The notes under the pieces were generated by a model. The model worked only from the letters and a program-made list of their open reading frames with translations. It made no database searches and had not been told where the DNA came from. DNA of 64,000 bases from Opitutales bacterium (GTDB taxonomy: Bacteria > Verrucomicrobiota > Verrucomicrobiia > Opitutales > Seribacteraceae). Location: contig JAOFTV010000004.1 of NCBI GenBank assembly GCA_028045305.1, positions 1-64,000 on the forward strand, written 5' to 3'. The translations under genes and the position numbers were made by a program. Below, in pieces: positions 1 to 64,000 of the stretch. Positions within the stretch are counted from its first letter, which is position 1. Every line of letters starts with the position of its first letter.

Positions 1-1
1 A

Positions 2-802
2 GGAAAAGTTGTGATTGTAACGGGAGGAGCTGCGGGTATCGGACTTGCTGTGACTCAGGGATTTGTTGAAGTCGGGGCCAAGGTCATGATTGCAGATTTT
101 GCTGAGGAAACAGGGCAAAAAGCAGCCGATGAAGTTTCGCTTAAAGGATCGGGTGAAGCAGCCTTTTCCCGGTGTGATGTTTCCAACAAAGCAGATGTCG
201 ACTCGGTCATTGCTAAGACCCTCGAAAAGTGGGGGACTGTGGATGCAGTAGTCAACAATGCAGGAATTAATATTCCCCGCCTTCTGGTTGATCCAGCAGG
301 CAAAGAAGAATTAACCGAGGATGTATGGGACAAGGTATTTTCGGTCAATGTAAAGGGACAATTTCTTTTCGCTCAGGCAGTAGCCCGAGTATTTTTTCAA
401 CAATCCAAGCCCGGAGTATTAATCAATATGTCATCTGAGTCCGGACTGGAAGGAAGTGAAGGACAAAGTGTTTACGCAGCTACCAAAGCAGCCAACCACA
501 ACCTTACCCGTTCCTGGGCTAAAGGACTTGGGAAATCTAATATTCGCGTGGTCGGAGTAGCTCCTGGAATTATGGAGACTACTGGCATGCGTAGCCCCGT
601 CTATGAGGAATCTCTCGCCTACACCCGCGGGATTTCTGTGGATGAATTGAGAAGCAAGTATGGCAGTGTTTCTTCCATCCCCTTGGGGCGTAGTGGTAAG
701 TTGTCCGAAGTTGCAGATTTGGTGGTTTACCTGGCATCTGATCGGGCATCCTATTTACATGGCACCACGGTCAATTTGTCTGGCGGTAAGTCCCGGGGTT
801 AA
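2..802 (+). CDS. SDR oxidoreductase, sorbitol-6-phosphate dehydrogenase-like (5' end cut)
   Basis: Classical short-chain dehydrogenase that would oxidise or reduce a sugar alcohol or sugar with NAD(P). The glycine-rich cofactor motif TGGAAGIG lies at the very start, NNAG follows near residue 85, and the catalytic YAATK (Tyr-x-x-x-Lys) near residue 155. The reading frame is open to the left edge (codons at 2-10 read G-K-V before the GTG at 11), and SDRs normally have a few residues before this point, so the true start lies outside the window. The C-terminal ending GGKSRG resembles sorbitol-6-phosphate 2-dehydrogenases of Gram-positive bacteria as I remember them, which suggests a phosphorylated polyol substrate. 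That is inference only. The Tat oxidoreductase gene follows 173 bp downstream. Confidence 0.85.
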   Translation, partial: GKVVIVTGGAAGIGLAVTQGFVEVGAKVMIADFAEETGQKAADEVSLKGSGEAAFSRCDVSNKADVDSVIAKTLEKWGTVDAVVNNAGINIPRLLVDPAGKEELTEDVWDKVFSVNVKGQFLFAQAVARVFFQQSKPGVLINMSSESGLEGSEGQSVYAATKAANHNLTRSWAKGLGKSNIRVVGVAPGIMETTGMRSPVYEESLAYTRGISVDELRSKYGSVSSIPLGRSGKLSEVADLVVYLASDRASYLHGTTVNLSGGKSRG

Positions 803-975
803 GACCCGAAATCCCTTACATAATTCTTCGGTTATTAAGCCGGAGGAAAGCAAGTTTGAATCGAGCTATTGCCGAATTCGTTCTTTTATTTAATTATCCA
901 TTTTGCAGGTATTTTATTTGCCCTTGGAATGGTCTTGGTGTGGGTTCGGGTTAAATCGTTAACCCATTTTGCCTT
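803..975. other. Intergenic spacer, nothing recognised
   Basis: This 173-bp spacer lies between two plus-strand genes. I see no convincing terminator, promoter or small gene in it, and the following start codon has no Shine-Dalgarno sequence. Confidence 0.5.
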
Positions 976-2298
976 ATGACCAACCGACGTAGTTTTCTTC
1001 AACTTGCAGGAAGTTCCCTTGCCTTTCCTTTTGTTGCCCGTACTTCCTGGGCCCAATCCTCTCCCAACGGACGGGTCCAGCATGCCAGTTTTGGTGGAGG
1101 GGGTATGGCGATGAAAGATTTGCGAAATATCGCCAAACATAAAAATGCCGATGTTCGGGCGATCGCAGAAATTGATCCTCAACGCAGGGAAAAGGCAGGC
1201 AACCAGTTTAAGGAGGCGAGGGTATATGCGGACTGGCGGGAGATGTTAGAGAAAGAAGGGGACGAATTGGATACCGTCAATGTATCCACCCCCGATCATA
1301 TGCACGCATCCATGGCGATGAAATCGATGCAACGCGGAATCCATGTTTATGGACAAAAACCACTCACTCATGGCGTGGCGGAGTCCCGAGCCCTGACCGA
1401 ATATGCCCGTAAGAAAAAATTGGTTACTCAAATGGGCATTCAGTGTCACTCGATGAAGGAGTATCGTACCGCCGTCCGCTTGGTGCATGACGGAGCGATT
1501 GGTAAATTGGTGGAAGCTCATTCCTTTAGCGATAAAACTTGGGGGGATTCTAATCCCAAGCCAAATCGAAAAGACCCTGTACCCGAGGGATTGGACTGGG
1601 ACCAGTGGGTGGGTCCCGCACCATACCACGATTATATAAGAGGGTACTATCATCCGGGTAATTGGCGGAAGCGTCTGGATTATGGTGGGGGTACCTTTGG
1701 AGATATGGGCTGTCATATTTACGACCCGACCTTTAAGGCACTCGGCTTGACCTATCCCATATCTTTGAAATCCATAGGCTCTTCCCCAAATGGTCACAAT
1801 TGGGGAGTCGATGCGGTGGTTGAATATCAATTCCCTCAGACACCTTATTCGGAGGGTGAAGTCCTTCCGGTTACCTGGTACGATGGATCGGCCCGTCCGC
1901 CTGCACGAGTCCTATCTTTGCTCGAAGGCAAACCATTGCCCAAGCAGGGATCGGTAATCATAGGGACTGAAGGTGTGATGCTTCTGCCTCACCTGGGTAT
2001 GCCCAGTTTGTATCCGCAAAAGAAGTTCGAGAAATTCACCATTCGTCCCGAGCCGGGAACCAATCACTGGCACGACTTCATCGATGCGGTTCGTGGAGTG
2101 AAAGAAATGCCCTCGGCCAATTTTGATTACTCGGGCCCCCTTACTGAAACGATCCTGCTCGGTGGTATAGCCTCTCACTTCCCTGGTGAAAGTTTACAAT
2201 GGAATGCGAAGAAATTGCAGTTTACAGGTCATGCAGAAGCGACCGCCCTTGTAAAAAGAGAGTACCGCGAAGGCTGGTCGGTGAAGGGGTTGGGGTAG
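976..2298 (+). CDS. Tat-exported Gfo/Idh/MocA family oxidoreductase
   Basis: A 440-residue NAD(P)-dependent dehydrogenase of the Gfo/Idh/MocA family. It begins with a twin-arginine signal (RRSFLQ at residues 4-9, then a hydrophobic stretch and a cleavage-like SWAQ near 27), so it should be exported folded to the periplasm. The GGGGMA region around residue 40 and the ADVRAIAEIDP strand form the Rossmann fold. QKP near 127 replaces the usual EKP but keeps the catalytic lysine. This subfamily is abundant in Planctomycetota and Verrucomicrobiota and is usually linked to sugar or polyol oxidation, but the substrate cannot be read from sequence. The neighbours, a polyol-type SDR and two sulfatases, suggest glycan breakdown. 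Confidence 0.88.
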   Translation: MTNRRSFLQLAGSSLAFPFVARTSWAQSSPNGRVQHASFGGGGMAMKDLRNIAKHKNADVRAIAEIDPQRREKAGNQFKEARVYADWREMLEKEGDELDTVNVSTPDHMHASMAMKSMQRGIHVYGQKPLTHGVAESRALTEYARKKKLVTQMGIQCHSMKEYRTAVRLVHDGAIGKLVEAHSFSDKTWGDSNPKPNRKDPVPEGLDWDQWVGPAPYHDYIRGYYHPGNWRKRLDYGGGTFGDMGCHIYDPTFKALGLTYPISLKSIGSSPNGHNWGVDAVVEYQFPQTPYSEGEVLPVTWYDGSARPPARVLSLLEGKPLPKQGSVIIGTEGVMLLPHLGMPSLYPQKKFEKFTIRPEPGTNHWHDFIDAVRGVKEMPSANFDYSGPLTETILLGGIASHFPGESLQWNAKKLQFTGHAEATALVKREYREGWSVKGLG

Positions 2299-2299
2299 G

Positions 2300-2328
2300 C
2301 AAAAAAAAAGCACCGATTTCTCGGTGCT
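2300..2328 (-). terminator. Rho-independent terminator of the first sulfatase gene
   Basis: An 8-bp perfect stem (AGCACCGA with TCGGTGCT) closes a 4-nt loop. Read on the minus strand the stem is followed by nine T residues (the A tract at 2301-2309). On the plus strand no T tract follows, so the orientation is minus. It lies about 150 bp beyond the stop codon of the sulfatase ending at 2482. Confidence 0.8.
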
Positions 2329-2481
2329 GACAAAGATTATCGCCTTGAGCCTGTCGACCTTCCTTTATGAGTAGTAGCTTAAGCGTTTTTGACGAAGGAG
2401 CAGAACTTGTACTGAATATCTTTTGTTAATTCAGGTTACGCCCGTTTTTTGGAAAAATCCAATTTTTCTTAAACTTTTTTT

Positions 2482-4002
2482 TCAGGAGGGTTTGTACCCT
2501 TTGGGCAGATAGGTAACCATTCGGTCATTGGGGACAGATTCCCCGGGGGTGCAACGGCCCGATGAAACTTCTTTTTCCAGCAGTTCGAGCAGTTCATTCA
2601 CTTTGCCTTTTTTCTGATTAAAGAGGTTATTCTGTTCTGCCTTGTCTGCCTTGAGGTTGTAAAGCTGCATGGGGGGGAGGCCTTGCTTTTTGGCATCCGG
2701 TTCCTTGGGGGCACTCCATCCGGCACTTCCGGCAGAGAGGCAGAGTTTCCAGTGTCCCTGGCGAATGGCAAAGGATCCATCAATGGAATGACTGATTAGG
2801 GTGGTTCGCTCGGTGGAAGTTTTCCCGGCGAAGGCAGGAAGTAAACTAAAGGAGTCCTCACCGCCATCCGGTCTTTTTTCCTGAGAGGTAATTTCCTGTA
2901 GAGTAGAGTAAAGATCGGTCAGGCAGACCACGGCATTTGTGTTTTGCCCTGCTTCGATAGCCTTTGGCCAGCGGGCAATCAAGGGTACCCGGTGGCCTCC
3001 CTCGTAAATATCTGCTTTATATCCTCGGAAACCAGCACTTGGATCGTGATCAAACTCAGCTAATTTTTCGAAGTTGGCCTGATTGGAGCATCCATTATCA
3101 CTGGTAAAGAAAACCAGGGTATTTTCATCGACTCCGGCTTCTTTGATTGCAGCGAATAGTTCACCCATGTGTCCATCGACCTGCATCATGAAATCAGCAT
3201 AAGGATTCATTTTACTCGCATCTTTGTAAGGAGGCACGGGAACGATTGGAGTATGCGGGGCTGGCAAGGGGAGATAGAGGAAGAAAGGTTTTTTCTTTTT
3301 GGCCCGTTTTTTTACATAGGCCACACTTTTTTCGAATAAATGGGGAAGTACCTCATCAATTTTAAAATCGGGCCCGATCGGACCTTCCCGGTACCAACCA
3401 TATGGATCTTCCTTTCTGTTAACTCCTTCTACCCGATCGGGCAAAGCCGTTACCTTCCCGGTATCGACCCATACATAGGGCGGCATGTCCAATGATCCAC
3501 AATGTCCGTAGTAATTAATAAAGCCATTGATCTCGGGCCCATTCTTCACCGATTTTTCAAAATTGATCTTATTCCATCCTTTTCCCGAACGGTCCCAGTC
3601 CCAACCGAGGTGCCATTTTCCAATCATTTGGGTGTGATACCCGGCACGCTTGAGAAGATGACCAACCGTTGCCCGGTTTGCAGGGATTAAATGATCACTG
3701 TTGCCACTAAGTACTCCCCGGGCAAGCCGGGATCGCCAGTTATACCTACCGGTGAGCACACCGTATCGAGTGGGTGTACAGACCGAGCTGGAGGTGTGAG
3801 CATCGTGAAAGGTTATTCCTTCATCAGCCATTTTTTGTAAGTGCGGAGTTTTAATTTTACACTCTGGATTAGTCGGGGAGATATCCCCAATGCCTAAATC
3901 GTCGGCCAGTACGAAAATAACATTTGGATGGGCATGCTGTTTGGCTGCACCCAATAGGAAACTGGCGAGTAAAAGAGGAAGAATAAACAAAACAAATTTC
4001 AT
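2482..4002 (-). CDS. Secreted sulfatase (formylglycine type)
   Basis: A 506-residue S1-family sulfatase that hydrolyses sulfate esters, probably on sulfated polysaccharides. A Sec signal peptide covers about residues 1-20. The metal-binding ADD motif is at 33-35. The maturation motif CTPTR (Cys75) matches the C-x-P-x-R consensus in which cysteine becomes formylglycine. GKWHLG near 125 and the TSDNG motif near 300 complete the active site. It is transcribed divergently from a second sulfatase 144 bp away. The ATG at 4002 directly precedes the signal peptide. No formylglycine-generating enzyme or anaerobic maturase lies in this window. The exact substrate is unknown. Confidence 0.93.
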   Translation of the reverse strand: MKFVLFILPLLLASFLLGAAKQHAHPNVIFVLADDLGIGDISPTNPECKIKTPHLQKMADEGITFHDAHTSSSVCTPTRYGVLTGRYNWRSRLARGVLSGNSDHLIPANRATVGHLLKRAGYHTQMIGKWHLGWDWDRSGKGWNKINFEKSVKNGPEINGFINYYGHCGSLDMPPYVWVDTGKVTALPDRVEGVNRKEDPYGWYREGPIGPDFKIDEVLPHLFEKSVAYVKKRAKKKKPFFLYLPLPAPHTPIVPVPPYKDASKMNPYADFMMQVDGHMGELFAAIKEAGVDENTLVFFTSDNGCSNQANFEKLAEFDHDPSAGFRGYKADIYEGGHRVPLIARWPKAIEAGQNTNAVVCLTDLYSTLQEITSQEKRPDGGEDSFSLLPAFAGKTSTERTTLISHSIDGSFAIRQGHWKLCLSAGSAGWSAPKEPDAKKQGLPPMQLYNLKADKAEQNNLFNQKKGKVNELLELLEKEVSSGRCTPGESVPNDRMVTYLPKGYKPS

Positions 4003-4146
4003 GATTTTTTGATAAGATGATTCCCATCCACATTTGCGGAAGCTTTCCTAATTGTCCATCCAAGACCTAGCAGGTTACCTGAAATAATAGAACAGGGCAG
4101 ATCGATTTAACTCGAAATGAGTTAACTTTTTTTCACTATAAAATCT
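4003..4146. promoter_or_regulatory. Divergent sulfatase control region with a small palindrome
   Basis: This 144-bp region separates two divergent sulfatase genes and must hold both promoters. At 4107-4125 it carries the inverted repeat TTAACTC-gaaat-GAGTTAA, followed by CTTTTTTT. It may be an operator or a weak terminator/attenuator ahead of the plus-strand gene. No clear -35/-10 pair could be fixed. Confidence 0.4.
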
Positions 4147-5535
4147 ATGAGATACAACCGATTATCATTTGAGATAGGTTCATTCCTGTCCGCTTTACTA
4201 TTTCTTTCTCTTTCGTCTTATCTAATTGGAAAGCCAGCGGAGAAGTTGAATGTAATTATTGTATTTACGGATGATCAGGGATACCAGGATCTTGGCTGTT
4301 TCGGATCACCCGATATCCGCACACCCAGGATTGACCGGATGGCGAAGGAGGGTATGCGGTTGACCAGTTTTTATTCGGCCAACCCGGTGTGCTCGGCTTC
4401 ACGGGCAGCCTTGCTCACGGGGTGTTATCCCAAGCGGGTCTTGGCTGGAAAAACTGTCTTGTTTCCCCGCGATGATGTGGGCCTAAACCCAAAAGAAACC
4501 ACCATAGCCGATCTTTTTCAAGAAGATGGGTATGCCACTGCCTGTGTGGGTAAGTGGCACCTGGGGCACCACCCGGAATTTTTGCCCACCCGCCAAGGGT
4601 TTGATTCTTACTTTGGAATTCCATACTCCAATGACATGAGCCATCCAGTGGGGGCCAAGCGTCCGCGCTACGGTCTTTGGGATAAATGCTGGAAGGATCC
4701 TAACAGCAATGATCTTTGGCAGACCCCCCTTATTCGGGATGAGGAAATCATCGAACATCCAGTGGATCAGCATACCATTACCCGTCGCTACACCGACGAA
4801 GCCATTTCTTTTATCCAAAAGTCAAAGGAGGCAAAGAAACCATTCTTCCTTTACTTGGCTCATAGCATGCCACATGTGCCTCTTTATTTGCCCCGTGATA
4901 TTCACAATGTGGATTCAAAGTACCCTTACAAGGATGTGATTGAGCATATCGATGAGCAGGTGGGCCGGATCTATGATAGCTTGCATCAGTTGGACCTTCA
5001 GAACGATACCCTTATTGTATACACCTCAGATAACGGGCCGTGGTTACGGTTCGACCATCACGCTGGGCAAGCTCTTCCCCTAAGGGAAGGAAAGGGAACC
5101 GCCTATGAGGGTGGGATGCGGGTGCCCTGTGTGGTTTGGGGACCCGGGCGGATTCAGGCGGGCACTCAATCCGATGAACTGATTTCAACCATTGATCTGT
5201 TGCCCACTCTCTCCGCATTGGGGGGAGTCAAGGTCAAGACCCATGGGCCGATTGACGGGTTGAACCAGTCGGCATTGTTGCTTGGCAAGGGGGCCTCCGT
5301 TCGGAACGAATTTCTATACTATAAGGGACAGGTTCAAGCTCTTCGGCAGGGTAAGTATAAACTCCGTAAATCAAACAACAATTTGGAGCTTTATGATTTG
5401 GAGGCTGATATTGGAGAACAAAAAAATTTGGCGAAACAGCAACCACAGAAAACCAAAGAACTATTTGCCCGGATGATGGAACTGGATGCCGAGGTGACGG
5501 CAGGGATGCGCCCGATTGGTACTTTGAAGCAGTAG
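4147..5535 (+). CDS. Secreted sulfatase, alanine-type maturation motif
   Basis: A 462-residue S1-family sulfatase. The N-terminus (about residues 1-29) is hydrophobic and fits a Sec signal peptide. The TDD metal-binding motif is at 41-43. The maturation motif is CSASR (Cys82), with alanine where most sulfatases have proline; this fits the wider C-x-[PA]-x-R pattern, so activity is expected. GKWHLGHH and TSDNG are present. The gene is divergent from the sulfatase at 2482-4002 and ends 4 bp before the convergent deacetylase-family gene. Pairs of different sulfatases often act on one glycan, but the substrate cannot be named here. Confidence 0.92.
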   Translation: MRYNRLSFEIGSFLSALLFLSLSSYLIGKPAEKLNVIIVFTDDQGYQDLGCFGSPDIRTPRIDRMAKEGMRLTSFYSANPVCSASRAALLTGCYPKRVLAGKTVLFPRDDVGLNPKETTIADLFQEDGYATACVGKWHLGHHPEFLPTRQGFDSYFGIPYSNDMSHPVGAKRPRYGLWDKCWKDPNSNDLWQTPLIRDEEIIEHPVDQHTITRRYTDEAISFIQKSKEAKKPFFLYLAHSMPHVPLYLPRDIHNVDSKYPYKDVIEHIDEQVGRIYDSLHQLDLQNDTLIVYTSDNGPWLRFDHHAGQALPLREGKGTAYEGGMRVPCVVWGPGRIQAGTQSDELISTIDLLPTLSALGGVKVKTHGPIDGLNQSALLLGKGASVRNEFLYYKGQVQALRQGKYKLRKSNNNLELYDLEADIGEQKNLAKQQPQKTKELFARMMELDAEVTAGMRPIGTLKQ

Positions 5536-5539
5536 TAGC

Positions 5540-6481
5540 CTAGATCAATGCTCCAAAGTGGGCAACGCAGGCCTGGCTGAGGCCGTCTAAATGATACCCA
5601 CCCTCAAGGATGGATAGTACCCGGCTTTCAGCATATTCCTTTGCGATGGAGCGGATCACATGGGTGAGTTCGGAAAAATCATCGTCCGTAAGTTGGAACT
5701 GACCAAGGGGATCCCCAATCTTGGAGTCAAACCCTGCAGAGATGATTACCAATTCCGGGCGGTACCGGTTCATCCGGTGAACCAAATCATCGGCAAATGC
5801 ATTCTCCACGATTTCCGCGTTGCCAGAACCAGAAGGAAGGGGATGGTTTCGGGTAAACCCCAGTCCATTTCCAGATCCTGTTTCTTCCCGACTGCCGGTA
5901 CCTGGATACCAGGGGGCTTGATGAGTGCTAAAAAAGTAAACCGATTCATCCTCGTAAAAAATGTCCTGAGTGCCATTGCCGTGGTGCACATCCCAATCGA
6001 CAATCAATACCTTGCTAACCCCATGAACGGACTGGGCATGGCGGGCGGCGACAGCAGCATGATTAAAGATACAAAATCCCATTCCCCGAGAAGGGGTGGC
6101 ATGGTGGCCCGGTGGACGGGTCAGGCAGAAAGCACGGTCGATTGAACCGGACATAATTTGATCCAGCGCTCCTACGGTTCCTCCGGTTGCCTGTTGGGCA
6201 ACCTTCCAGGAATCTTTGCTGATGGAAGTATCACCTGTACTTAGTTGGGAAGCTCCCTGCTTAATATCTTTTTCCGCTTGAGAAAGATAACTCTTGGAAT
6301 GTACGCGTTCTAGTGCTTCTGCCTGGCAGGTTTGAGGCTTGAGAAAAACTGATTTTTGAACGAGACCGGCTTTTTCGATGCCCTGGTAGGCGACGGCTAC
6401 CCGGTCTGGGCATTCTGGATGCCCGCGCCCAGTATGGTGATCAAGAAAGACGGGATCGTAAAGCAATCCACATCTACTCAT
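5540..6481 (-). CDS. Histone deacetylase / acetoin utilization (AcuC)-family amidohydrolase
   Basis: A 313-residue zinc amidohydrolase of the arginase/deacetylase fold. RPPGHHA carries the tandem catalytic histidines, DWDVHHGNGT gives the zinc-binding Asp and His, and EGGY near the C-terminus contains the transition-state tyrosine. Bacterial members remove acetyl groups from proteins, polyamines or small amides, and which applies here is unknown. The gene starts 3 bp after the carA stop codon on the same strand, so the two are probably cotranscribed. Its end lies 4 bp from the convergent sulfatase gene. Confidence 0.9.
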   Translation of the reverse strand: MSRCGLLYDPVFLDHHTGRGHPECPDRVAVAYQGIEKAGLVQKSVFLKPQTCQAEALERVHSKSYLSQAEKDIKQGASQLSTGDTSISKDSWKVAQQATGGTVGALDQIMSGSIDRAFCLTRPPGHHATPSRGMGFCIFNHAAVAARHAQSVHGVSKVLIVDWDVHHGNGTQDIFYEDESVYFFSTHQAPWYPGTGSREETGSGNGLGFTRNHPLPSGSGNAEIVENAFADDLVHRMNRYRPELVIISAGFDSKIGDPLGQFQLTDDDFSELTHVIRSIAKEYAESRVLSILEGGYHLDGLSQACVAHFGALI

Positions 6482-6484
6482 GAA

Positions 6485-7669
6485 TCAAGCAGATATAGTT
6501 GTATTTTTATGCTCGCTAACCAATCGATGAAACGAGGAAAAAAGAAAGTTAGCATCGTTGGGACCGGGTGCAGCCTCCGGGTGGTATTGTACGGAAAAGA
6601 CGGGTTTTCCTTTGATACGCATGCCCGATACAGTGTCGTCATTCAAATTGTACTCTGTGACCACAGCACCATGAGATTCCAAATCTTCTTTGCTCGAGGC
6701 AAAGCCATGGTTTTGAGAAGTGATGGACACTTTTTCGGTCTCAACATTTTTTACGGGTTGGTTACCTCCACGATGACCAAACTTCAACTTATAGGTGCTT
6801 GCCCCAATGGCATGGGTTAAAACCTGATGCCCCAAACAGATTCCAAAAATTGGGTATTCATCTATTAATTCGCGAATGGCAGCGTGTGCGTAGTTAAGGG
6901 CGGAGGGATCTCCTGGGCCGTTTGATAAAAAGATAGCGTCTGGGTTGTGGGATCGGGCATCCTCAGCTGATGCATCGGCAGGGAGGACCGTGACTTCAAA
7001 ACCACTGTTTCTCAAGTTCTTATAAATGGCTCGTTTGGCACCGTAATCAAAGGCAACCAGTCGATGAACCTGGCCATCGCTTGATGAGCCGGCGGAAATG
7101 GAAGTACCTGGTACAGAAAAGGGTTGGCTGAGTTCGCCTGAAGCATCCCAAATGAACGACTCCTTGCAGGTTACTTCCTTAACGAAGTCCCGACCCACCA
7201 GGCCTTCCCAATTTTTGGCTTTTTGAAGAGCTTCTTCATCAGATATTCCTTCGGTGCTCAAACATGCTTTTAGGGCTCCATGAACCCGTAAACTTTTGGT
7301 CACTTTACGGGTGTCAATTCCTTCGATACCAGGAATTCCATGTTTGGATAGATAATCAGAAAGATTGCCCGTTGCGCGCCAGTTGCTGACCACGGGGCTT
7401 AAATCGCGCACCACAAAGCCGGCCACTTTCGGCCCGTCTGACTCTTCGTCTTCGAGGTTAATTCCATAATTTCCAATTTGCGGAGTGGTCATGGTGACGA
7501 TCTGTCCGAAATAAGAAGGGTCAGTCAGGGTTTCCTGATATCCGGTCATCCCGGTGTTAAATACCGCTTCCCCGGAAACAGTAGTTTTCGCCCCAAAGGC
7601 GAATCCGCGAAATATGCTGCCATCCTCTAAAGCGAGAACAGCGTTTCTTGTCTTGGCTTGCCAACTCAT
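6485..7669 (-). CDS. carA: Carbamoyl-phosphate synthase small (glutaminase) subunit
   Basis: A 394-residue glutamine amidotransferase subunit that releases ammonia from glutamine for carbamoyl phosphate synthesis (arginine and pyrimidine pathways). The N-terminal CarA domain begins with LALEDGSIFRG and has NTGMTGYQE near residue 45. The class I amidotransferase domain follows about residue 200, with GICLGHQ (nucleophile Cys) and YHPEAAPGP (catalytic His-Glu). Length is normal for CarA. The large subunit gene carB is not in the window. The start ATG at 7669 has no Shine-Dalgarno sequence. The gene is divergent from pckG. Confidence 0.96.
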   Translation of the reverse strand: MSWQAKTRNAVLALEDGSIFRGFAFGAKTTVSGEAVFNTGMTGYQETLTDPSYFGQIVTMTTPQIGNYGINLEDEESDGPKVAGFVVRDLSPVVSNWRATGNLSDYLSKHGIPGIEGIDTRKVTKSLRVHGALKACLSTEGISDEEALQKAKNWEGLVGRDFVKEVTCKESFIWDASGELSQPFSVPGTSISAGSSSDGQVHRLVAFDYGAKRAIYKNLRNSGFEVTVLPADASAEDARSHNPDAIFLSNGPGDPSALNYAHAAIRELIDEYPIFGICLGHQVLTHAIGASTYKLKFGHRGGNQPVKNVETEKVSITSQNHGFASSKEDLESHGAVVTEYNLNDDTVSGMRIKGKPVFSVQYHPEAAPGPNDANFLFSSFHRLVSEHKNTTISA

Positions 7670-7809
7670 GAGATTGGAACAAGAGGGTAAAGCTCAAGGG
7701 ATTCAAGGCAAACTTGATTTATTCCCAATTCATAAAAAAAGCAAAATTTACTAGGTTCCGATCGATCGGGGTTTGACTATCCCAGAGAGGAACCCTAGCG
7801 AATGAAAAG
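7670..7809. promoter_or_regulatory. carA/pckG divergent region with an imperfect inverted repeat
   Basis: A 140-bp divergent region. CTAGGTTCC at 7751-7759 can pair with GGAACCCTAG at 7789-7798, with one bulged base, enclosing GATCGATC. It lies just ahead of pckG and could be a leader structure or an operator. The promoters themselves are not clear. Confidence 0.35.
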
Positions 7810-9624
7810 ATGGGAAATAATAAAGAACTTTATGATCGGTCAAGAACCTGCAATATCGCATTGCTCAAATGGTTGGATAAAATGGTGGATATGTGCCAAC
7901 CGGCAAGCGTTCGTTGGTGTGACGGATCAGATGCAGAATGGAATGAATTGTGCGGCTTGATGGAGCAGAACGGATCGATGATTCGATTGGACGAAAAAAA
8001 GCGCCCAAATAGTTATCTCGTCCGATCCGATCCCCGAGATGTAGCCCGGGTGGAAAGCAGGACCTTTATATGCAGTTACGGCAAGGAAGATGCGGGTCCT
8101 ACAAACAACTGGGAGGAACCGCGCAAAATGCGTGCAAAACTTAAACGTTTATTTAAGGGATGTATGGAAGGTCGGGTAATGTACCTCGTTCCCTTTTGCA
8201 TGGGTCCTTTGGGGTCTCCCATTTCCCAGTATGGAGTACAGGTTACCGATTCTCCGTATGCGGTTCTCAATATGCGTATCATGACTAGAATGGGTCAGTC
8301 CGTATTAGATTCCATGGGTGAGAAAGATTTTTTTATTCCCTGCTTACATTCGGTTGGAATGCCACTGGGGGATGGGGTTGATGATGTTCCTTGGCCTTGT
8401 GATCCCGATAATACATACATCGTTCATTTTCCAGAACAACGGACCATTGTTTCTTACGGAAGTGGTTATGGGGGAAATGCCTTGCTTGGTAAAAAGTGCC
8501 TGGCCCTGCGCATTGCATCCTGCATGGCCCGGGACAACCAATGGATGGCTGAACACATGTTAATCCTGGGTGTGGAAAGTCCGGATGGTGAAAAGACCTA
8601 TGTTGCCGGTGCATTTCCAAGTGCCTGTGGAAAAACGAATATGGCTATGCTCGTACCACCTGACAGTATGGAAGGCTGGAAGGTGACTACAGTAGGAGAT
8701 GATATTGCCTGGCTAAAGCCCGACGAAGAGGGTGGCCTTCGGGCAATCAATCCGGAAGCCGGATTTTTTGGGGTCGCTCCCGGTACTTCATGGGAAACCA
8801 ATCCCAATGCGATGGAATCGATGAAGGAGAATACAATTTTTACTAATGTTGCATTAACGGCAGATGGTGATGTGTGGTGGGAAGGATTAACTAAGGAAGC
8901 TCCCGAAGGTATCATTGATTGGCGTGGAAATCCATGGAGTCCCAGTTCGGAAACTCCAGCCGCTCATCCAAACGCCAGGTTTACCGCTCCTGCCTCCCAA
9001 TGCCCGACAATTGATAAGGACTGGGAAAATCCAATGGGTGTGCCTATTTCAGCTTTTGTTTTCGGAGGTCGGAGGATGTCAGATATTCCCTTGGTCTACC
9101 AATCATTCAATTGGAATCATGGCGTTTACCTGGGAGCTACTTTAGCTTCCGAAACCACCGCAGCTGCAGAAGGGAAACTCGGTAATTTACGCCGGGACCC
9201 TATGGCTATGCTTCCTTTTTGCGGATATAATATGGGAGATTATTTCCGTCATTGGATAAGGATGGGAAAACGGTTGGAAAATAAACCCCGTATCTTTCAT
9301 GTCAATTGGTTCCGCAAAGATGAGGAAGGAAATTTTCTTTGGCCTGGCTTTCGCGAAAATATGCGGGTTTTACGATGGATGGTGGAGCGTACTTCTGGAA
9401 AAGCAAGGGCAGTTGAAGGTCCTCTTGGTTGGGCACCCCGTAAAAAGGATTTGGATTGGTCCGGTATGGAGTTTGAAGAAGATAAATGGAACGAACTTAT
9501 GAGTATTGATCCCGAAAGTTTGCGCATGCAAACCTTGAGGCATGAAGAGTTATTCCTGCAAATATCTGAATACCTACCAAAGGAGATGCTCTTTGAGCGG
9601 GAGCTACTGGTTTCCCGTCTTTAA
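7810..9624 (+). CDS. pckG: Phosphoenolpyruvate carboxykinase (GTP)
   Basis: A 604-residue enzyme that converts oxaloacetate and GTP to PEP, GDP and CO2, the first step of gluconeogenesis. [12 protein letters not shown] (residues about 273-284) is the family P-loop and contains the reactive cysteine of GTP-type PEPCKs. GDDIAWL follows as the metal/GTP-binding segment, and [12 protein letters not shown] near residue 420 is also typical. Length matches the GTP family and not the shorter ATP-dependent PckA. The gene is monocistronic, with a divergent carA upstream and a convergent ctaG 6 bp downstream. Confidence 0.97.
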
Positions 9625-9630
9625 AAAGAT

Positions 9631-10437
9631 TTAAGAGATTTGGCCGTTGGCCGGTTGGTTCTTTGTCCAACGGTAAAATATTGATGCAAGTACCCCAACA
9701 GAAACCGCCATATTCGCGACTTTCATCAAGACACCTCCAGCTTTTTGGTCTTCTAGTGGAGTAAGTTCCATGACTCGCTCGGCATAAAAGTAGGTGTCGT
9801 AGAGAACATCCTTAGAAAATGTAAGGATGGCAAAGATGGGAGTTTGGCCGAGCATCAGGGCTAGAATGTAGAGCATTTGTGGGCCAAATGCCATGCTCGG
9901 AATCCGTTTGGATGGAGCACAAATAGGCCACCACATAAGCAGGGATACAAAAAACATCGAGAGGTGTTCAGCCATGTGCAGGGTTTTGTCGCGAATAGCG
10001 GCCTCATAAAAAGCACCCACATGCCAAAAAGAAAATACTAGAGTAAACAGAAGACCGGCAATAATCGGGTGAGCCAGAAAGCGGAGAGTCGATTCCAATG
10101 CCGGCCGATGCCGAAGAAATTCATCAACCAAAGGTTGAGGTAGTCCCAACAGTATAAATAACGGACAGATGTACATTAAAATGTTGTGCTGGATCATGTG
10201 GGCAGAAAAAAGAAAATTTTCACCTAGCGGATCGAGTGGAGATCCAACAGCGAGATAAAAGGTAATCAGGCCTGCAGCAAACCAAAGAGAGTGTTTGGTC
10301 GAGTGAGGAAGCTCCGGGCATGCACGGATGCGAAAAGGCCCATTAAATAAGGCATAAGCCCAACCAACAAAGAGGACACCACCAATAAGAGCGGGTTCAG
10401 TATGCCAATGAAGTAAGGTGATGGGTGAGTTTTCCAT
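9631..10437 (-). CDS. ctaG: Cytochrome c oxidase assembly factor, CtaG/caa3 type
   Basis: A 268-residue integral membrane protein with about seven hydrophobic segments. It belongs to the CtaG family associated with caa3 oxidases, which is unrelated to the mitochondrial-type Cox11 also called CtaG. The conserved pattern includes FSAHMIQH near residue 80, FSFWHVGAFYEAA, and MAEHLSMF, whose histidines are thought to handle copper for the CuB site. I chose the ATG at 10437 because the frame extends upstream only to a TTG. It follows the oxidase subunit genes after a 67-bp gap on the same strand. Confidence 0.9.
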   Translation of the reverse strand: MENSPITLLHWHTEPALIGGVLFVGWAYALFNGPFRIRACPELPHSTKHSLWFAAGLITFYLAVGSPLDPLGENFLFSAHMIQHNILMYICPLFILLGLPQPLVDEFLRHRPALESTLRFLAHPIIAGLLFTLVFSFWHVGAFYEAAIRDKTLHMAEHLSMFFVSLLMWWPICAPSKRIPSMAFGPQMLYILALMLGQTPIFAILTFSKDVLYDTYFYAERVMELTPLEDQKAGGVLMKVANMAVSVGVLASIFYRWTKNQPANGQIS

Positions 10438-10504
10438 AGACAAGAAAACAAACTACTGGCAATCCCGCATCAAGCAACTAGCGGGCAGGAAAAAAAAGAG
10501 GTAA

Positions 10505-11188
10505 TTACTGAGCTTCAGTCCAAAAATGTTCGGAACGTACTTTCAACCTAAAGTCAGCGGAGGTAGCATTCTCTGTTAAGAGAGCAATAGTTGACTCGTC
10601 TATTTCTTCGGAACCGTCGGGATGTGAAAGCAAAAAGAATGGATTGCCTGGATTTTTTGAATTGATCTCAATCATATCAGCTCCGCCAGTGATTCGGTAT
10701 GAAATTAAATGGGGCACAGTATTTAGTTTCTTCCAAATTTTGTTTTCAAACTGTTTGGAAGATTGATGGTCTTTTTTGGCCTGAAAGTAAGTATTGTTCT
10801 GAAAGATAAAATCACCTTCCTTGTACGCTGTGTCAGACTTCCAGGATTCTTCCAGTTTGGAGACTTCAAATTTTTCGACGACAGGGTGAACATCTGACAT
10901 ATAGATAACGGCAAAGTAAGTACCTAGGGCGATGACAAGACCCATTAAAAAAAGAATGGTGTTTAGTGATTTGTCCCATCTCAAATGCATGAACCACCAA
11001 ACCACGCCAAAGAACTTAATAATCGAAGTAGCAAAAAGTACCCCGATTATGGACATACTCTCAAAAGTCTGCACATAAATGATGACGACTTCTATGCCAG
11101 TAATGGCGACAAGAATCATCGAGAGGTTGAAGAAGGTAAAGAAGCGCTTGCTTTCTTCTGCGACTGGGTCATCGGAATGTCCGCTCAT
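10505..11188 (-). CDS. Cytochrome c oxidase subunit IV (CtaF-like) with an unusual C-terminal extension
   Basis: A 227-residue protein. Residues about 23-43, 48-69 and 75-96 are three membrane helices typical of the small subunit IV of caa3 oxidases (WWFMHLRWDKSLNTI at the helix junction). That family usually ends near residue 100-110. Here about 120 extra residues follow. Their first part (about 115-145) has the spacing W-x4-AY-x2-GD-x10-Y of short CBM5/12-like modules, and the rest is unrecognised. The extension probably faces the periplasm. I chose the ATG at 11188 because the 34 residues before it in the open frame are not family-like and would overlap ctaE. The gene lies between ctaE and ctaG. 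Confidence 0.82.
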   Translation of the reverse strand: MSGHSDDPVAEESKRFFTFFNLSMILVAITGIEVVIIYVQTFESMSIIGVLFATSIIKFFGVVWWFMHLRWDKSLNTILFLMGLVIALGTYFAVIYMSDVHPVVEKFEVSKLEESWKSDTAYKEGDFIFQNNTYFQAKKDHQSSKQFENKIWKKLNTVPHLISYRITGGADMIEINSKNPGNPFFLLSHPDGSEEIDESTIALLTENATSADFRLKVRSEHFWTEAQ

Positions 11189-11241
11189 GATAAAAAAATT
11201 AAGTAAATGAAAGGGGTGTGAAGTGCGGTAATAAAAAAGGA

Positions 11242-11889
11242 CTAAAGGGCGTATTCCATCAAATATATAACTGGGAAAATGATAATCCATACAATATCAA
11301 CGAAGTGCCAATATAATCCACAGATTTCAATGTCGAGGGCATGAGCCACACTCATTTTCCCAGTGAATGAATAGGCCAACCAACCGATAAGCCAAAATAC
11401 ACCTATAGCCACGTGGGTACCATGTGTACCGGTTAACACATAAAAGGTAGATCCAAAAACATGAGGTTCGCCTCGGTAGGTGGATAGCGTGAGTTCGTTG
11501 CCGGGGGCATGGATAAAGTGGGTGAATTCATATACCTGGCAGGCGAGAAAAATAGCCCCAAAAATAATGGTGCCCAAAAGCATCCAGCGCATACTTTTCA
11601 AATTCCCTTTGTGGATCGCCGATACTCCAAGTGCCATGAATAAAGAACTTGCGAGCAAAATGAAGGTACTGAAAGAAGTAAGTTCGATATCGAAGACATC
11701 CCTGATGTCCAAAAAGTTACCTCCAACTGTGGCCGAAATCTTACGATAAATAAGATGGGTGGAAATCAAAGTGCCGAAAAACATACAGTCGGAACCGAGA
11801 AATGCCCACATGAGCACTTTCTTGTTTGGAATACCCGTACTGGTGACAGGTTCGTGATGTTCGAGGGCGTGTGCGCTGGCGTCGCTCAT
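11242..11889 (-). CDS. ctaE: Cytochrome c oxidase subunit III
   Basis: A 215-residue membrane protein with five hydrophobic helices, the short form of subunit III seen in caa3 oxidases. The start MSDASAHALEHHEP is soluble. WAFLGSDCMFFGTL begins the first helix, and the family signature GTHGTHVAIG and the end region YWHFVDIVWIIIF are present. It supports proton uptake and stability of the core oxidase in the inner membrane. It lies 33 bp downstream of ctaD, and ctaF follows after 53 bp. Confidence 0.95.
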   Translation of the reverse strand: MSDASAHALEHHEPVTSTGIPNKKVLMWAFLGSDCMFFGTLISTHLIYRKISATVGGNFLDIRDVFDIELTSFSTFILLASSLFMALGVSAIHKGNLKSMRWMLLGTIIFGAIFLACQVYEFTHFIHAPGNELTLSTYRGEPHVFGSTFYVLTGTHGTHVAIGVFWLIGWLAYSFTGKMSVAHALDIEICGLYWHFVDIVWIIIFPVIYLMEYAL

Positions 11890-11922
11890 AGGTATTTTAA
11901 AATTAAAAGGGGTGTAAGTAAA

Positions 11923-13866
11923 TTATTCTTCGTTTTCCTTGGGGAATAAATGGTAACCACCGGGACCTTCCAATGCCCACATAATCATCCCGATGATAGC
12001 AACAGATCCAGCAAGGATTGGAACCGTGTAATCTCGAACTAATTCTCCGCTTGGATCTATGGTGCGGTGAAAAAGCATACCCATGGCCAAACCAAACAAT
12101 CCAAGTGCAGTTACCAATGGCCACCATGAACGATCTGGCATGTGTACTCCGTGGTCATCCAAAGGCTCTTTTTCAGAATGGTTTTCCCGAGGGCCATAGT
12201 TGTTTTCCCATGCTTGATCTCTCGCTTTTATGATAGGGGTACGGGCAAAGTTGTATTCCTTGACCGGGGAGGAAAGTGCCCATTCCAAAGTACGTGCATC
12301 CCATGGATTCTTACCAGCGGGCTTAAGTTTTTTATTAAAGAACGAACTTACGAACTGGTAAATACCTATGACAATTCCCACACCAAGAATAAAAGCACCA
12401 ATGGTGGCAATTTGATTCCATGTTTCAAAACCATGCCCTTCATTGTAAGTGTGAGTGCGCCTTGGTTGACCGATCATGCCAAGGTAATGCATAGGGAAGA
12501 AGGTCAGATTGAATCCGAGAAACATTAGGGTAAAGACGAATTTTCCAAGTTTTTCGTTCATCATACGTCCTGTCATTTTTGGCAACCAGAAGTAAAACCC
12601 ACAAAATAATCCGAACAAGGCTCCTCCAATAAGAACATAATGAAAGTGAGCGACTACGAAGTAAGAATCTTGGTGCTGAGCATCAATCGGTACCGATGAA
12701 TGCATTATACCGGTAAACCCACCAATCATAAACATAGTGATAAACCCAAGGGCGAATAGCATGGGAGTATCAAAGCGGATGCGTCCTCCCCACATGGTTC
12801 CAATCCAGTTGAAAATTTTAACCCCAGTAGGGATTGCGATTAACATGGTAAGCATGGCAAAAGCAGAAGTCGCAACTACTCCCATACCAGTGGTGAACAT
12901 GTGGTGGCTCCATACGGCAAAGCCCATGAACCCAATAATGGCACCAGAAAAAATGACCAAGCCATAACCGAATAGGGGTTTGCGTGAAAATACAGGAATT
13001 ACTTCTGATACAATACCCATGGCTGGAAGGATAAGAATGTAGACTTCAGGATGGCCAAAAATCCAAAACAAATGCTGCCAAAGGTGGGGCTTTCCTCCTT
13101 CTAAAAAGTCAAAAAAGTTTGTGCCGAATGTACGGTCGAACATCAATTCAACCAAGGCTATTGTGATGGCGGGGAAGGCCAGAATAATAAGGAAGCTGAC
13201 AATTAATGTCATCCAGGTAAATACAGGCAAGCGCATCATGGTCATGCCTGGTGCCCGCATGTTTATGATGGTTGTTATGAAATTAAAGGATGCGAGAAGG
13301 GAGGCAATCCCAAGTATCTGAAGTGAAAATATCCAGAAATCAGGTCCCATATCCCCGATAACCTCGGCAAATCGCGTGTCGGTGAGGGGTGCATATCCAA
13401 ACCATCCGATAGCTGGGGATCCACCAGTAAAAAACCAGCTCAAATTAAGAATGAGCCCCCCGCCAACAAAGCACCAAAGGCTGAGCGCATTCATTCGGGG
13501 AAAGGCGACATCACGGGCTCCAATTTGAAGTGGCATGATGAAATTGAAGAAGGCTGCACTTAGGGGCATGATTACCAAGAACACCATGGTCGTTCCATGC
13601 ATTGTAAACATCTGGTTGTATTCGCGGTTGGTCAATACATCCATATTGTGATCCCACAGCTGTGAACGAATAAGCAGGGCTTCAATTCCACCAACAATCA
13701 GAAAGAAAAGGGCTGTCATGCCGTACATTAAACCGATCTTCTTGTGATCAATGGTGGTAAGCCAGTCTACCAGACCGGTGGTGTGTTGACCCGGTCTTGG
13801 AAAAACTTGGGTCTTGACCTTGTTTTCGGTATTAGGAGCGAGGTATTTGATCGATTCGGTAGCCAT
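11923..13866 (-). CDS. ctaD: Cytochrome c oxidase subunit I (A1-type heme-copper oxidase)
   Basis: A 647-residue catalytic subunit that reduces oxygen to water and pumps protons. Visible ligands are His90 (heme a), His272 in FGHPEVY with the cross-linked Tyr276, the His-His pair at 321-322 (CuB), and HFHY at 407-410 (heme a3 and heme a). Glu274 in GHPEVY is the D-channel glutamate that marks the A1 subfamily. About twelve helices are followed by two more hydrophobic segments near the C-terminus, as in long caa3 subunits. The subunit works with the fused CtaC, which supplies CuA and a cytochrome c. It sits in a minus-strand operon between ctaC and ctaE. Confidence 0.97.
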   Translation of the reverse strand: MATESIKYLAPNTENKVKTQVFPRPGQHTTGLVDWLTTIDHKKIGLMYGMTALFFLIVGGIEALLIRSQLWDHNMDVLTNREYNQMFTMHGTTMVFLVIMPLSAAFFNFIMPLQIGARDVAFPRMNALSLWCFVGGGLILNLSWFFTGGSPAIGWFGYAPLTDTRFAEVIGDMGPDFWIFSLQILGIASLLASFNFITTIINMRAPGMTMMRLPVFTWMTLIVSFLIILAFPAITIALVELMFDRTFGTNFFDFLEGGKPHLWQHLFWIFGHPEVYILILPAMGIVSEVIPVFSRKPLFGYGLVIFSGAIIGFMGFAVWSHHMFTTGMGVVATSAFAMLTMLIAIPTGVKIFNWIGTMWGGRIRFDTPMLFALGFITMFMIGGFTGIMHSSVPIDAQHQDSYFVVAHFHYVLIGGALFGLFCGFYFWLPKMTGRMMNEKLGKFVFTLMFLGFNLTFFPMHYLGMIGQPRRTHTYNEGHGFETWNQIATIGAFILGVGIVIGIYQFVSSFFNKKLKPAGKNPWDARTLEWALSSPVKEYNFARTPIIKARDQAWENNYGPRENHSEKEPLDDHGVHMPDRSWWPLVTALGLFGLAMGMLFHRTIDPSGELVRDYTVPILAGSVAIIGMIMWALEGPGGYHLFPKENEE

Positions 13867-13901
13867 AGCGATTCGTTGGGTTGGTCGGTGCTTGAAAAGG
13901 T

Positions 13902-15293
13902 TTAAGATTGCCCGAGAAGATAGGCAATTAATTGGTTCACTTTTTGATCGTCATCTTGGAGGTTTCGAAGGGGGTGGCGATCATCTATGCCTTCCCCATT
14001 CCACATCAGGTTTCCAAACTTAATCTCATTGGAATTTTTGAGCCATTTGGAAAGGCTCTCTTCATCATTACGCATCCACCCGGCGGCGAGGGAAGTCCTT
14101 AGTCCGTAAAGGGTTAGGTTGGGGCCCTTTGCTCCAAGTCCAGTTCGGTTGACTGCATGACATTGTACGCATTGTAATGAAGAGAAGAGTTGTTTGCCGA
14201 TTTCATAATCGTCAGAATGGGCTTTTTCCCAAGCGCCTGGGGCGACTTGAGGGGATTGACCGGGCGAAATCTTTCGAACAGAACGATATTCACGATTTGC
14301 TCCAGATCCTAGTTTATTGTCAGCAAAGGAAACAAAAGAATTTTTGTTGTAAGAGGATTTAGGATCATACAATTTTGTCTGGAGGTTGGGGTTTTGAGCA
14401 TTTTGGAAACGTTTAACCCAAAGATCGAAGTCCTCGTCTGTTTGAGCAAGGGCACGGAATGACATGTAAGCATGAGAGTTTCCACAAAACTCCGCACACT
14501 GGCCGTAAAATAATCCGCCAACAGGTTCAAACTCATCGCTGAATTTTTGTTTTGCAAATACTTTGGAGCGCATAGTGCCGTCATGTACAGCAGGCATAGC
14601 GGTGGCCACATCAGTCTCACCCAATATTTTCTTTTGATCAGCTATAAACCACATGAAATTTTCTTGTCCAGGCATAAGGTCCATTTTGCCGGCAAGTTTA
14701 GGAACCCAAAAACTGTGGATTACATCTTCAGTGCGTAAATTAATGCGCACTGCTTTGGTAGCTGGAAAAACAAGTTCATTGGCTGTGACGATGCCAAACT
14801 GTGGGTATTCAAATACCCAGAAGAATCTTTTGCCTGTAACATTAACCGTAATAGCTCCGTCAATTTGACTGCGGTCTAACCCGAGTTTTTCCAAAGTCTC
14901 AGAATCGTTTGCGTCTGGTACACGATTGAGAAGAACGACTCCTTGCAGTGTTGGTACAGCTAGGATCACAAGAATGATAGAAGAGGCGATAATCAATCCT
15001 GTTTCCACCATTGAGTTTCCGTGTGATTGAGGGGGGATTTCTTTTGCTTCCTCTGCATTTTTAGCTCGATATCTCCAAAGAACATATAGCAAGCAACCGC
15101 CAACTGTGCAGAAAAGAAAGATAGTAATCCAAACCGAGAGCATGAATACATCATACTGGTTTTGAGACACAAGGCCCTTTGGGTCTAATGCAGACTGTTT
15201 GTGGTCGATTCGTGAACAGCTTCCAGCGAGAAGAAGGAATAATCCAGAAACTAGATTTCTGATAGTAAGAAGTTTTGTAAGGGAGGAGATCAT
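13902..15293 (-). CDS. ctaC: Cytochrome c oxidase subunit II with fused cytochrome c (caa3), lipoprotein
   Basis: A 463-residue electron-entry subunit. It opens with a lipoprotein signal (LLAGSC, Cys26), then has two membrane helices, a cupredoxin domain and a C-terminal cytochrome c domain. The CuA site is visible as GQCAEFCGNSHAYM (C-x3-C-x3-H-x2-M) with an upstream His in DVIHSFW. The heme c motif is CVQCH, with a likely Met ligand in NLMWNG. Fusion of the cytochrome makes this a caa3 enzyme that accepts electrons directly. I chose the ATG at 15293, which puts the signal peptide at the N-terminus; the longer frame begins with a TTG inside the end of ctaB. Confidence 0.95.
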   Translation of the reverse strand: MISSLTKLLTIRNLVSGLFLLLAGSCSRIDHKQSALDPKGLVSQNQYDVFMLSVWITIFLFCTVGGCLLYVLWRYRAKNAEEAKEIPPQSHGNSMVETGLIIASSIILVILAVPTLQGVVLLNRVPDANDSETLEKLGLDRSQIDGAITVNVTGKRFFWVFEYPQFGIVTANELVFPATKAVRINLRTEDVIHSFWVPKLAGKMDLMPGQENFMWFIADQKKILGETDVATAMPAVHDGTMRSKVFAKQKFSDEFEPVGGLFYGQCAEFCGNSHAYMSFRALAQTDEDFDLWVKRFQNAQNPNLQTKLYDPKSSYNKNSFVSFADNKLGSGANREYRSVRKISPGQSPQVAPGAWEKAHSDDYEIGKQLFSSLQCVQCHAVNRTGLGAKGPNLTLYGLRTSLAAGWMRNDEESLSKWLKNSNEIKFGNLMWNGEGIDDRHPLRNLQDDDQKVNQLIAYLLGQS

Positions 15294-15300
15294 GTTAAAA

Positions 15301-16233
15301 TCAGAGGTAGCGGTCAATTACTAGAGCAGCAAATAGAAGGGGTAGGTAAATAATGGTTACGAAAAAAAGCTTTTTGGCAGAATGATCCCGGTTGTTGGAT
15401 GTAAGAAACCGTACAGCAGGAAGAAACAAATAAAGAGATAGAACAACTGATGACGCAAGGTAGAAGAGTCCGGGGGGGGGTTGCTGTAGAGTCAGGAAAT
15501 AGGGGGAAAAAACAAAGACGGTTAGTAAAAAGGTGTAAGCTAAACTCTTCTTGGCTATTGCCTTTCCATCAGAGTCTCCAAGTTGATGAAGTTTGAAACC
15601 ACCCTTGGAGTAATCTGAACGAAAATTCCAAGCGATTGCCATAAAATGAGGGAGTTGCCAGGTGAAAAGAATTCCAAACAATATCCAACCGTAGGTGGTG
15701 GGAGCTCCTTCGGCGGCAACCCAGCCGATTAAGGGGGGGAGGGCACCGGATACGGCTCCAATCTCGATTGCATAAGGGCTAATTTTTTTGAGAGGTGTAT
15801 ATAGAAGCAAATAAACAATTAGGGTTGATAGGGTGAGGATACATGCCCATGGGTTAGTTCCGATCCATAATACGTAAAGACCGAGAGATGATAAAATAAT
15901 CCCGAATACCATAGCGAATTCAGAGCTAATTAAGCCAGAAGGCAAGGGACGGCTCGCGGTCCGTGCCATCAAGGCATCCTCTTTGCGTTCCATCCATTGG
16001 TTCAGTGCGGCCGCTCCACCAGCTGCCAATGCTGTTCCAATAGTTAGGGAAATAAAAATCGATAAATTAGCTTGAAGAGGTTCTCGGACCAAATAACCGA
16101 GGGAAGCGGTAAACACTGACAGTAATGACAACCTGGGTTTGGTAAGTTCATACATGCCATAAACAGAGAAACCCGGCGAGCTTGTAAGCGAGCCGGGGTG
16201 GGGCTTGGCTGGTATGGGTTTTCCTAGACTCAC
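15301..16233 (-). CDS. ctaB: Protoheme IX farnesyltransferase (heme O synthase)
   Basis: A 310-residue UbiA-family prenyltransferase that adds farnesyl to heme B to make heme O. YELTKPRLSLLSV marks the N-terminal part of the mature family. The Asp-rich motif region appears as NQWMERKEDALMARTASRPLP, and the second conserved region is near ISPYAIEIGA. About eight helices follow. The start is uncertain: GTG at 16233 gives 310 residues, while ATG at 16155 gives 284 and starts right at the conserved segment. It is the first gene of the oxidase operon. No ctaA (heme A synthase) is seen here. A run of nine C residues (plus-strand G, 15472-15480) lies within the gene. Confidence 0.94.
   Translation of the reverse strand: MSLGKPIPAKPHPGSLTSSPGFSVYGMYELTKPRLSLLSVFTASLGYLVREPLQANLSIFISLTIGTALAAGGAAALNQWMERKEDALMARTASRPLPSGLISSEFAMVFGIILSSLGLYVLWIGTNPWACILTLSTLIVYLLLYTPLKKISPYAIEIGAVSGALPPLIGWVAAEGAPTTYGWILFGILFTWQLPHFMAIAWNFRSDYSKGGFKLHQLGDSDGKAIAKKSLAYTFLLTVFVFSPYFLTLQQPPPGLFYLASSVVLSLYLFLPAVRFLTSNNRDHSAKKLFFVTIIYLPLLFAALVIDRYL
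16172..16197 (-). promoter_or_regulatory. Strong hairpin at the start of ctaB
   Basis: CCCGGC and GCCGGG form a 6-bp GC stem, followed by a symmetric 2x2 mismatch and an inner GCTT/AAGC stem. If translation starts at the ATG at 16155, this hairpin lies in the 5' leader 17 bp ahead of it. If it starts at the GTG at 16233, it lies inside the coding region. Confidence 0.5.
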
Positions 16234-16246
16234 GTCAGTAGAATTT

Positions 16247-16275
16247 CTAATACAAAATTATGATTTGGCAAACAA
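16247..16275 (-). promoter_or_regulatory. Predicted sigma70-type promoter of the oxidase operon
   Basis: On the minus strand TTGTTT (16270-16275) and TATTAG (16247-16252) are separated by 17 bp. Transcription would begin near 16240, only a few bases from the GTG at 16233 and about 85 bases from the ATG at 16155. This favours the ATG unless the mRNA is nearly leaderless. Confidence 0.45.
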
Positions 16276-16469
16276 AAGCAAGCAAGGTGATAGATGTGTT
16301 GTTTGATGTTGAAAGCTGAGCTAATAATTGAGTGCAGTTCGGTTAACTGTCTTTGAAGTTTTAAGTACTATGTAAATCTTATTGAAAAAATGTTAGCGAA
16401 TAATCTAAAATGAAAAGAGAACGAGTAATTGAAATTGCCTGGAAGCAGGTTACTGAATAGTACGGTAAT

Positions 16470-17393
16470 GTGAATATATTTCAATCATCAGCATGTGCTT
16501 TAATTGCTATTGCAATGATTTCCTGCAACGGTCCAACTAACCACCTTGCCAAAAAATCAACATTATCCTCGAACGAAGTTCGAGCTCGAGTGGTTGAGGT
16601 CGATATCAATACCAGCATGGTTAAAGCAGTAATACTCGCTTGTGGTAAGGATTTAGAAAAAGAATGGGGGGGCGTTTCTGGATTTGAGCAAAACTTTATA
16701 GTTCAACCCGGAGATTTAAACCTGCTTACTTTAAAATCAGTTTTTCGGGCATCGACTCAGAAAACATTTACCCCAACTAAAGGTCCAGGTTTTTTATTAA
16801 GTCGAGTTTGGCCGGATGATCGATCAGAGCGTATTCGCGTAAACAATGTAAATAGATTATTGCGCAGGGATACCTTGAGTATGGGTGACAGCATGATCCG
16901 TTCTATTGGTGATACGCTTCCTCCCTTCGCTCTTTACGATCAAAATGGTGAAGTTCTGACTACCGATTATTTTGACGGTTCCGTGACTGTATTAAATTTC
17001 ATATTTACCCGGTGCTCGATCGCTGAAATGTGCCCAGCATCAACCATGAGAATGAAAAAACTACAAGCACTAGCTAGGGAAACAAAAGTTTCACATGTTA
17101 AGTTTCTCTCGATTACACTTGATCCGGAGTTTGATACTCCAGGAGTGCTTAAATCCTATGCCAGAGCTTACGACTTAGACGAACAAAACTTTCGATTGGG
17201 AACAGCGACAAAACAAGCAATTGACGATTTGAACCGTCAATTCGGAATTCTTCGTAAGAATGTTGAGGGTCTTCCATTGGATCACACCATGCGAACCTTG
17301 ATCATTAATTCGAAGAGACAAATTATCTACCAATTTCCTGGGAGTCATTGGTCGGCGGAAGATTTTCTTTCACGCTTGTCTGAAGGTGTTTAG
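16470..17393 (+). CDS. SCO1/SenC-family copper chaperone, lipoprotein
   Basis: A 307-residue protein, lipid-anchored through IAMISC (Cys19). Residues about 145-305 form a thioredoxin-like SCO domain (PPFALYDQNGE, VLNFIFTRC). The copper-binding cysteines are Cys182 and Cys188, spaced C-x5-C rather than the common C-x3-C, and the third ligand is probably His272 in LDHTMR. Residues about 35-100 may be a decayed CusF-like domain, which is a weak call. SCO proteins deliver copper to the CuA site of subunit II, and the divergent oxidase operon 236 bp away supports that role. A GTG start at 16470 places the signal peptide correctly. Confidence 0.88.
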   Translation: MNIFQSSACALIAIAMISCNGPTNHLAKKSTLSSNEVRARVVEVDINTSMVKAVILACGKDLEKEWGGVSGFEQNFIVQPGDLNLLTLKSVFRASTQKTFTPTKGPGFLLSRVWPDDRSERIRVNNVNRLLRRDTLSMGDSMIRSIGDTLPPFALYDQNGEVLTTDYFDGSVTVLNFIFTRCSIAEMCPASTMRMKKLQALARETKVSHVKFLSITLDPEFDTPGVLKSYARAYDLDEQNFRLGTATKQAIDDLNRQFGILRKNVEGLPLDHTMRTLIINSKRQIIYQFPGSHWSAEDFLSRLSEGV

Positions 17394-17406
17394 GGATAAT
17401 TTTGCA

Positions 17407-18315
17407 ATGAAAACGATTCTTTCATCTAAATTCCTTCCATTCTTTTTGGCTCTACCATTTGTTGGGCTCTATTTTATCGTCCGTTCCTTACCGGTTGAAC
17501 CTTGTGATTTTCTGCATGAGGAAACTTTCAATCTTGAGGGTGAACTCGATTATTGTGGCCCTGGAGATGCGGGTTTTGTTGATTTATCTATCCGCAGATG
17601 GCCCATGAGCTTGGATTTCCGAGCTCTTGATCCCTTGGAAATAGGAAAGCCTTGTCGTTTCGAAATGAATATCAAGCAAGCCGACGGCTCCCCTTTATCC
17701 GCCTCTGATGTCGCCCTCAGTCACACCCGGAAAATTCACCTCCTTGCGATTGATCCCAGTTTACAGGATTATCAACATCTTCATCCAGAAGCGGATCCAT
17801 TATTTAATGGAATATGGCGCTTTACGCTTACACCGAAAAAAGCTGGAAGTTATCAAGTTTTTCTCGACCTTATCCCTATACGGAGTCCCCGCCGGGTCTT
17901 ATTACAAACCAGTTTTGAGGTATCAGGGAAACCCGAAGATCCATACCTTGAGGAGGGTAATACTTTGGTTTCCCAAGAAAACAGGACTTTCAAAATAAAA
18001 CGTTTAAAAAATGAAGGTCCTAGCTCGGAAATAATGATCCAACTGACTGCTGTCAATGAGCAGGGAGATGACCTTCCGCTTCGACCTGTTATGGGAGCCT
18101 TTGCTCATATGGTTGCCTTTGAGGCAAATCTTAAGGGTTTTGCTCATCTTCACCCCTTAGAGTATGAACCTCCCAAATCGGACGATGATGCCCGGTCAGG
18201 TCCCTTGACTTTTAGTTTTAAATCTCCCGACTCCGGAATTTATCGGTTATGGGCTCAGGTAAAAGTGGGAGATGATAAAGAAGAATGTTTTCTGCCTTTT
18301 GATTTAAAGATTTAA
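17407..18315 (+). CDS. Membrane-anchored protein with two HLHP metal-site-like repeats
   Basis: A 302-residue protein with one N-terminal membrane or signal segment (about 9-27) and a periplasmic body of beta-sandwich type. It has two related repeats. Each carries a histidine-led strand, then HLHP (124-127 and 247-250), then a strand typical of GxYRLW-like ends. Several cysteines lie at 33-83. Its placement 13 bp after the SCO gene and facing the caa3 operon suggests periplasmic copper binding or delivery. That is inference from context and the His-rich repeats, and I do not recognise a named family with certainty. ATG at 17407 is preferred over the upstream frame, which overlaps the SCO gene. 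Confidence 0.75.
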   Translation: MKTILSSKFLPFFLALPFVGLYFIVRSLPVEPCDFLHEETFNLEGELDYCGPGDAGFVDLSIRRWPMSLDFRALDPLEIGKPCRFEMNIKQADGSPLSASDVALSHTRKIHLLAIDPSLQDYQHLHPEADPLFNGIWRFTLTPKKAGSYQVFLDLIPIRSPRRVLLQTSFEVSGKPEDPYLEEGNTLVSQENRTFKIKRLKNEGPSSEIMIQLTAVNEQGDDLPLRPVMGAFAHMVAFEANLKGFAHLHPLEYEPPKSDDDARSGPLTFSFKSPDSGIYRLWAQVKVGDDKEECFLPFDLKI

Positions 18316-18625
18316 TTTTTTTGCAATTTTCTAATTTGGGGGACTACAACTTGCATACATCCCTCCATCGGGTGCCCGAAGAAAAGGTAGGTCCTTATTG
18401 TCTGGTTAGCCTTAAAATGACCCAGGATATCAAAAAGAAATCACAAAAATTACCAAGTACACTAAAGTGTTGGATGATCCGTACAAAAGATCCGATGTTG
18501 AAAGTGTTTAACAATCGAGAAACTGGAGATTCTTTAATTCTTATGTTTGAAAATTAGAAGAGAAATCGGATTGGCGGAGAAAGAATGAAAAAAGGAAAAA
18601 GTACACCGATTTTAAATTATCAATG
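18316..18625 (+). other. 310-bp spacer with a doubtful small ORF (18417-18557)
   Basis: An open frame from the TTG at 18321, or more sensibly the ATG at 18417, runs to a stop at 18557 and would give 46 residues (MTQDIKKK to LILMFEN). The composition looks protein-like, but no family is recognised and no ribosome binding site precedes it. The remaining bases up to folA hold no clear terminator. Confidence 0.3.
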
Positions 18626-19105
18626 TTAATTGGATCGTATCCACCTGCGGAGTAAAAAATCGTCGTTGTCGTCCAAGGTTTCAACGGGATTAAAACTTTT
18701 TTTAAAATCGGAAAAAAAAGCGTCTCCATCTGGAACTTTTTGATGAACTTCCGTGAGGTAAAGTTCGTGACAAAGAGGCAGGGCAAGCGTGTAGATTTCT
18801 CCACCACCTATAATGAAAATTGTCTGATCGGGTTGCTTATTTTCGAGAATATCTTCTATGGATCTGAATATTCTCATCCCATCTTCTTGGGAAGCGGTAC
18901 GACTGAGCACCCAATTTTGCCTGCCGGGAAGAGAACCTGGCAAAGATTCCCAAGTTTTTCTTCCCATCACGAGGGTGTGCCCAAGAGTAATTTTTTTGAA
19001 CCATTTTAGGTCGCCAGGTAATCGCCACGGCAAGTCACCCGCTCGTCCAATAACTCCGTCTTCGGAAACTGCGACAATCGCTTTGAAGGGACAGGGATTA
19101 TTCAT
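18626..19105 (-). CDS. folA: Dihydrofolate reductase
   Basis: A 159-residue enzyme that reduces dihydrofolate to tetrahydrofolate with [26 protein letters not shown] is the N-terminal signature with the active-site acid, [11 protein letters not shown] binds cofactor, and FIIGGGEIY is the conserved GG motif. Length matches bacterial DHFR. The start codon overlaps the stop of thyA by 4 bp (ATGA), so the two are translationally coupled; this is functionally sensible because thymidylate synthase produces the dihydrofolate that FolA recycles. Confidence 0.97.
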
Positions 19106-19899
19106 ACTGCGATCGGTGCCTTGATGGCAGGGTGGGGGTCATAATCAACAAGCTCAAAATCTTCGAAACGAAAGTCAGTAATTTCTTTTTGATTCCCATG
19201 AATGAGCATTGTGGGCTTTGCTCGCGGTTCCCTGGAGAGTTGAAGTTCTGCTTGTTCGCGGTGGTTTGAGTAAAGGTGGAGATCTCCGAATGTATGCACA
19301 AATTCATGAGCCTGCAAATTGCAGATCTTGGCGATCATCATAGTCAATAAGGCATAGGATGCGATATTGAAGGGGACACCTAAGAAAAGATCAGCACTTC
19401 GTTGATAAAGCTGGCAACTTAACTTTCCATCCGCGACATAAAATTGAAAAAGGGCATGGCAAGGAGGAAGGGCCATAAGGTGCAGTTCGCCAGGGTTCCA
19501 GGCACATACCAAGTGCCTGCGACTATCGGGATTTTTTCGGATGGAACGAATGATCTCCTCTATTTGATTAATAGAACCACTACCATCTGGTTTTTTCCAA
19601 TTTGTCCACTGTGCACCGTAAACCCTGCCGAGATCGCCATTTTCATCCGCCCATTCGTCCCAAATGGATACCTTGTTATCTTGAAGGTATCTGACATTGG
19701 TATCACCATTTAAAAACCAGAGCAGTTCATATATAATAGACCGCAAATGAAGTTTTTTTGTGGTCAGTATGGGGAAGCCATCGTGAAGAGTGAATCTAGC
19801 CTGCTCTCCAAAAACCGACCAAGTACCTGTACCTGTGCGGTCATCTCGATAAACTCCATCATTAATTATTCTCTCAAGCATGGAAAGATAAGTTTTCAT
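19102..19899 (-). CDS. thyA: Thymidylate synthase
   Basis: A 265-residue enzyme that methylates dUMP to dTMP using methylene-tetrahydrofolate. The active-site motif [12 protein letters not shown] (nucleophile Cys) is intact, and [10 protein letters not shown] and GDLHLYSNH are present. Length is nearly that of E. coli ThyA. It is the first gene of a thyA-folA pair, with the 4-bp overlap at 19102-19105. It is divergent from the secreted protein gene beginning at 19954, with 54 bp between them. Confidence 0.98.
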
Positions 19900-19953
19900 C
19901 GGTAGGTTGGGAACATTCTTGATCGTTAGTGGAATAGAGGTATATTTATATCT

Positions 19954-20784
19954 GTGAGTATTTGTATAAAGTCGAGGTTATCCTTAGCCTTTTTCCTTTT
20001 AATTTTGTTTGGCTGTGAATTAGTCCTTCTTGGTCAACAGAAAGCAAATGATTTCACCAAACGTGTTGGAGTTTATGATGGAAAGATTTCCACACTAAAT
20101 GGTCGTTCCTCTAATTTGAACCGTTTTAGTCCATCTTCATCTAGGCGTATTTCAGTACAAGAGTGGCCAACTCACTTTTCTCCTTTTGGTGGAAAACGTT
20201 ACCCCATGGGCAATGCCAAAATTTGGGGTAGCGAAAGGGTACCTTCTACCCGCATTGAAATTAAAACTCCTTTAAATGATAAATTTGCAGGTGAAAATTT
20301 TGAAAGAGCAACCAATCAAAATCTTAGCAATAAAGCTCCTGCTGCTAATGCTGTTGAGTTTCGTGAGGCATACTATGCCAGATTGGATGACCGTGTCGAT
20401 GAGTGGATGGAGAAAGTTAATAACATATCTCTCCGTGATATTAATCGATATCAATTTAGGAAGGGCCGTTCTAATAAACCCGGATTTCCGGTTCAGCGAG
20501 CTGGAGCTGAAACGCTCGATGATTCAAGAAAAAAGACTCAGATTAAAGAAAGTGGATTGTCCGAGCAAAGCGAAATTAATCTTTCGGATAGGGAAAAAAG
20601 TTACTGGATGGGACCGAAAAAAATAAAATCATCCAATCTTCCGAGGAGTTCCAATATGAACAATAATTCGGGTGTGCATTCAAAATCAGAAAGTGTAGAA
20701 CGACCTGCAAGAAATTTCAAATCTGCACCCAGACCCGTCCTTGGACCCAAAACGATTCGTGTGGAAGTGGGCAGGTCCGAGTGA
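19954..20784 (+). CDS. Secreted protein of unknown function
   Basis: A 276-residue protein not recognised from any family. The N-terminus (about 8-27) is a strong signal sequence containing FGCEL, possibly a lipoprotein site, and ending near LLGQQ. The rest is polar, rich in Ser, Arg, Lys and Asn, and lacks obvious domains, so it may be largely disordered. The start GTG at 19954 is the only sensible one upstream of the signal sequence. It lies between divergent thyA and tRNA-Val. Confidence 0.6.
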
Positions 20785-20791
20785 TTCACGC

Positions 20792-20819
20792 TTGCCACAC
20801 TTTAACTGATTCTTACTAT
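20792..20819 (+). promoter_or_regulatory. Predicted promoter of tRNA-Val (and ilvN)
   Basis: TTGCCA at 20792-20797 and TACTAT at 20814-20819 are separated by 16 bp, giving a start near 20826, about 16 bases before the mature tRNA end. No second promoter is obvious in the 24 bp between the tRNA and ilvN. Confidence 0.5.
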
Positions 20820-20841
20820 TCTCCCTTTAAATTTATCTCAG

Positions 20842-20918
20842 GGACGGCTAGCTCAGTTGGTTAGAGCGACTGGTTTACACCCAGTAGGTCACAGGTTCGA
20901 ATCCTGTGCCGTCCACCA
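20842..20918 (+). tRNA. tRNA-Val (anticodon TAC)
   Basis: A complete cloverleaf: acceptor GGACGGC pairs perfectly with GCCGTCC, the D arm GCTC/GAGC is intact, the anticodon stem ACTGG/CCAGT closes the loop TTTACAC (anticodon TAC), and the T arm is ACAGG-TTCGAAT-CCTGT. The discriminator is A and CCA is encoded. Confidence 0.97.
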
Positions 20919-20942
20919 CTTATCTATTCGAAATTCACTCCC

Positions 20943-21428
20943 ATGCGCCACGTCATTTCCGTATTAGTCGAAAACAAATTCGGTGTTCTTGCCCGTATTG
21001 CTGGTCTCTTTAGCGGTCGTGGATTTAATATCGACACCTTAAATGTCGCCCCGACTCATTCGGATGGAAGGTCTCGTATTACCGCGACTCTTAACGGAGA
21101 TGAAAAAGCACTAGATCAATGTATCAAGCAACTGGACAAACTGGTGGATGTTCTTGTGGTTGATAATTACCATGGTGACGAAGCTGTTGGTCGTGAACTT
21201 GTATTGCTAAAAGTTGAAGCTGATTCTGATACTCGCCCTCAAATCACACAGATTTGCGATGTTTTTAGGGGAAAAATCATTGATGTTTCACCGTCCAACT
21301 TAATTATCGAAGTTACAGGCAACGAAAATAAGATTAAGGCTTTCCTTAATTTACTCGAGTCCTTTGGTGTATCTGAACTTGCACGGACAGGTGTCGTTTC
21401 GCTACGCCGAGGATTGAGCGACAATTAA
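20943..21428 (+). CDS. ilvN: Acetolactate synthase small (regulatory) subunit
   Basis: A 161-residue regulatory subunit, also called IlvH, which activates the large subunit and gives valine feedback inhibition. The ACT domain occupies about residues 1-75 with the typical start SVLVENKFGVLARIAGLFSGRGFNI, and the C-terminal ALS_ss domain follows. The catalytic large subunit IlvB, usually just upstream, is absent and tRNA-Val stands in its place. The start ATG has no Shine-Dalgarno sequence. ilvC follows after 44 bp. Confidence 0.95.
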   Translation: MRHVISVLVENKFGVLARIAGLFSGRGFNIDTLNVAPTHSDGRSRITATLNGDEKALDQCIKQLDKLVDVLVVDNYHGDEAVGRELVLLKVEADSDTRPQITQICDVFRGKIIDVSPSNLIIEVTGNENKIKAFLNLLESFGVSELARTGVVSLRRGLSDN

Positions 21429-21472
21429 CCCTCTTATCTGGAAATCAAATTAATCAAGTAACCCCCTAGCAA

Positions 21473-22501
21473 ATGCCAGCGAAAGTATACACGCACAAAG
21501 AAGCGAAAATTACTCCCCTCAAAAAGAAAACGCTCGCCGTCATCGGGTACGGCTCACAAGGACATGCACATGCCCTCAACCTTAAGGACAGTGGATTGAA
21601 TGTGATCATTGGGCTGTACAAAGGAAGTAAATCCATCCGTGTGGCAAAACGTCATGGCTTTGAAGTTTTTGAAGTTGCTGAGGCTGTACAAAAGGCAGAT
21701 GTCATCATGATTGGGGTGCCTGACATGAAGCAGGCAGAGGTCTACGATTCCGAAATTAAACCCAACCTCTCTAAGGGCAAAACACTGCTATTTACCCATG
21801 GTTTTGCCATTCATTTTGGCTTAATTAAACCTCCTCGCGGAGTCAGTGTGATCATGGTCGCCCCCAAGGGACCAGGTCACTTAGTACGCTCGCAATTTAA
21901 GGAAGGTAAGGGCGTACCCGCTTTAATTGCAGTGCTAAAAGGATCATCAAAAGATTCCAAAAAAGTTGCTCTTTCTTGGGCAGCTGGTGTTGGAGGTGCG
22001 AGAGCAGGCATTCTCGAAACTACCTTCAAGGAAGAAACTGAAACAGATTTATTCGGTGAACAAGCGGTTCTTTGCGGCGGTGCGTCTGCTTTAGTGCAAG
22101 CAGGTTTTGAAACTTTAGTTGAAGCAGGTTATGCACCTGAAATGGCTTATTTCGAATGTTTGCACGAGTTAAAATTGATCGTTGATTTAATGATTGAATC
22201 CGGAATTGCTGGCATGAGGTTTTCGGTATCTGAAACCGCAAAGTATGGTGACATTACCCGCGGACCTCGTGTTATAAACGCGAATGTCAAACGCTCGATG
22301 AAGTCGATCCTCAAAGAAATTCAAAGCGGTAAATTTGCCAAAGATTGGATTAAGGAACACCAAGCAGGATTACCTAATTACAACAAACTGTTAGAGGAAG
22401 GCGAAAAGCATCCTATCGAAGTTACTGGTAGAAGCTTAAGAGCTGTTATGCCTTGGATACCTAAGAAAAATATCAAGGGTGCACAAGCATCCTATTCCTA
22501 A
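21473..22501 (+). CDS. ilvC: Ketol-acid reductoisomerase (class I)
   Basis: A 342-residue enzyme that isomerises and reduces acetolactate or acetohydroxybutyrate in valine, leucine and isoleucine synthesis. [17 protein letters not shown] is the Rossmann motif, and the following loop YKGSKS should bind the NADPH phosphate. The C-terminal knotted domain has [14 protein letters not shown] and [13 protein letters not shown], which hold the Mg-binding acids. Length fits the short class I form. It lies between ilvN and hemC. Confidence 0.97.
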
Positions 22502-22580
22502 TTCCAGCAAGTCATTCGTCGGGTTGAAGAAAAATATCCGGCTTGAAGGTATTGTGTTTGGCTCTCTTCAGTTGTAATCG

Positions 22581-23435
22581 GTGAGCAAACCTTTGGTATT
22601 GGCAACCCGCCGAAGTCCCTTGGCGTTGTGCCAAGCTAAACAGGTTGCGACTTGTCTATCCGAATCTCTCTCGCGAGAGGTTGAACTTTTACCAATGGTA
22701 ACCACGGGAGACAAACAAACTGATTGGTCTTTAGAAAAATCTGGTGGAAAGGGCTTGTTTACCAAAGAACTTGAACTTGCTTTGCTCGATGGCCGAGCCG
22801 ATCTTGCAGTCCACAGTGCTAAGGATATGCCCACGGAAATGCCGCAAGGTTTGGAATTGGCTGCTTTTCTTAAGCGCGAAGATCCGAGCGATGTTTTGGT
22901 ATTTAAAGAGGATTGTCCAGAGCCAGGATCCATAGCCTCGGGAAGTCCGAGAAGAAGAGCTCAGGGAACTCTGATGTTTCCAAAAGCGAAGTGGATGGAA
23001 TTACGAGGAAATGTAGAAACGCGTCTGCAGCAAATTTCTCAGGGTCGTGATGCAGATGCGAGTCTGCTGGCAGCGGCGGGTTTGAATCGTTTGGGCATTC
23101 GTGAGTTCCCTGGTTTGTCCTTTCGAAGTTTAAAATTTGAAGAGATGGTTCCGGCTCCGGGTCAAGGAGCGATTGCTCTACAAACTCGTTCCGAAGATGC
23201 TCAGTATTTTAATCAAGTTAGCAATGAATTAACCGAAAGAGCGGTCAAAATTGAGAGAGCCGTGTTGGTAGCTCTAGGCGGTGGTTGCCAAGTTGCATTG
23301 GGAGCTCATTACTCTGAAACGAGCGACCAACTGGCCTTTTTTCATGAGAATTGTGGGATCAAAAGTTTGAAGATTGCCGGAAGGGAAGAATCGGATTGGA
23401 TGAAAGAAGTCATAGAATGGACAAAAATCAACTAA
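22581..23435 (+). CDS. hemC: Hydroxymethylbilane synthase (porphobilinogen deaminase)
   Basis: A 284-residue cytosolic enzyme that polymerises four porphobilinogens. ATRRSPLALCQAKQ is the N-terminal signature, VHSAKDMPTEMP follows, and GGGCQVALGAH contains the cysteine that binds the dipyrromethane cofactor. It is slightly short for the family, being trimmed at the C-terminus. The start is a GTG at 22581 without a ribosome binding site. The gene overlaps cobA-hemD by 19 bp, which suggests coupling within one porphyrin operon. Confidence 0.95.
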   Translation: MSKPLVLATRRSPLALCQAKQVATCLSESLSREVELLPMVTTGDKQTDWSLEKSGGKGLFTKELELALLDGRADLAVHSAKDMPTEMPQGLELAAFLKREDPSDVLVFKEDCPEPGSIASGSPRRRAQGTLMFPKAKWMELRGNVETRLQQISQGRDADASLLAAAGLNRLGIREFPGLSFRSLKFEEMVPAPGQGAIALQTRSEDAQYFNQVSNELTERAVKIERAVLVALGGGCQVALGAHYSETSDQLAFFHENCGIKSLKIAGREESDWMKEVIEWTKIN

Positions 23436-24964
23436 GCGAAGGCATTGTTTACCTAGTGGGAGCAGGTCCTGGAGACCCCGGCCTACTAACACTTAGGGCT
23501 CGTTCCCTAATCGAGGGATGTGATGTTTTGGTATATGATCATTTGGCAAATCGGAAACTTCACGACTGGGCACCGGCAGGATGTGAACGAATCGATGTGG
23601 GGAAAAGTCCGGGGCGTCACACCATGGAGCAATCTGAGATTGGGGAAATACTTGTGGCCAAGGCAAAAAACGGATTGAAGGTTGTGCGTTTAAAGGGAGG
23701 AGATCCTTTTGTCTTTGGTCGATGTGCGGAGGAGATGCTTGCCTTGGATGAAGCCGAAGTGTCTTATGAGGTAGTTCCCGGTGTTACGGCTGCTTTGGCT
23801 TGTGCTGCATATGCGGGCATTCCTTTATCTCACCGAGATTTTGGTTCCTCTATTTCTTTTCTAACTGGTCATGAGGATGTGGCTAAGGAATCCTTGCGTG
23901 TTGATTTTGCAAAGTTTGCTGAAGTCGGGGGTACCCTTTGTATTTACATGGGGATGAGCAAGCTTGAAGAGATCGTAGAAAAATTGCTCGTTGGTGGATT
24001 ATCCAAAGATCGGCCAGCCGCAGTGGTCTCCCAAGGCACCTTGCCTGACCAAAGAAAAATCCTTGCTCCCCTCGGGGAACTGGTTGAGCAAGCTAGGGAG
24101 GGCGACTTAGGTGCTCCTGCTATTATATTTGTGGGGAATTCAATCGGCCTGGCTCGTTCTTCAACTTGGTTTGAACGGGCACCTTTATTTGGGCGTCGAT
24201 TAGTCCTTACCCGGGCAAGCGGTCAGAAAAGCAAAATGCGATCCCGACTGGTAGCACTCGGAGCAGAAGTGATTGATTTACCTTTAATTAAAACCGAACC
24301 AGCAGAGGATCGAAAGCTTGTCGCCGAGGTGTTTGCCGGTATTGCCACTTATGAATGGGTAGTTTTTACAAGTGCCAATGGGGCCAAGGCCTTTATGGAA
24401 ATTTTCTTTCGTGCCTATTCAGATATTCGAAGTTTTGGACCCATGCGAATTGCCTGTGTCGGAGAATCTACAGCCGAGGTCTTACAAGCATATCAACTTA
24501 ATGTTGAACTTATTGCCCAGGATTCTACTGCTGAAGGATTGGCCAAAGAATTGATTGGCACCGATAGTTTAGATAGTGCCAATGTATTGGTCATCACCGG
24601 TAATCGGAATCGGGAAATTATGGTGGATGTCCTGGAGGGAGTTGGTCGGGCAATTGTCGATACCTTGCCTGTATACCAGACCGATTTTGCAGATGTTCTT
24701 GAAGCTGCTGATCTTGGTACATTTCTTAAAGACGGTGCAGACGCCATTATTTTCACCAGTTCTTCTACCGCTCTTTCCTATGTTGAACAATCGGATGACT
24801 TAATTTTTCAGGAAGGTGCTCAAAAGCCCATTCTTTGCAGCTTTGGACCGCAAACCTCGAAGACATTACAGGAAAACGATTTAACGATTGATTTGGAAGC
24901 ATCTCATCCGAGCACCGATGGTTTGATTGGTGCTTTAGTAGAGCATTTTTCTGCATCTGGATGA
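23417..24964 (+). CDS. cobA-hemD: Fused uroporphyrinogen-III methyltransferase / uroporphyrinogen-III synthase
   Basis: A 515-residue fusion. Residues about 8-250 are the SAM-dependent methyltransferase (SUMT) with VYLVGAGPGDPGLLTLRA, RLKGGDPFVFGR and VVPGVTAA, which makes precorrin-2 for siroheme or cobalamin. Residues about 260-510 are the HemD cyclase, starting at RRLVLTRASGQ, with VFTSANGAKAF and FTSSSTA. The fusion links ring closure directly to methylation. I chose the ATG at 23417 because upstream residues are unrelated and lie in hemC. Its stop codon overlaps the trpF start (ATGA). Confidence 0.94.
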   Translation: MDKNQLSEGIVYLVGAGPGDPGLLTLRARSLIEGCDVLVYDHLANRKLHDWAPAGCERIDVGKSPGRHTMEQSEIGEILVAKAKNGLKVVRLKGGDPFVFGRCAEEMLALDEAEVSYEVVPGVTAALACAAYAGIPLSHRDFGSSISFLTGHEDVAKESLRVDFAKFAEVGGTLCIYMGMSKLEEIVEKLLVGGLSKDRPAAVVSQGTLPDQRKILAPLGELVEQAREGDLGAPAIIFVGNSIGLARSSTWFERAPLFGRRLVLTRASGQKSKMRSRLVALGAEVIDLPLIKTEPAEDRKLVAEVFAGIATYEWVVFTSANGAKAFMEIFFRAYSDIRSFGPMRIACVGESTAEVLQAYQLNVELIAQDSTAEGLAKELIGTDSLDSANVLVITGNRNREIMVDVLEGVGRAIVDTLPVYQTDFADVLEAADLGTFLKDGADAIIFTSSSTALSYVEQSDDLIFQEGAQKPILCSFGPQTSKTLQENDLTIDLEASHPSTDGLIGALVEHFSASG

Positions 24965-25611
24965 GACCAAAAATAGTTAAGGTCTGCGGGATTACCCGAT
25001 CTGAAGATATTCGGATATGTCAGGATGCTGGAACGGACGCCCTTGGCTTTATTTTTCACCCGGCATCTCCAAGGAACCTTTCTATCGAACAGTACGAACG
25101 GTTGATTGCCGAAATAAATTTTGAGAATACTTGTAAAGTCGCAGTGGCGGTAACCCCGGATATGTCCCGGGTTCACCAGTTTATGGAAGCCGGTTTTGAT
25201 AAGTTCCAGTTCCATTTTCCCAGTGGGTTTTCTCTAGATAAGATTGCTGAGTGGTCCGGATTGGTCGGGCCTGCCAACCTATGGCTTGCTCCACGCCTGA
25301 GTAAGGTCGATAAATTTTGCCTGGAATACTTGACCTTTGCCCAGTCCATACTTGTGGACGCTTATGCAATTGATGCTTATGGAGGAACCGGGAAGCCAGC
25401 CGATTGGGAAAGATTTAAAAGGTTAAGGGTTGACCATCCCGGACATCAGTGGATTTTGGCCGGGGGACTTGGACCGGATACTTTGAGGGAAGCAATCCGC
25501 CTGGCCGAGCCAGATGGAGTTGATTTGAACAGTGGCTTGGAGAGCAGTCCGGGAATTAAGGATGAAGCAAAAATAAAGGCTGTATTTAATCTGCTTTCCG
25601 AAAAAGTTTAA
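24961..25611 (+). CDS. trpF: Phosphoribosylanthranilate isomerase
   Basis: A 216-residue TIM-barrel enzyme of tryptophan synthesis that converts N-(5-phosphoribosyl)anthranilate to its carboxyphenylamino-deoxyribulose product. KVCGIT near the start carries the catalytic cysteine, GFIFHPASPR follows, and the C-terminal phosphate-binding segment ILAGGLGPDT and GVDLNSGLESSPGIKD are present. No other trp genes are nearby, so it seems to have joined the hem operon by chance. It starts inside the stop codon of cobA-hemD. Confidence 0.95.
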   Translation: MRPKIVKVCGITRSEDIRICQDAGTDALGFIFHPASPRNLSIEQYERLIAEINFENTCKVAVAVTPDMSRVHQFMEAGFDKFQFHFPSGFSLDKIAEWSGLVGPANLWLAPRLSKVDKFCLEYLTFAQSILVDAYAIDAYGGTGKPADWERFKRLRVDHPGHQWILAGGLGPDTLREAIRLAEPDGVDLNSGLESSPGIKDEAKIKAVFNLLSEKV

Positions 25612-25623
25612 CTCACATAGGTC

Positions 25624-27012
25624 CTATTTAAATTGCTTGGCGAGCTTGGCTAATTGTTTTGGGTCCATCCCATCAAGGTCGGGCAAGCCACCACCACCTC
25701 CACCACCAAAGGCATTCATTAATTGTTTCATCTTTCCGCCTTTCATTTTTTTCATCATTTTTTGCATCTGGGAAAATTGTTTAATTAATAAATTAACATC
25801 ACGGATTTGAACACCCGCTCCATCGGCGATTCTTTTTCTCCGGGATCCGCCAATGATTCGTGGAAAGCGCCGTTCTTGTTTGGTCATCGATAGAATAATG
25901 GCTTCGTGCCGACCGAGTGCGGCTTCTTCTTTGTCGCCTACTTGGACATTACCCATACCTGGAAGCATCTGTGCAATCGAACCCATGGATCCGAGTTTTT
26001 TCATTTGCCTCATTTGGGTAAGGAAATCCTCAAAGTCGAATTCGGCTTTGAGCATTTTCTCAGCCATGCGGGCAGATTCTTCTTCGTCGAAATGTTCCTG
26101 TGCTTTTTCAACCAAAGATACAACATCTCCCATTCCTAGAATCCGGGAGGCCAACCGGTCTGGATGAAAAGCTTCAAATTCATCAATTTTCTCGCCTGTC
26201 CCCATGAATTTGATTGGTGCCCCAGTGACCTTCTTCATCGAGAGTGCGGCACCTCCTCGGGCATCTCCATCTATTTTGGTCAAAATAATTCCGCTCAATC
26301 CCAGGCGTTCGTGAAAAGTTTTGGCGACATTTACGGCTTCTTGTCCTAGGGCAGCGTCTGCAACTAAGAGGATTTCATGCGGATCAATTTCTTTTTTCAG
26401 ACGATCCAATTCGTCGACCAAATTATCGTCAATTTGCAAACGCCCAGCAGTATCAAAAATGACGAGGTCCGAACCATTGGATTTCGATTTTTCCCAGCCC
26501 GCTCGTGCGATGGCAGAAACGTCCTTACTTTCCCTGTCTAGGTAACATGAAAAACTCTCTTGTTTGGCAAGAAACTCCAATTGATCGATGGCAGCAGGTC
26601 GGTAAACATCGCAAGCAACCAGCATTGGTGTCCTACCATCCTTGGCGAGATGCTTTGCTAGTTTTGCTGAGGTGGTAGTTTTTCCCGCTCCATGCAAGCC
26701 AACCATAAGCACGCGTAAAGGACGATCAGTAAGCAAAGCAGAATTCCCCTCTCCGAGCAATCTTACCAATTCATCGTTGATAATTTTTACAACCTGTTGA
26801 CCAGGTTCGACGGACTTTAAAACTTCCTGGCCTAAACAAGCACTCTTTACTTCATCCACAAATTCACGGGCTACCTTGAAGTGAACATCAGCTGATAAAA
26901 GTGCTTTGCGTACTTCTGTGAGGGCATCGGAAATATTATCCTCTGACAGTTTACTTTTTCCACCAAGGGTTTTGAGGACCCCGCTTAATTTATCGGATAA
27001 GTTTTGAAACAT
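25624..27012 (-). CDS. ffh: Signal recognition particle protein Ffh (SRP54)
   Basis: A 462-residue GTPase that binds signal sequences and SRP RNA for cotranslational membrane targeting. The N domain is followed by the G domain with [15 protein letters not shown] (P-loop), DTAGRLQ, and [10 protein letters not shown]. The C-terminal M domain is Met-rich, with LPGMGN and [17 protein letters not shown], and ends in a glycine run. I chose the ATG at 27012 (MFQNLSDKL) because homologues start there; the open frame extends 37 codons upstream. It is divergent from serA. Confidence 0.97.
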
Positions 27013-27138
27013 ATCAAAATACAATGTCATTGAGGGCTGGATGGGGAAAGCCAGAAATCTTCTGGGTGGCTTTACTCGTTGCCAAAAGCAGGATTTAAAG
27101 TAAGTTATATCTTTCTCTCCCAATACCTTTTAGCACCT

Positions 27139-28734
27139 ATGAAGATTCTAGTAGCGGATCGCATCTCTCCACTCGGAGTAGAGTTTTTGCAAAAGCAAGA
27201 TGGCTTTGAAGTTGTCGAGGCTTATGGCTTATCACCTGATGAGGTGGTTGAGCAAGCCCGCGAGGCTTATGCCATTATCGTTCGAAGTGATACCCGGGTA
27301 ACCCGGGAAGTTATGGAAGCCGCTCCGATGCTCAAAGCAGTCGGTCGAGCAGGTGTAGGAGTTGACAATATTGATATCGACGCTGCTACCGAGCGCGGAG
27401 TCATTGTTATGAACACGCCAGGTGGAAATACCATTGCCACTGCTGAACTTACTTTTACCCATATGCTTTGCGGTACTCGGCCTGTTGTTCGTGGTGTCTC
27501 GGGTATGCGCGATGGAAAATGGGAGCGTAAACAACTTAAAGGTGCGGAGTTAAGAAATAAGACCCTGTCAGTCTTAGGCCTTGGGCGAATCGGTGCAGAA
27601 GTGGCTAAGCGTGCCCGGGCATTTGAGATGACGGTGATCGCTTATGACCCTTACTTGACTGAGGAACGGGCTAAGGAATTGGAAATTGAAAAGGTCGACT
27701 TGGACGACGCCTTCGCTCGTGCAGATTACCTTACCGTACACATGCCAATGACGGCCCAGACCAAAGGAATTGTCGATGAGGCTGCTTTTGCCAAGATGAA
27801 GGACGGTGTTCGTGTATTTAATTGTGCCCGTGGAGGTATAATCAAGGAATCTGCCCTAGTTGAAGCCTTGAAAAGCGGAAAAGTTGCAGCTGCCGGACTA
27901 GATGTTTACGAGCAGGAACCCCTGCCGGAAGACCATGAATTTCGTAGCCTCGAAAATTTAAACCTTACTCCCCACCTGGGTGCTTCGACCGAGGAGGCCC
28001 AGGAAAGTGTAGGCGTAGAAATTGCTGAAGCTATTGCTGAGGTGTTACAGGGTGGCCGCATTCGTAATGCTATTAACATGCCCTCGCTCGACCCGAAGGA
28101 TTTACAAACTCTCAGTCCCTATTTGGAGCTTTGCATGCGCCTGGGTGCATTTGCACGGCAAGCTGCTGAAGACACTGTTCAGTCCTTACACATCACTTAC
28201 TGGGGGGGGATGATTGATTTTGATACCATCCCCTTAACCCGTGCCGTGCAAAAAGGATGGCTCAAGGGAATTGCTGGGGATGAAGGCGTCAACGATGTCA
28301 ATGCCCCATACAAAATAAAGGCATTGGGCATAAAAGTGGAAACCACCAAGTCATCTTCCTCTGCGGATTACAATGAATTGATCGAGGTACGAACTATGGA
28401 TTCCAATGGGAAGGAACAATCGGTTCGGGGTACGATTATTGGAAAGAATGCGGATCCTAGAATTGTCGAGGTGGATGGAGAGGCCATCGAGGCCCGCCCT
28501 GTGGATACCTTACTTGTGGTGAGAAACTTGGATAAGCCTGGGATTGTAGGTAAAGTTGGGTCGATACTTGGCCAGTTTGGTGTGAATATAGCCAACATGT
28601 CTCTCAGTCGATCAGAGGGTTCGGAGTCAGCACTAACTATTTTGGAATTAGACGAGGAGCCCGCACCTGAAGCAATAGAACAATTGGTCGCCGATGCGGA
28701 TATTCAGGAAGCCCGGGTATCTCGCCAGAAATAG
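27139..28734 (+). CDS. serA: D-3-phosphoglycerate dehydrogenase, long form with ACT domain
   Basis: A 531-residue enzyme for the first step of serine synthesis. The NAD-binding motif is LGLGRIGAEVA, the catalytic histidine is in TPHLGAST, and the acid partner is near NCARGGIIKE. An allosteric substrate-binding domain spans about 320-450 and an ACT domain (VRNLDKPGIVGKVGSIL) ends the protein, so serine feedback is likely. I chose the ATG at 27139 where homologues begin. It leads a run of five plus-strand genes through thrC. A run of eight G residues is at 28202-28209. Confidence 0.96.
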   Translation: MKILVADRISPLGVEFLQKQDGFEVVEAYGLSPDEVVEQAREAYAIIVRSDTRVTREVMEAAPMLKAVGRAGVGVDNIDIDAATERGVIVMNTPGGNTIATAELTFTHMLCGTRPVVRGVSGMRDGKWERKQLKGAELRNKTLSVLGLGRIGAEVAKRARAFEMTVIAYDPYLTEERAKELEIEKVDLDDAFARADYLTVHMPMTAQTKGIVDEAAFAKMKDGVRVFNCARGGIIKESALVEALKSGKVAAAGLDVYEQEPLPEDHEFRSLENLNLTPHLGASTEEAQESVGVEIAEAIAEVLQGGRIRNAINMPSLDPKDLQTLSPYLELCMRLGAFARQAAEDTVQSLHITYWGGMIDFDTIPLTRAVQKGWLKGIAGDEGVNDVNAPYKIKALGIKVETTKSSSSADYNELIEVRTMDSNGKEQSVRGTIIGKNADPRIVEVDGEAIEARPVDTLLVVRNLDKPGIVGKVGSILGQFGVNIANMSLSRSEGSESALTILELDEEPAPEAIEQLVADADIQEARVSRQK

Positions 28735-28769
28735 TCTCTCAGGGAATTCTTTTTTAAGTACCTCAAAGT

Positions 28770-29420
28770 ATGTTAAGCGTAGAGACAATATCCGTTTTAA
28801 TCATCGGTTATTTGATCGGATCGGTTCCATGGGCGGTGATTGTGGCCAAGCGCTCGGGTGTTGATATTTTTTCTGTTGGCAGTGGGAATCCAGGGGCTAC
28901 CAATGTTTTGCGGACACTCGGAAAACCTTCGGGTTATTTGGTTTTCTTCCTCGATTTTCTTAAGGGCGTTTTGGCAGTTTGTTGGTTTCAAATACCTTTA
29001 TTTTCTTTTTCGGGTGACTATTCATTGGCTTTGTGGGGTTTGCCCGCAGGAGTGCTCGGTCATACCTACCCGTTGTTTACTAAGTTCCGTGGAGGTAAGG
29101 GAGTTGCCACTGCGATGGGCGGATTATTGGCCTTAATGCCTGCTTGTTTACTGATAGGATTATTTGTGTGGGGTCTTACCTTTTATCTCACTCGATATGT
29201 GGCAGTTGCTTCGATTGCCTTTGGTTTAAGTTTACCTGTATGTGCAATTATAGGCATACCTGCTGATGAGTCTGCAGGCGGGGGCAAAACTTTTTTGGCC
29301 TTTATCGTGATGGGATGGATTGTCTGGAGGCACCGGGCCAATCTCGTTCGTTTGCGCCAAGGAACTGAAAATCGATTTGAGCGTAAAGATAAAACCAAGC
29401 GACAACCATTTGGCAGATGA
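28770..29420 (+). CDS. plsY: Glycerol-3-phosphate acyltransferase PlsY
   Basis: A 216-residue inner-membrane acyltransferase that moves an acyl group from acyl-phosphate to glycerol-3-phosphate at the start of phospholipid synthesis. Conserved motifs are GYLIGSVPWA, GSGNPGATNVLRTLG and FRGGKGVATAMGGLL, with about five helices. The tail is basic. It overlaps hom by 4 bp (ATGA at 29417-29420). Its place among amino acid genes is probably without functional meaning. Confidence 0.95.
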   Translation: MLSVETISVLIIGYLIGSVPWAVIVAKRSGVDIFSVGSGNPGATNVLRTLGKPSGYLVFFLDFLKGVLAVCWFQIPLFSFSGDYSLALWGLPAGVLGHTYPLFTKFRGGKGVATAMGGLLALMPACLLIGLFVWGLTFYLTRYVAVASIAFGLSLPVCAIIGIPADESAGGGKTFLAFIVMGWIVWRHRANLVRLRQGTENRFERKDKTKRQPFGR

Positions 29421-30751
29421 ATATTCAAACACAGGATACCCCAAAAGTGTTAAATGTGGGCATATTGGGTTTTGGCACTGTTGGCCAGGGGACATGGAAA
29501 CATCTATTGGAAAACGGTAAATTCTGGCCCAAAATATTGGGTTCACAATTGGTTCCCACACGGGCATCTGTACGCTCTCTTGAAAAAGAACGTAGCGTAG
29601 AAATACCGTCCGACTGTTTGACCACTGATTCCGCTTCAATCGTAAATGATCCAGAAATCGATTTAATTTGTGAACTCATTGGTGGGGTTGAGGAAGCCAA
29701 GGAATTGACCATACAGGCATTTGCTCAAGGTAAATCTGTGATTACGGCAAATAAGGCTTTAATTTGCGAACACGGTGAGGAGCTTTTTCGCTTAGCTGAA
29801 CAAGCTGGTGTAGGTTATGGCTTTGAGGCAAGTGTTGCAGGAGGTATTCCCATTATCAAAGTACTGCGTGAAAGTTTAGTCGCTAATGACTTTCCCCTTA
29901 TTTATGGAATTCTGAACGGAACTTCTAATTACATACTTACCCGGATGGAGAAAGAAGGTGCAAGCTTTGAAGAAGTCCTGGGGGATGCCCGTGAACTCGG
30001 CTATGTGGAGGCTGACGAAGCACTTGACCTGGATGGAGTGGACGCTGCCCACAAAGCGGTTATTCTCGCATACTTGGCTCATGGAATATGGGTCGATTTA
30101 AATGAGGTAACGGTTGAGGGAGTCCGGCGGATATCTAATGAAGACTTAGCAGCTGCTGAAAACCTCGGCTGTCGTATAAAATTGATCGGAGTAATCCGAA
30201 GGAATTTTGAGAACAATCATGTATCTGTAGCAGTTCACCCGGCATTAATTCCTGTTGAGGAAACAATTGCTCGTACGGATGGGGTGCACAACGGAATATG
30301 TCTGAATGGATCGGTGGTGGGCACAGTTGTCCTTACCGGCCGTGGGGCAGGGCAGGACCCTACTGCAAGCTCAGTAATTTCTGATTTGGTTGATGTGGTC
30401 AAAGGTATGCAAGGCCTTTCATCGATGCCCAAATTATTACATGTGTCCCCTGAAGAGTGTTCCCTGGCATCACCTCAGGAAATTGCGGGCAGATTTTATT
30501 TACGACTCTCGGTGGATGATCGTCCAGGGCAGTTGGCAAAAGTCGCAGAATGCCTTGCCGAGCGTGGTATCAGTTTAGCCACGGTCTCTCAAACCCCCCA
30601 CGAGAATAATCAGCCAGCAAGCTTGATATTAACCACTCATCAAACCAACGAGCATTCCATTGCTCAAGCGGTGGATCAATTGGAGCAATTACCTGGGGTT
30701 ATGGATAAGCCCGTACTCTTTCGAATGTTTGATCCGAAAGGAATTTTTTAA
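29417..30751 (+). CDS. hom: Homoserine dehydrogenase
   Basis: A 444-residue enzyme that reduces aspartate semialdehyde to homoserine. GFGTVGQGTW binds NAD(P), SVAGGIPII and NGTSNYILTRM lie in the substrate domain, and ELGYVEADEALDLDG is the family signature near residue 200. A C-terminal ACT domain (LRLSVDDRPGQLAKVAECL) implies threonine feedback. It is coupled to plsY upstream and ends 1 bp before lysC. Confidence 0.97.
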   Translation: MNIQTQDTPKVLNVGILGFGTVGQGTWKHLLENGKFWPKILGSQLVPTRASVRSLEKERSVEIPSDCLTTDSASIVNDPEIDLICELIGGVEEAKELTIQAFAQGKSVITANKALICEHGEELFRLAEQAGVGYGFEASVAGGIPIIKVLRESLVANDFPLIYGILNGTSNYILTRMEKEGASFEEVLGDARELGYVEADEALDLDGVDAAHKAVILAYLAHGIWVDLNEVTVEGVRRISNEDLAAAENLGCRIKLIGVIRRNFENNHVSVAVHPALIPVEETIARTDGVHNGICLNGSVVGTVVLTGRGAGQDPTASSVISDLVDVVKGMQGLSSMPKLLHVSPEECSLASPQEIAGRFYLRLSVDDRPGQLAKVAECLAERGISLATVSQTPHENNQPASLILTTHQTNEHSIAQAVDQLEQLPGVMDKPVLFRMFDPKGIF

Positions 30752-30752
30752 G

Positions 30753-31967
30753 ATGAATGTGGTGGTACAGAAATACGGAGGTACTTCCGTGGCGGATGTT
30801 GATCGCATTAAAAAAGTAGCTCGTCGAGTTAAGTCAGCGGTTGATTCTGGCTATGGGGTACTGGTGGTCGTTTCGGCACGGGCCGGAGTCACAAATCAAC
30901 TGATCGAAAGAGCCAAGGCTATTCAGAAAAATCCATCCGAGCGTGAACTTGATATGCTTATGACCTGCGGAGAGCAGGAGACGATCGCTCTACTTTGTAT
31001 GGCTTTACATACAATCAAGGTCTCTGCAATTTCGAGAACCGGCTGGCAAGCAGGAATCCTGACCGAAGGTTTACACGCCAAATCGCGCATACGTGAAGTG
31101 ACTGGAGGGGATTTGCGCAAGCAATTGCGTGCTGGAAATGTGGTGGTTGTGGCCGGCTTTCAGGGTGTGAATGAAAAAGGGGATGTTACTACTTTTGGTC
31201 GGGGAGGATCAGATCTTAGTGCGATTGCTTTAGCGGGTACTTTAAAAGCAAAGGGTTGTCAGATTTTTACAGATGTTGAGGGTGTATACACTGCAGATCC
31301 GCGCATCGTTCCAGATGCGCGCAAAATCCCCGAAATTAGTTACGAAGAAATGCTCGAACTTGCAAGCAGTGGATCAAAAGTGATGCAGACACGAGCCGTG
31401 GAGTTTGCCCAGAAACACAATATTCCATTTGAGGTTCGATCAAGTTTCTCAAAAAAATCCGGAACCATGGTAAAAAAGAAAGTAAAATCGTTAGAGGATA
31501 TGCTCGTAAGCGGCGTAGCCACAGATAAAAATCAAGTGCGTATTAGCGTGACCGAACTGCCTGACCGTCCAGGTGCTGCAGCCGCCGTATTTAAGGTAAT
31601 GGCTGAAGCAGGAGTGGTCGTGGATATGATCATTCAAAATGTTGGTCGCCAAGGACTGGCCAACCTTTCTTTTACTGTTCCTTCAGAAGATGCATTCCGG
31701 GCAGAAAAAGCACTTAAGGAACATTTTGCTGATGGCAACGGGGGGAAGCTCGGACGGAGTACCAATATTGTAAAGGTATCAGTGGTCGGCGTAGGTATGC
31801 GTTCTCACTCTGGAGTTGCAGCCACCTTTTTTGATGCTCTTGCCAATTCAGGAATTAATATGTTGATGATCAGTACTTCTGAAATCAAAATTTCAGTTGC
31901 AGTTGAACCCAATAGCGGGGATGAAGCAACTCGAGTGGCACATCAAGCCTTCGGGTTGGGCAAATAA
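30753..31967 (+). CDS. lysC: Aspartate kinase
   Basis: A 404-residue monofunctional aspartokinase, first step of lysine, threonine and methionine synthesis. VQKYGGTSVADVDRI binds substrate and ATP, FGRGGSDLSA follows near residue 150, and two C-terminal ACT domains (about 260-400) bear the feedback site. I chose the ATG at 30753 because the protein family begins there. It sits 1 bp after hom and 17 bp before thrC. Confidence 0.97.
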   Translation: MNVVVQKYGGTSVADVDRIKKVARRVKSAVDSGYGVLVVVSARAGVTNQLIERAKAIQKNPSERELDMLMTCGEQETIALLCMALHTIKVSAISRTGWQAGILTEGLHAKSRIREVTGGDLRKQLRAGNVVVVAGFQGVNEKGDVTTFGRGGSDLSAIALAGTLKAKGCQIFTDVEGVYTADPRIVPDARKIPEISYEEMLELASSGSKVMQTRAVEFAQKHNIPFEVRSSFSKKSGTMVKKKVKSLEDMLVSGVATDKNQVRISVTELPDRPGAAAAVFKVMAEAGVVVDMIIQNVGRQGLANLSFTVPSEDAFRAEKALKEHFADGNGGKLGRSTNIVKVSVVGVGMRSHSGVAATFFDALANSGINMLMISTSEIKISVAVEPNSGDEATRVAHQAFGLGK

Positions 31968-31984
31968 TCCAGTTTAGATCGAGC

Positions 31985-33340
31985 ATGCGCTACCTCAGCA
32001 CACGTGGAGGAGTTGAGCCGGTTAGCTTTAGTGAGGCGGTTGCCCAAGGGCTCGCACCCGATGGAGGGTTATATTTGCCCGAGAATTTTCCGGACTTAGG
32101 AAGTGAATTGAATGATTGGGCAAGCTTGTCATATCCAGATTTGTGCCATGCTTTCTTTAGAAGATTTGCCACCGATCTAGATGATGAAGATTTGCGAAAA
32201 GCAATCCATTCGGCTTACAAAAACTTTTCAGACCCAGGTATCGCTCCGCTTGTTCGTTTAAATGAAAATTGGCAGGTATTGGAACTGTTTCATGGTCCAA
32301 CCCTTGCATTCAAGGACTTTGCCCTGCAACTCCTCGGCAACCTTTACGAGTTACAGATTACAAGGACAGGAAAAAAACTTTGTGTTCTTGGGGCGACCTC
32401 AGGAGATACTGGTGCGGCTGCCATATCTGGTTTGTTAGGGAAATCTGGGGTAAAGGTTTTTATCCTATACCCTGACGGTAAGGTTTCACCACTACAAGAG
32501 CGTCAAATGACCTGTACTGGAGCTGAAAATGTATTTCCTTTGGCGATCGAAGGAACCTTTGATGATGCCCAACGAACGGTGAAAGAACTTTTTGGTGACC
32601 TTGCTTTTCGTAATTCGATTGGCTTATCGGCCGTAAACTCAATCAATTTAGCCCGGATACTTGCTCAGTCGGTATATTATTTATATGCATGGTTGCGATT
32701 GGACCCTGCTATCCGAAACCAGACTACTTTTGTCGTACCAACGGGAAATTTTGGTAATGTATTTGCCGGTTGGCTACTTACGCAAATGAATGTGCCAATG
32801 GGTGGCTTTCGTGTGGCAACTAATCAGAACGATGTCCTGCACCGCTTGTTTGATTCAGGGGAGTATGAATTAGGGTCTGTTTCCCCAAGTTTGGCACCTT
32901 CTATGGATATTCAGGTGGCATCCAATTTTGAACGCCTGCTCTTTTATTTTTTAGAAGGTAATTCACAGCGGGTACGAGAGGTGATGAATAGTTTTCGCTC
33001 AGAGGGTAGATACGCTTTCGAAAACTTTTCCATTCCCGGATTTTCCAGTTCCTCTATAACGGATGAGGAGATTCCCAAAATTATTAACAATGTTTGGAAT
33101 GAGTATAAGTACTTGGTTGATCCGCACACAGCATGTGCCTTTAAAGATCTGCCCACGGATCAGCATTCGGTGATTTTAGCCACGGCACATCCAGCAAAAT
33201 TCCCACAGGTTTTTGAGGATGCTGGCCTAGGAACCCCCACCTCTCCAGTTCTTGAAGCGTTGCTAGACCGACAACCAGTCAATTATCGGGTGGATGTTAA
33301 TCCTTCAAGTGTACGCTCGTTTATCGAGAATAAATTTTAA
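31985..33340 (+). CDS. thrC: Threonine synthase
   Basis: A 451-residue PLP enzyme that converts O-phosphohomoserine to threonine. MRYLSTRGGVEPVSFSEAV is the N-terminal signature of the class with a long N-domain. The PLP lysine is in GPTLAFKDFALQ, and ATSGDTGAAAISG is the phosphate-binding loop. Its substrate needs homoserine kinase (thrB), which is not in the window. It closes the serA-plsY-hom-lysC-thrC run. Confidence 0.97.
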   Translation: MRYLSTRGGVEPVSFSEAVAQGLAPDGGLYLPENFPDLGSELNDWASLSYPDLCHAFFRRFATDLDDEDLRKAIHSAYKNFSDPGIAPLVRLNENWQVLELFHGPTLAFKDFALQLLGNLYELQITRTGKKLCVLGATSGDTGAAAISGLLGKSGVKVFILYPDGKVSPLQERQMTCTGAENVFPLAIEGTFDDAQRTVKELFGDLAFRNSIGLSAVNSINLARILAQSVYYLYAWLRLDPAIRNQTTFVVPTGNFGNVFAGWLLTQMNVPMGGFRVATNQNDVLHRLFDSGEYELGSVSPSLAPSMDIQVASNFERLLFYFLEGNSQRVREVMNSFRSEGRYAFENFSIPGFSSSSITDEEIPKIINNVWNEYKYLVDPHTACAFKDLPTDQHSVILATAHPAKFPQVFEDAGLGTPTSPVLEALLDRQPVNYRVDVNPSSVRSFIENKF

Positions 33341-33391
33341 GAAAAGGGTATTACAAAACTCTCCAGTCCTTTGGTTGGGTATCAGAACTTA

Positions 33392-34210
33392 GTGAGGAAG
33401 GATATAGTATTTTTAAGAGGGGGTGGCTTGGGTGATTTTATCCTTACTCTCCCCTTGTTGAATTCAGCTTACCAACAAGGTTTCTCGGTGAGTTTGTACG
33501 CCAATGAAAATTACCTTTCTCTTTTAGATAAGGAATGGAATTGGCTACTGAAAAAAGACCTCGATGAATTATGTGGAAAAGCTCCTCCTAATTTAAAAGG
33601 ATCTCAAGTGGTTAGTTTTTGGGATGATTCGGATTGGAAAAAAGAAATGAAAAATGCAGGAGCGTCCTTTACCACATCTTTCAACCCACGACCGGGAGAT
33701 GGGCAATTATTCATCCTGCAAGCTCTCGAAGAAATTGGTTGGTCAATTCCTGGAAGAGTTTTGAGAGAGCCCATTTTGGGCAATCATTGGAAAGGTGGAG
33801 ATCAAGTCCTTTGGATTCATCCCGGAAGTGGTGGGATTGATAAGAATCTTCCAATTTCCTATTTCTTATCCCGAGCTAATCAATGGTTGTTATCTCGTGA
33901 AGACAGACAAGTAGTCATTTCTTTTGGAGAAGCAGATGAAAAATTATTTAGTAAATTTCAAATGAACAATTTAGTTCACAATTCAAAAGTTCAGTTACTT
34001 CGTCCTTCTTCGATTCTTGGTTTCCGGGACCGAATGGCCTCGCTTGCAGATAAATTCATCGGCAACGACTCTGGGCCTGGGCATTTGGCTGCAAACTTGG
34101 GAATTCCTGTTGAGATCGGGTTTCGTTCAACTCCCTCTTCAGTATGGAGTCCTTTGGGCCCGCGAGTAGAAGTCTACGACTGGGATTCTGTTTCGAGTAA
34201 AATTTTATAA
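33392..34210 (+). CDS. Glycosyltransferase family 9-like protein
   Basis: A protein of about 272 residues with the heptosyltransferase-like start FLRGGGLGDFILTLPLL, followed by the C-terminal pieces WIHPGSGGIDKNLP and FIGNDSGPGHLAANLGIP. These match GT9 enzymes that transfer heptose or other sugars in lipopolysaccharide synthesis. It is shorter than typical members. The start is uncertain: GTG at 33392 or TTG at 33371. The 3' end overlaps convergent cimA by 37 bp. Real function and substrate are unproven. Confidence 0.75.
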   Translation: MRKDIVFLRGGGLGDFILTLPLLNSAYQQGFSVSLYANENYLSLLDKEWNWLLKKDLDELCGKAPPNLKGSQVVSFWDDSDWKKEMKNAGASFTTSFNPRPGDGQLFILQALEEIGWSIPGRVLREPILGNHWKGGDQVLWIHPGSGGIDKNLPISYFLSRANQWLLSREDRQVVISFGEADEKLFSKFQMNNLVHNSKVQLLRPSSILGFRDRMASLADKFIGNDSGPGHLAANLGIPVEIGFRSTPSSVWSPLGPRVEVYDWDSVSSKIL

Positions 34211-35760
34211 CTTACCGAGTCAACCAAAGCTTCCCAGCTTGCAGTAATAACATTATCACTAACCCCAACAGTGCCCCAAGTTAAATGGCCATCAGTAGAT
34301 TCGATATGCACCCGAGTGATCGCATTTGTGCCCTGGTTACTTTCAAGAATACGTACCTTGAAATCGACTAGGCTGATTTGTGAGATATAGGGAAAATCTT
34401 TCTCCAAGGCTTTACGTAGTGCATGATCTAGAGCGGAAACTGGACCATTGCCCTCGGCCACTACATGTCGACTTTCTTCCTTTATCCGTAATTTAACAGT
34501 GGCCTCAGAAGTAACATCATCGTCTTGGCTTAATCCTTCGACTCCTACATGAAATCGTAAAACCTCAAAGGCAGGATTTTCGCCACGAAGAAAACGCCTG
34601 AGTAAGAGATCAAAAGAAGCATCCGCGGATTCAAATTCGTATCCCTTGAACTCCAAACTCTTCAATTCTTCTAAAAAGGACTTCATTTCAGGAGACCTTC
34701 CATCGACATCCATGCCCATTTCTTTTGCTTTAAGCATTATACTGCTCCTGCCAGACATATCAGATACAAGAACTCTTGTTCGGTTGCCAACGGTTGCCGG
34801 GTCGATGTGCTCGTAACTGCGAGTTGATTTGGAAGCGGCATCTGCATGCACACCTCCTTTGTGAGCGAAAGATGCAGCACCCACATAGGGGGCTCGAATG
34901 TCAGGCCGCAAGTTGGTGGAGTCGTCAATAAATAGAGAAAGATCCCGCAACTTGGAAAGATTCTTCGAGCAATTAGTCGATCTATCCATTTTGAGTTCTA
35001 AATTGGGAATAATGGTAGTGAGATTGGCATTTCCGTTACGCTCGCCATAGCCGTTCATCGTTCCTTGGACCATGATTGCACCAGCTTCCACCCCTGCCAG
35101 GCTTACCGCAACTCCGACCCCCGCGTCGTTGTGACAATGAACGCCAATTTTTGATTTCGGAAAGTGGTCAACGACTACCCGTGTGCTTTCCGTAAATGGT
35201 GTGACCAATTTGCCACCATTGGTTTCGCACAAAGTAAGAAAGTCAGCACCTCCACGGTCAGCGGCTTCCAGAGTGGATAGGGCATAATCTCTGTTATCGT
35301 GAAATCCGTCAAAAAAATGTTCGGCGTCGTAGATTACCTCTTTTCCCTGTTCCTTTAAGTATCGAACGGTATCTTCAATCATTTGAAGATTTTCTTCCGG
35401 AGTGGTGCGTAAGACATCCGTAACATGCAAGAGCCAAGACTTACCAAAAATTGTAACTACCGGTGTATTCGCCTCCAATAGCAGCTTAACTTGTGCATCT
35501 TGGTCAACTTCGGTTTTTGCCCGACGGGTTGAACCAAAAGCTGCTATCCGGGCATGTTTAAGATCTAAGCTCCCAACCTGTTCAAAGAATGCCATGTCCC
35601 GTGGATTACTACCGGGCCAACCGCCCTCAATGTAATCTACCCCAAATTGATCAAGCTTTTCAGAAACCCGCAACTTGGAGGCGACAGTGAATGAAACCCC
35701 TTCCGCCTGTGAACCATCTCGCAAGGTAGTATCGTAAATTAAAACGTTTTGTTTGCTCAT
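34174..35760 (-). CDS. cimA: (R)-citramalate synthase
   Basis: A 528-residue enzyme of the isopropylmalate/citramalate synthase family that condenses pyruvate and acetyl-CoA, feeding isoleucine synthesis without threonine deaminase. YDTTLRDGSQAEGVSFT is the catalytic start, YIEGGWPGSNPRD and GVHCHNDAGVGVA hold metal ligands, and the C-terminal regulatory LeuA dimer domain is present (about 400-520). The GGWPGSNP motif fits the CimA branch rather than LeuA. ATG at 35760 is chosen where homologues begin. Confidence 0.92.
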   Translation of the reverse strand: MSKQNVLIYDTTLRDGSQAEGVSFTVASKLRVSEKLDQFGVDYIEGGWPGSNPRDMAFFEQVGSLDLKHARIAAFGSTRRAKTEVDQDAQVKLLLEANTPVVTIFGKSWLLHVTDVLRTTPEENLQMIEDTVRYLKEQGKEVIYDAEHFFDGFHDNRDYALSTLEAADRGGADFLTLCETNGGKLVTPFTESTRVVVDHFPKSKIGVHCHNDAGVGVAVSLAGVEAGAIMVQGTMNGYGERNGNANLTTIIPNLELKMDRSTNCSKNLSKLRDLSLFIDDSTNLRPDIRAPYVGAASFAHKGGVHADAASKSTRSYEHIDPATVGNRTRVLVSDMSGRSSIMLKAKEMGMDVDGRSPEMKSFLEELKSLEFKGYEFESADASFDLLLRRFLRGENPAFEVLRFHVGVEGLSQDDDVTSEATVKLRIKEESRHVVAEGNGPVSALDHALRKALEKDFPYISQISLVDFKVRILESNQGTNAITRVHIESTDGHLTWGTVGVSDNVITASWEALVDSVSYKILLETESQS

Positions 35761-35891
35761 GGGGTGATGAAAAATCGGGAAAAGAGAACGGATCAATTAA
35801 TGCACATAAAAGGAACATCGTTATTCCTTGAATGGCATATAATGCTCACCTCTCCTAGGTTGGCAACGGCAAACAAATATGTGTATTCTTT

Positions 35892-37475
35892 ATGAATATG
35901 AGATTTGATTTATCCAGTCATTTGGGAAAAGAGATTTTTGATTCGTTAAGGTCAGCCCCTTTTCAACTCTATTTATTGGACTATGGATTACCTAAAGTGA
36001 AAAGCTTTCGTCGGGGTCTTGTTCTCGCACTTTCACTTCTTTTTTCGAAGAATTTTAAAGTTTTTCCCAGAGGTTCTAGGATAGGAGTTATTTTACCTCC
36101 TGGAATAGCTGGATTTATTGCGAACTTTGCATTGCTTCTTAGCGGTCGGGTTCCTGTAAATCTTAACTTTACGATGGGCAAAGAATTAAATCTCGAAGTA
36201 TTACAATGCGCCGGAGTTACCACAGTGGTGACAGCTTCAAAAATGATGAAAAAGTTTAGCGAATTTCCATGGCCGGAAAATTGCATGTTGGTGGATGATT
36301 TCTTTAGCAGGATGGCTAACAATCCATTTTTGATATTAAGAACTTTCATAAAGGCATGGGTATTTCCCAAATGGACTATTAAAGAATTTGAGATTCCTCA
36401 GTACGGAGGCTCAGATTTGGCGGCCTTGATTTTTACTAGTGGTAGTTCAGGAAAACCTAAGGGAGTACGCTTAACCCATGCGAATCTGCTGGCTAATTGC
36501 GGACAACTATATGACTTGGAATTATTCGAGGATCAATTGAAGGTATTGGTTAACTTGCCACTTTTTCATAGCTTTGGTTTTACCGTGGGTATGCTCTTTT
36601 CTACTTTGCGTGGTTTGTGTCCGGTTACATCACCCTCTCCCTTAGACCATAAATTGAATCTCAAAATTATAACTGAGCAAAAAGTAAAAATTCTTTTAGG
36701 TACACCCACTTTCCTGAGAGGCTATTTAAAAAAAGCAAAGAAAGGAGAACTCAAATCTATTCAGTTTGTTGTGGCTGGGGCGGAAAAAAGTCCGCAAACT
36801 TTGCGTGATCGTTGGGAGCGGGAAGCCGATTGCCAATATTTAGAAGGGTATGGACTCACGGAGACCTCTCCAGCCATTTCTTTTAATCTGCCTGCTAGTG
36901 GTAAGAAGAGCGGTTCGGTTGGAAGGTTGCTACCTGATATTGAGTGTCGGACGGTTGATCCAGAAAGTGGTGATATTACTCCTTTGGAAGATGGAGGGAT
37001 TTTATGTTTTCGTGGGCCAAATATATTTGCTGGATATTGGCAGGATGCTGAACGGTCGAATAAGGTGCTTGATGAGAATGGTTGGTTCAAAACTGGCGAT
37101 TTGGGTAGGCTAGATGGTGACGGGTTTCTTTGGATCGAAGGAAGGAGTTCACGCTTTTCCAAAATTGGAGGAGAGATGATACCGCACGGACGAGTGGAGG
37201 AGGAAATTTCTGAGCTTTTTGGAATTTGCACAACCGATGACCCAATGGTCGTAGTGAGTGCTGTGGAGAATGACCAAAAGGGGGAGAGTTTAATCGTCTT
37301 ATGTTCTTTCAAATGCGACCTTAACTATATTAGAGAGGGTCTAAGAAACAGGGGTTTACCAAATTTATGGATACCCAAAGAGTTGTTGTTGGTTGACGCT
37401 ATTCCTATCTTGCAAACTGGCAAAATTAATTGGGCAAAAGTAAAATCATATGTTTCAGCAAGGAACCAAACTTGA
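35892..37475 (+). CDS. AMP-dependent acyl-CoA/acyl-ACP synthetase, Aas-like
   Basis: A 527-residue ANL-superfamily enzyme. The ATP-binding motif is FTSGSSGKPKGVRLTH (about 178-193). EGYGLTETSPAIS and GWFKTGDLGRLDGDGFLWIEGR follow, and the C-terminal catalytic lysine is probably in LQTGKINW. The sequence resembles the ligase half of Aas, which acylates ACP for phospholipid repair. No PlsC acyltransferase domain is fused to it. The fatty acid substrate and the acceptor (CoA or ACP) cannot be told. tRNA-Lys lies downstream on the other strand. Confidence 0.87.
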   Translation: MNMRFDLSSHLGKEIFDSLRSAPFQLYLLDYGLPKVKSFRRGLVLALSLLFSKNFKVFPRGSRIGVILPPGIAGFIANFALLLSGRVPVNLNFTMGKELNLEVLQCAGVTTVVTASKMMKKFSEFPWPENCMLVDDFFSRMANNPFLILRTFIKAWVFPKWTIKEFEIPQYGGSDLAALIFTSGSSGKPKGVRLTHANLLANCGQLYDLELFEDQLKVLVNLPLFHSFGFTVGMLFSTLRGLCPVTSPSPLDHKLNLKIITEQKVKILLGTPTFLRGYLKKAKKGELKSIQFVVAGAEKSPQTLRDRWEREADCQYLEGYGLTETSPAISFNLPASGKKSGSVGRLLPDIECRTVDPESGDITPLEDGGILCFRGPNIFAGYWQDAERSNKVLDENGWFKTGDLGRLDGDGFLWIEGRSSRFSKIGGEMIPHGRVEEEISELFGICTTDDPMVVVSAVENDQKGESLIVLCSFKCDLNYIREGLRNRGLPNLWIPKELLLVDAIPILQTGKINWAKVKSYVSARNQT

Positions 37476-37519
37476 AATGAGATGTATCTTTTGAGGGAAA
37501 GGCTTTAGTTAACCTTTTA

Positions 37520-37595
37520 TGGTAGGCCGGCCGGGACTCGAACCCGGAACCAATGGCTTAAAAGGCCACTGCTCTACCGATTGAGCTACCGACCC
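37520..37595 (-). tRNA. tRNA-Lys (anticodon TTT)
   Basis: Read on the minus strand it begins GGGTCGG, has the D arm GCTC/GAGC, the anticodon loop CTTTTAA (anticodon TTT) on stem GTGGC/GCCAT, the T arm CCGGG-TTCGAGT-CCCGG and ends CCGGCCT-A-CCA. The first acceptor pair is G-U. The CCA is encoded. Confidence 0.95.
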
Positions 37596-37610
37596 ACAAA
37601 GATGAAGTAA

Positions 37611-37637
37611 ATTATATTAGCATTCTCATACCGTCAA
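37611..37637 (-). promoter_or_regulatory. Predicted promoter of tRNA-Lys
   Basis: On the minus strand TTGACG (37632-37637) and a perfect TATAAT (37611-37616) are separated by 15 bp. Transcription would start near 37604, about 9 bases ahead of the tRNA. Confidence 0.6.
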
Positions 37638-37785
37638 TTCTCATATCTTATCACATCCGAGCAGCCTGAAAGTATGAGTAGAGAGGTGATAGATAACAAT
37701 TAGGAATATTGATTTTCTATAATTTCTTCCCATGGCAAGGATAGAGCACACCACTAATTTGACCATCGATTAAATTTCTCAATCA

Positions 37786-38076
37786 TCACCACCATCCTAG
37801 GCGGTTAGCAAGAAATAGAAAGACAAGGAACAACACTCCAATGGTGCCCAAACTGTAAAGAACTAACAAAGGAATCAACATGGGCCACTTTTCCCTTTGA
37901 TCCAAGTTGGTTTTTTTCTTCTCTAACTCTGCGATTCTTCGGTGCAGATAAATTTGACGTGCGTATTGGTTATCACCTTTCGCATGCTTTAGGCATCTTG
38001 TGAAAAGCTCTTGATCCAAAGAAGGATCATCCAATTCCTGTTCGGCTATATCCCGAAAATTTAAACCATTATTCAT
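37786..38076 (-). CDS. Small single-helix membrane protein, unknown
   Basis: A 96-residue protein. Residues 1-62 are polar and helical with a TPR-like feel (LFTRCLKHAKGDNQYARQIYLHRRI), followed by a coiled segment. One membrane helix spans about 66-90 and the protein ends NRLGWW. No family is recognised. The Asp/Glu-rich N-terminus probably faces the cytoplasm. It is divergent from the gene at 38125, with 48 bp between. Confidence 0.6.
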   Translation of the reverse strand: MNNGLNFRDIAEQELDDPSLDQELFTRCLKHAKGDNQYARQIYLHRRIAELEKKKTNLDQREKWPMLIPLLVLYSLGTIGVLFLVFLFLANRLGWW

Positions 38077-38124
38077 TTCATAAATGCTTAAAATTCAGTT
38101 GCCTGACCCGCAACAATTATCAAG

Positions 38125-38625
38125 ATGAATCCCTCCATGAACCGTGCCGTTGAAATCATTAATTCCTTACGGATAGCTTTGGAGCATATGACTAAAGAAT
38201 CTAATGTTCAGAAGGTATCTAGTTTACGTCTGTTTAATTTTGAAAAAAACCGAGTCTCCTTACGAATGGAACTCGTGAGGCAGGATAATGAGGTACTTCC
38301 AATGGGTATGATTGATGTGGTTGAATTTCCAACCGGTGACAAGAAAAGAGGAAGTTGTAGTTGCCAGATTACTGAACTAACTACAGGGAGAACAGAAAAA
38401 TTGGTCCTCCATCCTAACCATGAGGACCAAAAAAAAATCGAAACTGAAAAAATTTTTAATTTTTTTAAGAAAGTCGTTCAGTTCACGGAAGGAAAGGATG
38501 CAGACATAAAAGTTCAATCAGTAAAAGCTGAGTACTCTGTTGATGTAGAATTAACCAAAGATCCTGCGTTAGGATTCTCGCCAAAGGACGGAAAGATTCC
38601 TAATCGAACAAGGGGAGCACAGTAG
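38125..38625 (+). CDS. Conserved-looking hypothetical protein, 166 residues
   Basis: A soluble protein without signal peptide. A helical start (about 5-25) is followed by a mixed alpha/beta core and a basic tail. Two cysteines form CSC near residue 93. No known family is recognised. Its 3' end lies 13 bp from the convergent M16 peptidase gene. Confidence 0.6.
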   Translation: MNPSMNRAVEIINSLRIALEHMTKESNVQKVSSLRLFNFEKNRVSLRMELVRQDNEVLPMGMIDVVEFPTGDKKRGSCSCQITELTTGRTEKLVLHPNHEDQKKIETEKIFNFFKKVVQFTEGKDADIKVQSVKAEYSVDVELTKDPALGFSPKDGKIPNRTRGAQ

Positions 38626-38638
38626 TAGCTGTTAATTG

Positions 38639-41554
38639 TTATCTACGAAACAGTTCTTTTGCACTTACCTGAGTAAAAGGGCCAAATTTTTCGAGAGCTT
38701 CCATATCTATTCGGGTCGAATCTCCCACTACTGAAAACAAAATTGATTTAGCTTTGATTTTATCTTGGTAGAATTTTTCAAACCCATCAATCTTTGCTTT
38801 GCTCAGGTTTTTGAATCTGGATTCCCGAGGGTCGATCTTTAGTCCTAAAGTATCGACATCGTAAACAAACTTGGGAATCGCCCGAGAGGTAATTGGGTTG
38901 GTACGATAAGCACTTAGGAGAGAGGCATGTGCAGATGACCAGCGTGTATTGCTCACTGGCATCTCTTTAAGTAAACCAATGAAGGCCTCCATTGCGTCGA
39001 TGGTTTTGTCCGCCTGACAACCAATAGAACCGACCATAACATTTTCCTCGTCTGGCCGGGAAGGAGTGAAAAAACGAGCCCATGCTGAGTATGCCAATGC
39101 CCTTGCTTCGCGAAGTTCCTGAAAGACTAGACCAGCCATTCCGCCGCCAAAATATTCGTTAAAAATTTGAACAGACGGGGTGAGTGATTCGTCAAGTAGA
39201 CCAGAGGAAAATTCAAACCGCACTTGAGCTTGAGCCATTTCCTTGTGTAAAAAGTAAACTTGGTCTTTTTGTGTCTTTAACGAGCGATCCGGTTCGACTT
39301 TTGCTGCTTTGTGCTTGGGGGAAACTCCGAGAAATGAGTCCCGTATCCATTGTTCCACCACATCTGGGGATTGAGGGCCAAAATAAAGTATGGAGCGCGG
39401 CGACTCTACAGCCTGTTTGAGCAATTCGGATAAGCCTGAGGTAGTCGAGTTGTTTAAGTCCGTATCCGAAGATCGTTTAAGGTAGCGTGAATTTTTTCCA
39501 TAACGATGAAAGTGAGCCAATGCATGGGTTAGGGCATTGGGGTCCTTTTGTTCATCATCTCGTTCGGATAGAATAATATCCTTAGTCTCGTTCCAGATTT
39601 CTTCAGATGAATTTGGAAATAGCAGGTGTGACTCAGCTAATTGCAGGGAGGATAGGAAATTTTCATCTAATCCATTGATGAAGAAATTGCAAAAATGTTC
39701 CTGGACACCAAAACCGAAGTCAGTACCTAATTTATACCATTCAACTTTTAAATCCTCTGAGCTCATTTTTCTTGCACCTGCACGATCAAGCATGCGTTTG
39801 GCGGTAGAAAGCATGGGTTGATGGTCAAAGCCAAGATCCATTCGAACTTCCAAGTTAAAAAGATCATTGAGTGGATTGAATGTATGGATTAAGCGAATTC
39901 CGGGAGAGATTTCTCGAACCGAAAAGTCTTTTTCAGGAACAAGGAATTTAGGCTGGAGTGGTTCATAAGGAAGTTGATCAACTTCTTCCATAAATGAAGA
40001 TCCCTTGTCTGGGTCGATGCTTAGGGGATCAATGGCAGGTTTTTCGATGGAGGGTAGGTCATGCTGGGCATCGATTCGAAAGCCGGCCACATAATCTTTC
40101 CCGTAATATTTATTAGCTACACGAATAATGTCGGCTTTGGTTACCCGTTCCATTTCGGAGATTTCGTTCAGGGTAACATTCCAATCAACAAAAGCTAAAA
40201 AGGTATCTCGGAGCAATTCGACTCTTTGGTCGTTTTTCTCATAATTTTCTTTTTGTCGTTTTTTGAAATCATTGATTACAGCTTGCAAGGCCCAATCCTC
40301 AAAGTCTCCTTTTTTGACCCGCTCGATTTGTTGTAAAAGCAACTGCTCGACTGTTTCCAGGCTTTGTCCATCTTTGGGAGTACCATAGAGATAATGGGCA
40401 CCGAAATCATTAAGGTTTTGAGGGTAGCACCCAGCCGCCCGTACTTTTTGCTTTTCAACCAAGTCAAGATTGATCAAGCCGGCCACTGAATTATCAAGGA
40501 TCATATCAACCAAGCGCAAAGCCGGGTAATCCTTGTGGTGCTTGGGGGCAGTACGAAAAGCAAGGACCACATGCTCTTCTCCCAAATACTCAACTTCTAC
40601 AAATTCACGCCCTTCTAAAGGTTTTTCATTCCAAGATGGTTCGGGACGGAGTTCCTCAGGGCCACTCCATTTGCCAAAATACTTCTCAATGATTGCAAAA
40701 GTTGGTTCAGGATCGAGGTCTCCGGATAGGCAGATGGCCATATTTTGAGGGACATAATGTTTAGAATAAAATTCTTCGATCGCATATATCGACGGATTTT
40801 TTAGATGTTCGACGGTGCCAAGTGTAGACTGTTGTCCATAAGGGTGTACTTTAAAAAGTAGATTATTGACGGCCCGGTAAATTAGGCGGTGTTTGTTGTC
40901 GATGGCCCGATTTTTTTCTTCATAGACCGTTTCCAGTTCTGTGTGAAATAAACGAAAGACTGGTTGAGCAAATCGTTCGCTTTCAATTTTTGCCCAGTGT
41001 TCAAGGCGGTTGGCCGGTAAGTCAATTTTGTAAACGGTTTCCTCGTGCCAAGTGTGGGCATTTAAACCCTTGGCGCCCATGTCGCTGTATACACGGTCCA
41101 TTTCATTGGGAATTGCCAGTTTTGATGCTTCCGTGGATAGGGTATTAATTTGTCGGTAAATCTCATCTCGTTTTGTCCCGTTCTTCTCGGCGGCTCTTTG
41201 TTCGTATAATTCACTAATTTGTCGGAGTAGGGGTTCCTCCTCGGCGAAATTTTCCGTACCAAATGACCGGGTACCTTTGAAAAGTAAATGTTCGAGGTAA
41301 TGTGCAAGACCCGTATTGGTTGAAGGATCGTGTTTACTTCCTGCCCGGGTAATGATTTCTGCATAAAAGCGAGGTTCTTCGGCATTTGGGCTGAGGTAAA
41401 CGGTAAGGCCGTTATCTAGGGTTTTTTGCAAAACTTGCATGGAAGATTGGTTTGTTTGTGAAGAAGCAGTATCAGGTTTCCCGGTTGGTGAGCAGGAGGT
41501 TAATAAAGAAAGGGCTAGGAAGCGTCCCATTGTCCGGTGTAGAGTTGACTTCAT
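38639..41554 (-). CDS. M16-family zinc peptidase (pitrilysin-like), lipoprotein
   Basis: A 971-residue protease with a lipoprotein signal (LLTSC, Cys21). The inverted zinc motif HYLEH is at 85-89, and a downstream glutamate in ELETVYEEKNRAI near residue 210 should be the third ligand. It consists of two M16 halves; the second, from about 520, lacks the zinc motif, which is normal for the non-catalytic half of single-chain enzymes. Such proteins degrade peptides in the periplasm or outer membrane. It is a single gene between convergent 38125 and divergent 41621. Confidence 0.93.
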   Translation of the reverse strand: MKSTLHRTMGRFLALSLLTSCSPTGKPDTASSQTNQSSMQVLQKTLDNGLTVYLSPNAEEPRFYAEIITRAGSKHDPSTNTGLAHYLEHLLFKGTRSFGTENFAEEEPLLRQISELYEQRAAEKNGTKRDEIYRQINTLSTEASKLAIPNEMDRVYSDMGAKGLNAHTWHEETVYKIDLPANRLEHWAKIESERFAQPVFRLFHTELETVYEEKNRAIDNKHRLIYRAVNNLLFKVHPYGQQSTLGTVEHLKNPSIYAIEEFYSKHYVPQNMAICLSGDLDPEPTFAIIEKYFGKWSGPEELRPEPSWNEKPLEGREFVEVEYLGEEHVVLAFRTAPKHHKDYPALRLVDMILDNSVAGLINLDLVEKQKVRAAGCYPQNLNDFGAHYLYGTPKDGQSLETVEQLLLQQIERVKKGDFEDWALQAVINDFKKRQKENYEKNDQRVELLRDTFLAFVDWNVTLNEISEMERVTKADIIRVANKYYGKDYVAGFRIDAQHDLPSIEKPAIDPLSIDPDKGSSFMEEVDQLPYEPLQPKFLVPEKDFSVREISPGIRLIHTFNPLNDLFNLEVRMDLGFDHQPMLSTAKRMLDRAGARKMSSEDLKVEWYKLGTDFGFGVQEHFCNFFINGLDENFLSSLQLAESHLLFPNSSEEIWNETKDIILSERDDEQKDPNALTHALAHFHRYGKNSRYLKRSSDTDLNNSTTSGLSELLKQAVESPRSILYFGPQSPDVVEQWIRDSFLGVSPKHKAAKVEPDRSLKTQKDQVYFLHKEMAQAQVRFEFSSGLLDESLTPSVQIFNEYFGGGMAGLVFQELREARALAYSAWARFFTPSRPDEENVMVGSIGCQADKTIDAMEAFIGLLKEMPVSNTRWSSAHASLLSAYRTNPITSRAIPKFVYDVDTLGLKIDPRESRFKNLSKAKIDGFEKFYQDKIKAKSILFSVVGDSTRIDMEALEKFGPFTQVSAKELFRR

Positions 41555-41620
41555 AAAGAGGCTGGAAAAGGTAATGGGGTTAAAAAATATTAAATCTATA
41601 ATTCTTATAGCCTTAAACCA

Positions 41621-41977
41621 ATGAAATTCAAATTTTACGAATACGAAAAATGTTCAACCTGTAAAAAAGCTCGTCTGTGGTTGGAGTCCCACGGGTTGGA
41701 ATTTGAGCGTATACCCATAAGGGACAACCCACCGAACAAAAAGGAATTGGCCAGGTTATTAAAAAGTCATGGCGGTGAATTAAAAAAACTTTTCAATACT
41801 TCAAGTAAGGACTACCGCGATCCTTCGATCAAAGAAGTAATCCCTGAAATAACTGATGATAAAGCTTTTGAGCTCTTGATCGGACGGGGTAACTTGGTGA
41901 AAAGACCCGTGCTGGTTGGAGAGGAATTAGTGCTCCAAGGATTTAAACCTGAGCAGTGGGAGCAGTCTTTGGGCTAA
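41621..41977 (+). CDS. ArsC/Spx-family thioredoxin-fold protein
   Basis: A 118-residue ArsC-like protein. The first motif, KCSTCKKARLWL, has a CxxC near residue 13, and the end RPVLVGEELVLQGFKPEQW fits the Spx/YffB/ArsC group. True arsenate reductases use one cysteine with glutaredoxin, while Spx-type proteins regulate RNA polymerase under thiol stress. There is no arsenic operon around, so the function is open. It heads a run of plus-strand genes up to the lactonase at 45839. Confidence 0.85.
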   Translation: MKFKFYEYEKCSTCKKARLWLESHGLEFERIPIRDNPPNKKELARLLKSHGGELKKLFNTSSKDYRDPSIKEVIPEITDDKAFELLIGRGNLVKRPVLVGEELVLQGFKPEQWEQSLG

Positions 41978-42053
41978 TGAGTTAATTTTACTCCCAAAGA
42001 CCATATGATATTGAGTGCATAGCCGTATTTCTTTAGAACGATAATTTGTAACG

Positions 42054-42425
42054 ATGAGAAACTTAACTGACTTATGGAATGATCGAGTGAACGCTGGTAT
42101 GGTCGACGAGGTTTGTGCCCTTTATGCTAAAAGTGCCCGTTTACTGGCGACTTTTGCTTCCAAGCCAATTGATGACCCGGAGGGTATTCGTGCTTACTTC
42201 GATGGGTTTACCACCCGAGTGGGTGCGGGTGTTTCCTTTGACCAAAAAGGTTCACTTCGTCAAGACCTTGGGAATCAGCAATTTTTGTATACCGGAACCT
42301 ACACCTTCTTTCATGGAGAAGGAGAAGCTCGCCAGGAATTTCCTGCCCGCTACACCTTTTTGGTTGATGAAACAAGCGATCCTAAGATTCTTCATCATCA
42401 TTCTTCTGTAATTCCCCAATCCTAA
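42054..42425 (+). CDS. NTF2-like (SgcJ/CaMKII-association-type) small protein
   Basis: A 123-residue protein with the cone-shaped NTF2-like fold pattern: an N-terminal helix, then LYAKSARLLATF, RAYFDGF, and a terminal strand LHHHSSVIP typical of the SgcJ/EcaC/CaMKII-association group. Members may bind a small ligand in the cavity, and no catalytic function can be assigned. It lies 76 bp after the ArsC-like gene and 12 bp before a small helical gene. Confidence 0.75.
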   Translation: MRNLTDLWNDRVNAGMVDEVCALYAKSARLLATFASKPIDDPEGIRAYFDGFTTRVGAGVSFDQKGSLRQDLGNQQFLYTGTYTFFHGEGEARQEFPARYTFLVDETSDPKILHHHSSVIPQS

Positions 42426-42437
42426 CTTACCTTTGTC

Positions 42438-42674
42438 ATGCTAAGTCCAAAGCAAACTTTAGATACTTACTTTCTGGAAGCCCGTCGCGACTTACTCGAA
42501 GTTGCGGCTCTGCTTGATCGTTACGACGAATCGGTCAGCCGGGAAGGTCATAAAGCTGAGGACGAGAGTAAACTTGAATCCTTGAGAGAAGCTATGCAAT
42601 TATTGGCTAAGCCTGATCATTCCAAAGCAGATCGTGCAAAGCAATTGCTTGCCCATTTTGCCAAAATTGACTGA
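42438..42674 (+). CDS. Small helical protein, unknown
   Basis: A 78-residue, highly charged, all-helical protein (YFLEARRDLLEVAALLDRYD; LREAMQLL; KADRAKQLLAHF). No signal or membrane segment. It sits 12 bp after the NTF2-like gene and 21 bp before the TatD hydrolase, so it probably belongs to the same transcript and may be a small partner protein. Confidence 0.6.
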   Translation: MLSPKQTLDTYFLEARRDLLEVAALLDRYDESVSREGHKAEDESKLESLREAMQLLAKPDHSKADRAKQLLAHFAKID

Positions 42675-42695
42675 TTTTAACCCTGCCTTTTTATC

Positions 42696-43517
42696 ATGCA
42701 AATCATTCAGCCACATTATCATGCCATAGCCCGCACAGCCCAGGACTATGAGCGAATGTCAATGTCTGGAGTTGTAGCGGTGTGTGAACCCGCTTTTTGG
42801 GCGGGATTTGACCGCAGGCACCCGGAAACCTTTATTGATTATTTTGCTCAGATTTCAGAATTTGAACCAACCCGGGCGGCTGAGTTTGGTATCCGACATT
42901 TTTGCTGGGTTGCGGTGAACCCAAAAGAGGCCGAAAATGTGGAACTCACCAATGAAGTGCTCAAGCAAATGCCCGAGTTTTTGGATAAGCCAAATTGCCT
43001 GGGAGTGGGCGAGACTGGATTACACAAATCCACGGCAAATGAGATCGCCGCACTTGAAGCCCATGTTGAATTGGCCATGAAGCATGACCAATTAGTTCTT
43101 ATCCACACTCCTCATTTGTCAGATAAAGCTCATGGTACGAAAACTGTACTGGAGGTATTATCAGGGATGAATGTGAACCCGGATAAAATTTGGATTGATC
43201 ATGTTGAGGAAGAGACAATCGAGTGGGTCCTCGGTGCAGGCTACTGGGCGGGCATGACTCTGTACCCTGTCACTAAATGCAGTCCTCGACGGGCGGTGGA
43301 TATTTTGGAAAAATATTCAACGGAACGATTGTTGGTTAATTCGTCAGCGGACTGGGGTCCGAGTGATCCTTTTACTTTACAGGAATGTATTGTTGAATAT
43401 CGACGTCGTGGACACCAGGTTCAAGAGGCAGTCGAGATTTTTCATAACAATCCTTGCCGATTCCTAGGGCAAAATCCCAAGTGGGACATCAAACCCATTC
43501 GGATTACCGAGGAATAG
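42696..43517 (+). CDS. TatD-family metal-dependent hydrolase, EboB-like
   Basis: A 273-residue TIM-barrel hydrolase. PHYHAIART replaces the common HxH metal start, CEPAFW follows, GVGETGL holds the bridging acid, and LVLIHTPH and WIDHVEEE add histidine ligands. The pattern, with an early CEPAFWAG and later RHFCWVAVNPKEA, recalls EboB of the ebo operon, whose products act in export of a metabolite to the periplasm in cyanobacteria and others. No eboA, eboC, eboD, eboE or eboF homologue is nearby. Its exact substrate is unknown. Confidence 0.82.
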   Translation: MQIIQPHYHAIARTAQDYERMSMSGVVAVCEPAFWAGFDRRHPETFIDYFAQISEFEPTRAAEFGIRHFCWVAVNPKEAENVELTNEVLKQMPEFLDKPNCLGVGETGLHKSTANEIAALEAHVELAMKHDQLVLIHTPHLSDKAHGTKTVLEVLSGMNVNPDKIWIDHVEEETIEWVLGAGYWAGMTLYPVTKCSPRRAVDILEKYSTERLLVNSSADWGPSDPFTLQECIVEYRRRGHQVQEAVEIFHNNPCRFLGQNPKWDIKPIRITEE

Positions 43518-43528
43518 ATCTCTATTCG

Positions 43529-44938
43529 ATGCCATTTCAGCTTTACGATACCTTAACCCGGGAGGTGCGGGATGTCTTTGCCATGGATGGTAACACGGTT
43601 CGTTTTTATTGCTGTGGTCCAACGGTTTACGGACCTGCCCATGTGGGCAACTTTCGAACCTTTGTGCTCCAAGACGTTTTTCGACGAGTCTTAGAAACCA
43701 ATGGGCAGAAGACCTATCACGCCCGTAATCTTACCGATGTGGATGATAAGACTATCCGTGAGTCTCAAGCAGAAGGTGTAAGCCTTGGAGAGTTTACCGA
43801 TCGCTGGGCAAAGAGATTCAATAAGGATTGTTCTGCACTCAATCTTTTATCCCCGCATATTGAGCCATCTGCAGTTGGGCATGTTCCTGAACAGATTGCC
43901 CTGATCTCGAGACTAGTCGATGCGGGTAAAGCCTACCAAGGCCCGGATGGATCGGTTTATTTCAAGGTTGAGGCTTTTAAAAAGTATGGGGCTTTATCCA
44001 GGCTTGCTGATCGGGAAATCACTACTTCCCGTACGGAACGGGAAACTTCGGATGAGTACGATCGGGACTCAGCCGCAGATTTTGCCTTATGGAAGGCTCG
44101 CAGGTCAGAGGATGGAGAAAATTACTGGGATTCCCCATGGGGTGAGGGTCGTCCGGGTTGGCACATTGAATGTAGTGCTATTTGCCTGAAGCATATGGGA
44201 GAAAGTTTTGATTTACACTCGGGCGGAGTGGACTTGGTCTTTCCTCACCATGAAAATGAAATCGCTCAGGTCGAAGCTGTAACCCATAAAACCTTTGCTC
44301 GCCATTGGTTTCATATTGCCCACTTGATGGTAGAGGGTACTAAGATGAGTAAGTCGCTGGGTAACTTGTATACATTGGATGATATAAAAGAGCGAGGCTA
44401 TGGACCACAAGAAGTTCGATATCTTTTACTCTCCGGCAGTTATCGTCAGCCCTTGAATTTCACCTTTGATTCTCTAAATGCGGCAAGTAAGGCTTTGAAG
44501 AAATTAGCAGATTTTGCGGAGAAAATTGATGGCTCTGCCACTCCTGCAGGTTCCCCGCTTGTTACCGAATTTGGGCCTTTTCTCCCAGTTCAACAAGCCA
44601 TTCTTAAAGATATGAACACTGCAGATGCCCTCGGGAAATTGTTTGGTTTGGTGCGCGAAATATCTGATGCCTTGTTCAAAGGAAATTATTCAAAAGATGA
44701 AACTGAATTAGACCGTTTACGAACCGGATTCCGTGCCGTTCTTGATCTTTTTGGGTTCAGCTTTTCTTCATCAAAGACAGAAGAAGCCCCCGCGGAGGTC
44801 GTTCAATGGGCAGAAGAAAGATGGGTTGCTAAGCAATCCAAAGAATGGGCAGTAGCCGATCAATTTCGGGAAAAAATTCAACAAGCTGGATGGGTGGTCA
44901 AAGACAGCAAGGACTCATTTGAGTTGATCAAGGCTTAA
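43529..44938 (+). CDS. cysS: Cysteinyl-tRNA synthetase
   Basis: A 469-residue class I aminoacyl-tRNA synthetase. [17 protein letters not shown] contains the zinc cysteine and the HIGH-like HVGN motif, GWHIECSA carries a second zinc ligand, HHENEIAQ a third, and KMSKSLGN is the KMSKS loop. The C-terminal anticodon-binding domain is present. ATG at 43529 is chosen as the family start; the upstream frame overlaps the hydrolase. It lies 11 bp after the hydrolase and 25 bp before the lactonase. Confidence 0.97.
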
Positions 44939-44963
44939 TCCTTACGAACATCAAAATATTCCA

Positions 44964-45839
44964 ATGAGTGAGTTAACTATTGAGCAAATCGGTTCTCGAT
45001 CTTCCAAATGGGGAGAAGGTCCTATCTTTTGGCAGGACCATTTATATTATGTTGATATCGAAGGACACGCTTTGATCAGGTTGAATCCTCAAAACGGGGA
45101 GGAAAAGATTTGGGACATGGGCGAGAGAATAGGCACTGTGGTTCCCTGCCAGTCAGGTGATTTTCTGTGTGCGGGAGATTCGGGGATTTACCGCTTTAAT
45201 CCCCATGATGGTTTAAAGACCAACATGGCAGACCCGGAAGCGGAAAAACGCCCTGATAATCGTTTTAATGATGGAAAATGTGACCCCGCTGGAAGGTTTT
45301 GGGCGGGTACGATAAGTACGGTTAAAAAAACGGGCGATGCCAGCCTTTATCGGTTGGATCAATCTGGTAGTTTGAAACGAATGATCCCGGGAGTAACCAA
45401 TTCGAATGGAATTTGTTGGGACCAAGAAAAAAAGCTTATGTACTACATTGATACTCCGACTCAAAAGGTGACCGTATATGATTATGACCTTGCGAGTGGA
45501 AAGATCGAAAATCCCCGGAGTGCAGTAGACTTTACCAAGTTTGGTGTTGAGGGTTCTCCGGATGGGATGACCATGGACGCCGAGGGAATGCTCTGGGTTG
45601 CAATGTGTCACGGTGGTTCAGTTCTTCAGGTAAATCCCAATACTGGTGGGCTTTTGCGCAAAGTGGGACTTCCCTGTGTGGAAACCACTGCTTGTGCATT
45701 TGGTGGAGACCGCTTGGACCGATTGTTTGTCACCACCGGAATTCATAAAACTTTAGAAGAGGAAGGTGCCGGTCATGTTTTCGTGGTCGATGGCTTGGAT
45801 GTTCAGGGCATCCTAGCCCAAGCCTACCTTGTTAAGTAA
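44964..45839 (+). CDS. SMP-30/gluconolactonase-family sugar lactonase
   Basis: A 291-residue six-bladed beta-propeller enzyme. EGPIFW near residue 18 contributes a metal-binding Glu, RFNDGKCDPAGRFWAGT gives the conserved Asn/Asp, NGICWD and EGSPDGMTMDAEG hold the remaining metal ligands. Family members hydrolyse gluconolactone, xylonolactone or similar sugar lactones. The pentose-type ABC importer and xylulokinase begin just downstream, which makes an aldonolactone substrate plausible, but this is inference. It is the last gene of the run starting at 41621 and is followed after 10 bp by a perfect palindrome. Confidence 0.88.
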   Translation: MSELTIEQIGSRSSKWGEGPIFWQDHLYYVDIEGHALIRLNPQNGEEKIWDMGERIGTVVPCQSGDFLCAGDSGIYRFNPHDGLKTNMADPEAEKRPDNRFNDGKCDPAGRFWAGTISTVKKTGDASLYRLDQSGSLKRMIPGVTNSNGICWDQEKKLMYYIDTPTQKVTVYDYDLASGKIENPRSAVDFTKFGVEGSPDGMTMDAEGMLWVAMCHGGSVLQVNPNTGGLLRKVGLPCVETTACAFGGDRLDRLFVTTGIHKTLEEEGAGHVFVVDGLDVQGILAQAYLVK

Positions 45840-45849
45840 ACATCAGAGG

Positions 45850-45881
45850 TTTGATATTTCAAATACATTTGAAATATCAAA
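45850..45881. promoter_or_regulatory. Perfect 15-bp inverted repeat
   Basis: TTTGATATTTCAAAT and ATTTGAAATATCAAA are exact reverse complements separated by AC. The site begins 10 bp after the lactonase stop codon and lies about 80 bp upstream of the predicted promoter of the sugar operon. It lacks a T tract on either side, so it may be an operator or a 3'-end hairpin rather than a standard terminator. Confidence 0.65.
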
Positions 45882-45958
45882 TTATTCAGTCTAGGTAAAA
45901 AAGTTTAACGGACGGTTCTTTTTCATTTTTACAAAAATATATGTCAAGAATCGGTATG

Positions 45959-45987
45959 TTGTAGTCAATAATACATATTCCTAATAT
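45959..45987 (+). promoter_or_regulatory. Predicted promoter of the SDR/ABC sugar operon
   Basis: TTGTAG (45959-45964) and TAATAT (45982-45987) are separated by 17 bp in an AT-rich stretch. Transcription would begin near 45994, about 20 bases before the ATG at 46014. Confidence 0.5.
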
Positions 45988-46013
45988 TTAGATTAAATGT
46001 TATCATTCCCAAA

Positions 46014-46769
46014 ATGAGTTTTTCATTAAATAATAAAGTTGCTCTCATTACCGGAAGCACACGAGGGTTGGGTTTGGGAATTGCTGAGTGTTTAGCAGAT
46101 GCCGGAGCCAAGTTGGCACTCAATTACTATGGAAATCGAGAGGTTGCTGAAAAAGCGAGAGAGTCTCTACAAGCCAAGGGTGCCCATGTCATGGTGGTTC
46201 GGGCAGATGTCACCGATAAGGAGCAGGTCAGTTCGATGGTCGAGGCGGTGGAGGAAAAATTTGGATCGCTTGATGTAATTGTGCCCAATGCTACGGGACC
46301 ACAACCTCAAAAACCAATTGAGGAGTATGATGCCGACTTCTATCGTGAGATGTACGATTTTTTTGTCCTCAGTCCATTTTTACTTGCCCAATCTGTATTG
46401 CCGGGAATGAAAAAGCGCAAATGGGGCAGAATAATAAATATTACCAGTGAAGTATTTCATGCATCCGTTCCGCAGTTTACAGCTTATGTTGCGGCAAAGG
46501 GTGGGCAGATTGGATGGAGTCGGAGTTTATCCGTGGAACTTGGGGCCACAGGCATAACCGTAAATACGGTGGCTCCTGGATGGATACCCACCGATCGACA
46601 TGTTGATGATCCTCAGGAAGATAAGGATGCATATTTAAGTACGATACCAGTAGGTCGTTGGGGATCTCCAAAGGATGTTGGACAGGCGGTTAGGTATTTT
46701 GCCTCTGAAGAAGCCTGCTTCGTTACCGGTCAAACACTTTGTGTAAATGGTGGGCGAACTCCTTGGTAA
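46014..46769 (+). CDS. SDR-family oxidoreductase
   Basis: A 251-residue short-chain dehydrogenase. TGSTRGLGLGIA is the cofactor motif, NATG replaces the usual NNAG, and the catalytic Tyr-Lys pair is in YVAAKGG near residue 155. A GQTLCVNGG end is typical of FabG-like enzymes. Placed 40 bp ahead of a ribose-type importer, it may oxidise an imported pentitol or sugar rather than act in fatty acid synthesis. The specificity cannot be read from sequence. Confidence 0.88.
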   Translation: MSFSLNNKVALITGSTRGLGLGIAECLADAGAKLALNYYGNREVAEKARESLQAKGAHVMVVRADVTDKEQVSSMVEAVEEKFGSLDVIVPNATGPQPQKPIEEYDADFYREMYDFFVLSPFLLAQSVLPGMKKRKWGRIINITSEVFHASVPQFTAYVAAKGGQIGWSRSLSVELGATGITVNTVAPGWIPTDRHVDDPQEDKDAYLSTIPVGRWGSPKDVGQAVRYFASEEACFVTGQTLCVNGGRTPW

Positions 46770-46809
46770 TCCTTGACCGATTAGATTCCCGTCTTCTTTA
46801 TTTAAATCG

Positions 46810-47856
46810 ATGAACATTAAAAAAGCCCTCTCACTATCCTTTCTCACCTATTTACTTCTTCTTTTTAGCGGTTGTGGTGGTGAAAATCCTTCAGCGGTCA
46901 AAAAACCTTCCGATACCCCAACTTTTGCCTATGTGACCAATGGAATTGATCCCTTTTGGGATTTGTGTGCTGCCGGTGTGCGTATTGCTGAAAAAGAATT
47001 TGGCGTACAATGCGAAGTTTTGATGCCACCTAAGGGAGTGGTTGATCAAAAACGGATGATGGAAGCCATGCTTGCCAAAGGTGTAGATGGAGTTGCGGTT
47101 AGTCCGATTGATGCAGAGAACCAAACTCCCTTTCTTAATGAAGTCGGGCAAAACACCATATTAATTACTCAAGATGCTGATGCTCCTAAGAGCGATCGTC
47201 TTGTTTACATTGGAACAAATAATTACAAGGCTGGAAGAGCACTCGGTGGCTTGGTTAAAAAAGCCATTCCAGAGGGTGGGGAAGTGATGATTTTTGTGGG
47301 TCGATTGGAACAACTCAATGCACGCCAACGCCGGCAGGGAGTGATTGATGAATTATTAAACCGTCCAATGCAGAAACTCGACCAAGTGAAGTTTGATCCA
47401 GTGGATGCCTCGGACTTAAAGGCTGAAGGATCAAAATACATAGTTTTGGACACGCGCACCGATAACTTCGACAAAGCCAAGGCGAAAAGCAATGCCGAGG
47501 ATTCCATGACCAAGTATAAAAATTTAAAATGTATGGTCGGTTTGTTTGCTTACAATCCTCCCGCTTGTATTGATGCGATTAGGGAAGCAAATAAACAAAA
47601 TCAAATCAAGGTTTGTGGCTTTGATGAGCAGGATGCAACCCTGCAGGCAATTCTTGACGGAAATGCCCATGGGACGATCAGTCAACAACCTTGGGAGTAT
47701 GGGTATGAATCGATTAAAATGCTCAAGTCTATTCATGAAGGAAAGCAGCCCGATGCCCAATATTTTGAACTACCTTTTCTTGTAGTTGACCGATCCAATG
47801 TGGAAGAGTTTTGGGCCAAGAAGAAAGAAATGGCTGCATTGGGTAAGCAACAATAA
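46810..47856 (+). CDS. Sugar ABC transporter substrate-binding lipoprotein (RbsB type)
   Basis: A 348-residue periplasmic-binding protein of the ribose/galactose family, lipid-anchored through LFSGC near residue 22. FAYVTNGIDPFWDLCAAG begins the first lobe, VDGVAVSPIDAENQTPFL follows, and the second lobe contains GFDEQDATLQAILDG and TISQQPWEYGYES. It should deliver a pentose or hexose (or a related polyol) to the importer encoded immediately downstream. The next gene starts only 2 bp after the stop. Confidence 0.93.
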   Translation: MNIKKALSLSFLTYLLLLFSGCGGENPSAVKKPSDTPTFAYVTNGIDPFWDLCAAGVRIAEKEFGVQCEVLMPPKGVVDQKRMMEAMLAKGVDGVAVSPIDAENQTPFLNEVGQNTILITQDADAPKSDRLVYIGTNNYKAGRALGGLVKKAIPEGGEVMIFVGRLEQLNARQRRQGVIDELLNRPMQKLDQVKFDPVDASDLKAEGSKYIVLDTRTDNFDKAKAKSNAEDSMTKYKNLKCMVGLFAYNPPACIDAIREANKQNQIKVCGFDEQDATLQAILDGNAHGTISQQPWEYGYESIKMLKSIHEGKQPDAQYFELPFLVVDRSNVEEFWAKKKEMAALGKQQ

Positions 47857-47858
47857 GG

Positions 47859-49367
47859 ATGGACGAATCCTCCAGTCCCTTGCTTGAGGTAAGCGGATTA
47901 CGAAAAAGTTTTCCTGGGGTACTTGCCCTTCGGGGTGTGTCTTTGCACTTACAAAAAGGTGAGGTTCTTGCACTAATCGGAGAAAATGGAGCCGGTAAAA
48001 GTACATTGATGAAAATCTTAGCTGGTGTTCAACCGGCTGACGAAGGAGATTTCCGTGTGTATGGCAAAAAGGTTTCCTTTCGCAATGTAAACGACGCGAT
48101 GGACAAGGGAATCGCTTTAATTCATCAGGAACTCAACTTGTGTGGGAACCTTGACTTGGCAGCCAATGTTTTTCTTGGGCGCGAACCGACAAAGGCTGGT
48201 CTTATTGATGAATATGAAATGCGTAGGCAGACTGAAAAGTTTCTTTCTCAGGTTGGGCTTAATCTCCCCGTTGATACACTTGCCGAGTCGATACCTATTG
48301 GTAAGCAACAATTGGTTGAAATTGCCAAAGCTTTATCCTGTAACGCCCGTGTGCTGATAATGGACGAACCGACGAGTAGTCTTTCACAAAAAGAAACGGA
48401 AACTCTCTTTGAGGTGGTCAAGAATTTGCGGTCCAAGGGAATAAGTGTTATTTACATTTCCCACCGTCTTGGAGAGGTCAAGGAATTGGCCGATCGGGTA
48501 ACCGTTTTTCGTGATGGAGAAAATGCCGGAGAATTAATGCAGGATCAGATTGATCACGATAATATGGTCAAACTTATGGTTGGTCGCGAATTGAGTGAAT
48601 TTTACGACCGGCAAGTCCATAACCCTGGCAAGCCTGTTTTATCCCTTAAAAATTTACGATGCCCATCTTACCCCCAGCACCCGTTGTCGCTGGAAGTTTC
48701 TGAAGGGGAAATTGTGGGAGTTGCTGGTTTGGTGGGAGCAGGTAGAACAGAACTTTTACAAACAATTTTTGGGGTAACTCCAGCCTTGGGTGGTTCCTTG
48801 CAAATAAGTGGAGAAGCCAAAGAAATTCGAAATCCACGAACTGCAATTTCTGTAGGTATTGCCCTGGCTCCAGAAGATCGAAAACAACACGGTTTGGTCC
48901 TGCCTATGTCAGTGCGTGAAAATAGTAGCTTACCTAGTTTACAAAGGGATGCTTCGCGTGGATGGTTGAATGAAAATGCAGAACGGGCGGTCACCCAAAA
49001 TGCGGTAAAATCGATGAAGATCAAAACACCCAATTACGAACAGATGGCGAGGTTTCTTTCCGGAGGAAATCAGCAAAAAATTGTTTTGGGTAAATGGCTG
49101 GCAATGTCTCCTAAATTGTTGCTGTTGGATGAACCCACACGTGGGATAGATGTCGGAGCAAAAAGAGAGATTTACAAACTGATGGAGAAACTGGCAGGGG
49201 AGGGCATGGCCATTCTCTTTGTTTCCAGCGAGATGGAAGAGGTCTTGGGCATGGCTGATCGGGCCTATGTTATGCACGAGGGTCAAATATCTGGTGAACT
49301 TAGCCGGGATCAATTGAGCGAGAAAGCAATCATGAACTTGGCAACCGGTAATCTCGTGGCGGCCTAG
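47859..49367 (+). CDS. Sugar ABC transporter ATP-binding protein (RbsA type, two NBDs)
   Basis: A 502-residue ATPase with two nucleotide-binding domains, as in RbsA, XylG and AraG. The first domain has Walker A GENGAGKST, signature-like IGKQQLVEIAKAL and Walker B LIMDEPTSS. The second has the weak P-loop GLVGAGRTE, a full signature LSGGNQQK and LLLDEPTRGIDVG. Such importers power uptake of ribose, xylose, arabinose or galactose. The gene is 2 bp after the binding protein and 14 bp before the permease. Confidence 0.95.
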   Translation: MDESSSPLLEVSGLRKSFPGVLALRGVSLHLQKGEVLALIGENGAGKSTLMKILAGVQPADEGDFRVYGKKVSFRNVNDAMDKGIALIHQELNLCGNLDLAANVFLGREPTKAGLIDEYEMRRQTEKFLSQVGLNLPVDTLAESIPIGKQQLVEIAKALSCNARVLIMDEPTSSLSQKETETLFEVVKNLRSKGISVIYISHRLGEVKELADRVTVFRDGENAGELMQDQIDHDNMVKLMVGRELSEFYDRQVHNPGKPVLSLKNLRCPSYPQHPLSLEVSEGEIVGVAGLVGAGRTELLQTIFGVTPALGGSLQISGEAKEIRNPRTAISVGIALAPEDRKQHGLVLPMSVRENSSLPSLQRDASRGWLNENAERAVTQNAVKSMKIKTPNYEQMARFLSGGNQQKIVLGKWLAMSPKLLLLDEPTRGIDVGAKREIYKLMEKLAGEGMAILFVSSEMEEVLGMADRAYVMHEGQISGELSRDQLSEKAIMNLATGNLVAA

Positions 49368-49381
49368 TGTAATAAGTTTAT

Positions 49382-50386
49382 ATGAAAAAAAATGTACTTG
49401 GTATCTTTATTCTCTTGGTTGCAATCTTTGTGATCACGGCTGTAATCAATCCTAAATTCCTCAACGCATACAACATGCAAAACTTGATCAAATGGTCGAG
49501 TTTGTACGCAGTAATGAGCCTGGGGGTTGCCTTTGTTATTATAACTGGCGGCATTGATCTTTCCATCGGGTCAGTCGTTGGCTTGGTCTCGGTGGTCTTA
49601 TCAATCTGCCTAAAACTGGAAGGGATGGATCCCTGGAGTGCAATAGGAATTACCTTGGTACTATCTTTGGGAATTGGTCTTCTTCACGGACTTTTAATAA
49701 CCAAGGCAAAAGTCCAGCCGTTTGTTGTAACCTTATGTGGATTATTGGTCTACCGAAGTATGGGTCGCTGGCTTACCGATAACCAATCGATTGGGCCAAT
49801 GCCTTACGAAGAAGATGCCGGGTATAAAAATTTAGAACAAATTCAGGGCCTTGATTTTCTGTTTAGTGGAAAGATTGCTTTGGGCTCGTTTAACCTTCCA
49901 ACACCAGCTCTTTTTATATTGGTTCTTTCCATTGCCGCTGCGGTGTTCTTGCGTCGTACCATTTGGGGGCGCTACCTCTTTGCTTTGGGTAATAACGAAG
50001 AAGGTACTCGATATAGCGGGATTGATACGGATAGGATGAAAATCCTCGCCTATGTCCTATGCTCGTTGTTTGCCGGAATAGCGGGGATTCTTTTCGCTTT
50101 CGAATTGGATTCTGTCCAGCCTGCTCAAACTGGCGAATTTTACGAATTGTATGCGATTGCCGCTGCGGTGCTGGGTGGATGTAGTTTGCGTGGCGGAGAG
50201 GGTTCGGTCTTGGGTGTGGTCATTGCCGCTGCAGTTATTCGATTGATTTATAATTCCATAAATATGGTCGGTATATCGACACACCTCGAATTTGGCATTT
50301 TAGGGTTGGTAATTCTTCTGGGTGTGATCGGGGATGAGTTTCTCAAGAAAGCGGTGGCCCGGAAACAGGCTGCCCAAAAAACCTAG
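49382..50386 (+). CDS. Sugar ABC transporter permease (RbsC type)
   Basis: A 334-residue inner-membrane permease of the BPD_transp_2 family with about ten hydrophobic segments. FVIITGGIDLSIGSVVGL, the family signature near residue 55, is followed by PFVVTLCGLLVYRS and GNNEEGTRYSGIDTDR in the cytoplasmic loop. It pairs with the ATPase and binding protein to form one ribose-type importer. A convergent SelW-like gene ends 2 bp beyond its stop. Confidence 0.94.
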   Translation: MKKNVLGIFILLVAIFVITAVINPKFLNAYNMQNLIKWSSLYAVMSLGVAFVIITGGIDLSIGSVVGLVSVVLSICLKLEGMDPWSAIGITLVLSLGIGLLHGLLITKAKVQPFVVTLCGLLVYRSMGRWLTDNQSIGPMPYEEDAGYKNLEQIQGLDFLFSGKIALGSFNLPTPALFILVLSIAAAVFLRRTIWGRYLFALGNNEEGTRYSGIDTDRMKILAYVLCSLFAGIAGILFAFELDSVQPAQTGEFYELYAIAAAVLGGCSLRGGEGSVLGVVIAAAVIRLIYNSINMVGISTHLEFGILGLVILLGVIGDEFLKKAVARKQAAQKT

Positions 50387-50388
50387 GT

Positions 50389-50697
50389 TTATTTGTCCGA
50401 ATGTCCGAGGTCTCGATCCGGACAAATGAGATCCCGTATTCTTTGCTTTAATTCCTTAGGTTGTGGAAATCCAGAATCTAACTTTCGGCACCAAACGGGC
50501 TTGTCGTTCAACCATACCTGGAAGACTCCTGCTGTTTCTTTTACTGGTTCCAGGGAAACGGACCCGATTTCTTGAGCAAAGGTAATCAGCACTTCTTGAG
50601 CTAGCCAAGTTGCTCGGAGCATCCATCCGCAACCGGGACAATATCGAATTCGTAGGATGGGTTGCTTTGAGGGTTCGATTGAAACTGCCTTTGTCAT
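50389..50697 (-). CDS. SelT/SelW/SelH-family (Rdx) protein, cysteine form
   Basis: A 102-residue thioredoxin-like protein. RYCPGCGWMLRA near residue 20 holds the CxxC redox motif with cysteine where eukaryotic homologues have selenocysteine, and GVFQVWLNDKPVW matches the Rdx family. The exact role is unknown; thiol redox or protein binding are proposed for the family. ATG at 50697 is preferred to the longer frame starting with TTG. It faces the permease gene and is divergent from xylB. Confidence 0.85.
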   Translation of the reverse strand: MTKAVSIEPSKQPILRIRYCPGCGWMLRATWLAQEVLITFAQEIGSVSLEPVKETAGVFQVWLNDKPVWCRKLDSGFPQPKELKQRIRDLICPDRDLGHSDK

Positions 50698-50857
50698 TGC
50701 AAAATAGCTATCCTGTAGAATTAGCAAAATGCAAGAAAGGAGTTTACCGTTTTGGGTTTAATAGACCCTAAAAACTACCTGTCGCAAAAGGAAGGTATTT
50801 GGCTTGGCTGGTCATTCCAGTTGCCAACACTCAATGGGTTGGTTTGATAATCAAATT

Positions 50858-52369
50858 ATGAAATTTATTGGAATCGACGTTGGTACATCATCGATCAAGG
50901 CTTTGTTGGTTGATTCATCCGGCAAAGTCCTTGCTAGCAGTAACCCGGAATATCCGTTTCAAACACCTGCTCCCTTGCAAGCGGAAACAGACCCGGAGGT
51001 TTGGTGGGATGCCACCTGTAAGGCATTAAATGAATTATTAAAGGATGTGGCACCCGAATCCATTGCCGGAGTTGGATTAACCGGACAAATGCACGGCTTG
51101 GTAATCCTTGATGCTCATGGGCAAGTTCTCCGTCCGTGTATAATGTGGAATGATCAACGTTCTTTTAAGGAGTGTGAAGAGATGACCGAACGACTAAGTG
51201 AAGCTGAAGTTTTGCGTCTTACTGGTAATCCAATCCTTGCTGGTTTTACCGCCCCCAAATTACGCTGGGTTGAAAAGAATGAGCCAGAAGTTTTTTCCAA
51301 AATTTCCAAAGTACTTTTACCTAAGGATTATATTCGCTATCGATTGAGTGGAGAATTTTTCTCCGAAATGTCGGACGCATCGGGCACATCCATGCTCAAT
51401 GTAGGAGAGAGAAAATGGTCGGACGAAATCCTCTCGGGTATGGGTTGGTCAAAAGATTGGTTGCCCGAACTTACAGAATCTACGATTGCATCGACCAAGA
51501 TTTCCCCGGATGCAAGTTCTCAAACTGGTTTATCCACTGGCACCCCAGTTATTGCGGGTGGAGGAGACCAGGCGGCTCAAGCTGTTGGATGCGGAATAGT
51601 TCAGGAAGGTATGGTTTCGGCAACTCTTGGTACAAGTGGGGTCGTTTTTGCTCAGAGCGATCAGTACCGTGTGGAACCAGAGGGAAAATTGCATGCATTT
51701 TGTCATGCCGTTCCCGGTAAATGGCATTTGATGGGAGTGATGTTGTCTGCGGCTGGTTCTTTCCAGTGGTATAAAAATAATTTGGGCAGAGAGGAACAAT
51801 CCATTGAGGATGGGGGAGGGGAGAATGCCTACGAACTCCTAACCCAATCTGCAGAACAGGTGGCCGCGGGGTGTGAAGGTTTGGTCTTCCTTCCTTATTT
51901 GTCTGGCGAGCGAACGCCCCACCCGGACCCCCATGCCCGGGGCGCTTTTGTCGGTTTGACTTTGCGGCACAGCAAAGCCCATCTTACACGGGCTGTATTG
52001 GAAGGAGTAAGCTACGGATTAAAAGATTCGCTCTCTTTAATGCAGGGACTTGGTATTCGGCCTGATAAAGTAATTTTGTCCGGTGGTGGGGCTAGGTCTT
52101 CCCTGTGGAAACAAATGTTGGCCGATATTTTTGAATCACCCTGTTCCTTGGTCAATGCACGGGAGGGAGCTGCCTATGGTGCCGCATTGCTGGCCTCGGT
52201 CGGATGCGATCACTTTTCTTCGGTTGAGGATGCCTCGGCTTCATGGATTGAAGAAACCGAGCGTGTGAAGATGAGTTCAAATTCTTCCAAGTATCATAAA
52301 AACTATAAAATCTATCAGAGCCTTTATCTCAGGCTCAAAGAATCTTTCAGGGAATTGTCTGCACAATGA
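50858..52369 (+). CDS. xylB: Xylulokinase
   Basis: A 503-residue FGGY-family sugar kinase that phosphorylates D-xylulose. FIGIDVGTSSIKALLVD binds ATP, GLTGQMHGLVILD is a strong XylB motif, GGGDQAAQAVGCGI and LGTSGVVFA follow, and SGGGARSSLWKQMLADIF is near the C-terminus. Upstream importer and SDR genes support a route in which a pentose or pentitol becomes xylulose and enters the pentose phosphate pathway. ATG at 50858 is the family start. The stop overlaps the next gene by 4 bp. Confidence 0.94.
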   Translation: MKFIGIDVGTSSIKALLVDSSGKVLASSNPEYPFQTPAPLQAETDPEVWWDATCKALNELLKDVAPESIAGVGLTGQMHGLVILDAHGQVLRPCIMWNDQRSFKECEEMTERLSEAEVLRLTGNPILAGFTAPKLRWVEKNEPEVFSKISKVLLPKDYIRYRLSGEFFSEMSDASGTSMLNVGERKWSDEILSGMGWSKDWLPELTESTIASTKISPDASSQTGLSTGTPVIAGGGDQAAQAVGCGIVQEGMVSATLGTSGVVFAQSDQYRVEPEGKLHAFCHAVPGKWHLMGVMLSAAGSFQWYKNNLGREEQSIEDGGGENAYELLTQSAEQVAAGCEGLVFLPYLSGERTPHPDPHARGAFVGLTLRHSKAHLTRAVLEGVSYGLKDSLSLMQGLGIRPDKVILSGGGARSSLWKQMLADIFESPCSLVNAREGAAYGAALLASVGCDHFSSVEDASASWIEETERVKMSSNSSKYHKNYKIYQSLYLRLKESFRELSAQ

Positions 52370-53121
52370 ATCTTGTTGGTAGTAAAAAACAGGGAGGTGA
52401 AATCTATGAAACCGCTCGGTCGCTTGGAGAGTATTTACTTTTTCATTATGGATCACAGGAGGAACAGTTTCCCTGGGCGGCCGGTCCCAAAGATGCCCTT
52501 GGTTTTGCCCGTCGAAGTGTGGAGGAATTGATCGATTCTTCCACATCCATTGGGCAAGTATTAGACCTTGGATGTGCGGTTGGGAAAAGTAGTTTTGTAT
52601 TGGCTAATATCTCCGGCCAAGTTTTGGGTATCGATTATTCAGAATCCTTTATTGGTGCTGCTAATAGCCTGTTACAATCAGGATCACTCAGTTATCAATA
52701 CCACGAAGAGGGGAGCAGGTGGAAAGATGCATCGGTAAAAATATCTGAGCTTCCATCCAACCTGTCTTTCGAAGTTGGGGATGCGTGCAATTTACGAAAA
52801 GACCTTGGGCAATTCGATGTCGTCCATGCGGCCAATCTACTTTGTCGTTTACCTGACCCTTTATCCTTGCTCGATCGACTTCCCGATCTTGTCAATCCAG
52901 GTGGCCAATTGATCCTTACCACTCCATTTACCTGGCTCGAGGAGTTCACTTCTCCTGAAAACTGGTTGGAGGAAGGAGATTCGGCATCCGCATTAAAGAA
53001 TATTCTTGAAGAACACTTTGTTTTAGAAATGGAAAAAAACTTACCTTTTCTGATTCGTGAACATCGTAGAAAGTTTCAATACAGCGTCGCACTTGGGATG
53101 AGATGGAAAAGAAGTGAATGA
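52366..53121 (+). CDS. Stand-alone OvoA-type methyltransferase (4-mercaptohistidine N-methyltransferase-like)
   Basis: A 251-residue SAM-dependent methyltransferase. The SAM motif is VLDLGCAVGKSSF (65-77), with GIDYSESFI next. YLLFHYG near residue 24, FDVVHAANLLCRLPDP, TTPFTWLEEFTSPENWL and FLIREHRRKFQ match, as I recall them, the C-terminal methyltransferase domain of the ovothiol enzyme OvoA. In OvoA it is fused to a sulfoxide synthase; here it stands alone and no sulfoxide synthase is in the window. It overlaps xylB and the next gene by 4 bp each, so it is translationally coupled to both. Function as an ovothiol methyltransferase is inference. Confidence 0.8.
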   Translation: MNLVGSKKQGGEIYETARSLGEYLLFHYGSQEEQFPWAAGPKDALGFARRSVEELIDSSTSIGQVLDLGCAVGKSSFVLANISGQVLGIDYSESFIGAANSLLQSGSLSYQYHEEGSRWKDASVKISELPSNLSFEVGDACNLRKDLGQFDVVHAANLLCRLPDPLSLLDRLPDLVNPGGQLILTTPFTWLEEFTSPENWLEEGDSASALKNILEEHFVLEMEKNLPFLIREHRRKFQYSVALGMRWKRSE

Positions 53122-53414
53122 TGAATATGACCGAATTTATTTCTTCCATTGAAAAAGGAAGTCAGCCCATAAATGAGTGGTCGATGGCCATTCAGGCTCT
53201 TTGGTGGGCAAAGAAAGGTAATTGGAAGAAAGCTCATGACTTGGCTCAGGATGCGGGAACAATTGAAGGAGACTGGGTTCATGCTTACCTGCATCGCGAG
53301 GAAGGCGATTTGCAAAATGCATCATACTGGTATGCCCGGGCAGGAAAAGCAGTCTGCCAAACAAACTTGTCAACTGAGTGGAAACAAATGGCGAATGAAC
53401 TAATCTGTCGATGA
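53118..53414 (+). CDS. Small TPR-like conserved protein
   Basis: A 98-residue helical protein. WKKAHDLAQDAGTIEGDWVHAYLHREEGDLQNASYWYARAGK resembles a widespread small family with one TPR-like hairpin, of unknown function. No signal peptide. It begins in the stop codon of the methyltransferase and its own stop overlaps the start of rodA by 4 bp, which makes a tightly coupled group of three genes with rodA. Confidence 0.75.
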   Translation: MMNMTEFISSIEKGSQPINEWSMAIQALWWAKKGNWKKAHDLAQDAGTIEGDWVHAYLHREEGDLQNASYWYARAGKAVCQTNLSTEWKQMANELICR

Positions 53415-54631
53415 ATAAAAGATTAAGCACATTTGGTGCAGGATCTCTAATCCCTGACGAATTTAAATGGGACTGGATTACCCCTCTTTGCTTACTTGTT
53501 CTTAGCGTGATGAGTGTTTTGTTTATTCGTTCCGCTCAAGCTTATGGGGGGGGGAGCTATTGGAAGATGCAAATGCTTTGGTGCATGATAGGGTTTTCAA
53601 TCTATGGAGTTGTTGCATGGATCGATTACCACTGGTGGATGAAGTACGCACATCTTTTATATTTTGCAGTCGTTTTTGGGTTATTGTTGGTTTTTGCCGG
53701 GCCAGTAATTTATGGAGCTAGGAGATGGATTGATTTGGGATTGTTTAAGATTCAGCCATCCGAAATTGCCAAATGGTCGACGATGGTACTTGGCGCAAGC
53801 ATCCTATCTCGGTCTCCAGTTGGAGACATGAGAGAATCGATCAAAGGGATTATGAAAGTCGGTGCTTGCTTTGGTCTGCCTATGTTCTTGATTTTTCTTC
53901 AACCTGACTTAGGTTCTACACTAGTTTTTCCTCCTATCGCATTTTCACTTTTGTACGTCGCTCGCATGCCAGCTAAATTTTTCCTTTCCACGTTTGTCGT
54001 ATTCGTGGTGATGCTTGGTGTGTTGGGCTTCGACATTTACCACTACTACTTATATAAACTAGAGAATCCACAAACCTCGGAAGCTGTGGTGGCTTACGAG
54101 GACAACTCGCTACTCCCTCTCAAGGATTATCAACGCAAGCGCATATTGACCTTTTTGGCTCCTGAAGTCGAAGACCCCCACGGAGTTGGAGCAAATTGGA
54201 ATCGAATTCAAGCCCTCATCGCTGTTGCCACAGGTGGTTTTACTGGCAAGGGTTTGGGAGAAGGCATGCAGGCCAAACTCGGGTACCTTCCCACTGCAGT
54301 CGCTCATAATGATTTCATATTTGCTGTAATTGCAGAAGAGTCCGGACTGATCGGCGGTTCACTGGCCGTTGGTGCTATTATGCTTATTGTATTTGGTTGC
54401 CTGCGCGTCGCTGCAAAAGCATCTGACCGCTTTGGAGCGATGCTTGCGGTTGGCGTATCCGTGCTATTGATGACCCACGTCTTCATAAATGTGGGTATGA
54501 CCTTAGGCATTACTCCGATTACTGGATTGCCCCTGCCGTTCCTTAGTTATGGCGGATCATTCCTGATCGTTTGTTTCTTGTTACTAGGGATGGTGCAAAG
54601 TGTGTATCGACACCGTAAAGACACCTTATGA
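53411..54631 (+). CDS. rodA: Rod shape-determining SEDS glycosyltransferase RodA
   Basis: A 406-residue SEDS-family peptidoglycan polymerase with about ten membrane helices. GARRWIDLGLFKIQPSEIAKW carries the conserved loop, FLQPDLGSTLVF has the Asp motif, and AVAHNDFIFAVIAEESG, with GLPLPFLSYGGS near the end, is the family signature. It makes glycan strands for lateral wall growth together with a class B PBP (not seen here). The start overlaps the upstream gene by 4 bp. A run of nine G residues lies at 53546-53554. Confidence 0.94.
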   Translation: MNKRLSTFGAGSLIPDEFKWDWITPLCLLVLSVMSVLFIRSAQAYGGGSYWKMQMLWCMIGFSIYGVVAWIDYHWWMKYAHLLYFAVVFGLLLVFAGPVIYGARRWIDLGLFKIQPSEIAKWSTMVLGASILSRSPVGDMRESIKGIMKVGACFGLPMFLIFLQPDLGSTLVFPPIAFSLLYVARMPAKFFLSTFVVFVVMLGVLGFDIYHYYLYKLENPQTSEAVVAYEDNSLLPLKDYQRKRILTFLAPEVEDPHGVGANWNRIQALIAVATGGFTGKGLGEGMQAKLGYLPTAVAHNDFIFAVIAEESGLIGGSLAVGAIMLIVFGCLRVAAKASDRFGAMLAVGVSVLLMTHVFINVGMTLGITPITGLPLPFLSYGGSFLIVCFLLLGMVQSVYRHRKDTL

Positions 54632-54697
54632 TCACTTTCATGTTACCAATGAATTTGCCGAGTCGTCAGCGGATTGGGTTCTCCAACCTCACTAATC

Positions 54698-56470
54698 ATG
54701 GCAAGAAGAAAAAGGCCTAGAGCCAAATCACCTAGAAATTCCAAACGTTCCAATTCGACTGACCGGAAAGATCAAGCAGACAATGATCTAACCGTTGCAC
54801 CCGTAGAGCCTGCTCCTTTGCATATTGATAAAGGCGTATTAAGAGAAACAGCTTTAGAAAGAGCCAAAAACCGTCCGATTAGAGAACGGATTATGGCTTT
54901 TTTCCGGCGAGAAAAAAACCAAGACTACAAAGAAATCATTATCAATACTGAAGCCCTTGAACGCAGGGTGGCGATGATGGAAAATGGAATTCTTCAGGGC
55001 TTCGATATAGAGCGATTGGATAAAGATCGAATGGTTGGAGCCATTTTTAAAGGAAAAGTACAAAATTTAGAGGCAGGTTTAAAAGCTGCTTTTGTGAACA
55101 TAGGCCAAGAGAAAAATGCTTTCTTACATTATTGGGACATGTTGCCTGGAGCGAATAACGATCCTTCCGTCGAAATTGTCCGCCAAAATCAGAAAAAAAC
55201 ATCTGGAAAAGATGAGGCAAAATCTGTGGGCGACATTCCGCGGGTTTTTCCGATTGGTTCGGAAATTGTGGTACAAATTACAAAAGCCCAGATAGGAAGT
55301 AAGGGACCACGAACGACCACCAATCTCTCTTTGCCCGGGCGATTTTTGGTTCTTATGCCCTATGCTGGACAATGTGGAATATCCCGTAAAATTGAAGATA
55401 AAGCGGAAAGGAAGCGGTTAAAACGAATCTTATCTAATTTATCTTTGCGTGAGGGAATGGGGGTAATTATCCGAACAGCAGGTCAAAATAAACCTGAACG
55501 TTTTTTTGTTCGTGATCTGCATTTACAAATGCAGCAATGGGACCAAATCGAGGCTAAAATAAAAACGGAAAAGAAGCCTACACTACTTTATCAGGAACCG
55601 GACCTTATTGGGTTAACCGCTCGGGATTTTCTTACTGATGATGTCGATCGTGTGCAAATTGACAATCGGGATGACTATGAGCGACTGATTGATACTATTC
55701 AAAGGATTTCGCCTAAATCGAAATCCAAGGTCGCTCTTTTTGAAGAGCAAATTCCTATTTTTGAACGCTTCAATGTTGAAAGACAGATCGAGCAAACTTT
55801 CATGAGGAGAGTACTCTTGCCATCTGGTGGGGAAATCGTGATGGAGGAAACTGAAGCACTTGTCTCCATCGATGTGAATACAGGCAGTCACAAGGGGAAC
55901 CGAAAAGATGGGAAAAACTTCATTCTACAAGCGAACCTAGAAGCAGCATCTGAAGTAGCCAGGCAGATGCGTTTACGTAACCTTGGGGGTTTGGTCATTA
56001 TCGATTTTATCGATATGAAAAATCGGGGAGACCAAAGAAAAGTTACCCAGCGAATGAAGGTTTCGATGGCAGAAGATAAAGCCAAGCATAACATACTTCC
56101 AATTTCTGAACTTGGAATCATGCAAATTTCTCGGCAAAGGCATGACGAGAGTAATTCCAGTGGAGTTTATGAATCCTGTCCATACTGTAAGGGTCGTGGG
56201 ATTGTAAAGTCTTCCAGGGCAGTTAGTATTGAAATACAGAGGGTTGTATCTGGTGTTGTGCGTAGGATCTATGGGGAAAGCGGAGATGGAATTTCTCTCA
56301 AGGTGTTCTTACACCCAACTGCATTACGGAGGTTAAGGGGACCCGATGCATCCTTATTGGAAAAGCTGGAGAAGAACTACGATTTAAAAATTAACTTTGA
56401 GGCATCGGAAACTTTCCACATGGAAAACTATAAAATTGTGGATGAGTCGACTGGTAAAGAAATTCGCTGA
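54698..56470 (+). CDS. Ribonuclease G/E family endoribonuclease
   Basis: A 590-residue RNase G/E enzyme, which cleaves single-stranded AU-rich RNA in rRNA maturation and mRNA decay. A basic, disordered tail comes first, then the S1 domain ([26 protein letters not shown]). The catalytic DNase-I-like subdomain has [12 protein letters not shown] and [10 protein letters not shown] with the Mg-binding Asp residues, and CPYCKGRG is the zinc-link. No long RNase E-type C-terminal scaffold is present, so it is closer to RNase G in size. ATG at 54698 is chosen over an upstream start. Confidence 0.94.
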
Positions 56471-56486
56471 TCTAAAATAATTTTCC

Positions 56487-58232
56487 ATGCGCATTCTTGC
56501 CGCATTTGACAAATTTAAAGATTCCTTTTCTGCAGAAAAGGCTTGCGAAATCGTTGGGCAAGCTTCTTTGGAAATCGATTTTCAAAGTGAAGTTACGCCA
56601 TGTCCGCTTACCGATGGAGGTGAGGGATTTGTCTCGATACTAGGATCGTGTGTAAAAGGAGACTTTATAGATCGTATTGCACGCGACTCCCTTGGTGTAG
56701 GTAAGCAAGTTTCCTTTTCGATTGTCAACATTTCCGAGCTTTCAAAAGATGTCCGAAATTCGCTCGAACTTCCAGAAACTGGCAAATTAGCAATTTTAGA
56801 AATGGCATCTGTGTGTGGATTACAGGACCTTGACTTGGCTCAAAGAGATCCGTGGAAAACCTCAACTATGGGGATTGGAGATTTACTTTTATCATCCAAG
56901 GATTGTGGTGCGGATTTTATCCTTCTGGGAATTGGCGGGAGTTCAACCAACGATATGGGTATTGGTGCACTAACATCTCTGGGGCTAAAAGTTACAGATA
57001 AGAAGGGGGGTGAGGTGTTACTACCTTCACCCGAATTCTGGAATGAAGTCAGTAAGATTGAGGTAACTAAAATGAAATCACTCCCACCTATTCTTATTGC
57101 TTGCGATGTAGATAATACTCTTCTTGGACCAGCAGGAGCTACTCATCAGTTTGGTCCTCAAAAAGGGTTAATTAATGATAGGGCAGAGGAATTGGAGGAA
57201 CAAATGGTTAAAATGACAGCTAGACTTTCCCATTGTTTCCCCAAAGCACCTCTTAAAACTAAAGATCCAGGATCTGGAGCAGCGGGTGGTATTGGATATG
57301 GGTTGTCACTTGCCTATGATGTGAAATTTGTTAGAGGGTTTGAACTGGTCTCAAAGTGGCTAAATATTGAGCAAGCCGTTACTCGATCAGATTTGGTTCT
57401 TTGTGGAGAAGGCAGGTTTGATCAAACTTCACTGGGTGGAAAAGGACCTTTCGAGATTCTTCGATTGGCACAAAAGCATAAAAAGCCAACGGTTTTAGTC
57501 TGCGGTTCTATTGAGACTGAAATAATTGAACAGCTAAAAAGTTCTTTTCCACTTTTGTCCTGTTCAGTTTTAGCTGACCCTAGTGTGAAACTTGAACAAA
57601 ATCTTCTCCAAGGTCCTGATACATTTCTCCGAGTCTGTAAAGACGAGATCAGATTTGCTAAAGAGAATCTCAAAGTGAATTTTTCTGATGAGAGAGATCT
57701 TAAATTTAAGAGGATTCGTAGATTAAAAAAACTTTTACGACCTTTGCCAAGAAGATCGAACATCCACAAATATCCTGTATTGAAATGGTTTGCTGATACT
57801 GCATATAGAAGATCTTATCTTTGGTCCTTCAAGGGCAAGGAGGTTCGTTCTGCTTTATTTTTTGGAATTTGGATATCTATGCTACCCATAGTTGGTATAC
57901 AAATGCTTGTAGTCTTTTTCTTTGCATTGTTAGTCCGGGCTAATTTACCTATTATTGTGGCATTGCAATGGATTTCTAATCCCCTAACCATGGGTCCAAT
58001 TTATTTTGCTGATTATAAAATTGGAATGACTTTGATCGAGTTGATGAATCTTGATTATCCAGGTAACAGATTATTAAGTTCAGATTACGATTGGGCTCAA
58101 TTTTCCTACAGAGAACTACTGCGGTTGTTAGATACTTTTCCTCCGATGCTTGTGGGGGGGTCAGTTTTGGGCATTTCCCTGGGAGTTATTGCAGTCTTCC
58201 TTTACAAACTTTTTAGTAAGATTTACAAATAA
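56487..58232 (+). CDS. Glycerate kinase fused to a DUF2062 membrane domain
   Basis: A 581-residue single-frame fusion. Residues about 1-390 are a GlxK/GckA-type glycerate 2-kinase: FDKFKDSFSA, PLTDGGEGFVSIL, GIGGSSTNDMGIG, DPGSGAAGGIGYG and GEGRFDQTS. After a basic linker, residues about 400-581 form a DUF2062 domain with GIWISMLPIVGIQ and WISNPLTMGPIY plus three or four membrane helices. I know of no function for this pairing. The kinase makes phosphoglycerate in glyoxylate/serine metabolism, while DUF2062 is an uncharacterised membrane domain often near envelope genes. NamZ starts 4 bp downstream. Confidence 0.88.
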   Translation: MRILAAFDKFKDSFSAEKACEIVGQASLEIDFQSEVTPCPLTDGGEGFVSILGSCVKGDFIDRIARDSLGVGKQVSFSIVNISELSKDVRNSLELPETGKLAILEMASVCGLQDLDLAQRDPWKTSTMGIGDLLLSSKDCGADFILLGIGGSSTNDMGIGALTSLGLKVTDKKGGEVLLPSPEFWNEVSKIEVTKMKSLPPILIACDVDNTLLGPAGATHQFGPQKGLINDRAEELEEQMVKMTARLSHCFPKAPLKTKDPGSGAAGGIGYGLSLAYDVKFVRGFELVSKWLNIEQAVTRSDLVLCGEGRFDQTSLGGKGPFEILRLAQKHKKPTVLVCGSIETEIIEQLKSSFPLLSCSVLADPSVKLEQNLLQGPDTFLRVCKDEIRFAKENLKVNFSDERDLKFKRIRRLKKLLRPLPRRSNIHKYPVLKWFADTAYRRSYLWSFKGKEVRSALFFGIWISMLPIVGIQMLVVFFFALLVRANLPIIVALQWISNPLTMGPIYFADYKIGMTLIELMNLDYPGNRLLSSDYDWAQFSYRELLRLLDTFPPMLVGGSVLGISLGVIAVFLYKLFSKIYK

Positions 58233-58236
58233 TCTC

Positions 58237-59526
58237 ATGCTGGCAAAACCCGATGCCTATTACTGGGCTACTCTTATAAATTGTAAGGTCTTAAATTCCA
58301 TTACTTTTGGAGCTTTTCTTTTGATTCCCTGCCTGTCTGTTTTAGCAAATATTGAGATTGGAATTGATCATCTTGAATCTACGAAGTTTGAAGTTCTTCA
58401 CGAAAAAAAGGTTGGTTTACTCACCCATCCTGCAGGGAAAAATGCTAATGGAATCAGCACAGTCATGATTCTTAAGAAAGCTTCACAAGTTAATCTTGTC
58501 TCACTTTTTGGACCAGAGCATGGAATTTATGGTGACGAAAAGGCTTCTGTTCCTGTAGATGACAAAATTGATCATCGTACTGGATTGCCTGTTTATTCCT
58601 TGTATGGAAAATTTCGTAAACCTACGAAGGAGATGCTAGCCAATTTGGATTGCTTGGTGATTGACCTACAGGATGTTGGGGTTCGTTGCTACACCTATAT
58701 AAGTTGTATGAAATATGCGATGGAAGCTTGTTTTGAAAACGGAGTTGAAGTCATTGTATTGGATAGACCGAACCCGCTAGGAGGCAATAAGGTAGCGGGT
58801 CCGATGATTGACCTGGAGTGGATAAGCTATGTGGGGGCATTTCCTATGCCTTTTGTTCACGGATTGACTATAGCAGAGATAGCACTCTGGTCCAAGCAAG
58901 TACGCGGAATTTTGAATATTGATGATAAAATTCGTAAAAAGGGTAAACTTACCCTTGTACCGATGAAGGGTTGGAACCGTGCAATGACTTGGCCTTCTTC
59001 AGGTTTGAAGTGGCATCCTACTTCGCCCAACATTCCCCACCTTGACTCAGTAGCGGGTTATCCTATGACTGGACTTGGTGCACAACTTGGCAATTTTAAG
59101 CATGGGATTGGAACCAAGCATCCCTTTCGTTTCCTTACATTCAAAGGTAAAACTGCCGAGGAATTAAAGATGGCTCTACAGAGCCTTAAACTACCTGGAT
59201 TGGATTACAGGATTATGACTTTGGATAATCCGTCCGGGCGAAAAGAAGAAGGCATTTATTTGATTATATCAGATTGGCAAAACTGGCAACCGACGGCATT
59301 GGCTTTTGCTATGATGCAGTTAACTGCCCGTTGGCAAGATCCTAATCCATTTTTGGCAGCTAAGGAGAGTGAGGCTACTCTTTTTAACAAGCATGTTGGA
59401 TCGAGTGATTGGTGGAACTATTTGGTCAGTGCAGGAAGGACTGTTGACCCAAGTCCCTTTCTTGAAAAATGGAAAATTCAAGTCAGTGAATTCAGAAAAC
59501 AGACCAAGCCATTTTTGCTGTATTAA
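58237..59526 (+). CDS. NamZ/DUF1343-family exo-beta-N-acetylmuramidase
   Basis: A 429-residue secreted or membrane-anchored protein with an N-terminal hydrophobic segment (about 17-38). The DUF1343 core shows KVGLLTHPAGKNANG, SLFGPEHGIYG, VIDLQDVGVRCYTY, VIVLDRPNPLGG and PFVHGLTIAE. A characterised Bacillus member (NamZ) releases MurNAc from peptidoglycan ends, so a wall-turnover role is likely. ATG at 58237 was chosen because the upstream frame overlaps the DUF2062 fusion. It ends the operon that contains rodA. Confidence 0.9.
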   Translation: MLAKPDAYYWATLINCKVLNSITFGAFLLIPCLSVLANIEIGIDHLESTKFEVLHEKKVGLLTHPAGKNANGISTVMILKKASQVNLVSLFGPEHGIYGDEKASVPVDDKIDHRTGLPVYSLYGKFRKPTKEMLANLDCLVIDLQDVGVRCYTYISCMKYAMEACFENGVEVIVLDRPNPLGGNKVAGPMIDLEWISYVGAFPMPFVHGLTIAEIALWSKQVRGILNIDDKIRKKGKLTLVPMKGWNRAMTWPSSGLKWHPTSPNIPHLDSVAGYPMTGLGAQLGNFKHGIGTKHPFRFLTFKGKTAEELKMALQSLKLPGLDYRIMTLDNPSGRKEEGIYLIISDWQNWQPTALAFAMMQLTARWQDPNPFLAAKESEATLFNKHVGSSDWWNYLVSAGRTVDPSPFLEKWKIQVSEFRKQTKPFLLY

Positions 59527-59534
59527 TATCCAAG

Positions 59535-60008
59535 CTATCGAGACAGATCGTCTTGTGTAAGAATGCGAACCTGATGAGACCGTAAGACGTCCTCGGCAAT
59601 ATCTTCATCCTCCATAGCCATGGCGAGTACGGGCCGGCCATTGGGTTGATGCATGAAAGAGTATATGTAATGAATATTTATTTCCGCACGAAGTAAAGAT
59701 TGAGTAACTTTGAAAAGAGAAGAGGTATCATCAAGCTCAACTGCTAGGATTAATCTTTCCGTAAAGCTAATGGATTGTCCCTTTAGAAAACGAGCTAAAT
59801 CTTTTGGACAGTTGGTAATTAAACGAATTACTGCAGTGTCCGTAGTATCAGAAACCGAGAGTGCCAGAATATGAATATCCTCTTCCTTAAGCATCGAAAC
59901 GAAGTCATTTAACCAGCCAACTTTGTGCTCGGCGTATATAACGAATTGCCGGATAGGCTCTTTGCCTGGGTTGCGGAGGGTTGAAGAACCTTCATTTGAA
60001 TCGATCAT
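59535..60008 (-). CDS. Tandem ACT-domain protein
   Basis: A 157-residue protein with two ACT-like modules: VIYAEHKVGWLNDFVSMLKEEDIHI with SDTTDTAVIRLIT, then LAVELDDTSSLFKVTQSLLRAEINI. It has no catalytic domain. Free-standing ACT pairs bind amino acids or similar small molecules and may act as sensors or partner subunits. It is transcribed toward the NamZ gene and is divergent from the Sel1-repeat gene. Confidence 0.82.
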   Translation of the reverse strand: MIDSNEGSSTLRNPGKEPIRQFVIYAEHKVGWLNDFVSMLKEEDIHILALSVSDTTDTAVIRLITNCPKDLARFLKGQSISFTERLILAVELDDTSSLFKVTQSLLRAEINIHYIYSFMHQPNGRPVLAMAMEDEDIAEDVLRSHQVRILTQDDLSR

Positions 60009-60108
60009 GATACAAAAGGGGGAGGTGGTATTTTCATTTCTATTATAAAGGAATGAGCGCTTGCCTCGTTACAAGACTCTTGAGAAGATTAATAATATTA
60101 CGCTAATT

Positions 60109-61551
60109 ATGCTGAAATACACTCTCTACCTTCTACCGATTTTTCTCTTTTATCAAGTCCTTATTGGAAGCCAAGGTTTCAAATGGATCGAAACGAGTTT
60201 GAGTGATCTTGAGCAATCGGCAAAAGATGGAGATCCTTATGCTCAAGGTTTTTTAGCACTTTGTCATATCCATGGAGATAAAGGACTTACTATTTCCCAT
60301 GTGGAGGCTCAATATTTTGCTCAACAGTCTGCGAGCAAGGGGCATTGGTTGGGTGATTTTGTACTTGGCTATCTTTATACCCAGCCACCTATCGGACCTG
60401 ATCAAAAAAAATTAGTTCAGCATTATTTAAAGGCATTTCGTGAAACAGATGGTAAACTAATTAAGCTGGCGGCACAGAATGATCCAATTGCCTTGTATGT
60501 ACTTGGTGAAATTTTTACCAAGAATGAACTGTCTCCTTATATAACATCAGATATCGAAATGGCAGCTCAATATTACGCAATCTCTGCTCGATCAGGATAC
60601 CCCCCAGCCTGCCTTCAATCTGCATTAATTCAAATTCATGGTGTAACGGGCTTGATTAATGAAGACACTGATCTTTTACAAAAAAAAGGAATCGATTTAC
60701 TTAACCTTGCAATTGAAAAAAAATTACCAGCCGCTCATCACTTCTTAGCACGATGCTATTTGGAAGGTAGTGGTGTGGATCTTGATATGGAAATGGCATT
60801 AATTCATTTTCAAGCCGCTTCGGATCGGAATTTTGGTCTTTCTCAACTAGCTTTAGCAACTTTTTTTGAGCAAGGTTTAACTGGTGCTGTTGATCTGGAA
60901 AAAGCACTAAACTATGCAAAAAAAGCCCAAGAAAAAGGCGTATTAGGTGCTCAAGAAAAAATTTCTCAACTCGAAGCTCTCTTGTCACCCAATGCATCTT
61001 TAGACTTCACCAAAAGTTCTGTAGATAAAAATCAGAACCTTTCGATGAAATCCAATAAAAGTAAAAGTTACGATAATGAAATTATTGAAAGTGTCCCTTT
61101 AAGTGATGTGGTTCAATCAAAGTATCATCAATCATCCCCCTTGATCTTACCTTCTCCTTATTCAAAACAAACAGAAAATCATTTGCCTGACAATGAACCA
61201 GAGACACTCCCAATTCCTGATAAACCTGAAAAATCTACGCTAAAGGAATCCGGAATTATCCTTGATTCTCAACTTAATAAAAACTCATCCAGTTTAACCG
61301 CAGAAGGCAAAAGGTTATATTGGAGTAAAGGTGGCGAAAGTTCTCTTGTGGAGGCTAGCAAAGTTTTTCGACTATCTGCTGAAATAGGTGACGGGGAAGC
61401 AGCTCGATATTTAGGATTGATGTATTTGCAGGGAAAAGGCGTCAAAAAAGATGCTTCTGAGGCAATGAAGTGGTTTAAATTAGCGTCAGAACGCGGAGAT
61501 GTTATGGCTAAGAGAAACCTTGATTCTTTAAAAAGGATTATTCGACAATAG
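60109..61551 (+). CDS. Secreted Sel1-repeat protein
   Basis: A 480-residue protein with an N-terminal signal sequence and at least five Sel1-like repeats. The repeats begin at DGDPYAQGFLALCHIHGD and recur as NDPIALYVLGEIF, KLPAAHHFLARCYLEGSGVD, LSQLALATFFEQG and, at the C-terminus, GDGEAARYLGLMYLQGKGVKKD. A low-complexity Ser/Lys/Pro-rich linker of about 120 residues separates the last repeat. Such proteins are adaptors in envelope or signalling complexes, with partner unknown. I chose the ATG at 60109 because the longer frame begins with a TTG. Confidence 0.82.
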   Translation: MLKYTLYLLPIFLFYQVLIGSQGFKWIETSLSDLEQSAKDGDPYAQGFLALCHIHGDKGLTISHVEAQYFAQQSASKGHWLGDFVLGYLYTQPPIGPDQKKLVQHYLKAFRETDGKLIKLAAQNDPIALYVLGEIFTKNELSPYITSDIEMAAQYYAISARSGYPPACLQSALIQIHGVTGLINEDTDLLQKKGIDLLNLAIEKKLPAAHHFLARCYLEGSGVDLDMEMALIHFQAASDRNFGLSQLALATFFEQGLTGAVDLEKALNYAKKAQEKGVLGAQEKISQLEALLSPNASLDFTKSSVDKNQNLSMKSNKSKSYDNEIIESVPLSDVVQSKYHQSSPLILPSPYSKQTENHLPDNEPETLPIPDKPEKSTLKESGIILDSQLNKNSSSLTAEGKRLYWSKGGESSLVEASKVFRLSAEIGDGEAARYLGLMYLQGKGVKKDASEAMKWFKLASERGDVMAKRNLDSLKRIIRQ

Positions 61552-61612
61552 TTTTTTAAGTTTTTAAAGGTTTACTTGCTGCCAATAAACAATTTACTAG
61601 GTTTTCCATTAT

Positions 61613-61705
61613 GGAGAGATGGCAGAGTGGTCGAATGCGCTGGTTTGCTAAACCGGTGAGGAACTAATCGTTCCTCCACGGGTTCGAATCCCGTTCTCTC
61701 CGCCA
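61613..61705 (+). tRNA. tRNA-Ser (anticodon GCT)
   Basis: Acceptor GGAGAGA pairs with TCTCTCC, the anticodon loop TTGCTAA on stem CTGGT/ACCGG gives GCT, a long variable arm (GAGGAAC..GTTCCTC) identifies a class II tRNA, and the T arm is CGGG-TTCGAAT-CCCG. The discriminator is G and CCA is encoded. Confidence 0.97.
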
Positions 61706-61715
61706 TATTTTATAC

Positions 61716-62126
61716 GTGAAATTTCTTTTGCACCCAAGTATCTTAAAATTCAGCCTTTTGGGCTTAGTTATTGCTTTTAGTGGTTGTCGTAAACAAGTTT
61801 ATTTGGAGCAGGATACTTCCTCTGTGGGTCTTGTGGGATCAAGGACAAATGTTAATGGTCCAGTTTATCAAAAGTCCAACCTCGAACTTTTAATCCTAGG
61901 TAAAAATCGCTGGGAGGTTATAGATCTTTTAGGCGAACCAAATGGAAAGTCATTAAACTTGAAAAATGAACATGTTTGGGATTACAGGAAATCTGTAATC
62001 CATGATGAAACGGGCGAAATTTTCGATTGGACACTCATTACTGTCACTTTCACCGTTGGGAAATGCTCTTCGATAGAACTTAAGTACCAATCCCCTCCTT
62101 CTGTTTTAGTAGATCCTGGGTTTTGA
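61716..62126 (+). CDS. Small lipoprotein, possibly SmpA/OmlA-like
   Basis: A 136-residue protein with the lipoprotein signal VIAFSGC (Cys near 24). The later part, LGKNRWEVIDLLGEPNGKSLNLKNEHVWDYRKS, follows the pattern of SmpA/OmlA/BamE domains (helix, LGxP, then beta-hairpin), but the match is weak and I would not call it BamE. The GTG start lies only 10 bp after tRNA-Ser, so it may share the tRNA transcript. Confidence 0.65.
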   Translation: MKFLLHPSILKFSLLGLVIAFSGCRKQVYLEQDTSSVGLVGSRTNVNGPVYQKSNLELLILGKNRWEVIDLLGEPNGKSLNLKNEHVWDYRKSVIHDETGEIFDWTLITVTFTVGKCSSIELKYQSPPSVLVDPGF

Positions 62127-62166
62127 GAGCCTCTAGGTTGGCAGTAACAACCTAAATGCTGGAAGA

Positions 62167-62775
62167 TTACCGTGGAAGTCTGATAATTGAAATACCGTTG
62201 CTCTTGGAGTCGAAGGAAATTGGCCTACCCGAGGCATCTTTAATGGAAAGTAAGTTTCCGGAAGAACAAGTAACAATCAGGGCATTTTTATCGTAGATAT
62301 ATGAAGTCTCCCCATTTTTCATTTTTAACCAATCTAATTCATTTCCGTCTTTATCCTGGACTAAGGCCCAAAGTTCACCGTTAGCGTGCAAGGTAAACCT
62401 GGAGGTGCTAGCGGAGGTATGCTTTGGGGTAATTGGTCGAAGAGATTGATTTTGAGTTGATGAAAATGGTGGTTGGGATTTAGGGGGAATATAATCAAAT
62501 GCTTCAACTTGCTCATAGGTTTTTGGTTGGGAGGCAATTTGATTTGGTGCAAGAGAATTTGTTTGAACAGGAGTTGGGTGAATTTGCTGGTTCTGTCCAT
62601 TGTATTGAGCATTTCCCTCAGGCTTTTCTAATGTTGTTGGAAAACTGGGGTAAGGAGGAGGAGCATCTGGGATAACAGTTGGTCCCCGAGATATGCAACA
62701 CGAGAATCCAAACGTCAGAATTAATGTAAAAAGAGCTCTGGTTATTCGAAGTGTTCTTGAATAAGAATGGGTCAC
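62167..62775 (-). CDS. Lipoprotein with RodZ-like DUF4115 domain
   Basis: A 202-residue protein with the signal GFSCCIS (lipobox near residue 26), a Pro/Gln/Ser-rich linker (about 30-125) and a C-terminal beta domain (RFTLHANGELWALVQDKDG to the end) that resembles the DUF4115 module found at the C-terminus of RodZ. No helix-turn-helix or membrane domain of RodZ is present. The start is GTG at 62775. It is convergent with the SmpA-like gene. Function unknown, possibly envelope. Confidence 0.65.
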   Translation of the reverse strand: MTHSYSRTLRITRALFTLILTFGFSCCISRGPTVIPDAPPPYPSFPTTLEKPEGNAQYNGQNQQIHPTPVQTNSLAPNQIASQPKTYEQVEAFDYIPPKSQPPFSSTQNQSLRPITPKHTSASTSRFTLHANGELWALVQDKDGNELDWLKMKNGETSYIYDKNALIVTCSSGNLLSIKDASGRPISFDSKSNGISIIRLPR

Positions 62776-63079
62776 AGACTATTTGTTTTACTAGAAGAAT
62801 AGGTCTGAGCAATCGAAATCTTTTTATTTTAGATTTCTCAGTAATCAATTTTTTAGAAATGGAAATTAATAGTGCCATAAATTGTAAATTAATATGCAGT
62901 TTAATGTACAAAAGTAAGAATTTAGTTTTTTTTCTTGTAGTAAAAGATACACAAGCAATGAACTATTATCGTGCAAATGCACATTTTAACTCTTCCAGTT
63001 TGGGCAAAACTGGAGGAGTTTTTTTTGTAGATCATTTAGTCTGCTTGCTAGTTTTGTTTGTACCAAGTAGAAATTTGGA
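62776..63079 (+). other. 304-bp spacer holding a candidate small RNA
   Basis: No convincing gene lies here; the open frame crossing it shows no family features. It contains the palindrome GTGCAAATGCAC (62971-62982) and a strong terminator at 62989-63026 on the plus strand without an upstream plus-strand gene. A short transcript ending at that terminator would explain it. Confidence 0.4.
62989..63026 (+). terminator. Rho-independent terminator
   Basis: ACTCTTCCAGTTT pairs with AAACTGGAGGAGT (one T-G wobble) across a short loop, followed by eight T residues. It is oriented to the plus strand. The nearest plus-strand gene upstream ends at 62126, beyond the convergent gene 62167-62775. Confidence 0.8.
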
Positions 63080-63415
63080 ATGAAATATTTTACATTGCTA
63101 CTAATGCTTGGCGTTTTTGTTACAAGTCAATCTGATCTTTATGTTTTGTTCGGACAGTCATCCAGAAAGCAACTTAGCCCTCCTCCTCAGTTACCTGTGA
63201 ACATACCTCCACCGCCAAACTTTGGCAATGTGTCTTCCAAAAATGGTAGGTATCAGTTAATAAGTGCCGAGTATTACTCTCAGGATGCTAAGCCTTTTCT
63301 GTATAAAAGGTTGGTCAAAGTGGATACGGTAACTGGAAAGAGCTGGGTGCTTCAATCCGTTGGCGGTCCGGGAAAAGAGGTGAGAAGTTGGGTGCCGCTT
63401 GTAGGAGATAACTAA
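63080..63415 (+). CDS. Small secreted protein, unknown
   Basis: A 111-residue protein with a signal peptide (about 1-25), a Pro-rich stretch (SPPPQLPVNIPPPPN) and a small C-terminal domain (GRYQLISAEYYS.. LVKVDTVTGKSWVL) that reads like a short beta-domain. Family unknown. It starts 54 bp after the terminator at 62989-63026. Confidence 0.6.
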   Translation: MKYFTLLLMLGVFVTSQSDLYVLFGQSSRKQLSPPPQLPVNIPPPPNFGNVSSKNGRYQLISAEYYSQDAKPFLYKRLVKVDTVTGKSWVLQSVGGPGKEVRSWVPLVGDN

Positions 63416-63467
63416 GTTTTTCTACTGAGAGATTGTTTTACAAAATTGATATACAAATTTAACGCTC

Positions 63468-63986
63468 TTACTTCTTTTGTGTCGTGATTTGTTTAATCTT
63501 GGTTTCCAATCCACTAATTCTTCTAGAAAGTTTTTCATTTCTTAAGGAAAAATGACTAATTAGTAGAAGGATTCCAATGATTACAAGCAAAGCTTTGCCT
63601 ATTGGATATTCTTTCCAAGATTGATTCCAAACTAAGTGTAAAGCACTTGACCCGATAAAAAGAAAGGATGCTAATGTTCCCACATTTAACAATCCCCCTG
63701 CTATTCCCCGAGGGCGTTCCCTGCCCATAATATCGGAGTTATTAAGGAGCAGGAAGAAGGAAAGTAAGGCAAAGGGAAGGATCGCCAAACTTACAAAATA
63801 GGTTGGATCACTAATCCAGTTATTTTGACCAGACCATACGAACGGACCGATGGAGGCAAGTGCAAGTAGAAGGGATCCAGATTGAAAAGCTGCCCCTTTG
63901 TGAGGTTTCCCGAGAATTTCGCATAGGAGGTGACCATTAATAATCATCAGCACAACAATAGTCGAAAGGGATATCACAAATACCAT
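63468..63986 (-). CDS. Membrane protein, unknown, possibly cut at the right edge
   Basis: A protein of at least 172 residues with about five hydrophobic helices and a basic C-terminal coiled tail (RRISGLETKIKQITTQKK). The ATG at 63986 is the first in-window start, but the frame is open to the window edge (L-L-G-C before it), so the true start may lie outside. No family is recognised. Confidence 0.6.
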   Translation of the reverse strand: MVFVISLSTIVVLMIINGHLLCEILGKPHKGAAFQSGSLLLALASIGPFVWSGQNNWISDPTYFVSLAILPFALLSFFLLLNNSDIMGRERPRGIAGGLLNVGTLASFLFIGSSALHLVWNQSWKEYPIGKALLVIIGILLLISHFSLRNEKLSRRISGLETKIKQITTQKK

Positions 63987-64000
63987 GCAACCAAGCAGAT

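Follow-up and report, generated by a model that had tools for sequence, protein, structure and literature searches.

The window, a 64,000-nucleotide stretch of DNA from an Opitutales bacterium, contains on its forward strand a run of four overlapping genes. The gene at the center of this analysis (52366–53121, +) is an exact, intact open reading frame with an ATG start and a TGA stop, and its TIGR04345 match, AF2 model and motifs identify the 251-residue product as a stand-alone, SAM-dependent methyltransferase of the OvoM/OvsM type (MT). It is preceded by the xylulokinase gene xylB (50858–52369, +; TIGR01312, 584.6 bits against a cut-off of 380) and followed by a gene for a small 98-residue protein (53118–53414, +) and by a rodA-type gene (53411–54631, +), an ORF that takes its name from an earlier note on this DNA and keeps the same position in nine family loci. 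The 4-bp overlaps of MT with xylB (52366–52369) and with the small gene (53118–53121), which the earlier note had described, are real ATGA junctions, and a third such junction links the small gene to rodA (53411–53414). The small protein is conserved in place at eight family loci and gave zero matches in Pfam and NCBIfam, so its former label "TPR-like" has no support in either database. Locus comparison showed that the order xylB–MT–small gene–rodA is kept only inside the window's own family, and we therefore dropped a functional role for the xylB and rodA neighbors.

The TIGR04345 (ovoA_Cterm) profile matches MT over its whole length (profile positions 1–241 of 242, E 8.8e-50), which confirms the assignment to the OvoA C-terminal methyltransferase family. 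The score, 169.5 bits, lies 0.5 below the curated cut-off of 170, which close relatives pass. The earlier note had allowed for a closer match to a different methyltransferase family, and none was found: the next-best family in the profile search is the generic UbiG, with 37 bits, and the next fold family after OvoM and OvsM is CARNMT1, with Z 21. Among congeners, the MT gene shows dN/dS values of 0.06–0.16, indicating that it is constrained by purifying selection.

The source genome (2.32 Mb in 72 contigs, 77% complete) contains one TIGR04345-type methyltransferase. A search of this 77% complete genome for an OvoA/EgtB-type sulfoxide synthase found none; the best TIGR04344 match reached 49.8 bits against a cut-off of 400 and lies in a formylglycine-type domain that is attached to c-type haem motifs. 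The synthase is also absent from near-complete relatives that carry MT.

Among the 273 genomes of the order that were sampled, TIGR04345 homologs occur in 122, with stand-alone copies of ~250 residues throughout the order, and an OvoA synthase scores above cut-off in just 15. MT shares its methyltransferase domain family with OvoA, a fused sulfoxide synthase/methyltransferase (PDB 8khq). Unlike OvoA, however, it has no synthase half, and it shows only ~25% identity to the fused domains of its own order compared with at least 40% to other stand-alone copies. In a tree of OvoA C-terminal domains, an analysis that the earlier note had suggested, the stand-alone and fused domains separate, MT falls in the stand-alone clade, and OvsM branches as the sister group to the stand-alone clade of Verrucomicrobiota (SH-aLRT 88). 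Judged by these identities, MT evidently represents an old, separate Verrucomicrobiota family. A decayed OvoA remnant is ruled out by the purifying selection on MT, its old separate clade and its coexistence with OvoA.

The AF2 model of MT (pLDDT 93) matches the OvsM and OvoM structures with overall Z scores of 32–33.5 at 1.4–1.5 Å (OvsM 9bxj, Z 33.5; OvoM 9bxl, Z 33.0), and sequence identity to these solved structures is 37–42%. CARNMT1, the fold family that follows, is itself a histidine-imidazole methyltransferase acting on carnosine, whose histidine ring it N-methylates. By sequence, the closest solved relatives are OvsM (165 bits), OvoM (132 bits) and OvoA 8khq (121 bits). OvoM, the 5-thiohistidine N-methyltransferase of Sulfuricurvum (PDB 9bxl-9bxn), is, like MT, a stand-alone protein, with 37% identity, the same fold (230 residues at 1.4 Å) and identical motif residues; unlike OvoM, MT has H233 in place of T, is paired with a second protein, P, described below, and belongs to a Verrucomicrobiota clade that the tree places closer to OvsM. 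OvsM, the 5-selenohistidine N-methyltransferase of Marinimicrobium (PDB 9bxh, 9bxj, 9bxk), is the best match in both sequence (42% identity) and fold; the setting differs in that carriers of MT almost all lack selD. A stand-alone methyltransferase of the OvoM/OvsM kind is thus already known and not new in itself.

MT contains the motifs ANLLCRLPDP, PFTW and IREHRRKFQ, and in the alignment all residues common to OvoM, OvsM and OvoA 8khq are present in it. Retained are N157, L158 and R161; P187 and T189; T195 and W200; I230, R231, E232, R235, K236 and Q238; and W190, which is L in OvsM. Residue H233, at a position where the characterized enzymes carry T, is family-specific and lies beside the substrate motif. 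MT also has no GG loop after W200: at window positions 52966–52995, EEGDS replaces the usual GG in MT and in a near-identical relative, and the corresponding sequence at L095 is NGEES. The substrate loop may be altered in the window's genus.

The methyltransferase domain of OvoA itself bears on the substrate of MT. In ten phylum genomes that have OvoA and no stand-alone MT, the motif of the fused domain is intact (NLIDRL, PYTW, IRET.[RH]K.Q). This motif is broken in the 15 OvoA proteins whose lineages also carry a stand-alone MT (e.g. TNDW, RR..RT.D; least so in G054), and there the stand-alone MTs retain it. All degenerate OvoA domains group in one clade (support 99) and so represent one evolutionary history, not 15 events, which limits the argument from decay. 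The decayed fused domain together with the retained stand-alone motif favors 5-thiohistidine over another histidine-like metabolite. On the simplest reading of these motifs, methylation of 5-thiohistidine, which OvoA produces, passed to the stand-alone MT, and the stand-alone MT most likely N-methylates this compound. G060 (L341:3915-6726), a member of an MT lineage, has its OvoA split over two reading frames that overlap (540 and 424 residues), and no stand-alone MT was found in it; here the pathway may have been lost. In one OvoA lineage, MT is the first gene of a compact cluster that also encodes a polar amino-acid-type ABC importer comprising a solute-binding protein, a permease and an ATPase (L085:9620-12717, L086:7221-10323, L087:7267-10358), which possibly takes up histidine-like thiols.

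Protein P is an uncharacterized protein of ~385 residues. Of 40 MT loci, 14 have P on the MT strand and upstream of MT; in 12 of these P directly precedes MT, and the gaps range from −4 to 151 bp. The two genes lie apart in the window's family, and in the source genome P is encoded on another contig, outside the window (G000:C67:74358-75509). When 84,980 species genomes were scanned, at least 563 P relatives emerged, and the 80 that were fetched come from Verrucomicrobiota (Opitutia, Spartobacteria, Pedosphaera and Kiritimatiellae among them) and two Pirellulales. MT is nearby in 39 of these 80 loci, and the P genomes checked that have no adjacent MT all contain a TIGR04345 match elsewhere (20 of 20, one weak). 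One Pirellulales methyltransferase copy (L328) is OvoM-like and falls outside the stand-alone clade. NCBIfam yields no match for P, and any M29 match in Pfam stays below threshold; an alignment of 40 sequences has about 95 invariant columns. A second P relative of ~360 residues, 26–30% identical and with no NCBIfam match, occurs in other members of the phylum (L308:3353-4429, L309-L313). Next to P stands a UbiX-like gene in Pirellulales (L235:4183-4770, L241:7517-8101) and, in some members of the window's family, a MenA-like gene (L137:9606-10472), both named by eye, and a link to quinones through these genes is possible. We rejected a quinone methyltransferase as the main reading of MT, given the UbiG score of 37 bits and the restriction of these neighbors to single lineages.

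Comparison of the window with its nearest relative, G007, showed 90–95% identity at 3.5–56.5 kb and an abrupt drop to about 68% near position 56533, which marks either a recombination border or a chimeric assembly. Since identity to G007 falls past 56.5 kb and the contig that carries P is about 66% identical to that of G007, the source assembly may be mixed. However, both P and MT are present in G007, so that the nearest relative retains the pairing. A tRNA-Ser (GCT) at 61613–61705 is 98% identical to relatives amid otherwise diverged sequence.

Across the order sample (273 genomes), P and MT occur together in 96 genomes, MT only in 25, P only in six and neither in 146. Fourteen of the 25 MT-only genomes have OvoA; the 11 that lack it comprise four members of the window's genus, which are 90–94% complete, and seven others that are 63–91% complete. 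Within that genus, four of eight genomes thus carry MT in the absence of both P and OvoA. In a phylum sample of 387 genomes, tallied by hand with a P genome defined by a strong P (>540 bits), MT is present in 57 of 57 P genomes. MT without P occurs in seven genomes, all seven of which have OvoA, and fused OvoA alone is found in ten more; P and OvoA never occur together in this sample. These phylum counts do not represent independent observations, but the OvoA-bearing lineages are spread over three distinct parts of the MT tree, and a single clade was rejected (AU p 0.013).

The predicted model of P (pLDDT 93.9) is nearest to NicX, a 2,5-dihydroxypyridine 5,6-dioxygenase (PDB 7cn3, 7cup; Z 26.4, rmsd 3.6, 308 residues), with which it shares a fold at 13% identity. 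The M29 aminopeptidases AmpS, PepS and AmpT, to which P also shows weak PF02073 matches, follow with a lower Z of 18. The iron ligands of NicX are His265, Ser302, His318 and Asp320. NicX is a mononuclear non-haem Fe(II) ring-cleaving dioxygenase that acts on a nitrogen heterocycle (PMC7910607). In the 40 P sequences, E224, E286, H311, D318, H319, H337 and D339 are among the invariant residues, and E224, E286 and H311 align with metal-site positions of AmpS (aminopeptidase S) in a weak profile match (E 0.08). PF02073 matches 17 of the 40 P sequences, all below threshold (best E 8.4e-05; 18.4 bits for P of the source genome against a cut-off of 27), and no profile search of the PDB with P recovered NicX. 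The model points to a metal-dependent enzyme, either an oxygenase or a hydrolase.

We propose that MT and P form a two-gene module in which P replaces OvoA and MT makes ovothiol A, a proposal for which we judge the chances to be about even. In this module P, as a metal-dependent enzyme of the NicX/M29 fold, would stand in for OvoA and supply 5-thiohistidine, or a very close imidazole-thiol, without a sulfoxide synthase; our first guess for its chemistry is O2-dependent attachment of sulfur to the imidazole. MT would then methylate the pi nitrogen of the 5-thiohistidine imidazole with SAM to yield ovothiol A. The mutual exclusion of P and OvoA among MT genomes favors P as the OvoA replacement, and we infer, less firmly than for the substrate of MT, that P is most likely the source of 5-thiohistidine in place of OvoA. 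More tentatively, P may be a new metalloenzyme with the NicX fold that forms 5-thiohistidine independently of OvoA, and P and MT together a second, convergent ovothiol pathway across Verrucomicrobiota. Similar reasoning led to the metallopterin ergothioneine synthase, which was found through methyltransferases that had no known sulfurizing enzyme; ergothioneine sulfurization arose several times while one methyltransferase family was kept (PMC9516567). Counting against the module are the four genomes, out of eight in the window's genus, that have MT but neither P nor OvoA, the separation of P and MT in the window's family, and the acidic residues at M29-like positions of P, which also suit a hydrolase. 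The missing GG loop after W200 and H233 in place of T in MT also count against the proposal.

These acidic residues lead to a reading that we regard as unlikely, in which P is an M29-type metallohydrolase that releases 5-thiohistidine or ovothiol from a conjugate or peptide brought into the cell and MT finishes or repairs the product. Such salvage is consistent with the alignment of E224, E286 and H311 with aminopeptidase S metal-site positions, with the weak M29 matches in Pfam and with the polar amino-acid importer that follows MT in one OvoA lineage. However, the closest fold of P is that of NicX and not of the peptidases, no importer was seen linked to P, and the mutual exclusion of P and OvoA would need a separate reason. 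It is rather improbable that MT acts outside ovothiol metabolism, its substrate being a different histidine-like or imidazole metabolite, one that P produces or breaks down. Most MT carriers lack the synthase, and the family-specific H233 lies next to the substrate motif, as would suit such a substrate; yet MT retains all residues common to the 5-thio- and 5-selenohistidine enzymes and persists where the domain of OvoA has decayed. That P acts after MT, modifying or degrading the methylated product of 5-thiohistidine taken up from the surroundings, would agree with the fold that P has in common with NicX, a ring-cleaving dioxygenase (PMC7910607), but is improbable to a marked degree, as the exclusion of OvoA fits replacement better and the carriers include near-complete genomes of only 1.3–1.7 Mb.

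A selenium route, in which MT would be an OvsM that methylates 5-selenohistidine (ovoselenol), is very improbable: OvsM is the closest characterized protein and the tree sister of the MT clade, but there is no synthase homolog, and the distribution of the selenophosphate synthetase gene selD, found in just six of 75 carrier genomes, in none of the window's family and not in the 77% complete source genome, largely refutes it. The split OvoA proposed in the earlier note, with the synthase half elsewhere in the genome, we consider next to impossible, since, incomplete as the source genome is, its near-complete relatives with the same gene, and indeed most relatives, also lack a synthase, and MT belongs to an old separate family. 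The earlier reading was right about the family and the missing synthase, found no support on the split enzyme, and missed the partner gene outside the window.

To our knowledge, synthesis of the antioxidant ovothiol has been described only via OvoA-type sulfoxide synthases, and our literature search found no paper on ovothiol in Verrucomicrobiota. What is new here is the partner of MT: the pairing of the two proteins wherever OvoA is missing points to an undescribed route to ovothiol or a closely related compound. P belongs to no database family, has about 95 invariant columns and lends itself to direct testing; if the proposal is correct, it would be a new enzyme family for imidazole chemistry. 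A widespread module would then have kept the last enzyme of the pathway and swapped the first for an unannotated protein, and ovothiol-like thiols would be made in marine and soil Verrucomicrobiota in which annotation says this is impossible.
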